Source: Acidobacteriota bacterium (GTDB lineage: Bacteria > Acidobacteriota > Blastocatellia > UBA7656). Taken from it: a DNA stretch of 64,000 nt. Each line of letters starts with the position of its first letter. Within the stretch, counting starts at the first letter, position 1. Positions 1 to 64,000 of the stretch are shown piece after piece. The notes under the pieces were generated by a model. It was not told the origin of the DNA. It was given only the letters and a program-made list of their open reading frames with translations, and did not search any database. The stretch spans positions 62,001 to 126,000 of the forward strand of contig JBFMDH010000009.1 of NCBI GenBank assembly GCA_040754075.1. Direction: 5' to 3'. Position numbers and translations under genes: made by a program.

Positions 1-1427
1 AACGCACAGGGCGCAAGCTGCCAGCGATTGAACAGAAGGCTTTGCGATATCTTGGTGAAGGGATTGCCCGGTTGCGTTCGTTTGTCACACCAGGCGGAGG
101 ATATGCGTACTTCAACGGCTCAAGCCCGGATGTGCCGCTTACTGCCTACATCGCGCGTTTCCTGAGTGAAGCCGGAGAATTTGCAGCGGTTGATGAAGCG
201 GCGCTTGACGGAGCGCGCCGTTATTTAGCCCATGAACAGCGCGTTGATGGTGGGTGGAGCGCCTATGGTTATGCAGGTTCCAATGAATCATCGGCAAGGG
301 TTTCGGCAACCGTTGTTTGCTCACTGGTCTTTTCGCAAGCGCAATCAGCAGCGGATTCAAAGCCTACGGAAAACGACCCGCAAAAAGCCATTGTCAGAGG
401 CTTGGATTTTCTGGCGCGCGCCACACGCGAAGGCGATGATGCTTATGCGCTGGCGCTTTATGTGCTGGCGGCGCTCAAAGCCGGACGGGTAGAGGCGGCA
501 AGCGAATCTGCGAACACACTATTGAAACTGGCAAATGCATCATCGGGCGCATTGCACTGGGGGGTTGATTACACGCCTTATTACGGCTGGGGGCGCGCGG
601 GGAAAATCGAAACCACAGGGCTTGCTGTTGAAGCATTGATGACCCTCAGCCAACAACCTAACGTGAAAGAGCGTGAAGCGTTTGCGCAGGCGGCGCGGCG
701 CGGCTTGCTTTTCATTGTGCAGAGCAAGGATGAATATGGCATCTGGTATTCAACGCAGGCAACTATCAATGCGTTGCGGGCAATTATTGCGGTGGCTTCG
801 CAGGACGACACTGTGAAATTATCAACCTTGAAGTTTGAAATTCAGGTTGATGACGGGGCTTCACAAATCGTTGAAGTGAAGGTTGACGCAGGTGAACCGG
901 CTTTGGTTGATTTGACGGCGAGGTTCCCGCAAATCTTTGACATAGCGGGGACGCATCGCGTGAGCTTGCGAACCGAGGCTTCGCGCACCTTGAGCGCCGC
1001 AGTGGTTACCCGTTCAACCTTGAGATGGGATGACAAAGATGCGCGAGGCATCAGCGATGATGGGGCGCTGCGCTTGCGTGTCGGGTTCGACAAAACCGAA
1101 ATCAAGCAGGGCGAAACCGTCACTTGTACGGTTCACGCCGAGCGCGTCGCATCCGGCTACGGCATGATGTTGCTTGAAGTCGGATTGCCACCGGGGGTGG
1201 ATGTCGATGTCGAAAGTTTACGTCGCGCGTCGGTATCGCGATTTGATGTCACGCCCGACCGTGTGGTGATTTATCTCTGGTCAAAACCGGGCGGAATCGA
1301 TTTCAGTTTTACATTTCGCCCGCGACTGAAAATCAACGCCAAAGCGCAACCGTCGTTGCTCTATGATTACTACAACCCGGATGCGCGGGTTTCCGTGCCA
1401 CCGGCGCAATTTGTCGTGAACCGATAG
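1..1427 (+). CDS. alpha-2-macroglobulin family protein, C-terminal part (5' end outside window)
   Basis: The frame is open from base 3 with no start in the window, so the N-terminal MG domains and any CGEQ thioester lie to the left. About 474 codons remain. The first 250 or so residues are the end of the helical thioester-domain toroid, with motifs such as DGGWSAYGY and YSTQATINALRAI. A beta-sandwich receptor-binding-like domain follows and ends in YDYYNPDARVSVPP. Bacterial members of this family are exported or lipid-anchored periplasmic protease traps, often paired with PBP1C. No such partner is visible here. The family call is confident; whether the thioester is present cannot be told. Confidence 0.88.
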   Translation, partial: RTGRKLPAIEQKALRYLGEGIARLRSFVTPGGGYAYFNGSSPDVPLTAYIARFLSEAGEFAAVDEAALDGARRYLAHEQRVDGGWSAYGYAGSNESSARVSATVVCSLVFSQAQSAADSKPTENDPQKAIVRGLDFLARATREGDDAYALALYVLAALKAGRVEAASESANTLLKLANASSGALHWGVDYTPYYGWGRAGKIETTGLAVEALMTLSQQPNVKEREAFAQAARRGLLFIVQSKDEYGIWYSTQATINALRAIIAVASQDDTVKLSTLKFEIQVDDGASQIVEVKVDAGEPALVDLTARFPQIFDIAGTHRVSLRTEASRTLSAAVVTRSTLRWDDKDARGISDDGALRLRVGFDKTEIKQGETVTCTVHAERVASGYGMMLLEVGLPPGVDVDVESLRRASVSRFDVTPDRVVIYLWSKPGGIDFSFTFRPRLKINAKAQPSLLYDYYNPDARVSVPPAQFVVNR

Positions 1428-1430
1428 CTT

Positions 1431-1453
1431 TGCTTCATCAATTTGATGAAGCA
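1431..1453. terminator. 23-base palindrome after the A2M stop
   Basis: Two perfect 11-base arms (TGCTTCATCAA and its complement) are separated by one base, starting 4 bases after the A2M stop codon. No T-run follows, so it is only a possible factor-independent terminator. It could equally be an mRNA 3'-end stabiliser. Confidence 0.4.
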
Positions 1454-1641
1454 GTAGCGTGAAGAGGTGAGTTGACAACTTTCCTTGATTTCAGCATTCG
1501 CCTCGAAAATGGTTTTGGATTTTCGTTGGGTGAATGAAGTATGCCAGTTTAACTCAATTCACCTTTTCACCGCTTCATTTTTTGTTGAGCCAGATGAAGC
1601 TCTGGCTAATCCACGCTCACAAATGCGCCTTGCCGCGTGCC

Positions 1642-1671
1642 TTCACAATTTTTCAAGCGATGTGCTATATT
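1642..1671 (+). promoter_or_regulatory. candidate sigma-70 promoter of sucD
   Basis: TTCACA at 1642-1647 and TATATT at 1666-1671 are separated by 18 bases, with TG one base before the -10 box (extended -10). It lies 57 bases upstream of the sucD start. The rest of the roughly 300-base gap from 1428 holds no convincing gene. Confidence 0.45.
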
Positions 1672-1727
1672 GCTCGTCTTTTGAAATCAGAAATTTTCCA
1701 TCATGACTTAACCATTAGGAGATTAGC

Positions 1728-2600
1728 TTGAGCATACTTGTTGATAAAAATACTCGCTTGGTGGTGCAGGGCATCACCGGTAAAGAAGGCACTTTTCACA
1801 CCAAACAAATGATTGAATACGGCACCAACATCGTTGGTGGCGTCACTCCCGGCAAAGGCGGAACCACCCACGAAGGCGTTCCGGTTTTTAATACGGTTGC
1901 CGATTCGGTAAAACAGGCGGGCGCCAATGCCAGCGTCATTTATGTGCCGCCACCGTTTGCTGCCGATGCGATTATGGAAGCCGCCGACGCCGGCATTCCT
2001 TTAATCGTTTGCATCACCGAAGGCATTCCGGCGCTCGACATGGTCAAGGCGTTCGATTATTTGCAGGGCAAAAATTCGCGCCTCATCGGGCCGAATTGCC
2101 CTGGGATTATTTCTCCCGGCAAATGCAAAATCGGCATTATGCCCGGTCACATCCACAGTGAAGGTCGCATCGGCGTGGTGTCGCGCAGCGGAACCCTCAC
2201 CTATGAAGCCGTGCATCAATTGAGCCTTGCGGGATTCGGTCAATCAACTGCCATCGGTATCGGCGGCGACCCGGTTATCGGCACCACGCACACAGACGCT
2301 TTGCGACTCTTCAACGAAGACCCCGACACCGACGCAGTGATTATGATTGGCGAAATCGGCGGCACCGCCGAAGAGACCGCTGCGGCATTCGTGAAAGAAC
2401 ACATGAAAAAGCCTGTCATCGGGTTTATCGCGGGACAGACCGCGCCGCCGGGCAGACGTATGGGACACGCCGGAGCCATCATTGCAGGAGGGAAAGGAAC
2501 CGCTGCGGAAAAAATGGCGGCAATGGAAGCCGCAGGCATTCACGTTGTCAAAAGCCCCGCCGATATGGGCGCAAAGGTCGCGGAAGTGTTGGGCAAGTAG
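1728..2600 (+). CDS. sucD: succinate-CoA ligase (ADP/GDP-forming), alpha subunit
   Basis: SucD carries the phosphohistidine and CoA site of succinyl-CoA synthetase, which interconverts succinyl-CoA and succinate in the TCA cycle with NTP formation. At 290 residues it has normal length. The N-terminal CoA-binding Rossmann fold begins [20 protein letters not shown], the ligase part contains [11 protein letters not shown], and the active-site His is in GHAGAI near residue 246. The TTG start at 1728 is preceded by TAGGAG at 1716-1721, 6 bases away. The beta subunit sucC is not adjacent, as it usually is, so the two subunits are encoded apart in this genome. A methylmalonyl-CoA mutase at 30.8 kb would feed succinyl-CoA to this enzyme. 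Confidence 0.97.
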
Positions 2601-2606
2601 TTGGTC

Positions 2607-2685
2607 GTGCTTTGTACTTTGCGCTTAGTGTTTCGCGTTAATCAGGCTCGTGATGATCAGGTACGAGGCACAAAGTACAAAGCAC
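2607..2685. repeat. inverted repeat built from TTTGTAC-like heptamers
   Basis: GTGCTTTGTACTTTG at 2607-2621 is perfectly complementary to CAAAGTACAAAGCAC at 2671-2685. Both arms read as loose 7-base units (CTTTGTA, CTTTGCG, CTTAGTG against ACAAAGT, ACAAAGC). The left arm begins 6 bases after the sucD stop, and the right arm ends 9 bases before the ATG of the next gene. It fits the heptamer hairpins seen elsewhere in the window. Confidence 0.7.
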
Positions 2686-2694
2686 AATTTCTAT

Positions 2695-3006
2695 ATGACC
2701 GATAATCAACCGGAAAATAAAAAAGTCAAAAAGAATGCGCGCATCGTTTGCGCCAATGATAATGAATTCTGGACGACGCAAAAACAGTTCTGGAAATGGG
2801 TGCGCGAAGGGTTGGTTGATGTGACCGGTCAGCACCCGTTGACCGGTCGTTTCGCAGGCAAACGCGAGCGCTTGCTGGTGATGGTGCGCCATGTCATTTT
2901 GGACAATGCCAATCCGATTCACAAACAGGAGGTTTTAGATAGTTACACCAAACTTCCTCCACATATCACCAAGAAGCAGGCTAAAGATAATGAAACGTTA
3001 AAGTGA
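2695..3006 (+). CDS. hypothetical protein, 103 aa
   Basis: I do not recognise the family. The ATG at 2695 is chosen because the earlier in-frame GTG/ATG codons at 2650-2655 lie in the repeat hairpin and would add a peptide encoded by the repeat. The N-terminus is Lys/Asn-rich (residues 5-15). The middle has aromatic and charged motifs (EFWTTQKQFWKWVREGL), then basic GRFAGKRERLLVMVRHV, with no signal peptide or membrane segment. It looks like a small soluble, possibly nucleic-acid-associated protein. A hairpin with a T-rich tail follows at 3043-3085. Coding-like composition and clean boundaries support a real gene. Confidence 0.6.
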   Translation: MTDNQPENKKVKKNARIVCANDNEFWTTQKQFWKWVREGLVDVTGQHPLTGRFAGKRERLLVMVRHVILDNANPIHKQEVLDSYTKLPPHITKKQAKDNETLK

Positions 3007-3042
3007 ATCTTGGCAGCAATCGGTTTAGGTCTTCCATCGTTT

Positions 3043-3085
3043 GAGCATCAGCGAAAATTGATTCAGAGGTTTTTTGCTGATGCTC
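3043..3085 (+). terminator. hairpin with T-rich tail
   Basis: GAGCATCAGC (3043-3052) pairs with GCTGATGCTC (3076-3085). The stem can be extended by an A-run against a T-run, and TTGTGTTTTT follows. It lies between the small gene at 2695 and the permease at 3108, so it could end the first transcript or act as a leader hairpin of the second. Confidence 0.5.
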
Positions 3086-3107
3086 TTGTGTTTTTAATCT
3101 TCAATCA

Positions 3108-4472
3108 ATGCTCGAAAAATTATTTAAACTCCGGGAAAACCGCACAACCGTTAAGACCGAAATGCTTGCAGGCGCGACGACCTTTGCAACGATGGCTTAT
3201 ATCATTTTTGTGCAGCCTGTGGTGCTCGGTGCGGCAGGCATGGATGCCGGAGCGGTCTTCACTTCGACTTGTATCATCACGGCGCTTTCCACATTGTTAA
3301 TCGCTTTGCTTGCCAATTACCCGGTGGCGGTGGCTCCGGCGATGGGGCATAACTTTTTCTTTGCCTATGTTGTGGTGATAGCTCTCGGCATCAGTTGGCA
3401 AAAAGCGCTTGGGGCTATTTTCATTTCCGGCATTATTTTCATTCTCGCCTCGGCTTTTCGGTTTCGCGAAAAGTTGATTGCGGCGGTTCCCGAATCGCTT
3501 AAAAGTTCAATCGCTGCGGGCATCGGTTTATTCATTACTTTGATTGGCATGGAGTGGGCAGGGTTGGTGCGGCTGCATTCAGAAACCTTGGTGTCGCTCG
3601 GCGATTTGAAAAGCCCGGCGGCGATGGTCGCTATCGTTGGCATACTGGCAACCGCCATTATGCTGGCTCGCAAAATCAAAGGCGCGATTTTATTTGGCAT
3701 CGTCATCGCTGCGCTGGTAGCGATACCGCTTGGCGTTTTGAAAATGCCCGCGTCGGTTGTGAGCCTGCCGCCGTCGCTTGCGCCGACGCTGTTTAAACTC
3801 GATATTTGGGGGGCGCTTCGGGAAAATCTGTTTGCAATTATTTTTGTCTTCTTCTTCCTTGATTTATTCGACACCGTCGGGTCACTGATCGGGCTGGCGA
3901 AACAATCGGGTTTGATGCGCGAAGGCCAGATGCCGAGAATGGGACGTGCGCTTTTAGCCGATGCCATCGGCACGACCGGCGCGGCAGTGGTCGGCAACAC
4001 GACGATGGTCAGTTATATCGAAAGCGCCGCAGGAATCGCAGCCGGCGGACGCACGGGACTTACAGGACTGGTCATCGCTGGTTTGTTTTTCGCGGCGATG
4101 TTTTTTTCGCCGCTCGTAAGCGCCATCAGTGGCGGCTATCCGATAACTGAAAGTGTGTTGATTGGCGGCGCGTCGGTGACGCGCCGCTTTACGCTTTATC
4201 CGATTACCGCTTCGGCATTGATTGTGGTCGGCAGTTTCATGATGCGCAATGTGCGCGATATTGACTGGGATGATTTTACCGAAAGCTTACCGGCGTTTTT
4301 GACGATGGCGATGATTCCGCTGACGTTTAGTATCACTGATGGCATTGCATTCGGCTTTATTGCTTATGCGCTGCTCAAACTCGTCAGCGGTCGCTGGCGC
4401 GAAGCCCACTGGCTGGTTTACCTCTTTGCCTTTCTGTTTGTGTTGCGGTACGCGGTGCCCGGTCTGCATTAA
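3108..4472 (+). CDS. NCS2-family purine permease (AzgA/GhxP-like)
   Basis: A 454-residue polytopic inner-membrane protein of the nucleobase:cation symporter 2 family, adenine/guanine/hypoxanthine branch. These import purine bases with protons. Typical features are the N-terminal TEMLAGATTFATMAYIIFVQ segment, the half-helix motif AVAPAMGHNFFFAY near residues 75-90, and FFFLDLFDTVGSLIGLA near residue 245, which resembles the acidic substrate-site motif of the family. The usual Asn of the PAMGxN motif is kept. Length fits the AzgA group. No purine catabolism genes sit next to it. The exact base transported cannot be told from sequence alone. Confidence 0.92.
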   Translation: MLEKLFKLRENRTTVKTEMLAGATTFATMAYIIFVQPVVLGAAGMDAGAVFTSTCIITALSTLLIALLANYPVAVAPAMGHNFFFAYVVVIALGISWQKALGAIFISGIIFILASAFRFREKLIAAVPESLKSSIAAGIGLFITLIGMEWAGLVRLHSETLVSLGDLKSPAAMVAIVGILATAIMLARKIKGAILFGIVIAALVAIPLGVLKMPASVVSLPPSLAPTLFKLDIWGALRENLFAIIFVFFFLDLFDTVGSLIGLAKQSGLMREGQMPRMGRALLADAIGTTGAAVVGNTTMVSYIESAAGIAAGGRTGLTGLVIAGLFFAAMFFSPLVSAISGGYPITESVLIGGASVTRRFTLYPITASALIVVGSFMMRNVRDIDWDDFTESLPAFLTMAMIPLTFSITDGIAFGFIAYALLKLVSGRWREAHWLVYLFAFLFVLRYAVPGLH

Positions 4473-4528
4473 AGCGCATCGTTGACAAGGGCGTGAGTGA
4501 GGCTTAACATACAAACGCAATTTGACAG

Positions 4529-4600
4529 GCGCGAGTAGCTCAATGGTAGAGCATTGGCTTCCCAAGCCAAGGGTTGCGGGTTCGATCCCCGTCTCGCGCT
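4529..4600 (+). tRNA. tRNA-Gly (anticodon CCC)
   Basis: A complete 72-base cloverleaf: acceptor GCGCGAG/CTCGCGC, D-arm GCTC/GAGC, anticodon stem TTGGC/GCCAA around the loop TTCCCAA, a 5-base variable loop, and a T-arm with TTCGATC loop. Anticodon CCC reads the Gly codon GGG. The discriminator is T, as usual for tRNA-Gly. CCA is not encoded (TCA follows), so it must be added after transcription. Confidence 0.95.
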
Positions 4601-5059
4601 TCAACAATAACCTTTCCTGTGCAAAAGCATTCCCTAAATCCCGATAATGCCCTTAAAACGCTTGAGCCAACTTACAGGGATTACTTAATTGACAACTTTT
4701 TTGCATGATCTGTCGAGTTAAGCATTGAGATAGAATGGATGTAACAACTTCTCAGAAGGCTGACCCAAGGAATCGAGACATCTTTATCACAATCGCTTAC
4801 AGTTATTGTTGAGGATTTTGCTACAGTTGCAGCGCAATGTGAAAAGTGACGCGGCGACTTTCAGGCGCAACGCGAGTCATGACTTGGGAAATTTGTAGCG
4901 AATTGTTTAAGCTCTATCCGGAGCCTGACCTCTTGGCTAACCTCTGACACATTAAAGCCACCATACCTAAACGCCTGGTTTTGCCGCCAGCCACTCATAT
5001 CCAATTGATACTGCCCCCTAACCGGTTTGTATTATCACTTGTGCGCCGTGTGGTGCTAC
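4601..5059. other. intergenic stretch with no recognised feature
   Basis: About 460 bases after the tRNA. I see no ORF with a ribosome-binding site, no strong hairpin and no array. It is AT-richer than the flanking genes. Confidence 0.5.
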
Positions 5060-5557
5060 TTAAGGGTTCCTAAATATTTCATGAGCGCCACCTTCATTGC
5101 TGGCTATTTCAGACATAACTCCAGGCGCCGATTTAGTGGATAGCGAACTTACCAGTTCAGGGTAAGTTAATCTCAAATAGCTAAGTACAGTTCCGGGTTT
5201 TTCAAGAAGTCGCAAGACCCGTTGGGCCTCCAGTTGCAGGTGGATGATGGTGTATTTTCCTGCGTCGGAAATTAGCCGCTCGTAAGTTCGACTGACAACC
5301 CCATCAGGGCGCGGCATTTTTTGAAACCTGTGCTGGAAATGCTTGATTAATATTGCCGTCGAATTGTCGAAACGGCTACTTACGGTCAGCGGTTTAGGTA
5401 AAGGAGATTTATAAACCCCTTTATTTGGAGAATAGATCAACTTCAGCAAAGCCTTGACCAATAGTATGTCGTCCCATCCGCCTGAGCCCTTGCCTACCTT
5501 AATATCAATATTGGCATAAAAATCATTGTCATCTGCAAATTTTATAACAAAAGCCAT
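5060..5557 (-). CDS. hypothetical protein, possibly with a peptidoglycan-binding-like fold
   Basis: A 165-residue protein starting at the ATG at 5557 behind AGAGG, about 5 bases upstream. The central part (roughly residues 30-110) has the order of a PG_binding_1-like three-helix domain: a GSGGWDDILLVKALL helix, then DNSTAILIKHFQHRFQ and RPDGVVSRTYERLI. These resemble the pattern D-x2-T-x3-I-x2-FQ then PDG-x2-x3-T. There is no signal peptide, so a cell-wall role is doubtful; the domain may serve as a generic helical module. It is transcribed away from the regulator at 5764, and no other neighbour hints at a job. The domain suggestion is weak. Confidence 0.6.
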   Translation of the reverse strand: MAFVIKFADDNDFYANIDIKVGKGSGGWDDILLVKALLKLIYSPNKGVYKSPLPKPLTVSSRFDNSTAILIKHFQHRFQKMPRPDGVVSRTYERLISDAGKYTIIHLQLEAQRVLRLLEKPGTVLSYLRLTYPELVSSLSTKSAPGVMSEIASNEGGAHEIFRNP

Positions 5558-5763
5558 AAACACCTCTCTTTTTCAATTTGTTATCAGGTTATCGTTGGAA
5601 TCAGGCGCCGAAACTCTTACAAAAGACTGAGAATCTGCCGAGACTTTGCCCGGTAGAACGATTGCTTTTAATTTTGTTTCGGGCGTATAATCGCGCCCGC
5701 CAACATCTTCAAAAAATTACATCTCCTGCACACGAACTAAAGGCTATGACAGAGGTGGAACAA

Positions 5764-8043
5764 ATGTCTTTAGACGTATCTTCAAAGTATCTTCAAAATA
5801 ACTTCAAAGCGGATAAACCCGACGATTTATCCAGTTACGAGTTTGAAGATTTTCGTCTCGATGCAACTCATCGGATGCTGTATAAAAATGAAGAGGTCGT
5901 TTCGCTGACTCCGAAGCAGGTTGAAACCCTCGTTGCGTTGGTCGAACGCTGTGGTCAAATCGTCAGCAAAGACGAATTGATGAGGCGGCTATGGGCGGAT
6001 GCGACGGTCGAAGAATCGAATCTTTCGCAAAATCTTTATGTTCTGCGAAAGACGCTCGGTAGATGCGCGAATGGCAAACCGCTAATCGAAACCTTTCGAC
6101 GGCGCGGTTATCGTTTTAATGGCGCACTAAAAAATTCAACTGAAATTGAACGTCTAGTTGCCTCGGGAACCAAAACACTCGCCTGCACCGAGGAAAAGAC
6201 GAGCGTGCCAAGCGAAAACGGAGTCGAAACCAAAGCGGTTCAACCGATTCGACCGCATCACAGGCTGAATATTTCCCAGGTGGTCAGCAATAAAAAAATT
6301 TTTGCAGTATTGCTGACCACCATTGGTTTAGCCTTCGGCGTGTGGTTAGGCGCGCGACAATTATTGCGAAATTCGGAAAACCATCGTCGTTCGTTGCCAA
6401 CGATGAACCTCGCGCGATTCACCAATTCGGGCAACATCGTAACCGCTGCCATTTCGCCCGACGGAAAATATGTCGCTACAGTGTTGGATATAAATGGACG
6501 GCAAAGTCTTTGGCTGCGACAAACCGCCGCCGCTGCCAGAGGTTTACAATTGACGGCGCCCACAATGGTCGAATTCTGGGGCATTACTTTTTCCAAAGAC
6601 AGCAATTTTATCTATTACGTTTCGTGGGAAAGGAATCAATCTGATGCCGCACTTTATCGCATTCCCGCCTTCGGCGGGGTGGCGGAAAAAATCCCGGCGT
6701 TTTCGCTTGACACACCGATTACCTTCGCCCCTGACGGCAATCGTTTTGCTTATACTACGGCTATTTTAACCGCCACCGCCGAAAGCTATCTGGAGGTTGC
6801 CAAGGCGGACGGAAGCGAGCCGCAAACCTGGCTCAAACGTCCCAAGCCCTATTTCTTTGCCGTCTATCCGGGCGGCGCGGATTGGTCGCCTGACGGCAAC
6901 CATATTGCTTATGCCGCAGGTGGACAAGCGGACAACAAAGAATTAGGAATTTTTGTGCTGGATGTGGAGACTCAACAGGAAACTGCGCTTGCTTCGCGGG
7001 GTTGGAATCACATCGGGCGCGTGGCATGGTTGGGCGACGGCAGCGGCATAATATTTTCAGCGAATGAGAGAATGGACGAACCGCGCCAACTTTGGTTTGT
7101 TTCTTATCCTGACGGGATGACGCGCAAACTGACGAGTGATTTGCACGATTATCAAAGCGTCAGCGTGACGGCGGACGCGAAAACCTGGGCGGCGATTCAA
7201 ACTCAGGAAAATTTCGCGATTCTGGTTTCCGCCGGTGAAAATCTTTCCCGACCAAAAGAGATTTTTAAGGAGGTCGGCGCGCCGCGGGAAAAATTTTCAT
7301 GGACGCCCGATGGCAAAATCGTCTTTGCCTCACGCGTTGGAGGCAGTTGGGATATTTTTATGATGGATACAGATGGCGACAACAAAAAGCAACTGACCAA
7401 CGATCCGCACGACGATATTTTCCCGGCGGTTTCGCCGGATGGCAAGCACATTTACTTCGTGTCAAACCGCACCGGAAATTCCAATATCTGGCGGATGGAG
7501 ATTGACGGCAGCAACCTCACACAGTTCACTGACGGCGCAAATGAAACGTTTCCTGAATGTTCTCCCGATGGGAATTGGCTGGTGTTTCAAAGAGGTTTCG
7601 GCACCGAAACGCCAACCGTCTGGAAAATTTCGACCAGTGGCGGCAAACCGCAGCCTTTGCAAGAGCGTTTCGCGCAAAGACCGACTTTTTCGCCCGATGG
7701 AAAATTGCTTGCTTACGTTAGTTTGGAAGGCGAAATTTGGCGCGTTAAAATAGTTTCGTTTGCAAGTGGCGAATTGATAAAAAGTTTTCCTTTTCCCCTC
7801 AACATTGTTTCGCGCACTTTTCGGTGGACTCGCGACGGACAAAATCTGGCTTATATCAGGAAAACAGACGATGTTTTAAGTTTGTGGTTTCAACCTTTAA
7901 ACGGCGACCCGCCGAAACGGCAGAGCGATTTTAACGCCCAGTACATTGCTTTTTTCGATTGGTCGCCTGACGGAACATCGCTCGCCTTGACGCAATCCAC
8001 CAAGACGAGCGATGTGATTTTAATGCGCGACGCTGATCAATAA
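5764..8043 (+). CDS. winged-helix DNA-binding / TM / PD40 beta-propeller protein
   Basis: A 759-residue fusion common in Acidobacteriota. Residues about 20-120 are an OmpR/PhoB-type winged helix (SLTPKQVETLVALVE, then the recognition helix region VEESNLSQNLYVLRKTL and the GYRF wing). A basic/charged linker follows, then one membrane segment (KIFAVLLTTIGLAFGVWLGA, about residues 175-195). The rest is a TolB-like propeller with many repeats of the SPDGK/TPDGN type. The topology resembles CadC-like one-component membrane regulators, with DNA binding inside and a sensing propeller outside. The ATG at 5764 is preferred because GAGGTGG lies 6 bases upstream; an ATG at 5746 is also possible. The target genes and signal are unknown. 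Confidence 0.85.
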   Translation: MSLDVSSKYLQNNFKADKPDDLSSYEFEDFRLDATHRMLYKNEEVVSLTPKQVETLVALVERCGQIVSKDELMRRLWADATVEESNLSQNLYVLRKTLGRCANGKPLIETFRRRGYRFNGALKNSTEIERLVASGTKTLACTEEKTSVPSENGVETKAVQPIRPHHRLNISQVVSNKKIFAVLLTTIGLAFGVWLGARQLLRNSENHRRSLPTMNLARFTNSGNIVTAAISPDGKYVATVLDINGRQSLWLRQTAAAARGLQLTAPTMVEFWGITFSKDSNFIYYVSWERNQSDAALYRIPAFGGVAEKIPAFSLDTPITFAPDGNRFAYTTAILTATAESYLEVAKADGSEPQTWLKRPKPYFFAVYPGGADWSPDGNHIAYAAGGQADNKELGIFVLDVETQQETALASRGWNHIGRVAWLGDGSGIIFSANERMDEPRQLWFVSYPDGMTRKLTSDLHDYQSVSVTADAKTWAAIQTQENFAILVSAGENLSRPKEIFKEVGAPREKFSWTPDGKIVFASRVGGSWDIFMMDTDGDNKKQLTNDPHDDIFPAVSPDGKHIYFVSNRTGNSNIWRMEIDGSNLTQFTDGANETFPECSPDGNWLVFQRGFGTETPTVWKISTSGGKPQPLQERFAQRPTFSPDGKLLAYVSLEGEIWRVKIVSFASGELIKSFPFPLNIVSRTFRWTRDGQNLAYIRKTDDVLSLWFQPLNGDPPKRQSDFNAQYIAFFDWSPDGTSLALTQSTKTSDVILMRDADQ

Positions 8044-8327
8044 TTGGCTCACTCAAAATTGCCCGAACCCCAGATGAACCGGGTGTTATATGGTTTAGCA
8101 AACGACTGAAGTTCTGCGCTCGTTGATAAATTGAAAATGCAAACATCTCCTGACAGCAGCGGATGTTTCAAATCATCGAGCACAAGTGACAGTACGATTT
8201 CGCACTTCAAGAATTTTTTCAGGTTATTTGCCTGGGCTTGATAAAATCATCCACCGAACTTCTCATTAACGACAAGAAGCAACCTCAACGCAACTTTATC
8301 AAATCCAAATTCGGAAAACCTTTGTGC
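8044..8327. other. intergenic stretch, nothing recognised
   Basis: Runs from the propeller-protein stop to the -10 box of the kinase gene. I find no ORF with a start signal and no repeat. Confidence 0.4.
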
Positions 8328-8333
8328 TATGAT
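8326..8333 (+). promoter_or_regulatory. extended -10 element upstream of the histidine kinase
   Basis: TGCTATGAT (TG, one base, TATGAT) lies 36 bases before the kinase ATG. No good -35 box is seen at 16-18 bases. The local sequence TTTGTGCTA is shared with the candidate promoter at 13726-13755. Confidence 0.35.
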
Positions 8334-8369
8334 TGAACAGCACGGTTTTTATCGAATGGGAAATTTGCG

Positions 8370-9881
8370 ATGCCGGAAGCGGTTCAATTTTTGAAAACTT
8401 TTCGCGCCCGCCTGGTGCTGTTGCTGGCGGCTTGTCTGGCGCTCACCATCGGCGTCGTGCTGGCGCTCGATTACTGGGCGCAACGGCGTATCAATGAAGA
8501 AATTGAAAAGCAGAGACAAAGTGTCGAGGGGGTGATTAACAATGGCTTTGGTGATTTAATGCAAGCCGTCAGCATCGCAACCGCAAGTTTGGGCAGCGAC
8601 AAATATCTTTATGAAACGATCTCACCCGATGAGATGCCCAAAACTGTCGAAGCCATCATTGTCGCCAATAGTTCCGGCAAAATTACTGATAGCTCCGTAG
8701 AAAAATTTATTGATGATGGCAAGACCATCACGGTTCCAGATCAAAGCCAGAAAATTTATGTTCTTTCCGGCGACCCGTTTGTCGGCGCAGTTAATAACCA
8801 GGGGTATGCAGAGAAAACCTATTATTACTCGACTGACACCGCCAACCTGGGATTGCATTGGATTGTGATTGTGATGAAGCAGGACGCCATCATCAGTCAA
8901 ATCAGCGCCGAAACCAACAAACTGGCAAACAGTAATCAGGAACTCTCGAATATACGGCAATGGCTGACGACCATCTTGTTGCTTTTTGCGCTGGCAATCG
9001 CGGTTGTTATCGGCTGGCAATTCACCCGTCCGATTCAGGAACTCGCAAGCGCCGCCCGCCGCGTCGCCGATAGCCAACTTGATTTTCGCGTCAACGTATT
9101 TCGCAATGATGAAGTGGGGCAACTTGCGGAAACCTTCAATGAAATGATTGACGGACTCAAACATAAACGCGAACTCGAAGAAAAGCTCAATCAGGCGGAA
9201 CGCGCAGCGGTCATCGGTCGGCTCACCCAATCGGTGGCGCATGAAATCCGCAATCCGCTCAATGTTATCAACCTTTCAATCGACCTGGTGCGCAATAAAT
9301 TTGCGCCCGCCGATGACCAGCAACGCGGGCAGTTCACGCGATTACTTTCTTCAATCAAAGATGAAATCGTCAGGCTCAATCGCATGGTGAGCGACCTGTT
9401 GAATTATGGTCGTCCGGCAAATCTCGCCGTGCATACTTTCGATATGCGTTCGCTCGTGGATGAAACAATTGCTTTGATTCGTCCGCAGGCTGACGATCAA
9501 AGTGTTGAAATTCAACTTGACGAAGATAACCTGCCTGCCGAAGTCAACGGCGACCGCGAAAAATTGAAATCCTGTTTATCGAATATTGCAATCAATGCGT
9601 TGCAGGCGATGCCATCGGGCGGCAGCCTGATGGCGAGCGTGCATAAAATGAACGGTCATGTTGAAGTCAAAATCGCCGATACCGGCACCGGCATCAGCGA
9701 AGAGAATTTAAATAAAATTTTTGAACCGTATTTTTCAACCAAACAGACGGGCTTCGGGTTGGGGCTTGCGGTGACCAAAAAAATTATCGAAGAACATCAA
9801 GGGACGATTGATGTGCAAAGCGAGATTGGACTCGGCACCACCTTCAGTGTGAAACTTGAAGCAGCGAAAGATAAGGACTGA
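8370..9881 (+). CDS. membrane sensor histidine kinase (NtrB/ZraS/AtoS type)
   Basis: A 503-residue kinase with one membrane segment at residues 12-34, a periplasmic sensor region of about 160 residues, a second membrane segment near 198-218, and HAMP (RPIQELASAARRVADSQLDF, then NDEVGQLAETFNEM). The HisKA domain has the phospho-accepting His in VAHEIRNPLN, and the ATPase domain shows NIAINALQAMP, DTGTGIS, FEPYFSTK and GFGLGLAV. It should phosphorylate the NtrC-type regulator encoded next. The last codons and the TGA stop (9879-9881) lie inside the first GGACTGA unit of a heptamer array, so the array sets the C-terminus. The signal sensed is unknown. Confidence 0.95.
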   Translation: MPEAVQFLKTFRARLVLLLAACLALTIGVVLALDYWAQRRINEEIEKQRQSVEGVINNGFGDLMQAVSIATASLGSDKYLYETISPDEMPKTVEAIIVANSSGKITDSSVEKFIDDGKTITVPDQSQKIYVLSGDPFVGAVNNQGYAEKTYYYSTDTANLGLHWIVIVMKQDAIISQISAETNKLANSNQELSNIRQWLTTILLLFALAIAVVIGWQFTRPIQELASAARRVADSQLDFRVNVFRNDEVGQLAETFNEMIDGLKHKRELEEKLNQAERAAVIGRLTQSVAHEIRNPLNVINLSIDLVRNKFAPADDQQRGQFTRLLSSIKDEIVRLNRMVSDLLNYGRPANLAVHTFDMRSLVDETIALIRPQADDQSVEIQLDEDNLPAEVNGDREKLKSCLSNIAINALQAMPSGGSLMASVHKMNGHVEVKIADTGTGISEENLNKIFEPYFSTKQTGFGLGLAVTKKIIEEHQGTIDVQSEIGLGTTFSVKLEAAKDKD

Positions 9882-9979
9882 GGACTGAGGACTCAGGACT
9901 GAGCGGAAAATAAATTTTCGGACGAGGTTTCATTGAGGATGGATCAAGCGATTACTCAGTCCTCAGCCCTCAGTCCTCA
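9875..9979. repeat. GGACTGA heptamer array with inverted partner
   Basis: Four contiguous units at 9875-9902 (GGACTGA, GGACTGA, GGACTCA, GGACTGA) face three complementary units at 9956-9976 (TCAGTCC, TCAGCCC, TCAGTCC) plus TCA. The spacer is 53 bases. It fills the gap between the kinase and its response regulator; the first unit contains the kinase stop codon. A transcript would fold into a long stem that can pair in several 7-base registers. Confidence 0.9.
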
Positions 9980-9994
9980 TTACTGGAGAAGGGA

Positions 9995-11326
9995 ATGGCA
10001 AGGAATAAAGTTTTAGTTGTTGATGACGAAAAGAATCAGCGCGAAATTTATATGATGATTCTGGAAGACGCGGGTTATCAGGTGACCACAGCGCAAAGCG
10101 GCGAACAAGCCGTCAAGTTTGCCCGCGAAAATAAATTTGATCTGGTGCTCACCGATTACAAAATGACCGGCATGGATGGGGTGCAGTTGGTCAATGAACT
10201 TTATGACCTTGACCCGTCGATTATCGTCGTGATGATGACCGCGCATGGCACCGTCGAATCCGTCAAAAGCGCCATGCGCGCGGGCGTCTATGATTATCTC
10301 GAAAAGCCTGTTGATCAGGAGCAATTGTTGAATGTCGTGAGAAGCGCGCTTGCCGGACTCGTTGCCATTGACGATGAAATCATCGGCGGGTCCGAAGAAA
10401 TCGAGCGCGTCAAGAAGATGATTTTGAAAGTTGCCGGTTCGACCTCGACCGTGTTGATTCGCGGCGAATCGGGTTCCGGTAAAGAACTCGTCGCCCGCGC
10501 CATTCATAAAGCCAGTCCGCGCCGCAATGAAATTTTTCAGGCGGTCAACTGCGCCGCAATCAATGAAAACCTCTTGGAATCGGAACTCTTCGGACATGAG
10601 AAGGGGTCGTTTACCGGCGCGCATACGCAAAAGAAAGGACAGTTTGAAATTGCCGACAGAGGCACGTTGTTTTTGGATGAAATCGGCGATTTGAGTGTGC
10701 CGATGCAGGCAAAAATTTTGCGCGCCTTGCAGGAACGCGAAATCATGCGGGTCGGCGGTACGCGCCCCATTAAAGTCGATGTGCGGGTGATTGCCGCGAC
10801 CAATCGCGACCTCGAAGCAATGGTTAAAGACGGGCGCTTTCGCGAAGATTTGTATTATCGGTTGAATATCATTCCGATTAATTTGCCGCCGCTTCGCAAT
10901 CGCCGCGCCGATATTCCTCTGCTCATAGATTTTTTCATCGCCAAACACAGTCGCAACGCGCAACGGCGCATTAAAGGCATTACCGCTTCGGCAAAAAATG
11001 TTTTGATGAATTATTCGTGGCCCGGCAATGTGCGCCAACTCGATTCGGCAATCGAACGGGCAATTCTGCTTTGCGAAGGCGATGAAATCACCGTCGAAGA
11101 TTTGCCGCTTGAAATTCGTCAGGAAGGCACACCCGCCGGTAATTTCAATTTCAAACTGCCACCCGAAGGCATCTCGTTTGAGGAACTCGAACGCTCGCTG
11201 ATTACCCAGGCGATGGAACAGACCGGCTGGAATATCACCCGCGCCGCCAAACTCCTGGGATTATCGTTTCGCACCCTGCAATATCGTCTGGAAAAATTCG
11301 ATATGAAAAAACCGACATCGGAATAA
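9995..11326 (+). CDS. sigma-54-dependent response regulator (NtrC family)
   Basis: A 443-residue activator. The receiver domain (1-120) has the acidic pair DDEKN, the phospho-Asp in LTDYKMTGMDG and Lys in YLEKP. The AAA+ domain (about 135-370) has Walker A GESGSGKE, Walker B LFLDEIGDL, the R-finger region, and the sigma-54 contact loop as GSFTGA instead of GAFTGA. A Fis-type helix-turn-helix closes the protein (GWNITRAAKLLGLSFRTLQY). The ATG at 9995 follows GGAGAAGGGA, just after the right arm of the heptamer hairpin. It forms a pair with the kinase upstream. Targets would have -24/-12 promoters; none is identified. Confidence 0.96.
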   Translation: MARNKVLVVDDEKNQREIYMMILEDAGYQVTTAQSGEQAVKFARENKFDLVLTDYKMTGMDGVQLVNELYDLDPSIIVVMMTAHGTVESVKSAMRAGVYDYLEKPVDQEQLLNVVRSALAGLVAIDDEIIGGSEEIERVKKMILKVAGSTSTVLIRGESGSGKELVARAIHKASPRRNEIFQAVNCAAINENLLESELFGHEKGSFTGAHTQKKGQFEIADRGTLFLDEIGDLSVPMQAKILRALQEREIMRVGGTRPIKVDVRVIAATNRDLEAMVKDGRFREDLYYRLNIIPINLPPLRNRRADIPLLIDFFIAKHSRNAQRRIKGITASAKNVLMNYSWPGNVRQLDSAIERAILLCEGDEITVEDLPLEIRQEGTPAGNFNFKLPPEGISFEELERSLITQAMEQTGWNITRAAKLLGLSFRTLQYRLEKFDMKKPTSE

Positions 11327-11528
11327 ATGCGAGGGGTAACGCCTGTTAGTGGCGTGCAGTATTTGGTCATCGTCGGTTTGCCGCATAGCCGCCAGCAGTT
11401 TGATAACTTGTCACTGCACAGCGGTATAAAGCGTTTGAAGTCGCGTTGAGTTCATGTTAGCGTGTGCTGCGTTGTTTTCGCTTCCCGTGATCACTTTGCG
11501 ATTCGATTTGAAAGGTGCCCAGCCTGCA

Positions 11529-12614
11529 ATGCTAAAAAAATTCATTTCGCTACTCGTTTTCTATCTTGTCCTCTCCTGTCTGGTTTTTGCGCAGGAGATT
11601 GCGCCCCCCAAGCTTGAACCAAAGCCGACAACCGAAAAGCATGATGCCTTGATTCGCGATGGTATCGCTTTACATGACAAAGGAAATTTTGACGGCGCGA
11701 TTGCCAAATATCAGGAGGTCTTAACGGAAAATTCCGAAGATGTGCTGGCTCTTTACGAACTTGGCTATTCCTATTTCGCCAAAAGCGATTATAAAAAAAG
11801 CCTTGAAATAGCTTATAAAGGCACACAGTACAAATCGAAATATTTAGTCGGGTTTTACGTTCTGATCGGCAATAATCTTGATAATCTGAATGAATCCGAA
11901 AAAGCCATTAAGGTTTACCAGTCGGGGCTAAAACTCTATCCCGATAACCAACTGCTGCATTTCAATCTGGCAGTAACCCTGTTGCGTTTGAACAAAACCG
12001 ACGAAGGCAAAAAGAGTTTGAAAAACGCCATGATGGCTGACCCCAATTATCGCAGCAGCCACTATTTATTGGCGCAACTGTACCATAAGGAAAATTATAA
12101 AATTCCCGCGATTCTGGCGATTTGCCGGTTTCTGGTTGTCGAACCCGACTCGCCACGTTCGGCATCTGCGCTTCAAGGGTTGCTGAGTTTACTCTCAGAG
12201 GGAGCGACAAAGGGCAAAGATAATCAAATTAATATCGTCATCAATACCGATTCCAAAAACGATGAAGGCGATTTTGGCGCTCTGCAAGGCGCGCTGGCGA
12301 TTATGAGCGCCGCAAAACATCTGGATGAAAGCAAAAAGAAGAGTGAAGTACAGTTGTGGGTTGAATCGCTCACTTTGCTTCTCTCGCTGATGGATGAAGC
12401 CAAAGATGGGAAAAAACAACCGGGGTTTGCGTGGAATTATTACCGCCCGTATTTTATCGAAATCAGGAAACGAAATTTTACAGAACCATTTGCTTACTTC
12501 ATTCTGCAATCCAAACAATCTCCCGAAGTGCAAAAATGGCTGGTACAGAATTATCAGAAGGTGAATGAGTTTTTAGCGTGGTCGAAAAGTTATCAATGGT
12601 ACAACGGAAAATAA
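11529..12614 (+). CDS. exported TPR-repeat protein
   Basis: A 361-residue protein with a signal peptide (MLKKFISLLVFYLVLSCLVF, cleavage near AQ|E). Tandem tetratricopeptide repeats run from about residue 35 to 225 (for example AIAKYQEVLTENSEDVLALY and AIKVYQSGLKLYPDNQLLHF). The C-terminal 130 residues are unlike TPR and carry no known motif. The ATG at 11529 is chosen because it places the signal peptide at the N-terminus; an upstream ATG at 11454 would bury it. TPR modules bind partner proteins, here presumably in the periplasm. It follows the regulator by 200 bases and may be its own transcript. Confidence 0.8.
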   Translation: MLKKFISLLVFYLVLSCLVFAQEIAPPKLEPKPTTEKHDALIRDGIALHDKGNFDGAIAKYQEVLTENSEDVLALYELGYSYFAKSDYKKSLEIAYKGTQYKSKYLVGFYVLIGNNLDNLNESEKAIKVYQSGLKLYPDNQLLHFNLAVTLLRLNKTDEGKKSLKNAMMADPNYRSSHYLLAQLYHKENYKIPAILAICRFLVVEPDSPRSASALQGLLSLLSEGATKGKDNQINIVINTDSKNDEGDFGALQGALAIMSAAKHLDESKKKSEVQLWVESLTLLLSLMDEAKDGKKQPGFAWNYYRPYFIEIRKRNFTEPFAYFILQSKQSPEVQKWLVQNYQKVNEFLAWSKSYQWYNGK

Positions 12615-12665
12615 GATTGAAGAATCGAGATTGCGTGGCTGCCTGAAAATGAAAAGTCTCAGAAG

Positions 12666-12690
12666 AAAAGAGTTTTCGGCGGTCTCTTTT
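12666..12690. terminator. weak hairpin between convergent genes
   Basis: AAAAGAG at 12666-12672 pairs with CTCTTTT at 12684-12690 across an 11-base loop. It lies between two genes that converge (ends at 12614 and 12742), so it could serve both directions. The stem is short and A/T-rich. Confidence 0.35.
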
Positions 12691-12741
12691 AATCGAACTG
12701 TTTAAACCGCATTTCTCAGATGCCTGGTTATCTTCGGACTC

Positions 12742-13410
12742 TCAGTAGATTCCGACATCATAGGGCGATTCATCGGCGAGGTGTTGTAGGCGTCTGGAAA
12801 AAGTGGTTAATTCGTCTTTCCGTTGCGCCTCGGTCAAACGAGCAGGCGCGTAAACGATTTGTGGTTTGAGCACCTCGAAGCCGACAAATTGTAAGATGCC
12901 ACGATGAATCGGACGTAAGATTCCAGCCATATCGCCATTGAATCCGCCTTTGCGAAACGCCTCTTCGGTTCCTCCGGCGGTCAGAGAAAGCAATGCCCGC
13001 TTTCCACGAAAAGCGCCGGTTTCGTAGTAACGCCCATTACCATAGGTGCGACCCAGCGCAAACACCCGATCAACCCACCCTTTGAAAACCGCTGGCAAGC
13101 CAGCCCACCATAAAGGAAACTGCCAGACCATCACATCGCACCATTCGATTTTTGCGATTTCCGTTTCAATCTCATCCGCAAATCCACGCATTTCGGTGGC
13201 GTGCATTTCTTCGAGCTGCGGTTTGAAATAGTTCGGGTTTTGAATCGTCGTAAAGTTCTTCCGACTGGAAACCGGATCGAAGCCCATCGTATGCAAGTCG
13301 GAGGTTTTGACTGCGTTGCCTGCTGCAAGGAACGCTTCACAGGCAGTTTGAAACATCGCGGCATTAAAGCTTTGCGGTTCGGGATGCCAATAGACAATAA
13401 AAACATTCAT
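12742..13410 (-). CDS. NAD(P)H dehydrogenase (quinone), flavodoxin-like fold
   Basis: A 222-residue flavodoxin-fold oxidoreductase of the NQO1/KefF/MdaB group, using FMN or FAD to reduce quinones or similar acceptors in two-electron steps. It begins MNVFIVYWHPEPQSFNAAM, matching the HP-x-S-x-N phosphate-binding start, and has VMVWQFPLWWAGLPAVFKGWVDRV, the family motif around the active site, plus LSLTAGGTEEAF. The ATG at 13410 follows AAGGAG about 7 bases upstream. Single gene, convergent with the TPR gene. The substrate cannot be specified. Confidence 0.9.
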   Translation of the reverse strand: MNVFIVYWHPEPQSFNAAMFQTACEAFLAAGNAVKTSDLHTMGFDPVSSRKNFTTIQNPNYFKPQLEEMHATEMRGFADEIETEIAKIEWCDVMVWQFPLWWAGLPAVFKGWVDRVFALGRTYGNGRYYETGAFRGKRALLSLTAGGTEEAFRKGGFNGDMAGILRPIHRGILQFVGFEVLKPQIVYAPARLTEAQRKDELTTFSRRLQHLADESPYDVGIY

Positions 13411-13725
13411 ACACCAACTCCTTGCCACAGGGATTTTTCAAAACTATTCACACTTTTTCGGATTGACCATCCGCTCAATGCTTTTAATCTAACGAACCGA
13501 AGCTATTGAGGCAATCCCCCACAACTGATGAATTATTCCTGAAAAAGATTATTTTTATTGGTAAATCTGCGCTTGACCGGTGTTGACTTTCAGTAACCTT
13601 TTGCTTCAAAAAGCGCCGATGGATTGCAAAAAACGTTGCGATTATGAGCGTCACGGAAAGTGAACTTCTGAATATTTTGATTGCTGTGGAACTTCACGAC
13701 TATGGAAGGCGTTCAAAACACCGAT

Positions 13726-13755
13726 TTGAAAAACTCAAATTTTTTGTGCTAGCAT
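13726..13755 (+). promoter_or_regulatory. candidate promoter of the copper-region genes
   Basis: TTGAAA (13726-13731) and TAGCAT (13750-13755) with an 18-base spacer and TG one base before the -10 box, 13 bases upstream of the Cys-rich protein start. The upstream stretch 13411-13725 holds no supported gene. Confidence 0.45.
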
Positions 13756-13767
13756 CCAGACAGTTCA

Positions 13768-14166
13768 ATGATGCAACGATTGGTACAACTGGTTTTGGTA
13801 ATGGCGATGCTTTGCGGCGCGATGTCGCAAACGCTTGCCTGCGTGAGCGGTACCAGCGATCCGCATTCCTGTTGTCGGATGCTCACGGCAAACCAAAGCG
13901 CCGTGAAAATGCGACTCGCAACCGGCAGCCATCGTCAATCCGGTTCGCTGCCGCCCTGCTGCAAAATCTCGGTTCCCGAAGTTCCACAATCGACAACGGT
14001 CAATCATCAAAATATCCGGCAACCCGCTTCTACACCGACTATTGATGAACAAACAAGCGGCAAGGCTTTTGTTGAAAACCTGTCAGCCGCCGCAAAATCC
14101 TTAACGTGTAAGCGGCACAATTACTCGCCACCTCATTTTATTCTCCAATGCGCGTTGCTGATTTAA
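13768..14166 (+). CDS. small Cys-rich exported protein at the head of the copper region
   Basis: A 132-residue protein with a clear signal peptide (MMQRLVQLVLVMAMLCGAMS, cleavage before or after LAC, so it may be a lipoprotein). Two Cys pairs follow, in HSCCRML and LPPCCKIS, with scattered Cys and His (SLTCKRHNYSPPH) at the C-terminus. Paired cysteines suggest metal binding or disulphides. No family was recognised. It lies 110 bases upstream of the copper-efflux fusion gene on the same strand and has its own candidate promoter, so I infer a periplasmic copper role. An ATG at 13771 is an equally good start. Confidence 0.6.
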   Translation: MMQRLVQLVLVMAMLCGAMSQTLACVSGTSDPHSCCRMLTANQSAVKMRLATGSHRQSGSLPPCCKISVPEVPQSTTVNHQNIRQPASTPTIDEQTSGKAFVENLSAAAKSLTCKRHNYSPPHFILQCALLI

Positions 14167-14275
14167 TCGGCAATTCCTCTCATTGTTTGATGTCCACCCT
14201 CAAAGGCATTCGTTTGCCTGAACCATAGTTTTTAATCTTGCCGACTGATATTGAAGTCTGCAAAAGGAGAGGAAC

Positions 14276-16342
14276 ATGAGCAAACCTACAGGCTGGCGCG
14301 TCGGGAAAAATCACTACTCGCGCCGCCACATTAACCTTTATGCTTTATCGCTTTTTGTTTTACTTTCAGCGGTAGTCTTTCTTTCTGAGGGAGCGACCGA
14401 CGCTTATGAAGGTGAGCAAAAAACCAAACCGGCGAACACAAATTTAACGACACTCGCTCGCGGACTAAATCACTTTGAGGCGCATTGCGCCGTTTGCCAT
14501 GCCAATTCCGGCAAAGCCGATAATGAAAAAGGCAAAGCCCTGAGCGCGGCTGATTTGACAGCCAAAGAGATACAAGCGAAATCTGACGCGCAGTTGACGA
14601 AGATAATTCAAAACGGCATACCCGGAACCGCAATGCCTGCTTTCGGCAAAACCCACAGCCCGATGGAAATTAAACAGCTCATCGCCTTCATTAGAAAATT
14701 ACCGACCTTGACGGATGCCGAACGAGAAAAAATCAGAGCCGCTACGCCGCCGGATGCGCGACATCAACACACGACTCACACCGAACACCAGGGCGACCAA
14801 CACAAAGACAAACAGACGAACGAGCATCAACACAATATGCAATCGCAAAAAACTGCTGATGAACAACCCCTCTATATTTGCCCTATGCACGCGGATGTAC
14901 AATCGAATATGCCGGGCAGTTGCCCCAAGTGCGGAATGAAGTTGGTCAAAAAAACTTCCGCATCGTCCGAACACCAAGACTTAAAAATGCAAAACCCTGA
15001 TGGACAACCTGCGACACAAAAGAATGAATCGCACGCAGACCACAAAATGAATGAGATGAGAGTTCAACAAAATGCGCCGGATACGCCCTCAATGACGCTT
15101 GCGGAACTTGAACAACAGGCTTTGAAAAATAATCCGACGCTGGCGCAAAGCGAACTTGCGGTTCGCGCCGCCGAAGGCAGACGCCTTCAAGCGGGACTTT
15201 TGCCGAACCCGATTATCGGTTACAGCGGCGAAGAGTTTGCCTTTCGCGCCTTTTCAAATAAGAGCGAACATTTCTTTTTTGTTGAACAGGAAATTCCCCT
15301 TGGCGGTAAATTGAAAAAATCGCGGGCGGTTGCCGAGCAGGAAAAATTGCAAACCGCTGTGCTTGCCGAAGCCCAACGGGTTCGTGTTTTAAACACTGTG
15401 CAGATGCTTTTTTATCAAACCCTCGGCGCGCAACAACTGGTCGAAGCCAAAGCTGAACTTGCGAAAATCATCCACGAAGCCGTGAGCATTTCCGAAGAGT
15501 TACTCAACCTCGGACAAGCCGACCAGCCTGACCAACTCGATGTTGAAATCGAATCGCAAAAAACCGAAATCGAATTACTGAATGCCGAAAATAATCTGGC
15601 AAAATCCTGGCAACTCTTAGCGACCGCTGTCGGCAATCCCGCACTTGCGCAAACCCGACTTGCAGGCGATTTGGAAAAAAGCATTCCGACATTCGATAAA
15701 GAGACAGTGGCACAAACGCTCTTGCAACAAAGCCCGGAAATGAAAGTCGCAAGCGTCAACCTCGAACGCGCCCGCGCGGCGCTGACGCGCGCCAAAGCCG
15801 AGCGGGTTCCCGATATGGTTTTGCGCGGCGGTTTCGGTTACAGCACCGAAAAACTCGAACTCGGCAACGCGCCGTTTCCGAAAAAGACCGGACCCGAAGC
15901 GCGCATCGAAATCGGATTTCGTCTGCCGATTTTTAATCGCAATCAAGGCGGCATCGCCGCCGCCGAAGCGGAACTCGCAAGCGCCGAACGCGAAATCGCC
16001 CGCGTCGAACTCGCGATACGCGCGCGACTCGCGCAAGTCTGGACAAATTATCAAAACGCTGAACGCGCGGTAGCGCGTTATCGCGACGCAATTTTGCCGC
16101 GCGCCAAAAAATCTTATGAACTCTACACCGCAAGTTTCGCGCAAATGGCGGCGGCTTATCCGCAGGTCTTAATCGCCAAACGTTCGTATTACCAGGCGCG
16201 AACTGAATATTTGAATGCGCTGGTTGCGCTCTGGCAAAACGGCATCAGCATTCAAGGCTATTTGCTTACCGGCGGGCTGGATGGCTCGGCAACTCGCATG
16301 AATGAAAGCGAAGCAACACAGGGAGGAGAACGTCATGAATAA
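14276..16342 (+). CDS. cytochrome c / heavy-metal-binding domain / TolC-type outer-membrane efflux fusion
   Basis: A 688-residue protein that joins three modules. After a signal anchor (residues about 18-38) comes a c-type cytochrome with the heme motif CAVCH and Met ligand region GTAMPAFG (about 60-145). Next is a His-rich linker, then a heavy-metal-binding domain with YICPMHADV and CPKCGMKL (about 198-225). From about residue 270 to the end it is an outer-membrane efflux protein of the CusC/TolC type, with repeated coiled-coil helices (LAQSELAVRAAEGRRLQAGL and its repeat). The ATG follows AAAGGAGAGG. It overlaps the multicopper oxidase gene by 8 bases, so the two are translationally coupled. 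The combination suggests metal capture and export linked to a redox centre; this is inferred. Confidence 0.88.
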   Translation: MSKPTGWRVGKNHYSRRHINLYALSLFVLLSAVVFLSEGATDAYEGEQKTKPANTNLTTLARGLNHFEAHCAVCHANSGKADNEKGKALSAADLTAKEIQAKSDAQLTKIIQNGIPGTAMPAFGKTHSPMEIKQLIAFIRKLPTLTDAEREKIRAATPPDARHQHTTHTEHQGDQHKDKQTNEHQHNMQSQKTADEQPLYICPMHADVQSNMPGSCPKCGMKLVKKTSASSEHQDLKMQNPDGQPATQKNESHADHKMNEMRVQQNAPDTPSMTLAELEQQALKNNPTLAQSELAVRAAEGRRLQAGLLPNPIIGYSGEEFAFRAFSNKSEHFFFVEQEIPLGGKLKKSRAVAEQEKLQTAVLAEAQRVRVLNTVQMLFYQTLGAQQLVEAKAELAKIIHEAVSISEELLNLGQADQPDQLDVEIESQKTEIELLNAENNLAKSWQLLATAVGNPALAQTRLAGDLEKSIPTFDKETVAQTLLQQSPEMKVASVNLERARAALTRAKAERVPDMVLRGGFGYSTEKLELGNAPFPKKTGPEARIEIGFRLPIFNRNQGGIAAAEAELASAEREIARVELAIRARLAQVWTNYQNAERAVARYRDAILPRAKKSYELYTASFAQMAAAYPQVLIAKRSYYQARTEYLNALVALWQNGISIQGYLLTGGLDGSATRMNESEATQGGERHE

Positions 16343-17894
16343 AGGTCGAAGAAATTTTTTAAGAGGTTCAGCAATGCTTGGCGCTGGTGCGCTCGCAAGC
16401 AGCAAAGTTTTAGCGCAACACGAAGGGCATCAACATTCAACGGAAGAAAAGAAGCCTGCAACCAAAGTGACGACCAAAGCAAGCAGTCAGGCAACGGTTC
16501 AACCAAGCGCCAGCGCGCCAGTGCCGTTTTATGCGCCTGACCTTCCAAAGTTGCCCTACACCGTTGAGAATGGGGTGAAAGTTTTTCGCCTGGTTGCCGA
16601 AGTCGTGCGAACCGAATTTTTGCCCGCTTCCGAACATATGGATGCGCGCATCGTTGATGCCTGGGGCTATAACGGCAGCGTGCCGGGTCCGACCATCGAA
16701 GTCAACGAAGGCGACCGCGTGCGCATCATCTTTGAAAATAAATTGCCCGAAGCCACGACGCCGCACTGGCACGGGCTTGAGGTGCCGATTGAAATGGATG
16801 GCACACCGGCAATCAGCCAACCGCTCATCTATCCGGGCGAATCCTTTACCTATGAATTCACCCTCAATCAAAACGGCACGTTTTTTTATCACTCGCACAT
16901 GGCGATGCAGGAGATGATGGGAATGATAGGTTTTTTCATTATTCATCCGAAAAAACCGCACACGCCGCGCGTCGATAAAGATTTCGGCATCATCTTTCAG
17001 GAGTGGGCGTTGCTTCCCAATAACACGGTGCCCAATTCGCTTTCGATGGAATTCAACTGGCTGACCATGAATGGCAAAGCCGGACCCGCCTGCACGCCGA
17101 TGGTTGTCAAACAGGGCGAACGGGTGCGCATTCGCCTGGTGAATATGGGAATGGATCATCATCCGATTCACCTGCACGGCACGCAGTTTTATGTCACCGG
17201 AACCGAAGGCGGGCGCGTACCGGAATCGGGTTGGTATCCGGGCAATACCGTGCTCGTCGGTGTGGCGCAGGCTCGCGATGTTGAATTTGAAGCGAAGTAT
17301 ATCGGCGATTGGATGTTGCATTGCCATTTGCCGCACCACATGATGAATCAAATGGTTTCGATGGTCGGCCCGATGGCGCACGGCGTGCACGGAATGCAAA
17401 CCGGCAAAGGCATGGAAGAAGGCATGGGCATGATTCGCAAAGGCAATGCGCTGTCGGATGAACTGAGTCCCGCCTTCGGGCGCGGCATGGGCATGACGAA
17501 ATCCGAAAGAGAGACCTCGAATCTCGTTGGGCAACAAAAGCCAGCAATGAGCGCGGCGCAGGAAACGGTCTACACCTGCACCATGCACCCCGAAGTCAAA
17601 TCCAACAAACCGGGCGCGTGTCCGAAATGTGGCATGGCATTGGTTCCGCTCGGGCAAGCTGGCAAACGCGCCAAAGGCTATCCGCAGGATATGTGGATGC
17701 CGATGGATGATGAGGTCGCGAAACCGGAAACTTACGGCATGGCGAAAGACTGGACGGGCGCAAGCATGGGGATGATGACCTATGTGCGCGTGCTCACCCC
17801 GGAAATGTATGACAAGGTGATGGCGCGTATTAAAGAGGGGACAGTTGAAAAATCAGCGCCCGCGCCATCGCATAAACATCATGAAGAAGAGTGA
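16335..17894 (+). CDS. multicopper oxidase with C-terminal heavy-metal-binding domain
   Basis: A 519-residue periplasmic oxidase with a Tat signal (RRNFLRG). All four copper motifs are present: HWHG, FYHSHM, HPIHLHG, and HCHLPHHMMNQM with Cys, His and Met ligands of the type 1 site. The region after about residue 360 is Met-rich (GMEEGMGMIRKG), as in CueO-like cuprous oxidases. A heavy-metal-binding domain (YTCTMHPEV then CPKCGMAL) is inserted near residues 412-438, and a further segment of about 80 residues follows. Such enzymes oxidise Cu(I) to less toxic Cu(II). The ATG at 16335 follows GGGAGGAG. A related domain is also in both flanking gene products. Confidence 0.92.
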   Translation: MNKGRRNFLRGSAMLGAGALASSKVLAQHEGHQHSTEEKKPATKVTTKASSQATVQPSASAPVPFYAPDLPKLPYTVENGVKVFRLVAEVVRTEFLPASEHMDARIVDAWGYNGSVPGPTIEVNEGDRVRIIFENKLPEATTPHWHGLEVPIEMDGTPAISQPLIYPGESFTYEFTLNQNGTFFYHSHMAMQEMMGMIGFFIIHPKKPHTPRVDKDFGIIFQEWALLPNNTVPNSLSMEFNWLTMNGKAGPACTPMVVKQGERVRIRLVNMGMDHHPIHLHGTQFYVTGTEGGRVPESGWYPGNTVLVGVAQARDVEFEAKYIGDWMLHCHLPHHMMNQMVSMVGPMAHGVHGMQTGKGMEEGMGMIRKGNALSDELSPAFGRGMGMTKSERETSNLVGQQKPAMSAAQETVYTCTMHPEVKSNKPGACPKCGMALVPLGQAGKRAKGYPQDMWMPMDDEVAKPETYGMAKDWTGASMGMMTYVRVLTPEMYDKVMARIKEGTVEKSAPAPSHKHHEEE

Positions 17895-17992
17895 TAAAAA
17901 ACTTGATGTTTATAGAGTTGTTTTAACTTTGTGTTTGCGAAGGCTGTGGCAAAGTCAGGTTCGGAAAAAGCATAAGCCCGGCAAGCATTTTA

Positions 17993-18020
17993 CCGGGAGC
18001 GCGGACGTTCGCGCTCCCGG
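17993..18020. repeat. GC-rich hairpin between oxidase and ATPase genes
   Basis: CCGGGAGCGCG (17993-18003) pairs perfectly with CGCGCTCCCGG (18010-18020) around a 6-base loop. No T-run follows. It is flanked by a looser inverted repeat (GGCAAAGTC near 17948 and GACTTTGCC near 18032). It may reduce or process the operon transcript before the ATPase gene. Confidence 0.65.
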
Positions 18021-18109
18021 TTAGCCATTTTCCGACTTTGCCGCAATCCGGTTGCGATTTCTCGCCGCTTTACGACAAGCGTATAGTTAAAGCAGGCGAG
18101 GAAAGAGAG

Positions 18110-20803
18110 ATGGAGATGGAAAAACATATTGACCCGATTTGTGGCATGACCGTAAATCCTGAAACCGCTGCCGGCAGTTTTGAATATCAAGGGAAAACCT
18201 ATTATTTTTGCAACCAGAATTGTTTGAACAAATTCAGCCAGAATCCCGAAGCGGCGCTCAGTTCGCCCAAGCAGCCGATGAAGATGCAGCAACCGTTGAT
18301 GCAGTTATCGTCAAAGAGCAAACCGCTGCCGGTGGTGACGCTTTCAGCTAAACCGAAAACCGATGAAGCAGCAGCTCACATAGACCCGGTTTGCGGAATG
18401 ACGGTTCAGGCGGACACCGCTGCGGGAACCTATGAGTATCAAGGCAAGACTTACTATTTTTGTTCAACCCATTGCGTCAACAAATTTCGCAATGACCCCG
18501 AAAGTTTTTTAAATCCCCAGGCGAAAGCTGCAAAAGATGCCAGGATGCCTGTACAGGTATCGACGAGCGGAACGCCTGTTGAATACATCTGTCCGATGGA
18601 CCCTGAAGTTCATCAAGACCATCCCGGCGCATGTCCGAAATGCGGCATGGCATTGGAACCTGCAATGCCTGGGTTTCCGGCAACGAAAATTGAATACACC
18701 TGCCCGATGCATCCTGAAATCGTGCGCGATGCGCCGGGCGCGTGTCCGATTTGCGGCATGGCGCTCGAACCGCGCACCGTTGTGCTCGAAGAAGAAAATC
18801 CCGAACTCAAAGATATGTCGCGGAGGTTTTGGATTAGTCTCGCGTTATCGCTTCCGGTCTTATTTTTAGCGATGACAGAGATGATGCCGGGAATGCCTGT
18901 TCAACATGCGATTGGCATGACGCTCACGAACTGGCTGCAATTCATACTCGCAGCGCCTGTGGTGCTATGGGGCGGGTGGCCTTTCTTTCAACGCGGTTGG
19001 GCGTCAATCGTCAATCGCAGTTTGAATATGTTTACTTTGATAGCCATTGGCACCGGCGCAGCCTTTCTCTATAGCGTCATTGCGCTGATTGCGCCGCAAA
19101 TGTTTCCGGCTTCGTTTCGCGGGCACGGCGGCGCGGTGCCGATTTATTTTGAAGCGGCAGCGGTCATCACCACTTTGGTTTTGTTGGGACAGGTCTTGGA
19201 ACTGCGAGCGCGTTCACAAACCAGCAGCGCGATTAAAGCCTTGCTTGGGCTTGCGCCGAAAACCGCAAGAGTGATTCACGCGGATGGCAGCGAATCGGAT
19301 GTGCCGCTTGAACAGGTGGGCGTCGGCGATAAATTGCGCGTGCGTCCCGGCGAAAAAATTCCGGTTGATGGCGCAGTCATCGAAGGCGCAAGTTCAGTTG
19401 ATGAATCGATGGTGACAGGCGAGGCGATTCCGGTTGAAAAATCCGTTGGCAGTAAAGTCACCGGCGGCACGGTCAATCAAAGAGGCGGTTTCGTGATGCA
19501 GGCTGAGCGCGTCGGAATGGATACGCTGCTTGCGCAAATCGTGCGACTGGTCGGTGAAGCGCAACGCAGCCGCGCCCCGATTCAACGACTCGCGGATGTG
19601 GTGTCGGGCTATTTCGTTCCGGCGGTCGTCGCGATTGCGATTCTCACCTTTATCATCTGGAGTTTCGTCGGTCCCGAACCGCGTTTCGTTTATGCGCTGG
19701 TCAATGCCGTCGCGGTGTTAATTATCGCCTGTCCGTGCGCCCTGGGACTGGCTACGCCGATGTCGATTATGGTCGGCACGGGGCGCGGCGCAACCGCTGG
19801 CGTGTTGATTAAAAATGCTGAAGCCCTGGAGGTTATGGAAAAAGTCGATACCATCGTCGTCGATAAAACCGGAACGCTTACCGAAGGCAAACCGCGTTTG
19901 CTGTCCGTCGTAGCATTGAATGCGCAAAGTGAAGATGAGGCGCTGGCGTTAGCGGCAAGTCTTGAACGCGGCAGCGAACATCCGCTGGCTTCGGCAATCG
20001 TCGCGGGCGCGCAGGCGAAAAAACTGACGCTCAACAATGCCGGAGACTTCCAATCGCTTACCGGCAAAGGGGTAGTTGGGCAGGTCAATGGCAAAAAAGT
20101 CGCGCTTGGCAATCGCCATTTGATGGATGAACTCGCGGTGGTAATTGATGCAGCGGTTGAATCGCAAGCCGAAACACTGAGAAAGCAGGGGCAGACCGTG
20201 ATGTTCGTGGTCGTTGACGCACAGGTTGCCGGGTTGCTCGGGGTTGCTGACCCGATTAAAGAATCGACGCGCGAAGCCATCAATCACCTCCATGAACAAG
20301 GCATAAAGGTTGTGATGCTCACCGGTGATAATCGCACGACTGCCGAAGCAGTGGCGCAACAACTCGGCATTGATGAAGTGCAGGCGGAAGTGTTACCTGA
20401 ACAGAAAAGCGAAATCATCAAGCAGTTGCAATCACAGGGCAAATTCGTGGCGATGGCGGGCGATGGCGTGAATGACGCCCCGGCGCTTGCACAGGCGCAG
20501 GTTGGCATTGCGATGGGAACCGGAACCGATGTGGCGATTGAAAGCGCCGGCATTACCCTCTTGAAAGGCGATTTGCGCGGCTTGGTGAGAGCGCGCAAAT
20601 TGAGTCGCGCGACTTTGAAAAACATTCGTCAAAATCTGTTTTTCGCATTTGTTTATAATCTGCTTGGGGTGCCGATTGCCGCAGGGGTTTTGTATCCGGT
20701 TTTCGGGTTGTTGCTCAGTCCGATGATTGCCAGCGCCGCGATGACTTTCAGTTCGGTGTCGGTGATTACCAATGCCCTGAGACTGAGAAAACTTGAGTTG
20801 TGA
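18110..20803 (+). CDS. copper-exporting P1B-type ATPase with two YHS and two heavy-metal-binding domains
   Basis: An 897-residue pump. The N-terminus has four metal modules in order: YHS (DPICGMTV, about 5-45), a second YHS (DPVCGMTV, about 93-135), then two heavy-metal-binding domains (YICPMDPEV with [17 protein letters not shown] with CPICGMAL, about 160-225). The P-type core has the transport motif CPCALG, the phosphorylated Asp in DKTGTLTEG, an HP locus in SEHPLASAI and the hinge GDGVNDAP. The CPC motif marks Cu(I)/Ag(I) export. The ATG at 18110 follows GAGGAAAG. It is part of the same-strand copper region. Paired YHS domains probably arose by duplication, since the two copies are very alike. 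Confidence 0.95.
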
Positions 20804-20912
20804 TTTGAAATGTATAAAAGAGTGGGCAAGTGGCTTTGCATTTTGGCACAATTACCATTTGCCAACCATTCATAATTTATATTTGCTTAAATTCAGCGTG
20901 GTTGAAAATCTG

Positions 20913-21012
20913 CTTTGCGGTCTTGGCGATAACCTTGCGGTTTTGCGAGAAACTATTTCAAATACAGGTTCACGCAAAATTCGCAAAGTCATCGCCGGGC
21001 ACGCAAAGGTTG
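20913..21012. repeat. imperfect inverted repeat of CTTTGCG-type words
   Basis: The left half (20913-20952) contains CTTTGCGGTCTTGGCGAT and CCTTGCGGTTTTGCG. The right half (20970-21012) contains the complementary GCAAAATTCGCAAAGTCATC and CACGCAAAGG. Pairing is interrupted but extends over 40 bases. It lies between the copper ATPase and the DUF2318 gene, 35 bases before the latter's start. Words resemble those in the hairpin at 44879-44962. Confidence 0.6.
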
Positions 21013-21046
21013 GTTGAAAAAATGCTGTATTGATTGAGGGTTTAGA

Positions 21047-21580
21047 ATGAGCGAGAAAATGGAATCGAATCTTGAAAATAAACGGGCACAATTCGCCGGA
21101 CAAAATCAAAAGAAAAGCCCGATAAAACTCATTGCTGGGGTTGCGGTGATCACCGCGCTTGCCATCGGCGCTTATTTCGTATTCAGCGGCTCAGGCAACG
21201 CGCCATCAGCCATCACTGTGAACCAGCCAAGCGCCGACACCATCAACGTTGCGCTTGCGGATTTGGAAAGCGGCAAAGCGAAATTTTTTGATTACACCAC
21301 CGCAAACCATACGCCTGTGCGCTTTTTTGCAGTCAAAAGCGCCGATGGCAAATACCGCGCGGCGATGGATGCCTGCGACACCTGCTTTCACGCCAAGAAA
21401 GGCTACCGTCAGGAAGGCGACCAGATGGTTTGCAATAACTGCGGCTTGAAATTTCACACGAATTTAATCAACGAAGTGAAGGGCGGTTGCAACCCCGTGG
21501 GCGTCGCCTGCACGGTTGAAGGCGGGCAACTGGTCATCAAAACCAGTGAACTCGACAGCCGCGCCAATTATTTCCGATAG
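21047..21580 (+). CDS. DUF2318 membrane-anchored protein
   Basis: A 177-residue protein with a short basic N-terminus, one membrane anchor (IKLIAGVAVITALAIGAYFV, about 26-46) and an extracytoplasmic DUF2318 domain. The signature is ACDTCFHAKKGY, then MVCNNCGLKFHTN and GGCNPVG: five conserved cysteines that likely bind a metal or cofactor. In Campylobacter-type P19/Ftr1 iron loci this family sits with FtsX-like permeases and an ABC ATPase, and here the same trio follows the copper ATPase. No P19 or Ftr1 gene is in the window. The role is likely in metal or electron handling at the membrane; the substrate is unknown. Confidence 0.85.
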   Translation: MSEKMESNLENKRAQFAGQNQKKSPIKLIAGVAVITALAIGAYFVFSGSGNAPSAITVNQPSADTINVALADLESGKAKFFDYTTANHTPVRFFAVKSADGKYRAAMDACDTCFHAKKGYRQEGDQMVCNNCGLKFHTNLINEVKGGCNPVGVACTVEGGQLVIKTSELDSRANYFR

Positions 21581-21622
21581 CTTTTGAAATCATCCTGGTG
21601 AGCAATGTTTTCAGAGAGAATG

Positions 21623-21699
21623 CGGAACCAACGGAAGGTAACGGAATCAACGGGATTTGCTCTTTCGTCTGTTCGGTTATTTCCGTTGGTTCCGTAGTT
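21623..21699. repeat. CGGAAC-type inverted repeat (short element)
   Basis: CGGAACCAACGGAA (21623-21636) is perfectly complementary to TTCCGTTGGTTCCG (21681-21694), 44 bases apart. The left arm continues with CGGAAGGTAA and CGGAATCAA, so it is a loose 9-10-base tandem. The right end, GTTCCGTAGTT, matches the right end of the 513-base element at 36815. It occupies the gap between the DUF2318 gene and the permease gene. Confidence 0.75.
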
Positions 21700-21737
21700 C
21701 TTTCAACCATGACCATGCAGTAGTTTGAGGATCCATC

Positions 21738-22982
21738 ATGCGAATCAGCACCATCGCGTTTGCCAATTTGAAACGTCGTAAAGGCAAAGCCCTCTTTTTA
21801 ATCGCCGGAATTGCCATCGGCATCGGCACCGCCGTTGCCCTGCTCAGTCTCAGCAATTCCATCAAAGAGGAAATCGGCACCCAACTTGACCAGTTCGGCG
21901 CAAACATCGTCATCGTTCCGCAAGCCAACAACCTGTCGCTCGATTACGGCGGCGTGTCGGTGTCGAGCGTGTCGTTCGATGTGCAACAACTGAAAGACGA
22001 AGACGCCGAGCACATCCTCGATATTCCCTACCGCAATCGTTTGAGTTTTATTTCGCCGAAACTGCTCGGCGCGGTCAAAGTCGAAAATCAGGAAATTCTG
22101 CTTGCCGGGGTGGATTTCGAGAGCGAATTGAAATTGAAACGCTGGTGGCAAATCGTTGGCAACGCGCCGGCGGCGGAAAACGAAGTGCTCGTCGGTTACG
22201 AAGTCGCGAAAACTTTAGGGTTGATTGATGAGCCGGTAAATGCAAAACCGCAACCGGTGACCAATCACACGGCAATAGACACGCATGAAGCTGAAAACCC
22301 GAAATTCAAAATTGTGCGCGATAAATTGTCGCTTGCAGGGCGTGAGCATCGCGTCACAGGGGTGCTGGGGCAGACCGGAAGCGCCGATGACCGCATCATT
22401 TTCGGCAAACTCGCCAATGTGCAAACGATTCTCGGCAAACCGCAACAACTCAGCTTGATTGAAGTGAGCGCGCTTTGCAAAGACTGTCCGATTGAAGACA
22501 TCGTTTCGCAAATCAGCGAACGCTTGCCACAAGCCAAAGTTTCGGCAATTCAACAATCGGCACGGGCGCGCGCCGAAACCGTTGAGCGATTGACGCGCTT
22601 TGCGGCAGTGGTTGCCGCAATCGTTCTGGTGATTGCCGCACTGATGATTTTTACAACCATGATGTCCTCGGTTGTCGAACGCACCAAAGAGATTGGCGTG
22701 TTGCGCGCCATCGGGTTTCGCAAAACCCACATCATCAAAGAACTGTTGATTGAAGTTGCAGTCATCAGCGCCTTCGGCGGTCTCGTGGGGTGGGGCATCG
22801 GGATGCTTGCAAGCTACACCGCACTGCCTTATTTTGCCGAAACCGCGATTGCGCTGGAGTGGAAGCCGACGGTTGCACTGGTGGCGATTGGCGCGGGACT
22901 AGTGATTGGCGCGCTCAGCAGCCTCTATCCGATTCTCAGAGCTTCGCGTTTAGACCCTGCGGAATCGGTTCGTTATGTTTAA
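21738..22982 (+). CDS. FtsX/MacB-type ABC transporter permease
   Basis: A 414-residue permease. It has an N-terminal membrane helix after MRISTIAFANLKRRKGKALF, a periplasmic core of about 230 residues, then three membrane segments from about residue 285 with the FtsX signature VVERTKEIGVLRAIGFRKTH. Unlike MacB it carries no ATPase domain; the partner ATPase is encoded 26 bases downstream. Proteins of this type usually drive mechanical work on periplasmic partners or lipoprotein movement, not classical import. Context with DUF2318 and copper genes suggests service to an envelope metal system. Confidence 0.9.
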   Translation: MRISTIAFANLKRRKGKALFLIAGIAIGIGTAVALLSLSNSIKEEIGTQLDQFGANIVIVPQANNLSLDYGGVSVSSVSFDVQQLKDEDAEHILDIPYRNRLSFISPKLLGAVKVENQEILLAGVDFESELKLKRWWQIVGNAPAAENEVLVGYEVAKTLGLIDEPVNAKPQPVTNHTAIDTHEAENPKFKIVRDKLSLAGREHRVTGVLGQTGSADDRIIFGKLANVQTILGKPQQLSLIEVSALCKDCPIEDIVSQISERLPQAKVSAIQQSARARAETVERLTRFAAVVAAIVLVIAALMIFTTMMSSVVERTKEIGVLRAIGFRKTHIIKELLIEVAVISAFGGLVGWGIGMLASYTALPYFAETAIALEWKPTVALVAIGAGLVIGALSSLYPILRASRLDPAESVRYV

Positions 22983-23008
22983 AAAAAGCGCCAAATACAA
23001 AATTCACC

Positions 23009-23713
23009 ATGCCATTTGTTGCAATCGAAAATATCAGCAAAGTTTACGAATCGAGCGAATCATCAGCCGGGGTGTGTGTGCTTTCGGATGTGCATGCACA
23101 AATCGAACAAGGCGAGTTCGTCTGTTTGATGGGGCAATCGGGTTCCGGTAAAAGCACGCTGCTCACCATCGTTGGCGCAATGAATCGCCCGACTTCGGGG
23201 AAAGTGTTCATCCATAGAATCGATGTCTATGGGCTTGAGGATGAGCGCCGCGCCGATTTCCGCCGCGAATACCTCGGTTTCGTGTTTCAACAACATCATC
23301 TGATGCCTTATCTCAATGCCATTGAAAATGTCATGTTGCCGCTTGCGGCGATTCAGGAGAGCGCCAAAATCAAACGCGAAAAAGCCCTGCGGGTTTTAGA
23401 AAGAGTGGGGCTTGCGGATAAAACTTCGAGGCTCCCGAATCAACTATCGGGCGGCGAACAAGGGAGACTGGCAATTGCCCGCGCGCTGGTCAACGAGCCG
23501 CCGTTGATTCTGGCGGATGAGCCGACGGGCGCGCTCGACAGCAAAACCGGACGTGAAATCATGGAAGTATTTTTGCAGTTGAACGACCAGGGGCAGACGA
23601 TTTTCATGGTGACGCACAATCCCGAAAATGCCGCGTTGGCGCACCGCACCATTCACTTGCAAGATGGACGGGTGGTTGATGTGAATGAGTCTATACCAAT
23701 GGGAAGCGTTTGA
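23009..23713 (+). CDS. ABC transporter ATP-binding protein (MacB/LolD type)
   Basis: A 234-residue ATPase with Walker A GQSGSGKST, signature LSGGEQGRLAIARAL (the usual QQR is QGR here), Walker B LILADEPTGALD and the switch His in VTHNP. Length and motifs fit the LolD/MacB/FtsE branch, which pairs with FtsX-type permeases such as the product of the previous gene. The ATG at 23009 is chosen because the family start VAIENISKVY follows at once; the frame is open far upstream into the permease gene. No strong ribosome-binding site is seen. Confidence 0.93.
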   Translation: MPFVAIENISKVYESSESSAGVCVLSDVHAQIEQGEFVCLMGQSGSGKSTLLTIVGAMNRPTSGKVFIHRIDVYGLEDERRADFRREYLGFVFQQHHLMPYLNAIENVMLPLAAIQESAKIKREKALRVLERVGLADKTSRLPNQLSGGEQGRLAIARALVNEPPLILADEPTGALDSKTGREIMEVFLQLNDQGQTIFMVTHNPENAALAHRTIHLQDGRVVDVNESIPMGSV

Positions 23714-23813
23714 AGAGAGGTGAATTTTTGCGCCTCTTGCCTCACCCGGCAGACACCAATAACCGAACCTGGCAATTGAGAGGTGAATAAATTTTAAGTT
23801 TGAATAATGCGGG

Positions 23814-24032
23814 TTATTTTACAGCAACGAGCTTTTTGAAAAATCCGGTCTTTGAATTCGCAGACTCTGCATTAGCCGTTTCAGCAAATTCCCATTTAAT
23901 CACTTCATTGTGCAATTCGCGCGCCGGACGTTCGGCTCCGCATTCATAACAAACCTGCACCAGTTGATGATCTTCTGAGCGATGTGGCGTTGACCAGTAG
24001 TGTCTGCGACTCAGCTTGCAAAAAAAAGACAT
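23814..24032 (-). CDS. hypothetical small protein with a CxxC motif
   Basis: A 72-residue protein with a basic N-terminus (residues 1-20 rich in Arg, His, Ser), then VCYECGAERPARELH, which could be half of a zinc site with the nearby histidines. The C-terminus is Ala/Lys-rich. It starts at the ATG at 24032 behind AAGGAAA at about 11 bases and converges with the ABC ATPase gene. No family recognised; small size lowers confidence. Confidence 0.5.
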   Translation of the reverse strand: MSFFCKLSRRHYWSTPHRSEDHQLVQVCYECGAERPARELHNEVIKWEFAETANAESANSKTGFFKKLVAVK

Positions 24033-24273
24033 ACTTTTAATTTTCCTTAACGGGAGATTATCTAGCCTCAGCTTTCAATTAAAAGAAGCGAAGCCCCACT
24101 CTCTTTGCAACTTTTCAAGGACAATGTTCCTGCATTGACCAAGAAAACCGTACTTTAGAAGCTGAGGGGATAAAGCAAAGTGAGGTTCGAGTATAAGCAA
24201 TAAAAATAGGGCAGTGCAAGCATTTTTTTTGAAAAACCCTGATTTTATTGGTGATTTTGCGCCCGCCCTCGAT

Positions 24274-24963
24274 TTATGACGGGAAAATAAGACTTTTTTT
24301 CGCTTTTTCGTAATCTTCGGGCGTGTTCACATTCTCAAAAAACAACTCGGCATTCGCTAAATCTTCGAGTTCAGCAAACCTAACTCGTCGGGTATTGATG
24401 CGCTCAAAAAGCTCGCTCACTTTACGCTCGCCGCTTTCAATCAACTGGGTGACCGCGGGTAAAGCCGCCCTCGCATACAGCGCACAAAGTGGTTCAAGCC
24501 GACCTTTCGCATCAAGTGGCACAACCGCCATAGGCTTTAAATCTGCACTGTTGAGTCTGGCGTCAGGAGTCAGGAGTCTGGGGTCTGAGGAGGCAAAAGT
24601 TGATTCATCATTTTGGCAGGCATCTTCTTCAATTGCGATGCGGATTAAAAATTTAAACAATTCCCAAGTCACAAAAGGCATATCGCAACCGACCAGCATC
24701 ACCCATTCGGTCGGACTGTTTGCAAGCGCCGCGCGAATGGCTTCAAGCGGTCCGACATCGGTGTTGACATCGGCAAAAACCGGCAAGCCCAAACGCCGGT
24801 ATTCCTCAGCGTTGGCAATGATGTTGAGGTTTGCGGTGACAGGTTTTAAAGCGTCAATGACTCTTGAAATCATCGGTCGCCCATCAAGTTCAAGCCAGGC
24901 TTTGTCGCGCCCCATGCGTGAACTGCGCCCGCCCGCTGTGATAAATCCGCTAATCGCTTTCAT
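24274..24963 (-). CDS. mobA: molybdenum cofactor guanylyltransferase
   Basis: A 229-residue nucleotidyltransferase that attaches GMP to molybdopterin to make the bis-MGD type cofactor. The N-terminal signature ITAGGRSSRMGRDKAWLELD binds GTP, and VGCDMPFVT gives the metal-binding Asp. RLEPLCALYAR is the late family motif. Residues about 120-150 are an unusual insertion between the DMPF region and MAVVPLDAKG. Part of it is translated from a five-unit heptamer array (24553-24587). The enzyme is probably active because the motifs around the insertion are intact. No other molybdenum genes are in the window. Confidence 0.92.
   Translation of the reverse strand: MKAISGFITAGGRSSRMGRDKAWLELDGRPMISRVIDALKPVTANLNIIANAEEYRRLGLPVFADVNTDVGPLEAIRAALANSPTEWVMLVGCDMPFVTWELFKFLIRIAIEEDACQNDESTFASSDPRLLTPDARLNSADLKPMAVVPLDAKGRLEPLCALYARAALPAVTQLIESGERKVSELFERINTRRVRFAELEDLANAELFFENVNTPEDYEKAKKSLIFPS
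24553..24587. repeat. GAGTCWG heptamer array inside mobA
   Basis: Five contiguous 7-base units read on the plus strand: GAGTCTG, GCGTCAG, GAGTCAG, GAGTCTG, GGGTCTG. No complementary array is nearby. They lie within mobA coding sequence, read on the opposite strand, and encode part of a segment that other MobA proteins lack. Confidence 0.85.
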
Positions 24964-25013
24964 TTTGATGTATATCGTAGACTGTAAAAGTTACCCGGAA
25001 AAAATTCAAACCC

Positions 25014-25049
25014 TTGCTGAGAGAGCGGTCTTTGACCGCGATTCCTGGT
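25014..25049. repeat. palindromic repeat unit with GCGGTC...GACCGC core (single copy)
   Basis: GCGGTC (25025-25030), TTT, GACCGC (25034-25039) preceded by GCTGAGAGA and followed by GATTCC. The same unit occurs three times at 42493-42599. It lies upstream of pyrE, in the gap after the divergent mobA. Confidence 0.7.
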
Positions 25050-25129
25050 ATCCACACCATTCGACGGACAAGACGCTTGCGCTCGTGGTAGTATTCACGC
25101 TTCTTAAACTATAACTTTGAGAGAAAATT

Positions 25130-25821
<692 letters not shown>

Positions 25822-25823
25822 AA

Positions 25824-26570
25824 ATGCAGAACTACAAAATCATCCTCGAATACGACGGCACGAACTATCACGGTTGGCAGGTGCAGCCGAACGGGCGAAC
25901 GATTCAAGGTGAACTCACCAGGGTGTTGAGCTTGCTTGAGGGGCGCGAAGTGACCGTGCACGGCGCGGGGCGAACCGATGCGGGCGTTCATGCGGTTGGA
26001 CAAGTGGCGAACTTTTTTCTTGAACGCCAGTTTCAAGCGGAGAAGTTGCGCGATGCGATTAACGGCAATCTCGAACGCGACATCCGGGTGTTGAAGGTCG
26101 AGTTGGTGAGTGATGAGTTTCATTCGCGGTTTTCGGCAAAAGAGAAGACTTATCGCTACGTGATTTGGACGGGCGCGGTGATGAGCGCCTTTGAATATCG
26201 CTATGCCTATCATCATCGCGATAGATTGAATGTTGAAGCCATGCGAGAGGCAACCAGTTGTTTGATTGGGCAACATGATTTCAGCGCCTTTACGGTTGCG
26301 GCTTCGGAAGTTGAAAGCCATGTGCGCGAATTGCGGCGACTGGATATTGAAGTTGAAAGCGAAGCGCCTGGCGAACGGTTGTTGATTTATGCAACGGCTG
26401 AAGGGTTTCTGCGTTATATGGTGCGAAACCTCGTCGGCACCTTGATTGATATTGGCAGAGGCAATCGCGCGGCAAGCGACATGCCTGAAATTTTAGCCAG
26501 TCGCGACCGCGCGCGCGCCGGACAAACTGCAAAACCGCACGGGTTGACTTTGCTGAAAGTCGGCTACTAA
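25824..26570 (+). CDS. truA: tRNA pseudouridine(38-40) synthase
   Basis: TruA makes pseudouridine at positions 38-40 of tRNA anticodon arms. At 248 residues it is full length. It begins with the family motif YKIILEYDGTNYHGWQVQ, has the catalytic Asp in GAGRTDAGVHAVGQVAN, and RYMVRNLVGTLIDIGRG near the C-terminus. The ATG at 25824 is fixed by the conserved N-terminus. There is no ribosome-binding site, because the preceding 28 bases are TGCCTAC units; translation may depend on the hairpin or be inefficient. Confidence 0.97.
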   Translation: MQNYKIILEYDGTNYHGWQVQPNGRTIQGELTRVLSLLEGREVTVHGAGRTDAGVHAVGQVANFFLERQFQAEKLRDAINGNLERDIRVLKVELVSDEFHSRFSAKEKTYRYVIWTGAVMSAFEYRYAYHHRDRLNVEAMREATSCLIGQHDFSAFTVAASEVESHVRELRRLDIEVESEAPGERLLIYATAEGFLRYMVRNLVGTLIDIGRGNRAASDMPEILASRDRARAGQTAKPHGLTLLKVGY

Positions 26571-26634
26571 GATTGCCGCCGACAAATCAGTGCCGATGAA
26601 TTTCGCCCTTAAATATCGAGAGGCATAATTCACA

Positions 26635-27063
26635 ATGATTGGCAAATTCATCAAGTGCTCGATTGGTTTTGTATCGCTTGTGCTTGTGGCGAGTTTATTC
26701 TTGACTGGGTGTATCGTAAGTCAAATGGCAGCTAGAGAAACCGCTGCTTTGAGAGAGATACAAAGAATTCACGAAGCGGAACTAATATATCAAGCAAAGC
26801 ATCTGCGATACGGCACGCTTGAGGAATTGGCAAACGAAAAGCTTATTGATGAAGCGATAGGCAAAGGCGCAAAGGGCAGCTATAAATTTGAAGTAGAAAT
26901 CACCGCAGATGGTTTTAATGCTTATGCAATTCCGAAAAATTACGATAGCTGGTTTGGTCAATCTGTCAAACGTTCATTTTTCGTCAATGAAAAAGGCATT
27001 ATGACTTATGCCGATAAACAGGGACGCCGAGCTGATGCGAATGACCAACGTGTTGAGCAATGA
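26635..27063 (+). CDS. putative lipoprotein, 142 aa
   Basis: The N-terminus is a lipoprotein signal with the lipobox LTGC (Cys near residue 26). The mature part starts with a helix (ARETAALREIQRIHEAELIY) and a short domain of pattern YQAKHLRYGTLEELANEKLI, then KGSYKFEVEITADGFNAYAIP. This resembles the core of pseudopilin-like small proteins in Acidobacteriota, without the prepilin cleavage site. No function can be assigned. It lies 18 bases before uppS on the same strand. Confidence 0.75.
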   Translation: MIGKFIKCSIGFVSLVLVASLFLTGCIVSQMAARETAALREIQRIHEAELIYQAKHLRYGTLEELANEKLIDEAIGKGAKGSYKFEVEITADGFNAYAIPKNYDSWFGQSVKRSFFVNEKGIMTYADKQGRRADANDQRVEQ

Positions 27064-27081
27064 ATTGTAGTTGATGTTTTG

Positions 27082-27906
27082 ATGGACAATAAAATCCATA
27101 AAAATTTTGCAGGTATCATCGAACCGGGTTCGCGTGATGAAGCGTTGTTTCGTGAGCTTGATTTGACCTGCCTGCCGCGTCACATCGCCATCATTATGGA
27201 TGGCAACGGGCGCTGGGCGAAGCGGCGCAATATGCCGCGCGTTGCAGGGCATCGCGCCGGTGCAGAATCGGTGCGCGCGTCGGTTGAAACCTGTGCGCGG
27301 TTGGAAATCAATTGTCTGACGCTATACGCCTTTTCGACGGAAAACTGGAAACGCCCGAAACTCGAAGTGCAAGCCTTGATGTCGCTGCTGAAAGAATTTT
27401 TGAAAAAAGAACTCGGCACCCTGCAAAAGAACAACATCAAATTTCAAACCATCGGACGCGAAGACGAACTCGAAGATTCGGTGCGCCGCGAAATCGAATC
27501 GGCAAAACGCGACACCGAAAATAATACCGGAACCGTTTTGAGCATCGCGCTCAACTACAGCGGTCGCGCCGAAATTGTTGATGCCATCAAACGCATTGCG
27601 CAGGAAACCGTCACTTTGCATAACGACCCTGATGCGATTTCGGAAGCAGACATTGCGCGCCATCTTTACACCGGCAGTTTGCCTGACCCTGAGCTATTGA
27701 TTCGCACCAGCGGCGAACTCCGCATCTCAAATTTTTTGCTCTGGCAGATTGCCGAAAGCGAAATCTATGTGACCGAAACCCTGTGGCCTGATTTTCGCCG
27801 CCCCGATTTATTTGCAGCCGTCATCGAATATCAGAAACGCTTGCGCGAAAAAGTTGTCAATCGGGAAGTCGAAAGCGATTTGCTGGTTACCACAAGCGGA
27901 AAATAG
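27082..27906 (+). CDS. uppS: isoprenyl transferase (undecaprenyl diphosphate synthase family)
   Basis: This cis-prenyltransferase extends farnesyl diphosphate with IPP to make the C55 carrier for cell-wall synthesis. The 274-residue protein has the catalytic Asp motif IIMDGNGRWAKRR, then GHRAGAESVR, TLYAFSTENWKRP, and LLIRTSGELRISNFLLWQ near the C-terminus. The ATG at 27082 is used. In many bacteria it is followed by cdsA and dxr. Here cdsA follows after 307 bases, and dxr lies 28 kb away. Confidence 0.95.
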   Translation: MDNKIHKNFAGIIEPGSRDEALFRELDLTCLPRHIAIIMDGNGRWAKRRNMPRVAGHRAGAESVRASVETCARLEINCLTLYAFSTENWKRPKLEVQALMSLLKEFLKKELGTLQKNNIKFQTIGREDELEDSVRREIESAKRDTENNTGTVLSIALNYSGRAEIVDAIKRIAQETVTLHNDPDAISEADIARHLYTGSLPDPELLIRTSGELRISNFLLWQIAESEIYVTETLWPDFRRPDLFAAVIEYQKRLREKVVNREVESDLLVTTSGK

Positions 27907-28213
27907 AGAGCTGTTCATACTGACCGGGCAAATCGTCAACCGCAGTTGAGTGAATGATTTTTCACTGACCAAACGATTGCGAGTTGCTTCTGAAGGGATG
28001 ACAACTTGAGTTTCTGAATTGCCCACAGCTTTAGCTTTGGGGCAAGCAGGCAAGCAGGATAGGCTTTAGCCGAAGTTGAAAATTGCTCAAGCCCTGTGAA
28101 AAAAATATGCTTATTCCTACAGTTAAACCTGGAGGCAATTCATCGGAATATCCGGTTCTTAATTGCTAAATCATCTGGAAACTACTTAGCCGCGATGCGG
28201 CGAAAAATAATTT
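27907..28213. other. intergenic gap uppS-cdsA with short repeats
   Basis: No gene is supported. The middle has a short direct repeat (GCAAGCAG twice) beside the small palindrome GGCTTTAGCC. No strong promoter or terminator is visible. Confidence 0.4.
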
Positions 28214-29035
28214 ATGAAACGCATACTCACAGCCGCTGTCGCGATTCCGATTTTGCTGTTTACTATCTGGAGTTCGATTCCTTATTTTTTCGTGGCGCTT
28301 GCCGCCATCGCGGTTTTCATCGCGCTCAACGAATTTTACAATCTCGCTTCGCGCATCGGTTATAACGCCCATAACATCCTGGGTTATGTCGCGGGATTTG
28401 GTGTTCTCGCCTGTTTTGTGTTCGACCGGCTTGAGATGGTGGTTGCGGTGCTGACCGGTTTAATTATCCTGTCCTTTGCGATGCAGCTTGCCAAACCTGA
28501 TGAAATGAAAACCGCGCTCGCCTCGGTGTCGGCAACCGTGATGGGTGTGGTGTACGTGGCTTTGCTTGCGGGGTTTCTCGTCGGCGTGAGAATGGTCGAA
28601 GACACGTCGCATACGACAAAACTTGCCGCGAAATTGCTCACGACATTTTTTGCGATGGTGATTTTTACGGATACCGGCGCGTTTTACGCGGGGCGCGCTT
28701 TAGGACGCCATAAACTCGCGCTGCGCATCAGTCCCGGCAAAACCATCGAAGGGTTCATCGGCGGATTGCTTGCGGCAATCGGCGTCGGCGCGTTGTGCAA
28801 ATATACTTTCTTTCCCGAATTGAATTTAATTCATGGGTTGATTTTAGGCGGGCTGATTGGACTCATCGGTCCCGTCGGTGATTTAAGTGAATCGTTGCTC
28901 AAGCGCGGCTCGGAGGTGAAGGATTCGGGAACCATCATGCCCGGTCACGGCGGCATGCTCGACAGAGTCGATAGCGTATTATTTTGCGCGCCGCTCGTCT
29001 ATTTTTACTGGCGGTTGTTCATGGCGTATTTGTAA
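28214..29035 (+). CDS. cdsA: phosphatidate cytidylyltransferase
   Basis: CdsA makes CDP-diacylglycerol from phosphatidic acid and CTP. It is a 273-residue polytopic inner-membrane enzyme with about eight hydrophobic segments. It ends with the family signature from GPVGDLSESLLKRGSEVKD through MPGHGGMLDRVDSVL (about residues 215-250). TDTGAFYAGRALGRHKL near residue 155 is also conserved. The ATG at 28214 follows the sequence GCGGCGAAAAATAATTT, without a strong ribosome-binding site. The next gene starts 10 bases downstream. Confidence 0.95.
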   Translation: MKRILTAAVAIPILLFTIWSSIPYFFVALAAIAVFIALNEFYNLASRIGYNAHNILGYVAGFGVLACFVFDRLEMVVAVLTGLIILSFAMQLAKPDEMKTALASVSATVMGVVYVALLAGFLVGVRMVEDTSHTTKLAAKLLTTFFAMVIFTDTGAFYAGRALGRHKLALRISPGKTIEGFIGGLLAAIGVGALCKYTFFPELNLIHGLILGGLIGLIGPVGDLSESLLKRGSEVKDSGTIMPGHGGMLDRVDSVLFCAPLVYFYWRLFMAYL

Positions 29036-29045
29036 GCCGTCAAAG

Positions 29046-30338
29046 ATGACTTTGGTTGAAACCTTGAAAGTGGCTCCTGTAGCTGCTTTGGCGTCTTTGC
29101 AATTTTGTCGGATGCAAGCAACTCACTACAAAGAGCAGAAGGAGTTATGGCGGTTTGGCTGCTTCATCTCGATTGCAATTTTTATTCTCGGAAGTTATTT
29201 CGCCGGACGTTCGGGCGCGAATCCAGATTCCTACAGCAACGATTTCAACGTCTATTATTTTGCGGCGCAAGAAGTCGCTCAAGGGCGCACCCCTTATGAC
29301 CATTCACTTGGCGCGTGGACGCCGTATCTCTACCTGCCATTGCTTGCCGAAGTCATGTTGCCGCTTACGCTCCTGCCGGTGGAGCAGGCGGCGTTTCTAT
29401 GGTTTCTGATTAGCGCGGCAGCCATTCTGTTAGCGGCGCGAATGTCCGTATCGCTGACAAATCCTAATCATTTCCCATCGAAAGCGACTTGGATTGCAGC
29501 GATTTCGCTTGTGGTTTTATTGCGCTTTATTTTTGATAATTTTGATTACGGGCAGGTCAATCATGTGGTGGCTTTTTTGTCGGTCGCGCACTTTTATTTC
29601 GACGCCAGGAATAAAAAGTTCCTGTCGGTTTCGGCATTCGTTTTTGCGGCTTCCATCAAACTTACGCCGCTGGTGTTCATCATTTATCATCTGGCGAAAA
29701 AGCGTTGGCAATATGCAGCGGCTTGCGCCAGCGGGTTTGTTGTCTTAACCGCATTGAGCTTTGCGCCCTTTGGTTCGCGTGCCGATGAAGCGTTCACCGT
29801 TTTTTGGAAGCGCACCATTCAAAATCAACAAGGGTTTGATTTCGCTTATCACGGCAATCAATCGCTGCGGGCGGCAATTGAACGTATGGTTGGCAATCGT
29901 CAAGTCACTGACCCCGCCAGTGCGACGACCACCGTCATCGGCTTACTTTTAATCGGCGTGGCATTTTTTACAGCGATACGCGCACAAAATAATCTCGCGG
30001 CAATTGCTGCGTTTTTTTGTTTGACGGTAATGCTCTCGCCGCTCAGTTGGAAACAGCATTTTGTGATATTGATTTTGCCGGTGGTCTGTTTAATCGGCGA
30101 AGCGCTGCGTGAACAGCAAAGAAAATATCCCATCTGCATTCTTCTTGTCCTCCTCTTCGCCCTCTTTAATTTGACCAGTCCAAAGCTCATCGGCATTGCG
30201 GCGGCTGAGTGGTGCGAAGCGCATTCACTGGTTTTTGCAGGCGCGTTGCTTATCAATATTGCCTGCCTGTACCTCGCCTTGCGTCATCATTCCCGTCGTC
30301 TGGTCGGGGAAAACGGCAGCCCCCAATCAATTCCTTAG
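29046..30338 (+). CDS. DUF2029 / GT87-like membrane glycosyltransferase
   Basis: A 430-residue membrane protein with about ten hydrophobic segments. After the first helix it has NDFNVYYFAAQEVAQGRTPY, the acidic motif typical of GT87/DUF2029 polyprenol-phosphate-sugar transferases (catalytic Asp in the first outer loop), and WTPYLYLPL. Later come NFDYGQVNHV and KLTPLVF, also family marks. These enzymes move a sugar from a lipid carrier onto glycans or lipids. The start at 29046 follows cdsA by 10 bases; an ATG at 29112 is possible. The stop lies inside a hairpin. Confidence 0.8.
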   Translation: MTLVETLKVAPVAALASLQFCRMQATHYKEQKELWRFGCFISIAIFILGSYFAGRSGANPDSYSNDFNVYYFAAQEVAQGRTPYDHSLGAWTPYLYLPLLAEVMLPLTLLPVEQAAFLWFLISAAAILLAARMSVSLTNPNHFPSKATWIAAISLVVLLRFIFDNFDYGQVNHVVAFLSVAHFYFDARNKKFLSVSAFVFAASIKLTPLVFIIYHLAKKRWQYAAACASGFVVLTALSFAPFGSRADEAFTVFWKRTIQNQQGFDFAYHGNQSLRAAIERMVGNRQVTDPASATTTVIGLLLIGVAFFTAIRAQNNLAAIAAFFCLTVMLSPLSWKQHFVILILPVVCLIGEALREQQRKYPICILLVLLFALFNLTSPKLIGIAAAEWCEAHSLVFAGALLINIACLYLALRHHSRRLVGENGSPQSIP

Positions 30339-30356
30339 GCGAAAGGAATTGATTGG
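30323..30356. terminator. strong hairpin overlapping the GT87-like gene stop
   Basis: CCAATCAATTCCTT (30323-30336) pairs perfectly with AAGGAATTGATTGG (30343-30356) around a 6-base loop. The TAG stop at 30336-30338 sits at the top of the stem. No T-run follows, so it may be an RNA stability element more than a classic terminator. Confidence 0.55.
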
Positions 30357-30824
30357 CAACCGGATAAAATCGCTCTTGTTGAACGAGCCGCCAAAGCCTG
30401 CGGGTTATTTGAGTTTCATTGCTGCTGAGGTCAAGGTCTTCGAGATAGTAGCGAACATTACAAACCGGGCGAATTTAAATCAACGTCGCAAATGCCGGTA
30501 ACGGCATCCGGGTCGCTCGAACTGACTTGTTGACCTGGGGCGTTCCTCCAGGCTGTTTACGCAGCGCCGGTTCCAATTCGTTGTCGGGTTGAACCAATAA
30601 GTCTGAGTGCGCTGACGCTTTTGCCAAAACGATTCATCACACATCCTAAAGCCACAAACCGAATGTTACCGCAGCGTCCGACGCCCGGCGGGTGTGCCGA
30701 CAATCAGCCCGCGAAAAATCTTCGGTGAAACGCGGCGTAAACCAAACGCTTACCATCTGTCACCGACTGGCAAGCCCTAAAAGCTTTTGTTACCCTCAAG
30801 GCGAAATCATCGAGGATAAATTTT
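30357..30824. other. intergenic stretch before methylmalonyl-CoA mutase
   Basis: About 470 bases. I see no gene with a start signal, no B12 riboswitch core and no array. A minus-strand frame near 30370-30470 reads like a short leucine-rich fragment but has no start or context, so it is not called. Confidence 0.4.
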
Positions 30825-32420
30825 ATGAGCAAAAGCAAACCTGAAATCCGCAAAGCCGCGACCAGTTCCGGCATTGAATTGAAAACTCTGTTTAAACCCG
30901 AAGACGCGCCGGTCGATTATCCGAACGACCTTGCAGACGCCGGTGAGTTTCCCTTTACACGCGGACCTTATCCGACCATGTATCGCAGCAAACTCTGGAC
31001 GATGCGCCAGTACGCGGGCTTTGCCACGGCTGCGGAATCGAATCGGCGTTATCGCTATCTGCTCACGCAAGGGCAAACCGGTCTATCGGTGGCTTTCGAT
31101 TTACCAACGCAGATGGGCTACGACTCTGACCACGCAATGGCGTATGGCGAAGTTGGCAAAGTCGGCGTAGCGATTGATTCACTCGAGGATATGGAAATGC
31201 TGCTCAGTGAAATTCCGCTCGATCAAGTTTCAACCTCGATGACCATCAATTCGACAGCGGCGATTTTGCTGGCGATGTACATTGCGGTTGCCAAAAAACA
31301 GGGCGTGGCGCTCGATAAAATTTCCGGCACCATTCAAAACGATATTCTCAAAGAATACATCGCGCGCGGCACTTATATTTATCCGCCGCGTCCGAGTCTG
31401 CGCATCGTCACAGACATTTTCGCTTTTTGCGCCAGAGAGGTTCCCAAGTGGAACACCATTTCGATATCGGGTTATCACATACGCGAAGCCGGTTCGACCG
31501 CCGCGCAGGAAGTCGCGTTCACGCTTGCGGATGCGATTTTGTATGTACAATCGGCGGTTGATGCGGGTTTGAACGTTGATGAATTTGCGCCGCGTATCGC
31601 TTTCTTTTTTAATTCGCATAATCAGTTTTTGGAAGAGGTGGCGAAATTTCGCGCGGCGCGACGACTTTGGGCGCGGATTATGCGTGACCGCTTCAATGCC
31701 AGAGATGCGCGTTCGCAAACTTTGCGTTTTCACACCCAGACCGCAGGCTCTACGCTCACCGCGCAACAACCCGAAGTCAACATCGTACGCACGACGATTC
31801 AGGCGCTGGCTGCGGTTTTCGGCGGCACCCAATCTTTGCACACCAATTCGATGGATGAAGCGTTGGGACTACCGACCGAGCATGCGGCGCGCGTTGCGCT
31901 CAGAACGCAACAGGTCATTGGTTATGAATCGGGCGTAGCGGATACGGTTGACCCGCTTGCCGGTTCTTATGTGATTGAATACTTAACTGATGAAATCGAA
32001 AAGCGGGCAAGCGAGTATATTCAAAAGATTGACGACCTCGGCGGGATGCTCGTGGCGATTGAAAAAGGTTTTGTGCAACGCGAAATCGAACATGCGGCTT
32101 ATGATTATCAACGTGCAGTTGACGCGAATTCTCAGGTCGTCGTCGGCGTCAATCGTTTCCGTCTGGAAGAAGAAACCGGCGTTCCGGTGATGCGCATTGA
32201 CGCGCACCTTGAACGCGAACAGATTGAACGTGTGCAAGCGGTGCGCGCCCGCCGCGACAACGTGAAAGCCCAAACTGCATTAGAAAAAATCGAACAGGCC
32301 GCAGGCACAGACGAAAACCTGATGCCGCACATCATCGCGGCAGTTGAAAGTTATGCAACGCTTGGCGAAATCAGCGATAGATTACGCCAGGTCTTCGGCG
32401 AATATGTTGCCGCAGAGTAA
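30825..32420 (+). CDS. methylmalonyl-CoA mutase, large (catalytic) subunit
   Basis: A 531-residue catalytic subunit that lacks the B12-binding domain, which must be a separate small subunit elsewhere. It rearranges (R)-methylmalonyl-CoA to succinyl-CoA. [20 protein letters not shown] contains the conserved substrate-site Tyr of methylmalonyl-specific members. Also present are [38 protein letters not shown] with the catalytic His, and [16 protein letters not shown]. Related isobutyryl-CoA mutase subunits share most of these motifs, so specificity is probable, not certain. It links propionate-type carbon to the TCA cycle (sucD at 1.7 kb). Confidence 0.93.
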
Positions 32421-32493
32421 GGAGGTGTATCGTATGCCTATGAGTCAGGATTTCAAAGCCTATCATCGCTCGATAGCTCGAGAGTTCAAATGA
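32420..32493 (+). pseudogene. 19-codon ORF with a very strong ribosome-binding site (gene remnant or leader)
   Basis: AAGGAGGTG overlaps the last base of the mutase stop and lies 6 bases before an ATG at 32434. The frame then reads MPMSQDFKAYHRSIAREFK and stops at 32491-32493. The peptide resembles the start of a larger helical protein that is no longer there. Such a perfect start signal in front of so short a frame suggests a decayed gene, or less likely a leader peptide for the toxin gene downstream. Confidence 0.4.
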
Positions 32494-32550
32494 GGATAGG
32501 CAATTGACCACAGGTGGAATGCACCCGTTCATAAGGATAGGTGCTCGAAA

Positions 32551-32847
32551 ATGAGTGTGCGATATACTTTGCATGAAATCGAATTTGAATGGGATGCGCG
32601 TAAGGCTGAATCGAATCTGAGAAAGCATGGTGTCGGGTTTGAAGAGGCTTGCGAAGTATTCTTTGACCCCTTTCTTTATGCGCTTGAAGACGTGGGCGAA
32701 AAAGGCGAAGCGCGTGAAGCTGTGATGGGAATGATGACGGACTGGCGACTAATCTACGTCGTCTATGTTGAACGCGAAAATTCGATCAGAATCATTTCGG
32801 CGCGTTCAGCTACTAAACAAGAAAGATGGCAGTATGAAAATCAATAA
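32551..32847 (+). CDS. brnT: BrnT-family toxin
   Basis: A 98-residue RelE-fold ribonuclease toxin of the BrnT family. It has the hallmark FEWDARKAESNLRKHGVGFEEA at the N-terminus and the C-terminal RIISARSATKQERWQYE with the conserved RXA-x6-R-x2-YE pattern. BrnT toxins cut RNA and are held by a downstream DNA-binding antitoxin. Its stop overlaps the next gene's start by 14 bases. The family call is strong; toxicity is inferred. Confidence 0.93.
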   Translation: MSVRYTLHEIEFEWDARKAESNLRKHGVGFEEACEVFFDPFLYALEDVGEKGEAREAVMGMMTDWRLIYVVYVERENSIRIISARSATKQERWQYENQ

Positions 32848-33142
32848 ACTTAAACAACGATTGCACAAGGATAGATCGAAAACCAACATCAGTTTGAAAA
32901 TGCCTGAGGATGTTGTTGAGGATTTAAAATCGGTCGCCTTGCGTCTGGGCTTTTCTAACTATGAAGCATTGATTCGCGCTTATGTCGGACAAGGATTGCG
33001 AAATGACTTGGCAAGATTGGAAGCCAATCCCGAAATCTCCAGTTTGATTGATAGCCTTCGTAAACACGGAGTTGATGAATCAGTGCTTGCCAGCGCGATG
33101 GCGGATGCTACGAAAAACCGGTTGAATGCGGACAGTTTGTAA
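32834..33142 (+). CDS. antitoxin partner of BrnT (BrnA-like or ribbon-helix-helix)
   Basis: A 102-residue protein that overlaps the brnT stop. The N-terminus is basic (KINKLKQRLHKDRSK), followed by a ribbon-helix-helix-like stretch (TNISLKMPEDVVEDLKSVA) and LGFSNYEALIRAYVGQGL, which fits CopG-type DNA binding. The second half (EISSLIDSLRKHGVDESVLA) should contact the toxin or be a helical tail. It is not a typical short BrnA, so the antitoxin role is inferred from position and fold. The pair probably autoregulates its own promoter. Confidence 0.8.
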   Translation: MKINKLKQRLHKDRSKTNISLKMPEDVVEDLKSVALRLGFSNYEALIRAYVGQGLRNDLARLEANPEISSLIDSLRKHGVDESVLASAMADATKNRLNADSL

Positions 33143-33232
33143 AGAAATTGCTATTCGACGGTTGAATTGCAGCCGAAATCCAAAAAAAACTTCTTGAGCC
33201 TGACGTTACGTCATAGCTTAGGATGCTCCACG

Positions 33233-34018
33233 ATGAGAGAAACGGCGACGAAAACTGCACGAATTGCGAAGCGTTGGTATCAGGCGAGCGAGTTTGCGCG
33301 CCGCGCGGGTGTCACGGTGCGCGCACTGCATCATTATGACCGCCTCGGACTTTTGAAACCGAGCGGGCGCACACCATCGGGGTATCGTCTGTACGCGGAA
33401 CAGGATTTTGCCCGCCTCCAACAAATCGTTACGTTGAAATTTATCGGCTTTTCTCTCACACAAATCAAAACACTTCTCGAAAAGGACGCTTTCGATTTGC
33501 AAAAAATGCTCAGGCTGCAACGCGACATCCTCGCGGAAAAACGCGCCCACCTCGATAAAGCCGTAAAAGCCATTGAGACTGCCGAAAGCCTTTTGACAGC
33601 GAACGAAGAACCGAACTGGGAAGCGTTTGCAAAAATCGTGGAGGTTATCAATATGTCAACACCAATGGAATGGACGAAAAAATATTACAGCGAAGAAGCC
33701 CGCCAGGAAATCGAAGCGCGCGCCAAACTCTGGACGCCCGAACTGCAACAGAAAGTTGAAGCCCAGTGGAATCAACTCTTCAAAGAGATTGAAGAAGCCG
33801 CAAGTCACGGCGAAGACCCGGCAAGCCCGAAATCCCAAGCCTTCGTTGATCGCTGGAACCAATTGGTCAAAGGCTTCACCGGCGGCAATGCGGAAGTCGC
33901 TAAAGGTTTGAATCAACTCTATGCCGACCAGACGAATTGGCCCGCAACTTTCAAACGCCCCTGGAGCGATGCGGTAGATGAATTTATGAACAAAGCCCGC
34001 GCGGCGCGTAACCCTTAA
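33233..34018 (+). CDS. MerR-family regulator with TipAS-like domain
   Basis: A 261-residue regulator. The MerR winged helix is at about residues 15-85 (YQASEFARRAGVTVRALHHY, then DRLGLLKPSGRTPSGYRLY), with a coiled-coil dimer helix to about 130. The C-terminal part (about 145-255) resembles the TipAS drug-sensing domain, with EWTKKYYSEEARQEIEARAK, WNQLFKEIEEA and QAFVDRWNQLVKGFTGG. TipAS-type sensors bind peptides or small molecules and activate efflux or stress genes. The ATG at 33233 is the closest to the conserved start. The target promoter is not identified. Confidence 0.88.
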   Translation: MRETATKTARIAKRWYQASEFARRAGVTVRALHHYDRLGLLKPSGRTPSGYRLYAEQDFARLQQIVTLKFIGFSLTQIKTLLEKDAFDLQKMLRLQRDILAEKRAHLDKAVKAIETAESLLTANEEPNWEAFAKIVEVINMSTPMEWTKKYYSEEARQEIEARAKLWTPELQQKVEAQWNQLFKEIEEAASHGEDPASPKSQAFVDRWNQLVKGFTGGNAEVAKGLNQLYADQTNWPATFKRPWSDAVDEFMNKARAARNP

Positions 34019-34077
34019 CCCAAACACAAATCATTTCACTTTCAAGTGAGCGTGAGTTGCGCAAACTTTGTGCGGTT

Positions 34078-34135
34078 GGTGTCCTTGATAAATTTGGTGA
34101 GAAATTTGATTTACCCAAATGCCATTGAGGACACC
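34078..34135. repeat. imperfect hairpin with GGTGTCCT / AGGACACC ends
   Basis: GGTGTCCT (34078-34085) pairs with AGGACACC (34128-34135), and inner bases pair partly (AAATTTGG against CCAAATGC). It follows the TipAS gene and precedes a run of nine C at 34142-34150. It may be a terminator region; no T-run is present. Confidence 0.4.
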
Positions 34136-34141
34136 GGTACA

Positions 34142-34150
34142 CCCCCCCCC
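34142..34150 (+). repeat. homopolymer run of nine C
   Basis: Nine consecutive C bases, 145 bases upstream of the cytochrome gene start at 34296. Such runs can vary in length by slippage. It is not in a coding sequence, so any effect would be on transcription. Confidence 0.7.
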
Positions 34151-34295
34151 AGCATTTCCTCTCATTAATTCACAATTGCTTTTCTAAAAAACGCTTCACC
34201 AGTTGATTTGTGGTTTCGCCGCGTATATCTTTTTCTCGCTACTTTTCCTCAAAACGGTTCCCGACAAGGTGATGAAAATGGTTGACCCGGTATTC

Positions 34296-36809
34296 ATGAA
34301 ACGTGTCTACAAAACTTGTCTTGTTCTGTTTTTCGCTTTTTTCTGGTCGCTGGTTTGGCAACCAAGCGAAGCCGCAAGCGATGCTTTCACGGAAAAGGTG
34401 CTGCCGATTTTCGAGAAAAATTGCCTCGCCTGTCACGGCGCGAAAATTCAGCGAGGCAGGTTAGACCTGCGCTCGGAAGCCGCGATTTTACGCGGCGGTT
34501 CGCGTGGCACGCTCATCATTCCCGGCGACCCGGAAAAAAGTTTGCTCTATCAATTCATCACTCATAAACAGGAACCGGCAATGCCTCTGGGAATGGATAA
34601 ACTCGCTGACTCTGACATTGCCACCATTGCCGAGTGGATTCGCGGCATCAATGTAAAGTCTGCGCCTGCGGCTATAGAGACAACGCCGGTTCGCGCGCCA
34701 GGCGCACCGATTACCGAAAAAGATAAACAGTTCTGGTCATTTCAAAAACTGGCGCAGGTCAAATCACCGGCGGTTAAAAATCGCGCCTGGGTTCGCAGTC
34801 CCATTGATGCCTTCATTCTCAAAAAACTCGAAGACCATCATCTTGCGCCATCTTTGCCAGCCGAACCGCGCGTATTGATTCGCCGCGTCTACCTCGATTT
34901 AATCGGATTGCCGCCGACACCGGAAGAAGTCGAGGCATTCGTAAAAAGCCCGACCGATGCGGCTTATCGCCGAGTGATTGAAAAATTACTCGCCTCACCG
35001 CAATACGGCGAGCGTTGGGGGCGACATTGGTTAGACCTGGCGCGTTACGCAGACAGCGGCGGCTATGAATTTGATGTTGACCGTCCCAACGCCTGGCGCT
35101 ATCGCGACTATGTCATCCAAGCTTTTAACGATGATAAACCTTATGACCAGTTCATTCGCGAACAATTGGCAAACGACCAACTGAGTCCTGATTCAACCGA
35201 AGCCTTGATTCCCACAGGGTTTTGTCGCAACGGCCCGACGGTTGATAACGCTGACAATGAAGAGACCCGCATGGATGAACTCGACGATATGGTGACCACG
35301 ACTTCATCGGTGTTTCTCGGTTTAACGGTGGGTTGCGCGCGTTGCCACGACCACAAATACGACCCGATTCCGCAAAAAGATTATTACCGCATGCAGGCAG
35401 TCTTTTTTGCCTTTCAAAAAGCTGATAAACCGTTTGCCGCACAAGCAGAAATAGAGGCGCATAAGATTCGCAACCGGGAAATCGATGCGCAGGTTCGTCC
35501 CTATCGCGAAAAAATTATCGCTATCGAAAAGCCTGTGCGCGATAAATTGCTTGCCGATAAAGTTGAATTCCATGTGCGGCTTGCCGAGTCAACCAATGGT
35601 TTCGGCGATAAATCGCGCGAGCAATATCGCGAAGAGACCGCCAAACGTTTTGCCAAAGATGTCCAACTGCAACCCGAAGAAATTGACGCGCTACTGAGCG
35701 CCGAACAGTTGCAATCCCGCAAAGCCTTGCAGGAAGAGATAGACAAAATCAATCGCGCGCGCCCGAAATCATTGCCAGCGGTAATGGGCGTAACCGACAG
35801 AAAAAATCCCGCACCGGCGCACCTTTTAAAACGTGGCGACTGGCGCAACAAAGGCGAAGCGGTGCAGCCCGGATTCCCAACCGTGTTAGCGGGAGGCGCA
35901 GACCTTGCGCCGCAGAATGCGCGATTGCGACTTGCCGAATGGATAGCCAGCGCCGATAACCCGTTGACGCCGCGTGTCGCCATCAATCGCATCTGGCAAT
36001 ACCATTTCGGCAAAGGCTTGGTGAAAACGCCCAGCGATTTCGGGGCGACCGGCGACCGTCCGAGTCACCCGGAATTGCTCGATTATCTGGCTGTACAGTT
36101 CATTAAAAGCGGCTGGAGTTGGAAAGCCATGCATCGCTTGATTCTCACCTCAAATACTTATCGACAGGCGAGCCGTTATAACGCCAAAGCTGCGGCAGTC
36201 GATACAGAAAATCGATTGCTCTGGCGACAGAATCCGCGTCGCATCGAAGCCGAAGTGGTGCGCGACAGCATTCTGGCGGCAAGCGGCAAACTCAATCCGA
36301 AGATGGGCGGCGCAGGCATTTATCCGCGTATCAATCCTGATGTGGTGAATACCGGCTCGCGTCCGCGCTGGCCCTTGAATGCCAAAGACAACGACGAGAC
36401 CTTTCGCCGCAGTGTCTATATTTTCGTTAAACGTTCGGTGTTGTTGCCATTGATTGAAGTCTTCGATTGTCCTGTGACCACTGTATCTCAACCGGTGCGC
36501 GCCAGTTCAACCGTTTCGCCGCAAGCGCTGGCGTTGATGAATAACGAATTTGTTTTGCAACAGGCAGAATTTTTTGCTGAGCGCATCAAGCGCGAAGCCG
36601 GTGAAAATATCAATGCCCAAATCGTTCGCGCTTTTATGATGGGCTTGAATCGCCAGCCGACCCGAAAAGAGTTGCGGTGGGCAACGGCATTTATGCAAAA
36701 GCAGGCTGCCGGATACCTGCAACGCGGCGATGAAAAACCGGAAGCCGCAGCCCTGCGCGATTTCTGCCATGCGATTTTTAATTTGAATGAATTTTTGTAT
36801 GTGGATTAA
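34296..36809 (+). CDS. cytochrome c / DUF1549 / DUF1553 protein
   Basis: An 837-residue exported protein. A signal peptide ([20 protein letters not shown]) precedes a Planctomycete-type cytochrome c domain with the heme motif CLACH (about residues 35-125). DUF1549 (about 165-370) has [17 protein letters not shown] and [14 protein letters not shown], a second CxxCH. DUF1553 (about 545-790) has [13 protein letters not shown] and TPSDFG. The function is not established; the family is abundant in Planctomycetes, Verrucomicrobia and Acidobacteriota, usually next to a DUF1501 gene as here, and is thought to act on polymers outside the cytoplasm. The ATG at 34296 is preferred for the signal peptide; ATG at 34272 is an alternative. 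Confidence 0.9.
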
Positions 36810-36814
36810 CGCAG

Positions 36815-37327
36815 ACTACGGAACACACGGAAAGAGAATACGGAACAAACGGAATTTTTTAAGCGGGGGAATTACCATGATTTGAGAAGAGGCTGAAATG
36901 AGCGGTGAGTTGATTTATGAAGCCGAGAGTTATGCGATTAAAGGGGCGTGTATGGAGGTTTATAAAACTCTGGGCAATGGATTTCTTGAGCCGGTTTATC
37001 AGGAATGCCTGGAGTTTGAATTGGAACGGCGTAGAATCCCATTTGATTCGCAAAAGCTTCTGACGCTCACCTATCACGGTTAGACGCTCAAGCATAAATA
37101 CAAACCCGATTTTATGTGTTATGACAAAATTATTGTCGAATTGAAAGCGGTCTCAAAACTGGCTCAAGAGCATAAAGCCCAAGTGATAAATTACCTTAAA
37201 GCCACGGGATTGCAGTTGGGATTGCTTTTTAATTTTGGACATTTTCCATTACTTGAACAAATTCGCATCGTGAATATTGAAGGCTTTCGTTAAAAATTTT
37301 CCGTTTTTATTCTGTATGTTCCGTAGT
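36815..37327. mobile_element. 513-base inverted-repeat element carrying a GxxExxY gene
   Basis: The ends are ACTACGGAAC (36815-36824) and its exact complement GTTCCGTAGT (37318-37327). Inside each end come further CGGAA words: four on the left (36818-36854) and matching TTCCG words on the right (37298-37325), with poly-T/poly-A bordering the gene. The unit fills the gap between the DUF1549/1553 and DUF1501 genes, 5 bases after one stop and 26 before the next start. A short relative with the same right end lies at 21623-21699. No transposase is present. Mobility is inferred from structure. Confidence 0.55.
36898..37293 (+). pseudogene. GxxExxY family gene interrupted by an amber codon
   Basis: The frame runs 131 codons with a single TAG at 37081-37083, where relatives have Gln (CAG to TAG is one change). 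Before the stop: GACMEVYKTLGNGFLEPVYQ gives the G-x2-E-x2-Y motif. After it: [17 protein letters not shown] holds the PD-(D/E)xK nuclease-like Asp, Glu and Lys, then [14 protein letters not shown]-like sequence (here [18 protein letters not shown]). All other codons look intact, so the lesion is recent, or the TAG is read through. The family's role is unknown. A start at 36898 is good but has only a weak ribosome-binding site. Confidence 0.85.
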
Positions 37328-37353
37328 TGGTTTGAAACCGTTTAGGAAAAGTC

Positions 37354-38805
37354 ATGAAAAAAGCATTGCCGATATTAACTCCGAAACCGATGACCCGGCG
37401 TGAATTGATTTTTCGCGCCGGAGCGGGATTTTCGGGTCTCGCCTTGTTGAGTCTTCTCGATAAAGACGGCGCACTGGCAGCCGAGCCGAATCAAAAAACG
37501 CGCACCAGTCCGCTTGCGCCTAAGCCCACGCATTTTACGCCGAAAGCCAAATCGGTCATCTTTATTTTCTGTTACGGCGGACCCAGTCACGTTGATACTT
37601 TTGACCCGAAACCCGACCTCACCAGGCATCACGGCAAACCGATGACCGACAAAGGCAAAATCGAAGTCTTTTTCGGCAACCCCGGCAATCTCATGGCTTC
37701 TCCTTATTCATTTAAAAAATATGGGCAAGCCGGAATCGAAGTTTCTGAACTCTTTCCGCATACTGCCGCAATGGTTGATGACCTCTGTTTGATTCGTTCG
37801 CTGTATACGACGAGCAACAATCATTCGCCGGCTATCTTTATGATGAACAGCGGCAATATGCGACCGGGCAATCCTTCGTTAGGTTCCTGGCTGACGTATG
37901 GATTGGGCAGTGTCAACGAAAACCTGCCGGCATACATTGTGATGTATGACTGGCGCGGCGGTCCGATTGGCGGTGCGCCGAACTGGTCTTCGGGTTTTAT
38001 GCCTGCGGCTTTCCAAGGCACGGCATTTCGTTCGGGCAATGTGCCGATTGTTGATTTGAATCCGCCGAAATGGGTTGACCCGCACCTGCAACGCAATGAA
38101 CTGGATTTCATTCAACAACTCAATCAGGAACACCAGGAACGTCACGCGGGCAATTCCGACCTCGATGCGCGCATCGCATCATATGAGTTGGCTTATCAAA
38201 TGCAGACGCACGCGCCCGAAGCGGTTGATATTGCCAAAGAATCTGAAGCGACGAAAAAACTTTATGGTGTCGGTGAAAAGCCGACCGATTATTTCGGGCG
38301 TCAATGTCTCGTAGCGCGCAGGCTTGTCGAACGCGGTGTGCGGTTCATTCAACTTTATAGCGGTGGCGGTCATCAACAGGAATCCTGGGACGCGCATTAT
38401 GGACTGGATGAAAACCATCGGTTGCACTGCGCTGAAACCGATAAGCCGATTGCCGGACTTATCAAGGATTTAAAATCGCGCGGACTGCTCAACGACACTT
38501 TGATTGTCTGGGGTGGCGAATTCGGACGCATGCCGATTTCGCAATCTGCTATCGGGCGCGACCACAATCCGCATGGCTTTTCCATGTGGCTTGCGGGTGG
38601 CGGCATCAAAGGCGGACAGGTCATTGGCGCAACCGATGAGTTCGGTTACAAAGCCGTCGAAGAGCCTTACTCGGTTCACGATTTGCACGCGACCATACTA
38701 CACGCGCTTGGATTGGATCACCGCAATCTGACTTACTATTACGGCGGGCGCGACCAACGCATCACCAATTTCGGCGGCGACCCGATTCTTAAAATGTTTG
38801 CGTGA
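37354..38805 (+). CDS. DUF1501 (sulfatase-like) exported protein
   Basis: A 483-residue Tat-exported protein (signal TRRELIFRAGAGFSGLALL, cut after ALA). DUF1501 is distantly related to alkaline phosphatase/sulfatase folds. SVIFIFCYGGPSHVDTFDPK carries the probable metal-binding Asp; DTLIVWGGEFGRMPISQ and GRDHNPHGFSMWLAGGG carry the other conserved Asp, Glu and His; HDLHATILHALGLDH closes the domain. It forms a pair with the DUF1549/1553 gene upstream, now separated by the 513-base element. The substrate is not known. Confidence 0.93.
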   Translation: MKKALPILTPKPMTRRELIFRAGAGFSGLALLSLLDKDGALAAEPNQKTRTSPLAPKPTHFTPKAKSVIFIFCYGGPSHVDTFDPKPDLTRHHGKPMTDKGKIEVFFGNPGNLMASPYSFKKYGQAGIEVSELFPHTAAMVDDLCLIRSLYTTSNNHSPAIFMMNSGNMRPGNPSLGSWLTYGLGSVNENLPAYIVMYDWRGGPIGGAPNWSSGFMPAAFQGTAFRSGNVPIVDLNPPKWVDPHLQRNELDFIQQLNQEHQERHAGNSDLDARIASYELAYQMQTHAPEAVDIAKESEATKKLYGVGEKPTDYFGRQCLVARRLVERGVRFIQLYSGGGHQQESWDAHYGLDENHRLHCAETDKPIAGLIKDLKSRGLLNDTLIVWGGEFGRMPISQSAIGRDHNPHGFSMWLAGGGIKGGQVIGATDEFGYKAVEEPYSVHDLHATILHALGLDHRNLTYYYGGRDQRITNFGGDPILKMFA

Positions 38806-38887
38806 GGCTACGCACATTGCCAGTGCGGTTCGCGTGAGCAGGCGGTGCTGACACGGCAGGTGGTTATTTTGATTGGGGAATCAGTCA

Positions 38888-39871
38888 ATGAAAAAGCTTA
38901 AATGGGGGGTATTCAGCACAGCTAAAATTGCCGTCGAAAAAGTCATTCCGGCAATGCAGCAGTGCCAGTACGCGGAAATCGCGGCAATTGCTTCACGCGA
39001 TTTGCAAAAAGCGCAGGCGGTTGCCGAACAACTCGGCATCGCCAAAGCCTATGGCTCATACGAAGCCCTTTTAGCCGATAAAGAAATAGACGCCATTTAT
39101 AACCCTCTGCCCAATCACCTGCATGTCAGTTGGTCGCTTCGCGCTCTCGAAGCCGGAAAGCATGTGCTCTGTGAAAAGCCCATTGGTTTGTCATCCGCCG
39201 AAGGCGAGCGGTTGTTTGAAGCGGCAAAACGGTTTCCGAATCTGAAAATCATGGAAGCGTTCATGTATCGCTATCACCCGCAATGGCAGATGGCTAAACG
39301 TCTGGTTGATGAAGGAGCGATTGGCGAACTCATCACCATTCAATCGGCATTTTCCTATTTCAATCGCGACCCGCAAAACATTCGCAATCAGGCAGAGATT
39401 GGCGGCGGCGCATTGATGGACATCGGCTGTTATGCGATTTCACTATCAAGATGGTTATTTGACGCCGAGCCGCAGCGGGTTTTCGGTATTGTCGAATACG
39501 ACCCGCAATTTCAGACTGACCGCCTGGTTTCGGGAATTCTGGATTTCGGACGCGGCACGTCAACGTTTATCTGTTCGACGCAGATGGTCGCTTATCAGCG
39601 CGTCAATATATTCGGCAGCGTGGGGCGCATCGAAATCGAAATTCCGTTTAACGCGCCGCCCGATAAGCCCTGCAAGTTGTGGCATCAGGTCGGCGATGAA
39701 ATCCGCGAAATCATTTTTGAGGTTTGTGATCAATACACGATTCAAGGCGACCGGTTTTCCCAATCAGTCTTGAACAATACAGCAGTACCGACACCGCTAA
39801 TTGATGCAGTAAACAATATGAGAGTCATCGAAGCGATTTTTGCAAGCGCCAAAAAAGGCGTTTGGGGGTAG
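38888..39871 (+). CDS. Gfo/Idh/MocA family oxidoreductase
   Basis: A 327-residue NAD(P)-dependent sugar dehydrogenase-like protein. The N-terminal Rossmann fold begins KLKWGVFSTAKIAVEKVIPA, where the usual GxGxxG is G-V-F-S-T-A, as in trans-1,2-dihydrobenzenediol dehydrogenase-like members. CEKPIGLSS holds the conserved Lys and Pro, and GGGALMDIGCYAISLSRWLF is the family's Asp/His helix. The ATG at 38888 has GGGGAA about 8 bases upstream. It precedes the sugar ABC operon by 31 bases and may process the imported sugar. Confidence 0.9.
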   Translation: MKKLKWGVFSTAKIAVEKVIPAMQQCQYAEIAAIASRDLQKAQAVAEQLGIAKAYGSYEALLADKEIDAIYNPLPNHLHVSWSLRALEAGKHVLCEKPIGLSSAEGERLFEAAKRFPNLKIMEAFMYRYHPQWQMAKRLVDEGAIGELITIQSAFSYFNRDPQNIRNQAEIGGGALMDIGCYAISLSRWLFDAEPQRVFGIVEYDPQFQTDRLVSGILDFGRGTSTFICSTQMVAYQRVNIFGSVGRIEIEIPFNAPPDKPCKLWHQVGDEIREIIFEVCDQYTIQGDRFSQSVLNNTAVPTPLIDAVNNMRVIEAIFASAKKGVWG

Positions 39872-39901
39872 ATAATCATCAAATTAAAAGGAGGACGAGA
39901 G

Positions 39902-40906
39902 GTGAACAAAATGGCAAAACGCATTTCTTTGAACTATCGAATCGGTATCGGTTGGTTGATAGCTTCGTTGATTTTTTTGGCAGCTTGCAACTCGGCAAAC
40001 AACGGCAATACATCAAGCCCGACGAAAAAATACAAAGTCGCATTTGTTACCAACAACGCTTCGGATTTCTGGACGATAGCCCGTAAAGGCACAGAGAAAG
40101 CCGCCGCCGAATTTCCCAATGTCGAAGTCGAATTCAAAATCAACCCGGACAACACGGCAGCCGAACAGCAACGCATCGTTGATGATTTGCTTGCCAAAGG
40201 TGTCGAAGGCATCGCCATCAGCCCTGTAGACCCGGACAATCAATCACAGATGCTCAACCGCGCAGCGGCGCAATCGCTGGTCATCACCCAGGACAGCGAC
40301 GCGGTCAACAGCAAACGCGCCTGTTATGTCGGCACTGATAATGTCGCTGCCGGTCGTCAGGCGGGCGAACTCATCAAAGAGGCTTTGCCACAGGGCGGCA
40401 ACATTATGGTTTTCGTCGGCACCCTCGATGCCGCCAACGCGCAGCAACGCTTGAAAGGCATTAAAGAAGCCATCTACGGAACCAAAATCAATATTCTTGA
40501 TGTCCGCACAGACAACACAGACCGCGTGCGCGCTAAATCGAACGCTGCGGATGCGCTGGTGAAATATTCGGATGTGGCGGCGCTCGTCGGTCTCTGGTCA
40601 TACAACGGGCCGGCGATTTTAGGCGCGGTGCGTGATGCGGGTAAAATCGGCAAAGTGAAAATCATCTGCTTTGATGAAGAGGATGAAACCTTGCAGGGCA
40701 TCAAAGAAGGCGCGATTTATGCGACGGTGGTTCAACAACCCTTTGAATTCGGTTACAAATCCATCGAAATCATGTCCAAGGCGCTTGCCGGTGATAAATC
40801 GGTGATTCCTGCCGAAAAACAGATTTTCGTGCCGACGCTGACGATTAAAAAAGAAGGGGTTGAAGAATTCATCAGCAAAATCAATAAACTAAGGGGGCGC
40901 GCTTAA
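39902..40906 (+). CDS. sugar ABC transporter substrate-binding lipoprotein
   Basis: A 334-residue periplasmic binding lipoprotein (lipobox LAAC near residue 30) of the ribose/galactose-binding family. It starts YKVAFVTNNASDFWTIARKG, then GVEGIAISPVDPD, and has YVGTDNVAAGRQAGELI and ICFDEEDETLQGI in the right order. The GTG at 39902 is 6 bases after AGGAGG, a strong start. The ATPase gene follows 14 bases on. Together with galM downstream this points to an aldohexose or pentose ligand, which sequence alone does not settle. Confidence 0.93.
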   Translation: MNKMAKRISLNYRIGIGWLIASLIFLAACNSANNGNTSSPTKKYKVAFVTNNASDFWTIARKGTEKAAAEFPNVEVEFKINPDNTAAEQQRIVDDLLAKGVEGIAISPVDPDNQSQMLNRAAAQSLVITQDSDAVNSKRACYVGTDNVAAGRQAGELIKEALPQGGNIMVFVGTLDAANAQQRLKGIKEAIYGTKINILDVRTDNTDRVRAKSNAADALVKYSDVAALVGLWSYNGPAILGAVRDAGKIGKVKIICFDEEDETLQGIKEGAIYATVVQQPFEFGYKSIEIMSKALAGDKSVIPAEKQIFVPTLTIKKEGVEEFISKINKLRGRA

Positions 40907-40920
40907 TTCACACGCCATTC

Positions 40921-42444
40921 ATGCACGAAGAAACCCATCAAATTCCTGTTTTGCAAATGCGCGGCATCAGCAAACGTTTTCCCGGTGTAATTGCGCTTGC
41001 TGATGTCGCCTTTGAAATTTATGCGGGCGAAGTGGTCGCGCTCATCGGCGAAAACGGCGCGGGCAAATCGACGCTCATGAAAATTCTCGGCGGCGTTGAA
41101 TCGAGCGATGCCGGAGAAATTCGTCTGGATGGTGAAGTGGTAAACATCCGTTCGCCGCGCCAGGCTTCAATGCTTGGCATCGAATTCATTCATCAGGAAT
41201 TGCGCGTTCTCGATAACCTCGACGTTGCCGCAAACATTTTTTTGCGTCGCGAACCGACAACCGGCGGCTGGCTCAAACTCATCGACCGCAAACGCATTTA
41301 CGGAGCGGCTGACCAACAACTCAAAAAAGTCGGCTTGGATATTTCCAGTCGCGCGATGCTCGCCACGCTTTCCATCGCGCAAAAACAATTGGTTGAAATT
41401 GCCCGCGCTTTATCTGCCGGGGCGCGCATTTTAATTATGGATGAGCCGACATCGAGTTTGACGCTCAGTGAAACCAACCGCTTGCTCGACATTATTCGCG
41501 AGTTGAAAAAACAGGGCGTGAGCATCATCTACATCACGCATCGACTCGAAGAGGCGCAATTGATTGCCGATAGAGTGGTGGCACTGCGCGATGGTCACAA
41601 TGTGGGCGTGCTCAAACGCGCGGAGATTTCCCGCGAGGTGATGGTGCGGATGATGGTCGGGCGCGATTTGCGGGATATGTTTACCCATTCGACAAATGCC
41701 GATGCGGCGCAAAGCAACAGTTTTGCGGTGAGCGAACTCAGAACCTTGAAATATCCGCACACGGCGGTTTCATTCACCGTGAGGCGCGGCGAGCTGATTG
41801 GGCTTGCGGGACTCGTCGGCGCGGGGCGTTCGGAAATTGCCCGCGCGATATTCGGAGTTGATGAAAAACTTGGCGGTGAGATTTCGCTTGGCGGCAAAAA
41901 ACTCGCCATCCATACGCCACAGGATGCGATTCGCGAAGGCGTGTTGCTGGCGCCCGAAGACCGGCGGCAATCAGGGGTGATTGTTGAATTCAACATTCGC
42001 GAAAATATTTCGCTTCCGGCGCTTAAAAAATATTCGCGTAGCGGGTGGATCGATTCCGCAAAAGAGACGCGGGTGGCGCAAGAGATGACCCAGGCGATGA
42101 ATATCAAAGCGCCAACCAGTGAAGTTCAGGTCGCAACTCTCAGTGGCGGCAATCAACAAAAGGTGGTGTTGGCGAAATGGCTGTCGCTTGAACCCAAGGT
42201 ATTGATTTTCGATGAACCGACACGCGGCATCGATGTTGGCGCGAAAGCAGAAATTTACGCCTTGATTCGCAACCTCGCCGCCAAAGGCGTGGCAATTATC
42301 GTCATCAGCAGTGAAATGGAAGAAGTCTTAGGCATCAGTGACCGCATCGCGGTGATGCACGAAGGCAGTGTTGCAGGCATTCTCGAACGCCACGAATTTA
42401 GTGAAGAGGCGGTGATGCATCTGGCAACCGGCGGGGAAAGGTAA
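40921..42444 (+). CDS. sugar ABC transporter ATPase (RbsA/MglA type)
   Basis: A 507-residue protein with two ABC domains in one chain. The first has Walker A GENGAGKST, signature-region LSIAQKQLVEIARAL and Walker B ILIMDEPTSSL. The second (from about residue 265) has the degenerate Walker A GLVGAGRSE, signature LSGGNQQKVVLAKWL and LIFDEPTRGIDVG, as usual in this family. It energises import by the permease at 42724. The stop at 42442-42444 is followed after 3 bases by an AAAAGGC array, and the gap to the permease is 279 bases, unusually long for such an operon. Confidence 0.97.
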   Translation: MHEETHQIPVLQMRGISKRFPGVIALADVAFEIYAGEVVALIGENGAGKSTLMKILGGVESSDAGEIRLDGEVVNIRSPRQASMLGIEFIHQELRVLDNLDVAANIFLRREPTTGGWLKLIDRKRIYGAADQQLKKVGLDISSRAMLATLSIAQKQLVEIARALSAGARILIMDEPTSSLTLSETNRLLDIIRELKKQGVSIIYITHRLEEAQLIADRVVALRDGHNVGVLKRAEISREVMVRMMVGRDLRDMFTHSTNADAAQSNSFAVSELRTLKYPHTAVSFTVRRGELIGLAGLVGAGRSEIARAIFGVDEKLGGEISLGGKKLAIHTPQDAIREGVLLAPEDRRQSGVIVEFNIRENISLPALKKYSRSGWIDSAKETRVAQEMTQAMNIKAPTSEVQVATLSGGNQQKVVLAKWLSLEPKVLIFDEPTRGIDVGAKAEIYALIRNLAAKGVAIIVISSEMEEVLGISDRIAVMHEGSVAGILERHEFSEEAVMHLATGGER

Positions 42445-42447
42445 GTA

Positions 42448-42475
42448 AAAAGGCAAAAGGCAAAAGGCAAAAGGC
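42448..42475. repeat. AAAAGGC heptamer array (four perfect units)
   Basis: Four exact copies of AAAAGGC start 3 bases after the ATPase stop codon. No complementary array is seen within the gap. It is the only one of the arrays with pure A/G/C words. The gap then continues with the palindromic units at 42493-42599. Confidence 0.88.
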
Positions 42476-42492
42476 AAAAATTGAAAGTAGAA

Positions 42493-42599
42493 GTTGAGAA
42501 AGCAATCTTTGACCGCGCTTCATCCGAAAGTTGAGAGAGCGGTCACAGACTGCGATGCGCCAAAAAAGATAGATGCGGTCACAGACCGCGCTTCATTTC
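42493..42599. repeat. three copies of the GCGGTC...GACCGC palindromic unit
   Basis: Copy A 42493-42525 (GTTGAGAAAGCAATC, TTT, GACCGCGCTTC), copy B 42530-42561 (GTTGAGAGAGCGGTC, ACA, GACTGCGATGC), copy C 42571-42599 (GATGCGGTC, ACA, GACCGCGCTTC). The unit has six paired bases around a 3-base loop, in a conserved frame of about 30 bases. The same unit occurs alone at 25014-25049. Confidence 0.75.
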
Positions 42600-42723
42600 A
42601 AAATAAGCGGGGGATGGTTGAGAAATTTTTAAGAACAGGAAAATGAAAAGATAAAGGTTCAGGCGCAGCTTTTGTAATTCAACTCGGCGTTCATCAAGAC
42701 GTTTGCGCATTCATCGAAAAATC

Positions 42724-43725
42724 ATGAAAAAAGAATTAGGCATTTTTATTTTATTGCTACTGCTCTGCATTGTGGTTTCGGCAATCAATCCGCGATTTTT
42801 GAATCCCACCAACTTGCAAAATATGGGGCGCTTGATCGGCGCATTCGGTATTTTCAGCCTCGGTCTTGCGCTGGTGATTATCACCAGCGGCATCGAACTG
42901 TCAGTCGGTTCAATGATGGCGCTGCTTGGCGTGTTGCTTTCGATGATGCTGCTCGAATGGCACTGGGCTTCGTCGCTTGCGATCTTGGCGTGCATTGCGC
43001 TTACCATGCTGCTCGGTTTATTGCATGGACTGTTGGTGACGCGTGTAAAAATTCAACCGTTCATCGTGACTCTGTGCGGGTTGTTGTTTTATCGCGGACT
43101 TGCGAGGTTTGTGACCAACGACGAAACCAAAGGCTTTGGCAATGCCGAAGGCTTTGACACTTTGCGCTATCTCGCCAACGGCAATCTGTTCGGGGTGCCG
43201 ATGCCCTTTGTACTATTAATCATTATCAGCGTCATCGTCTGGGTGTTTTTGCATCGCTCGGTTTACGGGCGTTATCTATTTGCCACGGGGCGCAACGAAG
43301 AAGCGGCGCGTTATTCGGGCATCAATACGCGCACGATTGTTACGCTGGCGTATATGAGCGCGGGAATGCTCACGGCGATTTCGGGAATCATCTTTGCGTT
43401 TTATACCAACTCGGTTTCACCGGCTTCGCACGGGAATTTTTATGAACTGTATGGGATTGCCGCGGCGGTGCTTGGCGGGTGCAGTCTGCGCGGCGGCGAA
43501 GGCTCAGTGGTTGGCGTGTTGATTGGCACGGCGCTCTTGCAGGTCTTGCAAAATCTGGTGAATTTACTCGGCATTCCCAGTTCATTGAATTTCGCGGTGA
43601 TGGGCGCGGTGATACTACTTGGGGTGCTGGCTGACCAGTTTATTACGGCAAGAAAATCGCGACAACAAATTGTTTCGGTGAGCGAACCGGCAAAGGCAGT
43701 TGCCGAACAGGAGACGAAATCATGA
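42724..43725 (+). CDS. sugar ABC transporter permease (RbsC type)
   Basis: A 333-residue inner-membrane permease with eight to ten hydrophobic segments. IITSGIELSVGSMMALLGVL is the RbsC/XylH/MglC hallmark (normally GIDLSVGS), and ATGRNEEAARYSGINTRTIV is the cytoplasmic coupling loop contacting the ATPase. FAVMGAVILLGVLAD is the conserved end. The ATG at 42724 lacks a clear ribosome-binding site, possibly because the long repeat-filled gap separates it from the ATPase gene. Its TGA overlaps the galM ATG by 4 bases, coupling translation. Confidence 0.94.
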   Translation: MKKELGIFILLLLLCIVVSAINPRFLNPTNLQNMGRLIGAFGIFSLGLALVIITSGIELSVGSMMALLGVLLSMMLLEWHWASSLAILACIALTMLLGLLHGLLVTRVKIQPFIVTLCGLLFYRGLARFVTNDETKGFGNAEGFDTLRYLANGNLFGVPMPFVLLIIISVIVWVFLHRSVYGRYLFATGRNEEAARYSGINTRTIVTLAYMSAGMLTAISGIIFAFYTNSVSPASHGNFYELYGIAAAVLGGCSLRGGEGSVVGVLIGTALLQVLQNLVNLLGIPSSLNFAVMGAVILLGVLADQFITARKSRQQIVSVSEPAKAVAEQETKS

Positions 43726-44861
43726 ATCTGAAAAAATTGAATGCAGCATGGGTATTGGGCATTTCCATCTGGTTGCTTTATGGTTTTAGTAGCGGGAGGC
43801 AAGCAGCGGTGAAGAAAGAAAACTTCGGAAAAACCAATTCGGGAGAGCCAGTCGAAATTTATACCTTGACCAATACTAGTGGCATGGAGGTAAAAATCAC
43901 CAATTACGGCGGCATCGTCGTTGCCCTGAAAGCGCCTGACCGCAACGGCAAAATGGATGATATTGTGCTCGGCTTTGATTCGCTGGATGGCTATTTGAAA
44001 GGGCACCCTTATTTCGGTTGCATCGCCGGGCGTTACGCCAACCGCATTGCCAAAGGCCATTTCAAACTCGACGGCAAAGCCTACCAACTGACTCTCAACA
44101 ACGGCGCACACCATCTGCACGGCGGCGTTGAAGGATTTGATAAACGAGTGTGGAACGCCAGAGAAGTCAAAGCCAAAAACGGCAGCGCCCTTGAACTCAG
44201 CTATGTCAGCAAAGACGGCGACCAGGGGTATCCGGGCAATCTGTCGGTTAAAGTAGTTTACACGTTGACGAATGCGAATGAATTAAAGGTTGATTACACG
44301 GCGACCACTGACAAAGCGACAGTAGTGAACCTCACCAACCATGCCTACTTCAATTTGGCGGGGCAGGGAAACGGCGACATTCTAAATCACCAGTTGCAGA
44401 TTAACGCCAACCGCTTTACGCCGACCGATGAAACCGCAATTCCGACGGGCGTTTTGCAAAGCGTGAAAGGAACGCCTTTTGATTTTACGAAACCGCAAGC
44501 TATCGGCGCGCGCATCAATCAAAACGACGAACAAATTAAATTCGGCAAAGGCTATGACCACAACTTTGTGTTAAATGGCAAAATGGGCGTGCTTCGTCAG
44601 GCGGCAATCGTGCAGGAACCAACCAGCGGTCGCGTGTTGGAAATTTGGACAACCGAGCCGGGCATTCAATTTTATACGGGCAATTATCTTGATGGGACGC
44701 TTACGGGCAAAGGCGGCAAAGTCTATCAGCATCGTTACGGATTTTGTTTAGAGACCCAGCATTTTCCCGATTCACCCAATCAAGCGAAATTCCCTTCGAC
44801 CGTTTTACGACCGGGGGGGCTTTACCGCACGACAACCGTGATGAAATTTTCTGCCAAATAA
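43722..44861 (+). CDS. galM: aldose 1-epimerase (exported)
   Basis: Interconverts alpha and beta anomers of aldohexoses such as galactose and glucose. The 379-residue chain has an N-terminal signal-like segment (residues 8-28), then the family core from ENFGKTNSG. Conserved sites are GCIAGRYANRIAKGHF, the His in HHLHGG, the catalytic His in NLTNHAYFNLAG, and the catalytic Glu in FCLETQHFPDSPN. The signal suggests a periplasmic enzyme preparing sugar for the ABC transporter encoded just upstream. It overlaps the permease gene by 4 bases. Confidence 0.95.
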   Translation: MNLKKLNAAWVLGISIWLLYGFSSGRQAAVKKENFGKTNSGEPVEIYTLTNTSGMEVKITNYGGIVVALKAPDRNGKMDDIVLGFDSLDGYLKGHPYFGCIAGRYANRIAKGHFKLDGKAYQLTLNNGAHHLHGGVEGFDKRVWNAREVKAKNGSALELSYVSKDGDQGYPGNLSVKVVYTLTNANELKVDYTATTDKATVVNLTNHAYFNLAGQGNGDILNHQLQINANRFTPTDETAIPTGVLQSVKGTPFDFTKPQAIGARINQNDEQIKFGKGYDHNFVLNGKMGVLRQAAIVQEPTSGRVLEIWTTEPGIQFYTGNYLDGTLTGKGGKVYQHRYGFCLETQHFPDSPNQAKFPSTVLRPGGLYRTTTVMKFSAK

Positions 44862-44878
44862 ATTTGACTCAAGAACAG

Positions 44879-44962
44879 AAACCGCAAAGGACATAGAGGC
44901 TTCGCAGAGAAGATTTAAATCAATCTGCGCCCTCTGCAAAGCCTCTATGTCCTTTGCGGTTT
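44879..44962. terminator. 31-base-pair hairpin after galM
   Basis: Arms at 44879-44909 and 44932-44962 match over 31 positions with one mismatch, around a 22-base loop. Each arm is rich in words like CGCAAAGGACATAGAGG. It lies 18 bases after the galM stop and ahead of the convergent esterase gene, so it may end transcription both ways. Its length exceeds an ordinary terminator, and its words resemble the repeat at 20913-21012. Confidence 0.65.
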
Positions 44963-45101
44963 AAAGCAATTTTCAATCACTATAGCAGTTTGCTATTTAC
45001 TCAAGTTGAGGAAGCGGCTGAGTAAACTCATTTGCAAATTGCTCTAACCTTTGCCAACCTTTCCCGGTTTGTGGAAATTGCTCAACATACTCGCTTATGA
45101 A

Positions 45102-45887
45102 TTATCGAATCAGCGGATAAAGAAATCTCAAGACTTTGTGAAATCTTGCGCCCCAGGCAGATTCATCGTGCTGGGCTTTGGGCACTTCCAGATAACGAAA
45201 ATCCGCCAGTCGCGCGTTGCGATGTTTACGCCAGCCTTTTCTGAGCAAGAGGTCGTGTAACAAGCGCGCCTGAGTTTTATGGTGGCGACCTTCGCGCCTG
45301 CCGATGTCGAGCCAGATTCTCAGCGGCAAGCGATTCGGAAGCGCGGCGATTTCCTGCAACAGAAATCCATTCGCCCACCACACCGAAGGCGACATCACCG
45401 CCAACCGGCTGAACACATCGTGTCTTTTGATGCCGAGATAAAGTGACAACAAACCACCGAGCGACGAACCGCCCAGCCCCGTGTATTCGCGCTCAGGCAA
45501 GGTGCGATAGGTATGGTCGATGAAGGGTTTCAATTCTTCGATAAACATTTTTCCGTAAAAGTCGGCATTGCCACCGCGCCCGCGCGAATGAACCGGCGTG
45601 TATTCATCAATGCGCTGTTCGCCTGTGTTATCGATGCCGACGATAATCAACGACGGGATTTTCTTTTCCAGAATCAATTGCTGCGCGGTTTCATCAACCT
45701 GCCACGCGACGCCTGAATAAGCGGTTTGCGGGTTAAAAAGATTTTGCCCGTCCTGCAAATACAAAACCGGAAATCGGGCTTCAGCTTTAAGATGGTAATC
45801 CGGCGGCAGATAAACGCTCACGTTGCGTTTGGGAACCAACGCTCCCGAACCGAACGAATAATGCGTTTCAATTTGCTCGACGACCAT
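45102..45887 (-). CDS. alpha/beta-hydrolase esterase (enterochelin-esterase-like)
   Basis: A 261-residue hydrolase of the putative-esterase (COG2819-like) group. It has RNVSVYLPPDYHLKAEARFP at the start, the nucleophile Ser in GLGGSSLGGLLSLYLG, an acidic residue region IWLDIGRREG and the catalytic His in KAQHDESAW. These enzymes hydrolyse esters or cyclic siderophores; no siderophore genes are nearby. The ATG at 45887 fits the domain start, but the frame is open upstream past the divergent dipeptidase start. A start at 45983 would add a short extension. No signal peptide is seen with the chosen start. Confidence 0.85.
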   Translation of the reverse strand: MVVEQIETHYSFGSGALVPKRNVSVYLPPDYHLKAEARFPVLYLQDGQNLFNPQTAYSGVAWQVDETAQQLILEKKIPSLIIVGIDNTGEQRIDEYTPVHSRGRGGNADFYGKMFIEELKPFIDHTYRTLPEREYTGLGGSSLGGLLSLYLGIKRHDVFSRLAVMSPSVWWANGFLLQEIAALPNRLPLRIWLDIGRREGRHHKTQARLLHDLLLRKGWRKHRNARLADFRYLEVPKAQHDESAWGARFHKVLRFLYPLIR

Positions 45888-46095
45888 ATTGCCATTATAG
45901 AATCGAAAAATCGATTCGGCATCCGGGCACAGCAAAATAAACGCCGTTACAAAAACATCATCTATTCCCACCCCGATTCTCATTCCAACTTCGCTGTGCT
46001 TGACAAAGGCTTTGCTGACCTTTAGAAAGACTGCTGCCTGAGAAAATCCAAAATCATTCAGTGGAAGGTTGAAAAAAATTTGCCCGGAGGCTGTT

Positions 46096-47340
46096 ATGAA
46101 ACGTCTGTCTGCCGTTTTAATTGTTATCGTTTGGTTATCGTTAAACACCGCGCCACTGACTGCGCAACAAAATGGAGCGCTTTCCGAAAAAGCTAAAAAG
46201 CTTCATTTCTCTTCTATCGTTTTAGATACCCATATTGACGTGACGCCGAAACTGCAACGCAAAGATTGGAACTTTGCCGAAGAGCACAAAGACGGCGCGG
46301 TCGATTTACCACGCATGCAACGCGGCGGGTTGAATGGTTTGTTTTTTTCAATCTATATGTCCGGCACCGTCACCGGACCCAAAGCGGTGAATGATGCGAT
46401 TGAACGCATCGCGGCGGTTCATAAACTGGCTGCTGATATGCCCGATAAAGTAATGCTCTGCGCCACTGCAACAGATGTGCGCCGCGCTCATCGTGAAGGC
46501 AAAATCGCTGCGCTGATGGGAATGGAAGGCGGGCATATGATTAATAACAGCCTGGCAATTCTCAGAATGTATGCGGCGCTCGGTGTGCGTTATTTAACGC
46601 TCACGCATTCGGTCAATACCGATTGGGCAGATTCGTCGGGCGACACGCCGAAACATAACGGACTGACGGATTTTGGCAAAGATGTGGTGCGCGAATTAAA
46701 TCAATTGGGCGTGATGGTCGATATTTCACACGTTTCCGATAAGACCTTTTATGATGCGTTAGCGGTGAGTCGCGCGCCGATGATTGCTTCGCATTCGTCG
46801 TGCCGCGCTTTGTCTGACCATCCGCGCAATATGACCGACGAGATGATCAAAGCGCTGGCGGCAAAAGGCGGCGTCATTCAAATCAATTATCTCGATGGGT
46901 TCATCGGTAGCGAGCTTGCCGAATACAACAAAAAACGCGCGGCGATGATGCGCGAGTTGGAAAAAGACATTCCCGGCAGTGACCGAGAATCGATGTTGAA
47001 ACGCCGCGAAGAAGCGACCAAACGTTTGGGCACGCCGCCGAAAGTCAGTTGGGAAGTCATCGTCGAACATATCGACCACGCGGTGAAACTGGTTGGCGCA
47101 AGTCATGTCGGTCTCGGTTCGGATTTCGATGGCGGTTCGATGCCCGTCGGCATGGAAGATTGCGCGCAACTGCCAAAGATTACCGAAGCCTTGCTTAAAA
47201 AAGGTTACAGCGAATCGGACATTAGAAAAATTTTAGGCGAAAACACGGTTCGCTTGCTCGCCGATGTTGAGCGAGTTGCGCGACAGTTGAAGGCAGAAGG
47301 GGAGAAAGGGAGAAAGGGAGAAGGGGCAAAAGCAAAGTAG
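46096..47340 (+). CDS. membrane dipeptidase (peptidase family M19)
   Basis: A 414-residue zinc dipeptidase with an N-terminal signal (MKRLSAVLIVIVWLSLNTAP). Metal ligands fit the family: DTHIDV near the start, the bridging Glu in GMEGGHMINN, SHSSCRALSDHPRNM with His, and GSDFDGG near the end. It hydrolyses dipeptides in the envelope. Dipeptide ABC ATPase genes start 2 kb downstream, so it may supply amino acids for uptake. The ATG at 46096 follows CGGAGG. The last 15 codons (Glu/Gly/Lys-rich) are translated from a short GGGAGAAA-type repeat, giving an unusual C-terminal tail. Confidence 0.93.
   Translation: MKRLSAVLIVIVWLSLNTAPLTAQQNGALSEKAKKLHFSSIVLDTHIDVTPKLQRKDWNFAEEHKDGAVDLPRMQRGGLNGLFFSIYMSGTVTGPKAVNDAIERIAAVHKLAADMPDKVMLCATATDVRRAHREGKIAALMGMEGGHMINNSLAILRMYAALGVRYLTLTHSVNTDWADSSGDTPKHNGLTDFGKDVVRELNQLGVMVDISHVSDKTFYDALAVSRAPMIASHSSCRALSDHPRNMTDEMIKALAAKGGVIQINYLDGFIGSELAEYNKKRAAMMRELEKDIPGSDRESMLKRREEATKRLGTPPKVSWEVIVEHIDHAVKLVGASHVGLGSDFDGGSMPVGMEDCAQLPKITEALLKKGYSESDIRKILGENTVRLLADVERVARQLKAEGEKGRKGEGAKAK
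47299..47330. repeat. GGGAGAAA tandem repeat encoding the dipeptidase tail
   Basis: Three near-perfect 8-base units of the type GGGAGAAA followed by a degenerate GGGGCAAA. The units are in the dipeptidase reading frame and are read as a Gly/Lys/Glu-rich tail. It is just upstream of the GACTCCA array. Confidence 0.7.
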
Positions 47341-47372
47341 TCTGCAAAATGATTTGTATGCATCCGACACCG

Positions 47373-47393
47373 GACTCCAGACTCCAGACTCCA
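47373..47393. repeat. GACTCCA heptamer array (three perfect units)
   Basis: Three exact GACTCCA units, plus a partial fourth (GACTG), lie 32 bases after the dipeptidase stop and 11 bases before the truncated ABC gene start. No complementary array is visible in the gap. Confidence 0.88.
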
Positions 47394-47404
47394 GACTGTT
47401 TTTT

Positions 47405-47515
47405 ATGGATAACATTCTCGAAGTAAAAAATCTCAGTACCCATTTTTTTTCACGCGTGCAGGCGAAGTGAAAGCAGTCAGTGATATGAGCTTTGTCGTCG
47501 AATGCGCGCTTATTT
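47405..47515 (+). pseudogene. truncated, frameshifted 5' end of an oppD/dppD-type ABC ATPase
   Basis: The first 45 bases are identical to the start of the intact ATPase gene at 49339. After that the two diverge, yet stay recognisable: with one extra T in a T-run corrected, it reads HFFTRAGEVKAVSDMSFVVE against [20 protein letters not shown]. The similarity ends near 47515 where the restriction-modification cassette begins. It has no Walker motifs and is not functional. Confidence 0.9.
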
Positions 47516-47591
47516 GCGCGGCAATTGAAGGCAGAGGAGAGAAACAAGATACAGTGAAAGGGTGTGGAATTTTCATACTCTTGAAACCCTC

Positions 47592-48440
47592 ATGAAAAAA
47601 GAGATTTTCCTACAGGAGTTAAGAGCATTTGTTAAAGGGTTGGATGAGTACGTTTCAACTAAGGATAATCAATGGACGGTCAAGGGATTTATAGATGTTT
47701 TCAAAAACATCTATACGATTTCAGCAGATACAAAGATCGTTTCTAAGATTCTCGAAATTCACCTGCTTCCAAAATTGTTGGAGTTTGCTCAAGGTCAGGG
47801 TTTTAAAATAGTTTTACCAGACCATCAGAATTATTACCCTGATATATCGTTTGTTTATGCGGCTGATGAATCAATCAAGTATGCTTTGGATTTCAAAACA
47901 ACTTATCGCTTGAGTGATTACCCAAATCATTGCAACGGATTTACACTCGGTTCACATGGGGAGTATTTCATCAATCGTTCGAGTCGGAAAAATATTCAAT
48001 TTCCCTACAAAGAGTATTCCGGTCATTTCGTACTCGGCGCAATTTATACAAGAACTGCGCCGGAACAACTCAGTGAAACCCAAGTCGCCGGACTTAATCA
48101 ACTGCGCTCGATAACCTCGGTCATCAAAGATATACAATTTTTTGCCAACGAAAAGTGGAAGATTGCCAGCGACCAGAGAGGCAGCGGCAACACCGCAAAT
48201 ATCGGAAGCATTTCCAGTATTGAAGACCTCCTGACAGGCAATGGAATGTTCAGCCAACTGGGCGAGCAATGGTTTGATGATTACTGGATGAATTATGGGA
48301 AAATCACTACTATTGATGAAACTGGCAAAGAAAAGAAAATCAAAACCCTCGCGGAATTCGCACAATTTCGTGGCGGTGAGGTGAAACTGATTGTGACCAG
48401 AACCAGGAAAACGAAGGTGAGCAAAAACCGAAATGCCTAA
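47592..48440 (+). CDS. EcoRV-like type II restriction endonuclease
   Basis: A 282-residue nuclease with clear likeness to EcoRV. The PD-D-x-K site appears as NYYPDISFVY and ALDFKTTYRL (EcoRV: NHYPDF and AIDIKTTY), and SDQRGSGNTANIGSISS matches the EcoRV DNA-contact segment GSGNTTNIGSI. Predicted target is GATATC, cut blunt, by homology with EcoRV. The frame is open upstream to a GTG at 47562, but the ATG at 47592 agrees with the EcoRV start. It overlaps the methylase gene by 8 bases. No controller gene is present. The sequence is AT-richer than the surrounding genes, a sign of transfer. Confidence 0.93.
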   Translation: MKKEIFLQELRAFVKGLDEYVSTKDNQWTVKGFIDVFKNIYTISADTKIVSKILEIHLLPKLLEFAQGQGFKIVLPDHQNYYPDISFVYAADESIKYALDFKTTYRLSDYPNHCNGFTLGSHGEYFINRSSRKNIQFPYKEYSGHFVLGAIYTRTAPEQLSETQVAGLNQLRSITSVIKDIQFFANEKWKIASDQRGSGNTANIGSISSIEDLLTGNGMFSQLGEQWFDDYWMNYGKITTIDETGKEKKIKTLAEFAQFRGGEVKLIVTRTRKTKVSKNRNA

Positions 48441-49335
48441 AATATATGTGCCGCCAATCAAATGTCAGGGCATAAAAACCAAACTCGTAAGCTGGATTAT
48501 TGCGGCTACTCAGGGTGTTGATTATGAACGATGGATAGAGCCGTTTATGGGGTCTGGAGTGGTCGGATTTAATTTGAGACCGCAACGCGCTCTGTTTTGT
48601 GACCGAAATGTTCATCTGATTGGTTTTTATAATGCGATTAAAACGAATCGCCTTACCCCGACCCTTGCAGGAGAGTTTCTCGAAGATGAAGGCGCAAAGT
48701 TATCGCAAATCGGTGAGGCGCATTACTACTCGATTCGAGACCGCTTTAACAAAACGCAGCATCCCTTGGATTTTCTTTTTCTGAACCGTGCCTGCTTTAA
48801 CGGGGTAATTCGTTTCAATCGTCAGGGAAAATTCAATGTGCCGTTTGGTCATAAGCCGAATCGCTTTGCCAAATCGTACATCACCAAGATCGTTAATCAG
48901 ATTAAGTATGTTCAAAGCGCGCTTCAATACTATGATTGGGAATTCCGCTTGTGTGATTTCAAGGATTGTATAAAAGAAGCGAGCGAAAGCGATTTGATTT
49001 ACTGTGACCCACCTTATGCCGGACGCCACACAGACTATTACAATAATTGGTCTGAACAAGATGAAATGGATTTAAGTAAATTGTTGAAATCTACTCGCGC
49101 TAAATTTCTGCTTTCAACCTGGCACAGCAATCAATATAGAGAAAACCCTGCAATACATACTGCCTGGAAAGATTTCTCTTTTATTACCAGAGAGCATTTT
49201 TACTACGTCGGCGCAAGCGAGAGGAATCGCAACCCGATGATTGAAGCACTGGTTCTGAATTATTCTTCCACTTTGGCAAAACCTGTTCAATCTCAAAAGC
49301 CGCAATATAGCGCGCTGAACTTATTTGGTGTTTGA
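48433..49335 (+). CDS. EcoRV-like adenine-specific DNA methyltransferase
   Basis: A 300-residue Dam-family N6-adenine methylase. Motif I for SAM is WIEPFMGSGVVGFNL, and the catalytic DPPY is in LIYCDPPYAGRHTDYYNNWS. FLFLNRACFNGVIRFNRQGK and HFYYVGASERNRNPM match M.EcoRV closely. It should protect GATATC sites from the endonuclease encoded just upstream on the same strand; the two genes overlap by 8 bases. Its TGA (49333-49335) is 3 bases before the ATPase ATG at 49339, so the cassette abuts that gene exactly. Confidence 0.95.
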   Translation: MPKIYVPPIKCQGIKTKLVSWIIAATQGVDYERWIEPFMGSGVVGFNLRPQRALFCDRNVHLIGFYNAIKTNRLTPTLAGEFLEDEGAKLSQIGEAHYYSIRDRFNKTQHPLDFLFLNRACFNGVIRFNRQGKFNVPFGHKPNRFAKSYITKIVNQIKYVQSALQYYDWEFRLCDFKDCIKEASESDLIYCDPPYAGRHTDYYNNWSEQDEMDLSKLLKSTRAKFLLSTWHSNQYRENPAIHTAWKDFSFITREHFYYVGASERNRNPMIEALVLNYSSTLAKPVQSQKPQYSALNLFGV

Positions 49336-49338
49336 GCA

Positions 49339-50361
49339 ATGGATAACATTCTCGAAGTAAAAAATCTCAGTACCCATTTTTTTACCCGCGCAGGTGTCGT
49401 AAAAGCGGTGAATGATGTGAATTTTGCTATCGAACGCGGGACGACCTTGGCGTTGGTTGGTGAATCCGGCAGCGGCAAATCAGTTACCAGCCTTTCGGTG
49501 ATGCGACTCGTGCAACCGCCCGGCGAGATCGTTGTCGGTGAAATTTTATTTAATGGAAAAGACCTGGTGCGGACAGGCCTTGATGACATGCGCAGGATTC
49601 GCGGTGCGGAAATCGCCATGATTTTTCAAGACCCGATGACTTCGCTTAATCCCGTTTACACCGTCGGCGACCAGATTGCCGAAGCCATTCGTCTGCATGA
49701 AAAACTCGATAAACGAGCCGCGTGGGCAAAAGCTATCGAGATGATGGAGCGCGTCAGAATTCCCGATGCGGCGCGCCGCGCCAGTGATTACCCGCATCAA
49801 CTGTCTGGCGGTATGCGTCAGCGCGTGATGATTGCCATGGCTTTGTCGTGCAATCCCGAACTGTTGATTGCCGATGAACCGACCACGGCGCTTGATGTCA
49901 CGATTCAAGCGGAAATTTTGGATTTGTTGCGCGGGCTGAAAAATGATTTTGATTTGTCGATGCTGCTCATCACCCATGATTTGGGCGTGGTCGCAGAGAC
50001 CGCCGATAGAGTCGCGGTGATGTATGCCGGGCGCATCGTTGAAGAAGCCGGTGTCCGCGATATTTTTCATGCGCCGCGTCATCCTTATACCGAAGGCTTG
50101 TTGCGCTCTGTGCCCAAACTTTCAGACGCAGGGCTGAGGCAGCGACGCCTGGATACCATTGAAGGCACAGTGCCGAATTTATTGGCTTTGCCCGATGGGT
50201 GTGCGTTTGCGCCGCGTTGCGCTTATAAAATTGCCGAGTGCACGAAAGGCGAAATTCCATTGATAGAGATTAATCGGGAACGCCGGTCGCGCTGTCTTCG
50301 TTATGAAGTGATAGGCAACGAAGATGCCAAAACCCAAATCATCAAACAACGTGCAGGATAA
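49339..50361 (+). CDS. oligopeptide/dipeptide ABC transporter ATPase (OppD/DppD type)
   Basis: A 340-residue ATPase with Walker A GESGSGKS, signature [15 protein letters not shown], Walker [15 protein letters not shown] and switch His in ITHDLG. The C-terminal oligopeptide extension has [15 protein letters not shown] with four cysteines of the OppD/F iron-sulphur or zinc site. It should work with the OppF-type ATPase at 50916; no permease or binding protein is in the window. The 5' 45 bases occur again at 47405, before the restriction cassette. The methylase gene ends 3 bases upstream, so its own former promoter is probably lost or replaced. Confidence 0.95.
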
Positions 50362-50369
50362 AGGATCTT

Positions 50370-50912
50370 ATGTATTGTCCAAAATGCGGTCACGAACAGG
50401 CTTCCGAAGCGATGCGCTTTTGTTCCAAGTGCGGGCTGTCGCTTGATGGTGTCAGCGATTTAATTGAGACCAGCGATGTGCGATTTCAACGCGAGAAGAA
50501 AGAGGTCAGGGGAATCGGTATGTTGATTGGCACGGTGATGATTCTGCTTTTCTATTATTTGATGTTTGGCGCATTGACGCTCCCGAAAATTACCGATGAA
50601 GATGTGTTTGCCGGATGGTTTATCGGGCTGTCCATCGCTCTGCTTTTGGGAAGTATCGGACTCTACAATCTCATCAGTAGTGGTTTTTTTCGTAAATTCA
50701 AAGAGAGACGAATTAAAATTCATCTTGAAAGACTAAAGAAGCGAGAACGCCAACTGGAAGCGCGCCTGAAAAATAAAATGATTGAGGAAAAACCTGGGTT
50801 ACAGATGAATGACACCGCGCAGATAAGTGAATCTTCAAGCATCACCGAAGCGACGACGCGCAACCTTGAAGAAAATTATCGAACCCCTGAAAGCTTGCGA
50901 AACGCCCAATAA
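50370..50912 (+). CDS. zinc-ribbon membrane protein
   Basis: A 180-residue protein. The N-terminal zinc ribbon has CPKCG and CSKCG (residues 3-22). Two membrane segments follow ([20 protein letters not shown] and a second near residue 85-110), then a charged coiled coil ([20 protein letters not shown]) and a Ser/Thr-rich tail. It lies 8 bases after the OppD-type gene and 3 bases before the OppF-type gene, so all three are co-transcribed. No function is known; this type is widespread in Acidobacteriota. Confidence 0.85.
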
Positions 50913-50915
50913 ATA

Positions 50916-51893
50916 ATGACAAACGATACACTCATCGAAGTAAAAAATTTAACCAAATATTTCCCGGTTGGCGCCGGGCTTTTCGGCAAAGGCGCAGAGG
51001 TCGTCAAAGCCGTTGATGATGTGAGCTTCACGATTCGCAAAGGCGAAACTTTTGGACTGGTGGGCGAATCGGGTTGCGGCAAATCGACTACCGGGCGTTG
51101 TATTCTGAGACTCATTGAACCGACGAGCGGCGAGGTCGAGTATGAGGGCAAAGATTTTTTGTCAGTCGGCAAAGAACCTTTGCGTCAACTGCGGCGCGAT
51201 ATGCAAATCATTTTTCAAGACCCCTATTCGTCACTCAATCCGCGAATGCGTGTCGGCAACATCATCGCTGAACCGTTAGTGATTCATAAAGTCGGCAGCA
51301 AAGCGGAACAACGCGACCGCGTCGAAGAGTTGTTGAAACTCGTCGGGCTTGACCCGTCGCACGCCGAACGTTACCCGCATGAGTTTTCCGGCGGGCAACG
51401 TCAACGCATCGGCATTGCGCGGGCACTGGCGTTAAAGCCGAAATTTATTGTCTGTGACGAGCCGGTTTCGGCGCTTGATGTTTCCGTGCAGGCACAGGTC
51501 GTCAACCTGTTACAGGATTTGCAGGAGCAACTGCATTTGACCTATTTGTTCATCTCGCATGGGCTTTCGGTGGTTGAACATATTTCGACGCGCGTCGGCA
51601 TTATGTATCTCGGCAAACTGGTTGAAGTCGCATCAAGCGAAGAGATTTTTAAAAACCCGCTGCATCCGTACACGCGGGCGTTGCTTTCGGCGATTCCGCA
51701 ACCCGACCCCGATGTGAAACGCCAACGCTTGCCGCTTACCGGTGAAATCCCTACGCCGATTAATCCGCCATCGGGTTGCCGGTTTCGCACCCGTTGTGCG
51801 CTTGTCGAACCGCGTTGTGAAGAGGTTGAACAACAGTTAATCGAAGTCAGTCCAGATCATTTCGTCGCCTGTCAGGTGGTTGCGCCACATTGA
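50916..51893 (+). CDS. oligopeptide/dipeptide ABC transporter ATPase (OppF/DppF type)
   Basis: A 325-residue ATPase with Walker [10 protein letters not shown], signature [15 protein letters not shown], Walker [15 protein letters not shown] and switch His in ISHGLS. The C-terminal site is [15 protein letters not shown]. It is the second ATPase of a peptide importer with the gene at 49339, separated by the zinc-ribbon gene. The membrane subunits must be elsewhere. The ATG at 50916 lies 3 bases after the previous stop. Specific peptide substrates cannot be told. Confidence 0.95.
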
Positions 51894-52077
51894 TTGCGAA
51901 TTGCGGATTTTGCAAAATGGTCGTTTCTGTTATAGATTGCCCGCACTTTTGCGCGCAAAGTCAGTAGCCCTGGCATCAGCGCGGGCGTTTGAAAAAACGT
52001 AAGCCACATTACTTTACTTGTTACTTCACCTGGCCCTCCCTTATGGTCGGGCTACTGATGGTATTTAGGAGGAGATT

Positions 52078-52905
52078 ATGGAACAACCGGAAAATCAAAT
52101 TGAAGCTGTACCAACTTACAGTGCGCCAGTTGCGCCGCAACCAGAAGTACAGCCCGAAGAGCCTGCACAGATGAACTGGTTTCAGCGTCTCATCGGGGTG
52201 CTGCTTTCACCTACGGAAACCTTCACAGACGTCAACCGCAAGCCGACAATTATTGCGCCGATGATTATCGTGATGGCGCTGGTCATCGTTACGATTGGCC
52301 TCACGAACTGGAAGCTTGGCCCCTTTATGGATGACATCATGCGGGCGCAAATTAAAAAACAACTTGAGCGGCAAAACGTGACCTTGACCGAAGAGCAGAT
52401 GGCGCAACAGATGACCCTTGCTAGAACGATTAACAAATTTATGCCCTTTATTGGCGCGGCTTTTGTGCCGATTATCTATCTCATCATTGCCGGACTCTTT
52501 GCATTAGGCATGATGATGATTCAAGCCAAAGCCACCTTCAAAAAAATCTACTCGGTGGTGCTGTGGACATTTGCAGGACTTGGCATCGTCGGCAATGCAA
52601 TTTACTGGGGCGTGTTGTTTATGAAGGATGAAGAGGCATTGCGGGCGATGGATGTTCAAGACCCGACCGCAGGGGTGCCGACAAACCTGGCGGTGTTTCT
52701 CGATGCCGGAACCTCGCCTGCAATCAAAGCCCTCGCCGGTTCGATGGATATCATCTCTTTCTGGACAATTGCCGTGCTGTCAATCGGGCTTGCAGCAATC
52801 GCCGGTTCAAAGAAAATCAAACCCGGAAAGACGGCGATGATTGTTATCGCTTTCTGGGCGATTTATGTAATTGGTCGAATGGGATTGGCTGCTTTGCGTG
52901 GGTAG
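52078..52905 (+). CDS. Yip1-domain membrane protein
   Basis: A 275-residue inner-membrane protein. The N-terminus is a Pro/Glu/Gln-rich cytoplasmic region (residues 1-35). NWFQRLIGVLLSPTETFTDV is the Yip1-domain start. Five or so hydrophobic segments follow (for example MIIVMALVIVTIGLTNW, AFVPIIYLIIAGLFALG and SIGLAAIAGS). Bacterial Yip1 proteins have no settled function. The ATG at 52078 follows TTAGGAGGAGATT, a strong ribosome-binding site. It stands alone and converges with the next gene. Confidence 0.85.
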   Translation: MEQPENQIEAVPTYSAPVAPQPEVQPEEPAQMNWFQRLIGVLLSPTETFTDVNRKPTIIAPMIIVMALVIVTIGLTNWKLGPFMDDIMRAQIKKQLERQNVTLTEEQMAQQMTLARTINKFMPFIGAAFVPIIYLIIAGLFALGMMMIQAKATFKKIYSVVLWTFAGLGIVGNAIYWGVLFMKDEEALRAMDVQDPTAGVPTNLAVFLDAGTSPAIKALAGSMDIISFWTIAVLSIGLAAIAGSKKIKPGKTAMIVIAFWAIYVIGRMGLAALRG

Positions 52906-52921
52906 TCTCTTAACGAAAAAC

Positions 52922-52970
52922 TCTACAGAAGTGGTTGAAATCTGGCAATGATTTTAACCACTTCTGTAGA
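52922..52970. terminator. 21-base-pair hairpin between convergent genes
   Basis: Arms 52922-52942 and 52950-52970 match over 21 positions with a single G-T pair, and the loop is 7 bases. Short T-runs follow on the plus side. It sits between the Yip1 gene (end 52905) and the convergent permease (end 53000), so a bidirectional terminator is likely. Confidence 0.75.
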
Positions 52971-52999
52971 ACGATTTTCAATTAAAAATTTTCAACACT

Positions 53000-54259
53000 T
53001 CACTCATACCTTAACGCTTCAATCGGGTCGAGGCGCGCGGCTTTCATTGCCGGCCAGATGCCGAATACTAACCCGACCGAACAGGACACCACGAAACCTG
53101 TGATGATTGCCCACAGCGGAATCACCGAAGGCAAGGTCGGCGCAAGCATTCGCAAAATCAAACTCACCAGCCAACCGACAAAAATGCCAATCAACCCGCC
53201 GGTTCCCGTTAGCGTGATCGCTTCGGTTAAAAATTGCCAGATAATATCGCCTTTTTTCGCGCCGATAGCACGCCGTATGCCAATCTCTTTGGTGCGCTCG
53301 GTGACGCTGACCAGCATAATGTTCATTACTCCAATGCCCCCGACCAGCAACCCCGCAGCCGATAGCGGCACGACAATCACGCTCGCGCCATAAGCGATTT
53401 GATTCAAAATATCGAAAATGCCTTCGGGGGTGGTGAGTCCGAAATTATTCGGTTTATCTGCCGGAACGCCGCGACGACGGCGCATCAACTCGGTTACTTC
53501 ATCGGTCATCCTGCCGAACTGTTTCGGTTTGGATTTAACCGTGATGGTGATTTCCTCGATTTCGGGATGTTTGGATTTGACGGTGGAAAACGGAATGAGC
53601 AATTCGCGGTCTTCGACAGCATCGCCGCCAAACAGTCCGCCGGGCGCTTTATCCATCACGCCTATAATCGAAAAAATTTCGCCTTCGACTTCAATCTCTT
53701 TGCCAACCGGGTCGATTCCGCCGTAAAGGGTTTCCGCGACGCTTGCGCCGATGACCGCTACCTGCGCGCGATGTTGTTCTTCGGAAACGGTGAAAAATCT
53801 GCCCGATTGGATATAGACATTGCGCAAGCGGTCATAATTGCTCCACACGCCGAGGATGAGTGGACGATTGGCTTCAACGCCTTTGTATTTGACAACCGGT
53901 GACACCCCGAATGGCGCAAAAGAACCGACAACGATTTGCGGGGTCGCGCCTTCAACACTTGGTAATTCGGCAACCGCCTGCGCGTCTTCAAAGGTGATGT
54001 CTTTGCGCATACGCTCTTCCTGCGACGGTCTGCCGCGCATGCCAATCGAATTCATTTTCGATACGAAAATTAAATCGGGACCAAAGCGTTCGGTCTGATC
54101 AATCACGAACTGGCGCAAGCCGGTTAAAAAAGATGAAATCGCGATGACCGTCATGACGCCGCCAATCACTCCAAGCATGGTGAGCGCCGAACGAATTTTG
54201 TGCGTCCGCAAGGTGTCGAACGCCATTAAAATATTTTCGCCTACTTCCTGAATATACAT
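53000..54259 (-). CDS. MacB-like ABC transporter permease (second of a tandem pair)
   Basis: A 419-residue FtsX/MacB-type permease. The N-terminal helix follows FDTLRTHKIRSALTMLGVIG, a MacB periplasmic core spans about residues 55-270, and three membrane helices at the C-terminus include the loop SVTERTKEIGIRRAIGAKKG. The protein ends ARLDPIEALRYE. The ATG at 54259 is preferred because upstream codons in the frame are translated GGACTGA repeat. There is no ATPase domain, and no ATPase gene is visible here; its partner is off the window or remote. It lies downstream of a homologous permease, so the pair may form a heterodimer. Confidence 0.9.
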   Translation of the reverse strand: MYIQEVGENILMAFDTLRTHKIRSALTMLGVIGGVMTVIAISSFLTGLRQFVIDQTERFGPDLIFVSKMNSIGMRGRPSQEERMRKDITFEDAQAVAELPSVEGATPQIVVGSFAPFGVSPVVKYKGVEANRPLILGVWSNYDRLRNVYIQSGRFFTVSEEQHRAQVAVIGASVAETLYGGIDPVGKEIEVEGEIFSIIGVMDKAPGGLFGGDAVEDRELLIPFSTVKSKHPEIEEITITVKSKPKQFGRMTDEVTELMRRRRGVPADKPNNFGLTTPEGIFDILNQIAYGASVIVVPLSAAGLLVGGIGVMNIMLVSVTERTKEIGIRRAIGAKKGDIIWQFLTEAITLTGTGGLIGIFVGWLVSLILRMLAPTLPSVIPLWAIITGFVVSCSVGLVFGIWPAMKAARLDPIEALRYE

Positions 54260-54273
54260 ATTTAAAGTAATGA

Positions 54274-54428
54274 GGACTGAGGACTGAGGACTGAGTTGCA
54301 AAAAGGATGAAGTCTGAAGGCAGGACGATGAACTACGGTTTTTAATTTTGATGCTTCTTGTTTATCCTTCATCGTTCATCCTTCATCGTTTCAGGAAAAC
54401 TCAGTCCTCAATCCTCAGAACTCAGTCC
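54274..54428. repeat. nested heptamer hairpin (GGACTGA outside, GATGAAG-type inside)
   Basis: Outer arms: three GGACTGA at 54274-54294 and four TCAGTCC-type units at 54401-54428 (TCAGTCC, TCAATCC, TCAGAAC, TCAGTCC), 106 bases apart, twice the 53-base spacer of the 9875 and 25711 elements. Inner arms: GGATGAA, GTCTGAA, GGCAGGA, CGATGAA (54305-54332) against ATCCTTC, ATCGTTC, ATCCTTC, ATCGTTT (54364-54391). It fills the gap of the two permease genes on the minus strand; the TAG stop of the upstream one abuts the outer array. Confidence 0.9.
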
Positions 54429-55654
54429 TAATCTGCCCGCAGCGCCGTAATCGGGTCGAGTTTGGCGGCGCGGTTCGCCGGATAAATTCCGAAAAACAGA
54501 CCCGTGAGCGTAGAAACAATGATAGCGATAAATGGTGCCCAGAAGGGAATGGCGACCGGAACCGGCAAAAATTTTCCGAGTATGGTCATTACCGTAATTG
54601 CCATCAACAATCCGACAATGCCGCCCAACAATGACAACATCGAAGATTCAACTAAAAATTGCACCAGGATGTCGCGTCGCGTCGCGCCGAGCGATTTGCG
54701 TATGCCGATCTCTTTGGTGCGTTCCGTAACCGTCGCCAGCATGATGTTCATAATCACGATGCCGCCAATGACCAGCGAAATGCCGACTACAGGAAAAGCC
54801 ACGGAGGCTACGGTTTTGGTAATCGAGCCGAACATTTGTTCGGTAGTTTCATCGGTGACCACCGAAAAATCATCCGGTTGATGGAAATCCAGTTTATGAC
54901 GCGAACGCAAAATGACGCGCACCTGATCCTGGACATCCGAAGACGGCACATTATCGTGCCCGCGAATCACAAACGTCAGTGAACGACGGCTGCCAAACAC
55001 TTTCAAATAGGTGCCAATCGGAATGTGTACGAAATTATCTTGAGAAAAACCGAGCACCGTGCCGATGGCTTTGGCGACGCCGATAACCGTATAGGTATAG
55101 CGCCCGATTTTAATCTCTTTGCCTATCGGGTCTTCGGTTGGAAAAAGTTTGGTGGCGACCTCTGCGCCGATATAAGCGACAAATCTTCGCGATTCATCAT
55201 CGGCTTCGCTGATATAACGACCCTGCACGACTTCAACATTGGTAACAAAAACCACATTGGGCGTGACCCCTTGAATGCCGACGCCTTCAACGGCGTTGTT
55301 GCCATATTTGACGATTTGCGAACTGCCGTCCTGTGCGGCGATGTTATCGGCAAGTGTTACATTTTCACGAAGCGCGTAAAGGTCATCCATTTTGAGGTCG
55401 GGATTTTTACGCATGGCTTCCATGAATTTATCGAAATCACCGAAATTCATGGCGGCTTTTTGAATGCGAAAAACTCCTGAACCGAGGGTGGCGATTTTTT
55501 CTTTGATGTAAACGTTTGCGCCTTCGATGACGGTTGCCACTGCGGTGACGACAAACACTCCGATGATGACGCCGAGCAGAGTGAGAAAAGCTCGCAATTT
55601 ATGAGCGAGAATCGAAGATAAGGCAATGGCAGCGGCTTCAATAATTTTATTCAT
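54428..55654 (-). CDS. MacB-like ABC transporter permease (first of a tandem pair)
   Basis: A 408-residue permease homologous to the downstream gene. It starts with an N-terminal helix (SSILAHKLRAFLTLLGVIIG), has a periplasmic core to about residue 265, and three C-terminal helices containing TERTKEIGIRKSLGATRRDI, ending KLDPITALRAD. The ATG at 55654 is preferred; there is no strong ribosome-binding site. Both tandem genes lack an ATPase domain. Transcription is opposite to dxr, with a shared 150-base promoter region. The substrate is unknown; in this family antibiotics, peptides or lipoproteins are possible. Confidence 0.9.
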   Translation of the reverse strand: MNKIIEAAAIALSSILAHKLRAFLTLLGVIIGVFVVTAVATVIEGANVYIKEKIATLGSGVFRIQKAAMNFGDFDKFMEAMRKNPDLKMDDLYALRENVTLADNIAAQDGSSQIVKYGNNAVEGVGIQGVTPNVVFVTNVEVVQGRYISEADDESRRFVAYIGAEVATKLFPTEDPIGKEIKIGRYTYTVIGVAKAIGTVLGFSQDNFVHIPIGTYLKVFGSRRSLTFVIRGHDNVPSSDVQDQVRVILRSRHKLDFHQPDDFSVVTDETTEQMFGSITKTVASVAFPVVGISLVIGGIVIMNIMLATVTERTKEIGIRKSLGATRRDILVQFLVESSMLSLLGGIVGLLMAITVMTILGKFLPVPVAIPFWAPFIAIIVSTLTGLFFGIYPANRAAKLDPITALRAD

Positions 55655-55761
55655 TCGGCATCGCAAACTTTGGGATTAATTTACTGATTGAGACATTGGG
55701 ATTATAACAAGCACATAAGAAGAGACAAGGAATTTGCCGAAAAAGCCGCAATCTGCAATCT

Positions 55762-55791
55762 TTGATATTGCCACGAATGGCGTGATAGAAT
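55762..55791 (+). promoter_or_regulatory. candidate sigma-70 promoter of dxr
   Basis: TTGATA at 55762-55767 and TAGAAT at 55786-55791 are 18 bases apart, with TG one base before the -10 box. The dxr start is 21 bases beyond, giving a short leader. Confidence 0.5.
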
Positions 55792-55812
55792 GCCGCCGCC
55801 ACGGGTAATTTT

Positions 55813-57006
55813 ATGAGAAAACTCAGCATTCTCGGCTCTACAGGTTCCATCGGTCAAAGCACACTTTCGGTGGTTGATTCGCTCACCGGGCAATTTCAAG
55901 TCATCGCGCTTGCCGCAGGCAAAAGCCTCGATGAACTCGCTAAACAGATTGTGCGTTATGCGCCCGAACTGGTTTCGGTGGCAAGCGACGGTGATATACA
56001 ACTCTTAAAAGAAAAGCTTCGTGATGCGAATGTTCATCGCTTGCCGGAACTGGTAAGCGGCGAAGCCGGATTGGTTGCGGTTGCCACGCACGCCGATGTT
56101 GATACGGTGATTTCGGCAACTGTCGGCGCGGTCGGATTTTTGCCAACCTACGAAGCGTTGCGACTGGGTCGCCGTGTCTGTCTTGCCAACAAAGAGACCT
56201 TGGTGATGGCTGGCGAGGTGATGACCAAAATCGCCTGTGAATCGGGCGCCGAACTGTTGCCTGTCGATAGCGAACATAACGCTTTGCATCAATGTATGCG
56301 CGGCGAAAAGAATGCTGAAATCAAGCGCTTGATTTTAACCGCATCGGGTGGCCCGTTTCGTGAGAAATCGGTTGAAGAGATGCGCGAAGCCACCGTAGAG
56401 CAGGCGCTTGCGCATCCGACCTGGCAGATGGGCGCGAAAATTACTATCGATTCGGCGACCTTGATGAACAAAGGTTTGGAAGTCATCGAAGCTCACTGGC
56501 TCTTCGGTTTCGGCGGCGACAAAATTTCCGTCTTTGTGCATCCGCAATCCATCGTGCATTCGATGGTCGAGATGATTGACGGTTCGATTATCGCGCAACT
56601 CGGCGTCACCGATATGCGCTTGATGATTCAATACGCCATGACCTATCCCGAAAGACTGCCGACCGATTTGCCCGCGCTCAGTTTTGAGAAACTCAGCAAA
56701 CTGGAATTTTTTGAACCTGACTTTGTGCGCTTTCCGTGCCTGCGTCTGGCTTACGATGCCATGCGTGAAGGCGGCACTACGCCAGCGGCAATGAGCGCCG
56801 CAAATGAGATTGCGGTTGCAGCGTTTTTGAATCGCCGCATCAAGTTTATGGAGATTCCGCGCATTATCGAAGAGACCATGAAGGCGCACCAGAAACAGGC
56901 GTGTTCGAGTATCGAAGCGATTTTGGAAGCCGACCGTTGGGCGCGCGCCTTTGCCGAAACTTTAGTGAACAATAGCTTGTCGGTTGGTAAACAGAGCATC
57001 AAGTGA
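55813..57006 (+). CDS. dxr: 1-deoxy-D-xylulose-5-phosphate reductoisomerase
   Basis: The NADPH-dependent second step of the MEP pathway: DXP to MEP. The 397-residue protein is of normal length. It has the N-terminal NADPH motif ILGSTGSIGQSTLSVVD, then LANKETLVMAGE, the metal and substrate sites SEHNALHQCM and TASGGPFR, and MGAKITIDSATLMNKGLEVI with EAHWLFG. The C-terminal domain ends with SIEAILEADRWARAF. ispG, the sixth pathway enzyme, is at the right edge of the window. The ATG is 21 bases after a candidate promoter. Confidence 0.98.
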   Translation: MRKLSILGSTGSIGQSTLSVVDSLTGQFQVIALAAGKSLDELAKQIVRYAPELVSVASDGDIQLLKEKLRDANVHRLPELVSGEAGLVAVATHADVDTVISATVGAVGFLPTYEALRLGRRVCLANKETLVMAGEVMTKIACESGAELLPVDSEHNALHQCMRGEKNAEIKRLILTASGGPFREKSVEEMREATVEQALAHPTWQMGAKITIDSATLMNKGLEVIEAHWLFGFGGDKISVFVHPQSIVHSMVEMIDGSIIAQLGVTDMRLMIQYAMTYPERLPTDLPALSFEKLSKLEFFEPDFVRFPCLRLAYDAMREGGTTPAAMSAANEIAVAAFLNRRIKFMEIPRIIEETMKAHQKQACSSIEAILEADRWARAFAETLVNNSLSVGKQSIK

Positions 57007-57033
57007 ACGGTTTTCAGTTGAAAGGAAGAGTTT

Positions 57034-57450
57034 ATGCTTTCTGAAGCGGTGCGTGAGTTTCGCGAAAAAAAGGTTCGTGAACATATGGAATCCGAAAATG
57101 TTCAGGATTTCGCCACCACCATGACGACCTTTTCGCATCCGCATTATGAAATTATTCCCACAGATAAAATCTACGATGGTGAAGCTGAGGTCGCCGAATA
57201 TTTTCGTGAAAGCCGCCGGGCGTTTCCAGACCAGCGCAACGAATTGATTTCTTTGCGCCACAGCGATGATGCGGTGATTGTTGAATTCTGGTTGATGGGA
57301 ACGCACAAAGGCGCGCTTGCGAATTTGCCGCCGACCGGTCGCCAGTTTCGTTGCCGAATGACAGCATTTTTTATCTTCGATGATAAAGGCATCGTTTGTG
57401 AGCGGGTCTATTTCGATTCGGCAACCATTCTTAGGCAACTGACAGCTTGA
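57034..57450 (+). CDS. SnoaL/NTF2-like (ester cyclase-type) protein
   Basis: A 138-residue protein of the NTF2 fold. It starts with helices (AVREFREKKVREHMESENVQ), then a conical beta sheet with THKGALANLPPTGRQFRCRM and FIFDDKGIVCERVYFDSATI, typical of SnoaL-like ester cyclases and polyketide cyclase-like proteins. The N-terminal YDGEAEVAEYF has conserved cavity residues. Catalysis is not established for most such proteins. The start at 57034 is TTT-preceded with AAGGAAGAG about 6 bases upstream. It follows dxr by 27 bases and may be co-transcribed. Confidence 0.85.
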   Translation: MLSEAVREFREKKVREHMESENVQDFATTMTTFSHPHYEIIPTDKIYDGEAEVAEYFRESRRAFPDQRNELISLRHSDDAVIVEFWLMGTHKGALANLPPTGRQFRCRMTAFFIFDDKGIVCERVYFDSATILRQLTA

Positions 57451-57623
57451 CCATGAATGATTGAGTTCGACTTTGCCAGCCTGTTGAATAAGCGATCATT
57501 TAATCGAAGCATCGCCGCATCTGATTCATTAATCAATTCCATCCCGAGCCTTACATCAAGCACCAGATTTCGATGCGCAACCGCGCGATTGCTGCGTAAT
57601 GATGCCGGTAATAAAGCCAGCGA

Positions 57624-57734
57624 CTAAGCGCCAAACCAGCATACAAAGGGAAAGAGCAACACTTTGACGAATGGGTTTAATTCGTCCTCAGCCAACGAAC
57701 TACTTTGTATTCGCCGCTTGAGTTCTGCCGTCAT
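57624..57734 (-). CDS. possible 36-aa small membrane-active peptide or broken gene
   Basis: An ATG at 57734 (minus strand) sits 6 bases after AAGGAGAGG, one of the best ribosome-binding sites in the window. The frame reads MTAELKRRIQSSSLAEDELN then FVKVLLFPFVCWFGA, and stops at 57624. The last 14 residues are hydrophobic, like a membrane-inserted tail. After the TAG the same frame stays open for over 50 codons (LALLPASLRSNRAVAHRNL and on), so this may be a gene with one nonsense change. No homology recognised. Confidence 0.4.
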   Translation of the reverse strand: MTAELKRRIQSSSLAEDELNPFVKVLLFPFVCWFGA

Positions 57735-58145
57735 TGCCCTCTCCTTTCTATGCTGGCTTCGCTCGTAAAGTAAATTGGCAAGAGGTATGCCAAGGGCGAA
57801 TTTTTATGAGTTCCAAACCCCACAGACATCGCGCTATCTCATTTAGCAGCCAACAGTTTTAAGCAGTTCTGCGCGAGCAGTTTTATTTGGCGCTGAGAAA
57901 CTTCTGTCGGTAAATCCTTCATAATTTATTTTTCGATTGCTGCATAAAAAAAATACAAGCTGAAAAAAAATAATCTGTATGTGTGAAATACAATGCGCGA
58001 TTTTTTAGAAATCAGCATAGCGGTTATCAAATAAATAAACTGCATAGGTGGCTTTTATTGTGGAAGCTTTTCGGTCTGCAAATTGCAGAAAGGGAAGCGA
58101 GCACAAAATTGGGCGCTGAAAATAAAATAGAAGGAGAATAAAAAT
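57735..58145. other. intergenic stretch before the rhomboid gene
   Basis: About 410 bases, AT-rich in the second half, with A-runs near 57950-57975. No other gene is supported. The gene at 58146 is preceded by AAGGAGAAT, so its translation start is clear, but no promoter can be singled out. Confidence 0.4.
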
Positions 58146-58799
58146 ATGTTATTCCCAATCGGCGATGATAATTCGACCAATAAGACACCGGCTATGGTTA
58201 CTTATGGGTTGATTGCCTTGAACGTCATTTTCTTTTTTGTCGAAATGAATGGCGGCGAAGCGTTCATTCAACAATGGTCAGTTGTGCCGCGCCGATTGTT
58301 GGCTAATCCGGCTGCGGATTTTCCGACGGTACTCACTTCAATGTTTATGCATGGGGGATGGCTGCACCTGTTTGGCAATATGCTCTACCTTTGGATATTC
58401 GGTGATAATGTTGAAAACCGCTTCGGGCATATCAAATTTCTCATCTTCTATTTGCTCTGCGGGATCGCCGCGACAGTTGCGCAGGTAGCCGTCAGCGCCA
58501 ATTCGACAATCCCGAATCTCGGCGCCTCGGGTGCCATCGCCGGTGTTCTCGGCGCTTATATTGTGATGTTCCCTAAAGGGCAAGTAAGAGTCTTGATCGG
58601 GCGGGGGATTGCCACCTTGCCGGCGTTTGTGGTGCTTGGACTATGGATTGTTTTGCAGTTTTTTAGCGGCATCGGTTCGATTACGGAATCGGCGCAGACC
58701 GGCGGCGTCGCTTATATGGCACACATCGGCGGCTTTATTGCGGGACTCATTTTAACGTTTATTCTGGGCGGTGGGCGGCGCACTCAGGCTGCGGTTTAA
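58146..58799 (+). CDS. rhomboid-family intramembrane serine protease
   Basis: A 217-residue, six-helix membrane protease of the GlpG/rhomboid group. It starts MLFPIGDDNSTNKTPAMVTY, has the loop WLHLFGNMLYLWIFGDNVE with the conserved Asn, the catalytic Ser in NLGASGAIAGVLGAY and the catalytic His in AHIGGFIAGL. It cleaves transmembrane segments. The ATG at 58146 follows AAGGAGAAT. It is a single gene; neighbours give no hint of substrate. Confidence 0.95.
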   Translation: MLFPIGDDNSTNKTPAMVTYGLIALNVIFFFVEMNGGEAFIQQWSVVPRRLLANPAADFPTVLTSMFMHGGWLHLFGNMLYLWIFGDNVENRFGHIKFLIFYLLCGIAATVAQVAVSANSTIPNLGASGAIAGVLGAYIVMFPKGQVRVLIGRGIATLPAFVVLGLWIVLQFFSGIGSITESAQTGGVAYMAHIGGFIAGLILTFILGGGRRTQAAV

Positions 58800-59416
58800 C
58801 CGGCATATAAAAAATAATGATTGAAAAAATCAGGTTGAGCGGGCAATACCGCTCTGAAATCTTCGCTTCTAATATTGATGAGAATCTGTAAGGTGATGAA
58901 AGGCATTTATGTTTCTGCCTGCTAAGGCTTGGTTGAAAACCTTTTCGTAAGCAGCATGTAATTTTGCCAGTTGGTAATAAAGATTGCTCCTGGACTTGTT
59001 CGCTAATATCCTTACACGAGTTTGTTGATTCAATATTTTGAATAATCGTCCAATATATTGAATCGCAACTTTTACAACTTTTTACATCATTCCATTTTTT
59101 TGAAGATATATACAAAACTTTGAACGGCAAATTCTTCAGTCTCACTTGAGTTGAAATACAATTATCGAAAACAAAGCGGTTAATGAAAAGCCGCAGGCTG
59201 GCATAAACTTTGCTTTTTAAACGCCCGACTAACCCAGCTTGTTTGCGCCTCAACTCAAACATCTTACCAGGAGTTAGAGTACTTCCACGCAACCAGCCTT
59301 GTTGTACGAAGAGGGGCAAAAAGCGACAAACAGAGTTACGCTGAACAACCAGATACCCGTGTGTGCATAGGTTGTCAGCAACTTTTCAACTGAACCCTAG
59401 GAGTAAAAAAAACTAT
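58800..59416. other. intergenic stretch before the Oar-like receptor
   Basis: About 620 bases. I see no supported gene. The ribosome-binding site AGGAG lies at 59398-59402, some 14 bases before the receptor ATG. The long leader may hold regulation, but I see no clear operator. Confidence 0.4.
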
Positions 59417-62400
59417 ATGAAAAGTAAGTCCCTAATTCTGACCATCATTCTGTTGATTGTCTCGGTGCCGGGTCTGGCGCAGACCAGTCGCGGCACGGTC
59501 ACAGGACTTGTTACCGATTCATCCGGAGCGGTAATTTCCGGCGCGACGGTTACCTTGACCAATAATCAAACTGCGGTGACCCGAACAACCGCCAGTAATG
59601 ATGAAGGACTCTATCGTTTTGATGCAGTTGATCTCGGCACTTATTCGGTGAAAATTACGGCTCCGAGTTTTGGTGCCGTAACGAAAACCAATATTGTCGT
59701 AAGCGCCAATCAACTTGCCACTGTTGACGTTCAATTGACGCCAAGCGGTGGTGATGTCGTCGTCGATGTGACCGCTGGCGGCGGCGATCTGTTACAAACC
59801 GCAGCGCCGGTTCGCGGTGGTAACATCGAAGAGAAAAAAATTGTTGAACTGCCGATTGCCAGTCGCAATCCGGTTTCGCTTGCCTTGACTTTGCCCGGCG
59901 TTTCCACCAATCGCTTCGGCTTTGGGGTGGGAACCTTTTCCGTCAATGGCAGTCGCGGTCGCTCGAATAACTTTTTAATTGACGGAACCGAAAACAATGA
60001 CATTTCGGTTGCCGGTCAAGCCTTTCAAATTACCAACCCGGATGCGGTTGCCGAAGTCTCGGTGCAGACTTCAAACTATGACGCGGAGTTTGGTCGCGCC
60101 GGTGGCGCGGTCGTCAATACCATCACCAAAGGCGGCACCAACAATTATCATGGCACCGTCTCTTACCTGGTTGAATCCACACGCTTCAATGCGATTACCA
60201 GCAATGCAGCGCTCAATCCTGAAGTGCAACGTCGCAAGCGTCCGCTTCCGGGCACGGATCAATTTTTTTCCGGCACTTTCGGAGGCCCGATCAAACGCGA
60301 CCGCACCTTCTTTTTCGGCGCGTTTCAGGAAGAACGCACCAAATCTTCGGGAACCATCAATCTGGTGACGCTTTCGGCGGCAGGTCGCGCGAGCCTTCGC
60401 GCGCTGTTTCCGCAAGGCAGCAACAGCAATGTGGACACTTATCTGGCGGGCACTGAGGGTGTCAATGCAACCAGTCAATTTTTCACACAGGATTTAGGCA
60501 ACGGGCGCGGGCCAATTCAATTCGGCACTGCCATCGCTTCGTTCCCCAATGAATTCCGTGACCGTCAATGGCAAGCGCGTATAGATCATCGCCTGGGAGA
60601 AAACGACCAACTTTCGGGACGTTACCTGTTCGATGATCAGGATGCGCCAACCGGCGGCGGCGGCGGCTTCCCGAGTTTTATCACCAGCAACAAAAATCGC
60701 TTTCAGAATTTCCTGATTGCCGAAACCCATGTCTTTTCAACCTCGCTGACGAACGAATTGCGCCTTGCCTACAATCGCATTACCCTGGCATTTCCAAACG
60801 ATGCCAGCAATTCTCTGGCGCAGACCTTGCCCACCATCGATCCGGGCGCGCCGTTCAGCAATGTCGGAGTTGCCACCAATATTCCGCAAGGGCGCATTGC
60901 CAACAACTATTTGATTCAAGATACCGTAACTTATATTCGCGGCAATCACACTTTCCGTTTCGGCACGGAATTGACAAAGCAACGTTCGCGACAGTTTGCG
61001 CCGATTGTTGAACGCGGCTTGTTGACTTTCCGTTCATCGCCGGGCAGGTCGGATTTTGCCAACTTCGTGGATAATTTCGGCGGTTCCGGTGGCGGCGCGC
61101 GTCGCGATTTCGGCAGCGCGGCTTACTATCCCGAACTGTTCCGCCAAGGTTATTTCGGGCAAGACCGTTGGCGCGCAACCGAAGAACTGACCTTGACGCT
61201 CGGCTTGCGTTACGAATATTTCGGCTTGCCGATTAATTCGATTCGCACGGCGGCGTTTACCGGGTTGTTCAATGTTGACCCGTCCACATTCCAAGGGCCA
61301 TTCAGCGAGCCGAACGAAGTGGAAGCGGATAAAAATAATTTCTCGCCAACCCTTGGCATCGCATACTCACCGTCGTTCAAAGAAGGCTGGCTGCATCGCA
61401 TCTTCGGCGACAAACGTTCGGTGATTCGCAGCGGCTACCAGATTGGCTACGACTCGTTCTTCAACAACATTGCGTCAAACGCGCAAACCTCTTCGCCCAA
61501 TGTAGTGGCAACCAATGTGCCGTCGACGGTGAATGCTGCCAACCCGCGCGGACTCACCAATGTTTCGGGTTCATTGCCACTGGTGGCGCGCGCTTTGTCG
61601 CCGCTTGATTCGCAGACCCTGGTGCTGGCGAATCTGGTGAATCCTTACTATCAACGCTGGTCGCTTGGCATTCAAAGAGAATTGCCCGGCAATTTCCTCT
61701 TTGATGTTTCTTACGTTGGTTCAAAAGGCACAAGACTGTTTATCAATGAAGACCTCAATCCGCTCGTGCCTGCGAATTTGCGCATCACACCTGCGGGTTA
61801 CACCGGACCGATTTCAGGTCGTCTCGATAATTTACAGGGGTCGCGGTTGATTCGCTCCAATGGCGGTTCGTCAACTTATCACTCAGGGCAACTTCTGGCG
61901 CTACGTCGTTTTGCCAATGGCTTAACGATGACTGCCGCTTATACCTATTCCAAACTGATTGACAACGCCAGCGAAGTCTTTGGCGTTGGCGGTAACAACC
62001 AACCGCAACAAGCGGCGGTGCCGTCAATTTTCGGCGGACAGGCGCGTGAACGCGCGGTGTCGCTGTTTGACCGCACCCATCGCGCTTCATTCACTTATGT
62101 GTATGAACTGCCGTGGATGCGCGAACAGCATGGCGTTCTTGGTCGTGTGGTGGGCGGATGGCAAGTTGCCGGTGTCACCACGTTTGAATCCGGTGTGCCG
62201 TTGAATGTCTCGAACGGACAGGATGCCGACAGCATTGGCGGCAATCTGGATCGCCCGGACTTTAATCCCAACGGACAGTTCGGGGTTCGCGCTGTACCGA
62301 ACGCCGCAAGCCCGACGGGGTACATCAACCCGGATAACAACAACGCGCCGATTGACCCCAGTCAGGCGATGTTCATCGGCATTGCTGCGAATTCCGGTCG

Positions 62401-62692
62401 CACAGGCAATCTCGGACGCAACACTTTGCGCACGCCGGGACTCAACAACACCAACCTGACACTGACCAAACGGGTATTGATTACCGAAGGCCAGCGCATT
62501 GAATTCCGCACGGAATTCTTCAACGTTTTCAATCATCCGCAATTTACGAGTTTGAGTTCGAGTGCTTTTGCCTCCGGCTCAACGACGATTTCAGCAAGCG
62601 TTTTCAGCTCACCCGCCGGACGTTTTCTGAGATCGGATTTTGCAGATGGCGGCGGACGTGTGGTGCGCTTCCAGTTGAAATACTTGTTCTAA
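59417..62692 (+). CDS. Oar-like TonB-dependent outer-membrane receptor
   Basis: A 1091-residue protein. After a signal peptide (MKSKSLILTIILLIVSVPGL, cut near LAQ) comes a carboxypeptidase-regulatory-like domain (SRGTVTGLVTDSSGAVISGA to about residue 105). The plug domain has VDVTAGGGDLLQTAAP and NNFLIDGTENNDISVAGQ, and the rest is a beta barrel ending VVRFQLKYLF, the aromatic end typical of outer-membrane proteins. Proteins like this take up large substrates with energy from TonB/ExbBD; they are very abundant in Acidobacteriota. No TonB box partner genes are near. The ATG at 59417 is chosen for the signal peptide. Substrate unknown. Confidence 0.93.
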   Translation: MKSKSLILTIILLIVSVPGLAQTSRGTVTGLVTDSSGAVISGATVTLTNNQTAVTRTTASNDEGLYRFDAVDLGTYSVKITAPSFGAVTKTNIVVSANQLATVDVQLTPSGGDVVVDVTAGGGDLLQTAAPVRGGNIEEKKIVELPIASRNPVSLALTLPGVSTNRFGFGVGTFSVNGSRGRSNNFLIDGTENNDISVAGQAFQITNPDAVAEVSVQTSNYDAEFGRAGGAVVNTITKGGTNNYHGTVSYLVESTRFNAITSNAALNPEVQRRKRPLPGTDQFFSGTFGGPIKRDRTFFFGAFQEERTKSSGTINLVTLSAAGRASLRALFPQGSNSNVDTYLAGTEGVNATSQFFTQDLGNGRGPIQFGTAIASFPNEFRDRQWQARIDHRLGENDQLSGRYLFDDQDAPTGGGGGFPSFITSNKNRFQNFLIAETHVFSTSLTNELRLAYNRITLAFPNDASNSLAQTLPTIDPGAPFSNVGVATNIPQGRIANNYLIQDTVTYIRGNHTFRFGTELTKQRSRQFAPIVERGLLTFRSSPGRSDFANFVDNFGGSGGGARRDFGSAAYYPELFRQGYFGQDRWRATEELTLTLGLRYEYFGLPINSIRTAAFTGLFNVDPSTFQGPFSEPNEVEADKNNFSPTLGIAYSPSFKEGWLHRIFGDKRSVIRSGYQIGYDSFFNNIASNAQTSSPNVVATNVPSTVNAANPRGLTNVSGSLPLVARALSPLDSQTLVLANLVNPYYQRWSLGIQRELPGNFLFDVSYVGSKGTRLFINEDLNPLVPANLRITPAGYTGPISGRLDNLQGSRLIRSNGGSSTYHSGQLLALRRFANGLTMTAAYTYSKLIDNASEVFGVGGNNQPQQAAVPSIFGGQARERAVSLFDRTHRASFTYVYELPWMREQHGVLGRVVGGWQVAGVTTFESGVPLNVSNGQDADSIGGNLDRPDFNPNGQFGVRAVPNAASPTGYINPDNNNAPIDPSQAMFIGIAANSGRTGNLGRNTLRTPGLNNTNLTLTKRVLITEGQRIEFRTEFFNVFNHPQFTSLSSSAFASGSTTISASVFSSPAGRFLRSDFADGGGRVVRFQLKYLF

Positions 62693-62742
62693 GTAATAAG
62701 GCGTGTCAGTAACCCGACCGTGAGGGAGGGCGTTCAATGAGT

Positions 62743-62770
62743 AAAGGGCGAAGAATTTTCTTCGCCCTTT
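62743..62770. terminator. strong terminator between convergent genes
   Basis: AAAGGGCGAAGAA (62743-62755) pairs with TTCTTCGCCCTTT (62758-62770) to form a 13-base-pair stem, followed by TTATTT. It lies between the receptor gene (end 62692) and ispG (end 62775) and would stop transcription from the plus strand; the A-run at the other end may serve ispG. Confidence 0.85.
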
Positions 62771-62774
62771 TTAT

Positions 62775-64000
62775 TTACCCTTGAAAAGTCGCTGGTTGGA
62801 TTCCTTGAATGGTCGCGTAATGCGAATCAATATACTCATCGAGAATCCGAATAAATTCGGGAACAATCGTTGCCCCTTGCAGAGTTTTAAACATTCGCCC
62901 GTCAACATAGACGGGAGCGCGCGGCTCTTCACCCGTACCCGGAAGCGAGATGCCGAGATTCGCGTGTTTCGATTCGCCGGGACCATTGACCACGCAACCC
63001 ATCACCGCAACTTTTAATTCTTCAACGCCGACGTAAGTTTCACGCCACTCAGTCATTTTTTCGCGAATGTAATTTTGAATGTCTTCAGCCATCTCCTGAA
63101 AGAGCGTGCTGGTGGTGCGCCCGCAACCCGGACACGCGGTGACGAGCGGCATAAAACTTCTCAGTCCCATGGTCTGCAAAATCTGCTGCGCGACTAAGAC
63201 CTCTTCGCTGCGGTCGCCGTTGGGTTTTGGTGTAAGCGATACGCGAATGGTGTCACCGATGCCGCGTTGCAGTAAGACGCCCATCGCCGCAGTTGAAGCG
63301 ACAATGCCTTTGCTGCCCATCCCGGCTTCCGTGAGTCCCAGATGCAATGGATAGTCACAACGCGCCGCAAGGTTTGTGTAGATGGCAATCAAATCCTGAA
63401 CTTCGGAAACTTTGGCGCTGAGGATTATCCGGTCGTGACCAAGACCGCATTCTTCTGCAAGTTCGGCGGATTCAAGGGCACTTATGACAACCGCTTCGTG
63501 CATGACTTCGCGGGCATCTTTGGGACTGGCGCTGGCGGCATTTTCATCCATCAAGCGGGTGAGCAAGGTTTGGTCGAGCGAACCCCAATTGACGCCGATG
63601 CGCACCGGCTTATTATTTTCGATAGCGACTTCAATCATTGATTGAAAATTTTTGTCGTGATGTTTGCCTGCGCCGACGTTGCCGGGGTTGATGCGATACT
63701 TGGCAAGCGCACGGGCGCATTCGGGATACTCTTTTAAAAGAATGTGTCCGTTGTAATGAAAATCGCCGATGATGGGAACCGGGCAGCCGCGCTCTGCAAG
63801 GCGTTCGACGATGTGCGGCACGGCGGCGGCAGCCTGTCTGGTGTTGACCGTGATGCGGACGAGTTCGGAACCGGCGCGAGAGAGTTGTTCACATTGCAAA
63901 GCGGTGGCTTCTATATCGACAGTGTCGGTGTTGGTCATCGATTGCACGACGATTGGATGACCGCTGCCAACTTGAATGCCGCCGACATCAACGGCAACCG
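62775..64000 (-). CDS. ispG: 4-hydroxy-3-methylbut-2-enyl-diphosphate synthase (5' end outside window)
   Basis: The iron-sulphur enzyme of the MEP pathway that makes HMBPP. The frame is open through the right edge, reading [20 protein letters not shown] before SMTNTDTVD, so the true start is outside. The TIM-barrel part has [20 protein letters not shown] and VGASKHHD-like GAGKHHDKN; the cluster domain has [22 protein letters not shown] with the remaining Cys, and [13 protein letters not shown]. It belongs to the flavodoxin-dependent type. dxr of the same pathway is at 55.8 kb. Confidence 0.96.

Follow-up and report, generated by a model that had tools for sequence, protein, structure and literature searches.

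Heptad hairpins in the operon gaps of Blastocatellia: dispersal of at least one family and probable turnover of repeat words

The very small mobile repeats (SDR) of Nostoc punctiforme, 21-27 nt in length, are often embedded in heptamer arrays, and a heptanucleotide hairpin (P6b) in the Nostoc tRNA-Leu intron was reportedly described by Costa et al. in 2002. The preference of bacterial tandem repeats for a unit of 7 is presented as an open question in the papers excerpted here; PMC4679880 and PMC4692102 both attribute to Mrazek et al. 2007 the proposal that polymerase slippage favours 7-nt units. For the GGGAATC heptamers of Xanthomonas, the excerpted text of PMC4692102 gives 70 and 75 cases of inverted array pairs, mostly between genes of the same direction and at a mean distance of 28 nt from the ORF on their 5' side. 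An excess of heptamers and their pairing are already published, and the pairing, which the initial annotation of the DNA studied here set beside the heptanucleotide repeats known in filamentous cyanobacteria, is not peculiar to this genome, being on record for Xanthomonas (PMC4692102, in part) and for the Nostoc tRNA-Leu intron (PMC3488679, in part). Among the matches listed from the open-licence literature, no report was found of heptad hairpins in Acidobacteriota, of nested heptad elements, or of word change at orthologous gaps.

The window, as the whole stretch of 64 kb analysed here is called, has 50% GC and belongs to a 7.58-Mb genome of 68 contigs from Blastocatellia (Acidobacteriota). 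Among named relatives, its NtrC protein matches records of Blastocatellia and other Acidobacteria best, and a draw of 28 relatives includes none of its own genus; to judge by contig counts most relatives are draft assemblies, in which mis-assembly of hairpins is possible. ORF calls and start codons are mechanical throughout. All eight of the arrays named in the initial annotation are present (Table 1), and the complementary partner that several were said to have downstream was recovered for five of the eight by an inverted-repeat search of the window. The best reverse-complement identity within 400 bp is 0.47 for the array at 42448 and 0.56 for that at 47373, and the array at 24553 has no partner among the best 25 of 27 inverted repeats in the window. 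Two of the hairpins fit closely between genes: the TGA stop of the histidine kinase gene lies inside the 9874 array, the partner of which ends ten bases before the start of the NtrC-type gene, and the GTAGGCA array starts within the stop codon of the preceding gene (25709-25711), its partner stopping two bases before the next start (25824). Placement at a gene junction is not established at 24553, where the ORF of the stretch has no Pfam match. The window also contains two further hairpins, a perfect-looking non-heptad one at 44879-44962 (31-nt arms, 97% complementary, 22-nt loop) and one at 52922-52970 (21-nt arms, 95% complementary, 7-nt loop), 3' of a gene ending at 52905.

Table 1. Heptad arrays and hairpins of the window, with period-7 calls of TRF and arms from the inverted-repeat search.
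Feature	Span	Strand	TRF period-7 calls	Paired arms	Context
Degenerate heptad hairpin, TTTGTAC-like	2607..2685	.	2668-2687 (right arm alone)	2607-2629/2663-2685	3' of CoA-ligase-type gene ending 2600
GGACTGA hairpin	9874..9984	.	9874-9903; 9955-9979	9874-9903/9955-9984	Fills gap between histidine kinase gene and NtrC-type regulator gene (start 9995)
Imperfect GAGTCAG/GAGTCTG array, no complementary partner found	24553..24587	.	24553-24587 (82% matches)		
GTAGGCA hairpin	25710..25821	.	25710-25740; 25791-25821	25710-25739/25791-25820	Between phosphoribosyltransferase-domain gene and tRNA pseudouridine synthase gene (start 25824)
AAAAGGC array, unpaired	42448..42479	.	42448-42479		Directly 3' of ABC-transporter-type gene ending 42444
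GACTCCA array, unpaired	47373..47397	.	47373-47397		3' of membrane dipeptidase gene ending 47340
Nested hairpin, outer GGACTGA arms	54266..54429	.	54271-54295; 54360-54390	54266-54297/54398-54429	Copy of dispersed family; a minus-strand MacB/FtsX-type gene on either side
Inner GATGAAG/GATGAAC arms of the same nested hairpin	54303..54383	.		54303-54320/54366-54383	

Exact arrays, defined by at least 12 matched positions and counted per period, number six at period 7 in the window, none at period 6 and one at period 8, and in its non-coding DNA lag 7 reaches z 4.3, as against 0.7 at lag 6, -0.4 at lag 8 and 2.5 at lag 12. Across 864 kb of the same genome (window included), period 7 accounts for 38 exact arrays, period 8 for 13, period 9 for 5, period 14 for 14 and periods 4-6 for none. 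Period 7 is thus far more frequent than periods 6 and 8, both in this genome and in the ribosomal-operon gaps described below, and tandem 7-nt units exceed the other unit lengths in all three settings (window, genome and operon gaps), as is characteristic of heptanucleotide repeats. A reverse-complement partner (at least 85% identity, within 400 bp) accompanies 22 of the 38 period-7 arrays, where control searches with the reversed, complemented and direct sequence gave 1, 2 and 2; the other 16 arrays lack a partner. Since 5 of the 13 period-8 arrays are also paired, pairing is not exclusive to period 7. The GGACTGA array read backwards, used as a control, proved frequent in the genome as well (16 matches vs 22 for GGACTGAGGACTGA), because AGTCAGG, which resembles the backwards word, is itself an array word here. 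Among eight relatives sampled for exact arrays at 100 kb each, the period-7 excess is clear in G008 (13 arrays) and G016 (9) and small in G001 (4) and G004 (2), and G002, G007, G017 and G024 have zero or one array per sample. Of 80 NtrC loci from many phyla, 71 were usable and lag 7 was the highest of lags 3-12 in 4 alone, two of them from Blastocatellia; as these loci are short, the survey says little beyond that the period is not general.

The 31 consecutive gaps of the S10/spc/alpha region allow a comparison between genomes. In 40 Blastocatellia genomes, chosen partly for SbcD contrasts and not randomly, heptad periodicity marks 248 of the 651 gaps that are 40 bp or longer, vs 16 in shuffles, and lags 4-6 and 8-12 give 9-23 of the same gaps. 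A strong inverted repeat is present in 156 of the 248 heptad gaps (0 when shuffled) and absent from 92; these 156 gaps, like the 22 paired arrays of the 38 in the genome, hold paired-heptamer hairpins of the kind found in Xanthomonas and Nostoc P6b. Seven genomes of the window's own family supply 140 gaps that are 40 bp or longer, and in these z exceeds 2 at lags 7, 14 and 21 alone (61.5, 29.6 and 15.2), the values for lags 6 and 8 being 0.7 and 0.5. The 232 such gaps of 13 other genomes give z 21.7 at lag 7, about 10 at lags 14 and 21, and 5.5 at lag 6. Heptad gaps make up 69 of the 140 and 50 of the 232, respectively. The median ribosomal-operon hairpin has arms of 26 bp and a loop of 22 bp, its first arm beginning 4 bp after the stop codon and its second ending 12 bp before the next start.

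Several further repeats were encountered in these operons. Units of 9 bp, AGTCTAGCC-like and by eye similarly paired, occur in two operon gaps of the window's own genome (L333 544-646 and 3989-4075), and a similar 9-bp array is present in G024. Two non-heptad motifs recur in several genomes of the family, GCTGAAG...CATCAGC in the rplX-rplE gap (L333 6721-6797) and GCTGAAGTGACG...CAATCAGC in the rplF-rplR gap (L333 8878-9019); a ribosomal-protein leader RNA is a possible identity for both, and Rfam gave no match in L333 or L334. In the rpsK-rpsD gap of five genomes of genus g28 (L365, L373, L375, L376 and L377), CCTAAAGGATGAAGGG...CCTGTAAACTTTTCCGTC is conserved beside changing heptad hairpins. 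On the minus strand of L302 (461-727), a mechanical ORF is produced by the heptad hairpin of the rplW-rplB gap, and ORFs of this origin may be annotated as false proteins; among the matches listed from the literature, no paper had published translated heptad words as peptides.

The GGACTGAGGACTGA sites, 22 in the genome, are arms of hairpins, several of them nested with GGACTGA outside and GATGAA or TATGAA inside. A search of the genome with one nested element returned at least 75 matching pieces; 40 of the 84 first-look candidates were scored, and the 40 stretches parsed gave 38 copies, one being too low in score and one a repeat of a copy already counted. Two copies on different contigs and in opposite orientation are 92% identical over the element, and several copies have loops in common, which face either way with respect to the arms. 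Beside the loop, 63 of 76 arms follow a four-heptad scheme, and the arms that deviate from it do so, by eye, by whole heptads. The heptad vocabulary of the arms is small (ACGATGA, AGTATGA, AGTAGGA, AGGCGGA, AGGATGA and others): the 44 distinct arms have 7, 14, 13 and 10 words at the four heptad positions, where column shuffling gives means of 12.6, 18.2, 20.9 and 11.5 (minima 10, 15, 15 and 9), so that the count lies under the shuffled minimum at three positions and, at the fourth, is 10 against 9. Kinship among the copies may contribute to this restriction. By eye, a second array of TCAGGAT or GGACTGA type flanks all but about eight of the 38 copies. Between co-directional genes lie 34 of the 38; of the other four, divergent gaps hold two and a convergent gap one, and the last is unclassed. 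The background co-directional share, from simple ORF calls, is 430 of 594 gaps, or 57,651 of 88,179 bp. The copies are dispersed, palindromic and non-coding within the 70-300 bp of a miniature inverted-repeat transposable element (MITE), and the flanks of eight copies without full outer arms showed, by eye, no consistent target-site duplication.

Beyond this genome the core element gives weaker matches or none. Searches of 14 genome entries, five of them apparently repeats of the same genomes, gave weaker matches in G001 (7), G004 (1), G006 (2), G008 (2) and G016 (2) and none in G002, G003, G005 and G007. Short pieces matched 26 plasmid records, the best match (E 5e-3) falling within a Candidatus Chlorohelix methylase gene, and a heptad array found no match in the plasmid records searched, where simple repeats were possibly filtered. 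Clustered arrays of TCAGGAT, TCAGAAG and GGACTGA type, seemingly in or beside a reading frame, were seen in the own genome at L008 (region C6:181992-182019).

Orthologous gaps would always have carried the same arrays with the same word had these been ancestral and static, and they mostly carry different words, with some gaps empty. By eye, the histidine kinase-NtrC gap of relatives holds different inverted repeats or is short, and the rplB-rpsS gap, with the word GGACTGA in the window's own genome, has heptad hairpins of other words in G001, G003, G005, G006, G011, G016 and G019 and is reduced to 2-14 bp in six genomes (one genome was unparsed and one is a contig fragment). Dominant words were compared over 236 gaps in 31 genomes (Table 2). 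The same-gap and different-gap counts indicate that a gap keeps its word by inheritance, that this agreement declines with distance, and that gaps of one genome or genus have words in common; sharing between different gaps is about ten times commoner within a genome than between families. The earlier statement that the arrays are not simple slippage needs qualification, in that slippage may act as a remodeller; many arrays, moreover, are inherited rather than newly formed, as the 49 of 145 same-gap, same-genus pairs within one mismatch attest.

Table 2. Pairs of gaps sharing the dominant heptad word, by relationship of the genomes.
Comparison	Pairs	Identical word	Within one mismatch
Same gap, same genus	145	17	49
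Same gap, same family	439	14	74
Same gap, other families	605	4	31
Different gaps, within genome	1192	60	154
Different gaps, within genus	2549	95	313
Different gaps, within family	8320	83	591
Different gaps, between families	14480	71	523

Of the 31 gaps compared across the six genomes of genus g28, 15 contrast a filled state in one species with a short one in another, a contrast that comes largely from one species, G111, which is mostly the short one; the words differ by three or more mismatches in 15 gaps and by no more than one in 15. Such contrasts between filled and short are rarer in the five other genera compared (g5 2/21, g3 1/25, g14 2/31, g11 0/31, g31 2/21). Indels between homologous elements of congeners are multiples of 7 in 15 of 70 cases, vs 5 of 29 in non-heptad gaps under the stricter alignment. 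As this is not clearly a bias to multiples of 7, any remodelling in heptad steps is read from words and arms rather than from events.

The explanation preferred here, to which about an even chance is given, is that the hairpins are non-autonomous palindromic elements with heptad stems, of which families spread and replace one another while the stems are remodelled in 7-bp units. The paired arrays would be members of elements of about 80-165 bp, their stems composed of tandem 7-bp units, and several families, each with its own word, would coexist within one genome. At least one family has spread by copying of the whole hairpin to unlinked gaps, as the arms and loops common to dispersed copies show, and in the operons examined the elements lie between a stop codon and the start region of the following gene. 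Over time one family may be replaced by another or lost, which would leave orthologous gaps with different words or with nothing, the pattern observed. The stems, for their part, may be remodelled in whole heptads through slippage at the DNA level and arm-templated (fold-back) copying, and the latter would hold the arms complementary while words drift; complementary change in both arms points either to such copying or to selection acting on the hairpin. Against the explanation, the searches turned up neither a mover nor a target-site duplication, and no empty site exact to the base; the indel lengths, the fourth heptad position, the unpaired heptad gaps and arrays, the paired period-8 arrays, the weight of G111 in the filled-or-short contrast and the rarity of that contrast in other genera count against it as well. 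What the initial annotation had proposed, a family of hairpins alike in period and placement but different in word, is borne out for operon gaps, and the dispersed copies show spread through the genome for at least one of them; of the common mechanism that it invoked for making or spreading 7-mers, the spreading stands for at least one family and a dedicated maker of 7-mers is not established.

A permissive factor may also be at work, perhaps, although the balance of the evidence tilts against it. SbcCD removes hairpins in E. coli, according to the excerpted text of PMC3733652, and its loss would let hairpins persist, which complements the spreading of elements and does not replace it. Of the 147 genomes of the class, only 14 have an SbcD that passes the curated cut-off, the window's own genome not being among them, and the median heptad-gap fraction is 0.10 in 11 genomes with SbcD vs 0.31 in 29 others (Mann-Whitney p 0.008, not corrected for kinship). 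In genus g28, SbcD with an adjacent SbcC match is present in G111 alone, which has heptads in 4 of 31 gaps and a median gap of 16 bp, where the five congeners (L373-L377, as against L365 for G111) have 13-19 heptad gaps of 23-29 and median gaps of 79-100 bp; in genus g3, G002 has 1 of 30 and G005 5 of 27. However, G094 has adjacent sbcC and sbcD matches yet is heptad-rich (15 of 17 gaps of at least 40 bp), the count in its SbcD-less congener G063 being 9 of 14, and the heptad share of G111 is itself not low (4 of 8) once gaps of at least 40 bp are considered. G010 combines SbcD with a high lag-7 excess (0.198), in few gaps, whereas G007, G009 and G020 are SbcD-less yet heptad-poor; families f4, f5 and f8 show no clear SbcD contrast, and SbcC had no match at cut-off in the 20 genomes searched. 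The association is best regarded as a lead. Loss of SbcCD as the whole explanation was considered and rejected on these mixed results: the congeners of two genera agree with the association, whereas G094 does not and three families show no clear contrast.

That the hairpins are of local origin only, slippage favouring 7-nt units and fold-back copying turning the arrays into hairpins without movement between loci, is rather unlikely. It would accord with the heptamer excess reported for many bacterial genomes (PMC4679880 and PMC4692102, both in excerpt), with several arrays being unpaired, and with the finding that different gaps of one genome mostly differ in word (60 identical in 1192 pairs), but arms and loops common to copies on unlinked contigs, and word sharing about ten times higher within a genome than between families, speak against it and in favour of spreading elements.

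Two further readings are distinctly unlikely. By the first, a writer at the DNA level, whether transposase, polymerase or reverse transcriptase, would work in 7-nt steps, copying from arm to arm and placing hairpins into new gaps, with loss of SbcCD letting it run; stems would then change as series of 7-nt words, and the writer would land regularly in operon gaps. By the second, the hairpins would function as RNA, kept by selection to protect, cut or uncouple neighbouring messages while words drift under a pairing constraint. The position inside operons shortly after stop codons would suit such a role, as would the folding of 60 of 69 heptad gaps in the own family and 36 of 50 in other families better than shuffles (z < -2). 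Selection at the RNA level should tolerate G-U pairs, however, and the missing excess of these counts against it: sense-strand mispairs in the operon gaps are 110 G-U vs 138 A-C (p 0.09), and those of the own core family 85 G-U vs 76 A-C. The same gaps are, moreover, short in related genomes, and Rfam matched no family in the window, L333, L334, L213, L222, L285 or L345, except one tRNA.

It is very improbable, finally, that the hairpins are REPINs moved by a RAYT (Y1) transposase, a reading already disfavoured: Y1 transposase domains do occur in 25 of 29 genomes, the own genome having five such domains, and at one of four loci a heptad hairpin of GAGTCTG/GACTCCA type lies about 1.2 kb from the Y1 match (L280 5391-5531), but one such hairpin per four 4.5-kb stretches is about what the array density of the genome predicts, the palindromes on both sides of the Y1 gene in L281 are a different, GTAG-type sequence, and Y1 counts show by eye no agreement with heptad richness (13 in heptad-poor G024, 6 in rich G016). 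At four of the five own Y1 loci, no heptad palindrome flanking the Y1 gene was found, and by inspection the GGACTGA arms and the core copies have neither a GTAG nor a CGTC tag at the stem base; the word GTAGGCA does include GTAG, whether or not by chance. A separate palindrome of the window, GTAGCCC...GGGCTAC at 51961-52058, resembles by eye those at L281 3991-4068 and 4665-4740, either side of a Y1 match, and probably forms with that locus a REP/RAYT pair distinct from the heptads.

The same operon gaps, filled or empty, can be read in dozens of genomes, so that gain, loss and word change become measurable in a conserved setting, and with them the roles of slippage, movement and hairpin nucleases. 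Caution is advised in reading gap hairpins of these genomes as terminators or regulatory RNA, and in accepting gene calls on repeated words.

Set beside the known systems, the hairpins of Blastocatellia share one or another feature with each. In the SDR of Nostoc punctiforme, which PMC3116915 names, the heptads themselves are not the element, unlike here. The degenerate heptads of the Nostoc tRNA-Leu intron pair into one hairpin, as here, vary in copy number, as they may here too, and, from the excerpts of PMC3488679, belong to one locus, whereas the Blastocatellia hairpins are dispersed in operon gaps. The MITEs RUP, NEMIS and ERIC, named in PMC3733652, are likewise palindromes of 70-300 bp that lie between genes, and they are transcribed with their neighbours, as the heptad elements may be; the heptad elements differ in that no target-site duplication was seen in the flanks of eight copies. 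REPINs and GTAG-type REPs (PMC3116915 and PMC3733652, in excerpt) are, as here, palindromic doublets scattered between genes and regarded as mobile DNA of a non-autonomous kind; they have no heptad period, and the palindrome flanking the RAYT of this genome is a different sequence. The TAACTGA repeats of Beggiatoaceae, Cyanobacteria and Bacteroidetes are also intergenic heptamer direct repeats and use mainly a single word. The genome covered by the excerpted text of PMC4679880 has 169 direct sets and one indirect repeat, situated before start codons, where the Blastocatellia arrays are paired hairpins with many words. The GGGAATC repeats of Xanthomonas and the GGGGA(C/T)T repeats of Nostoc, as far as the excerpts of PMC4692102 extend, are intergenic heptamer arrays too, with one G-rich word per lineage and an interest in quadruplexes; unlike them, the Blastocatellia genomes carry many words each, nested elements with common loops, and words that change at orthologous gaps.
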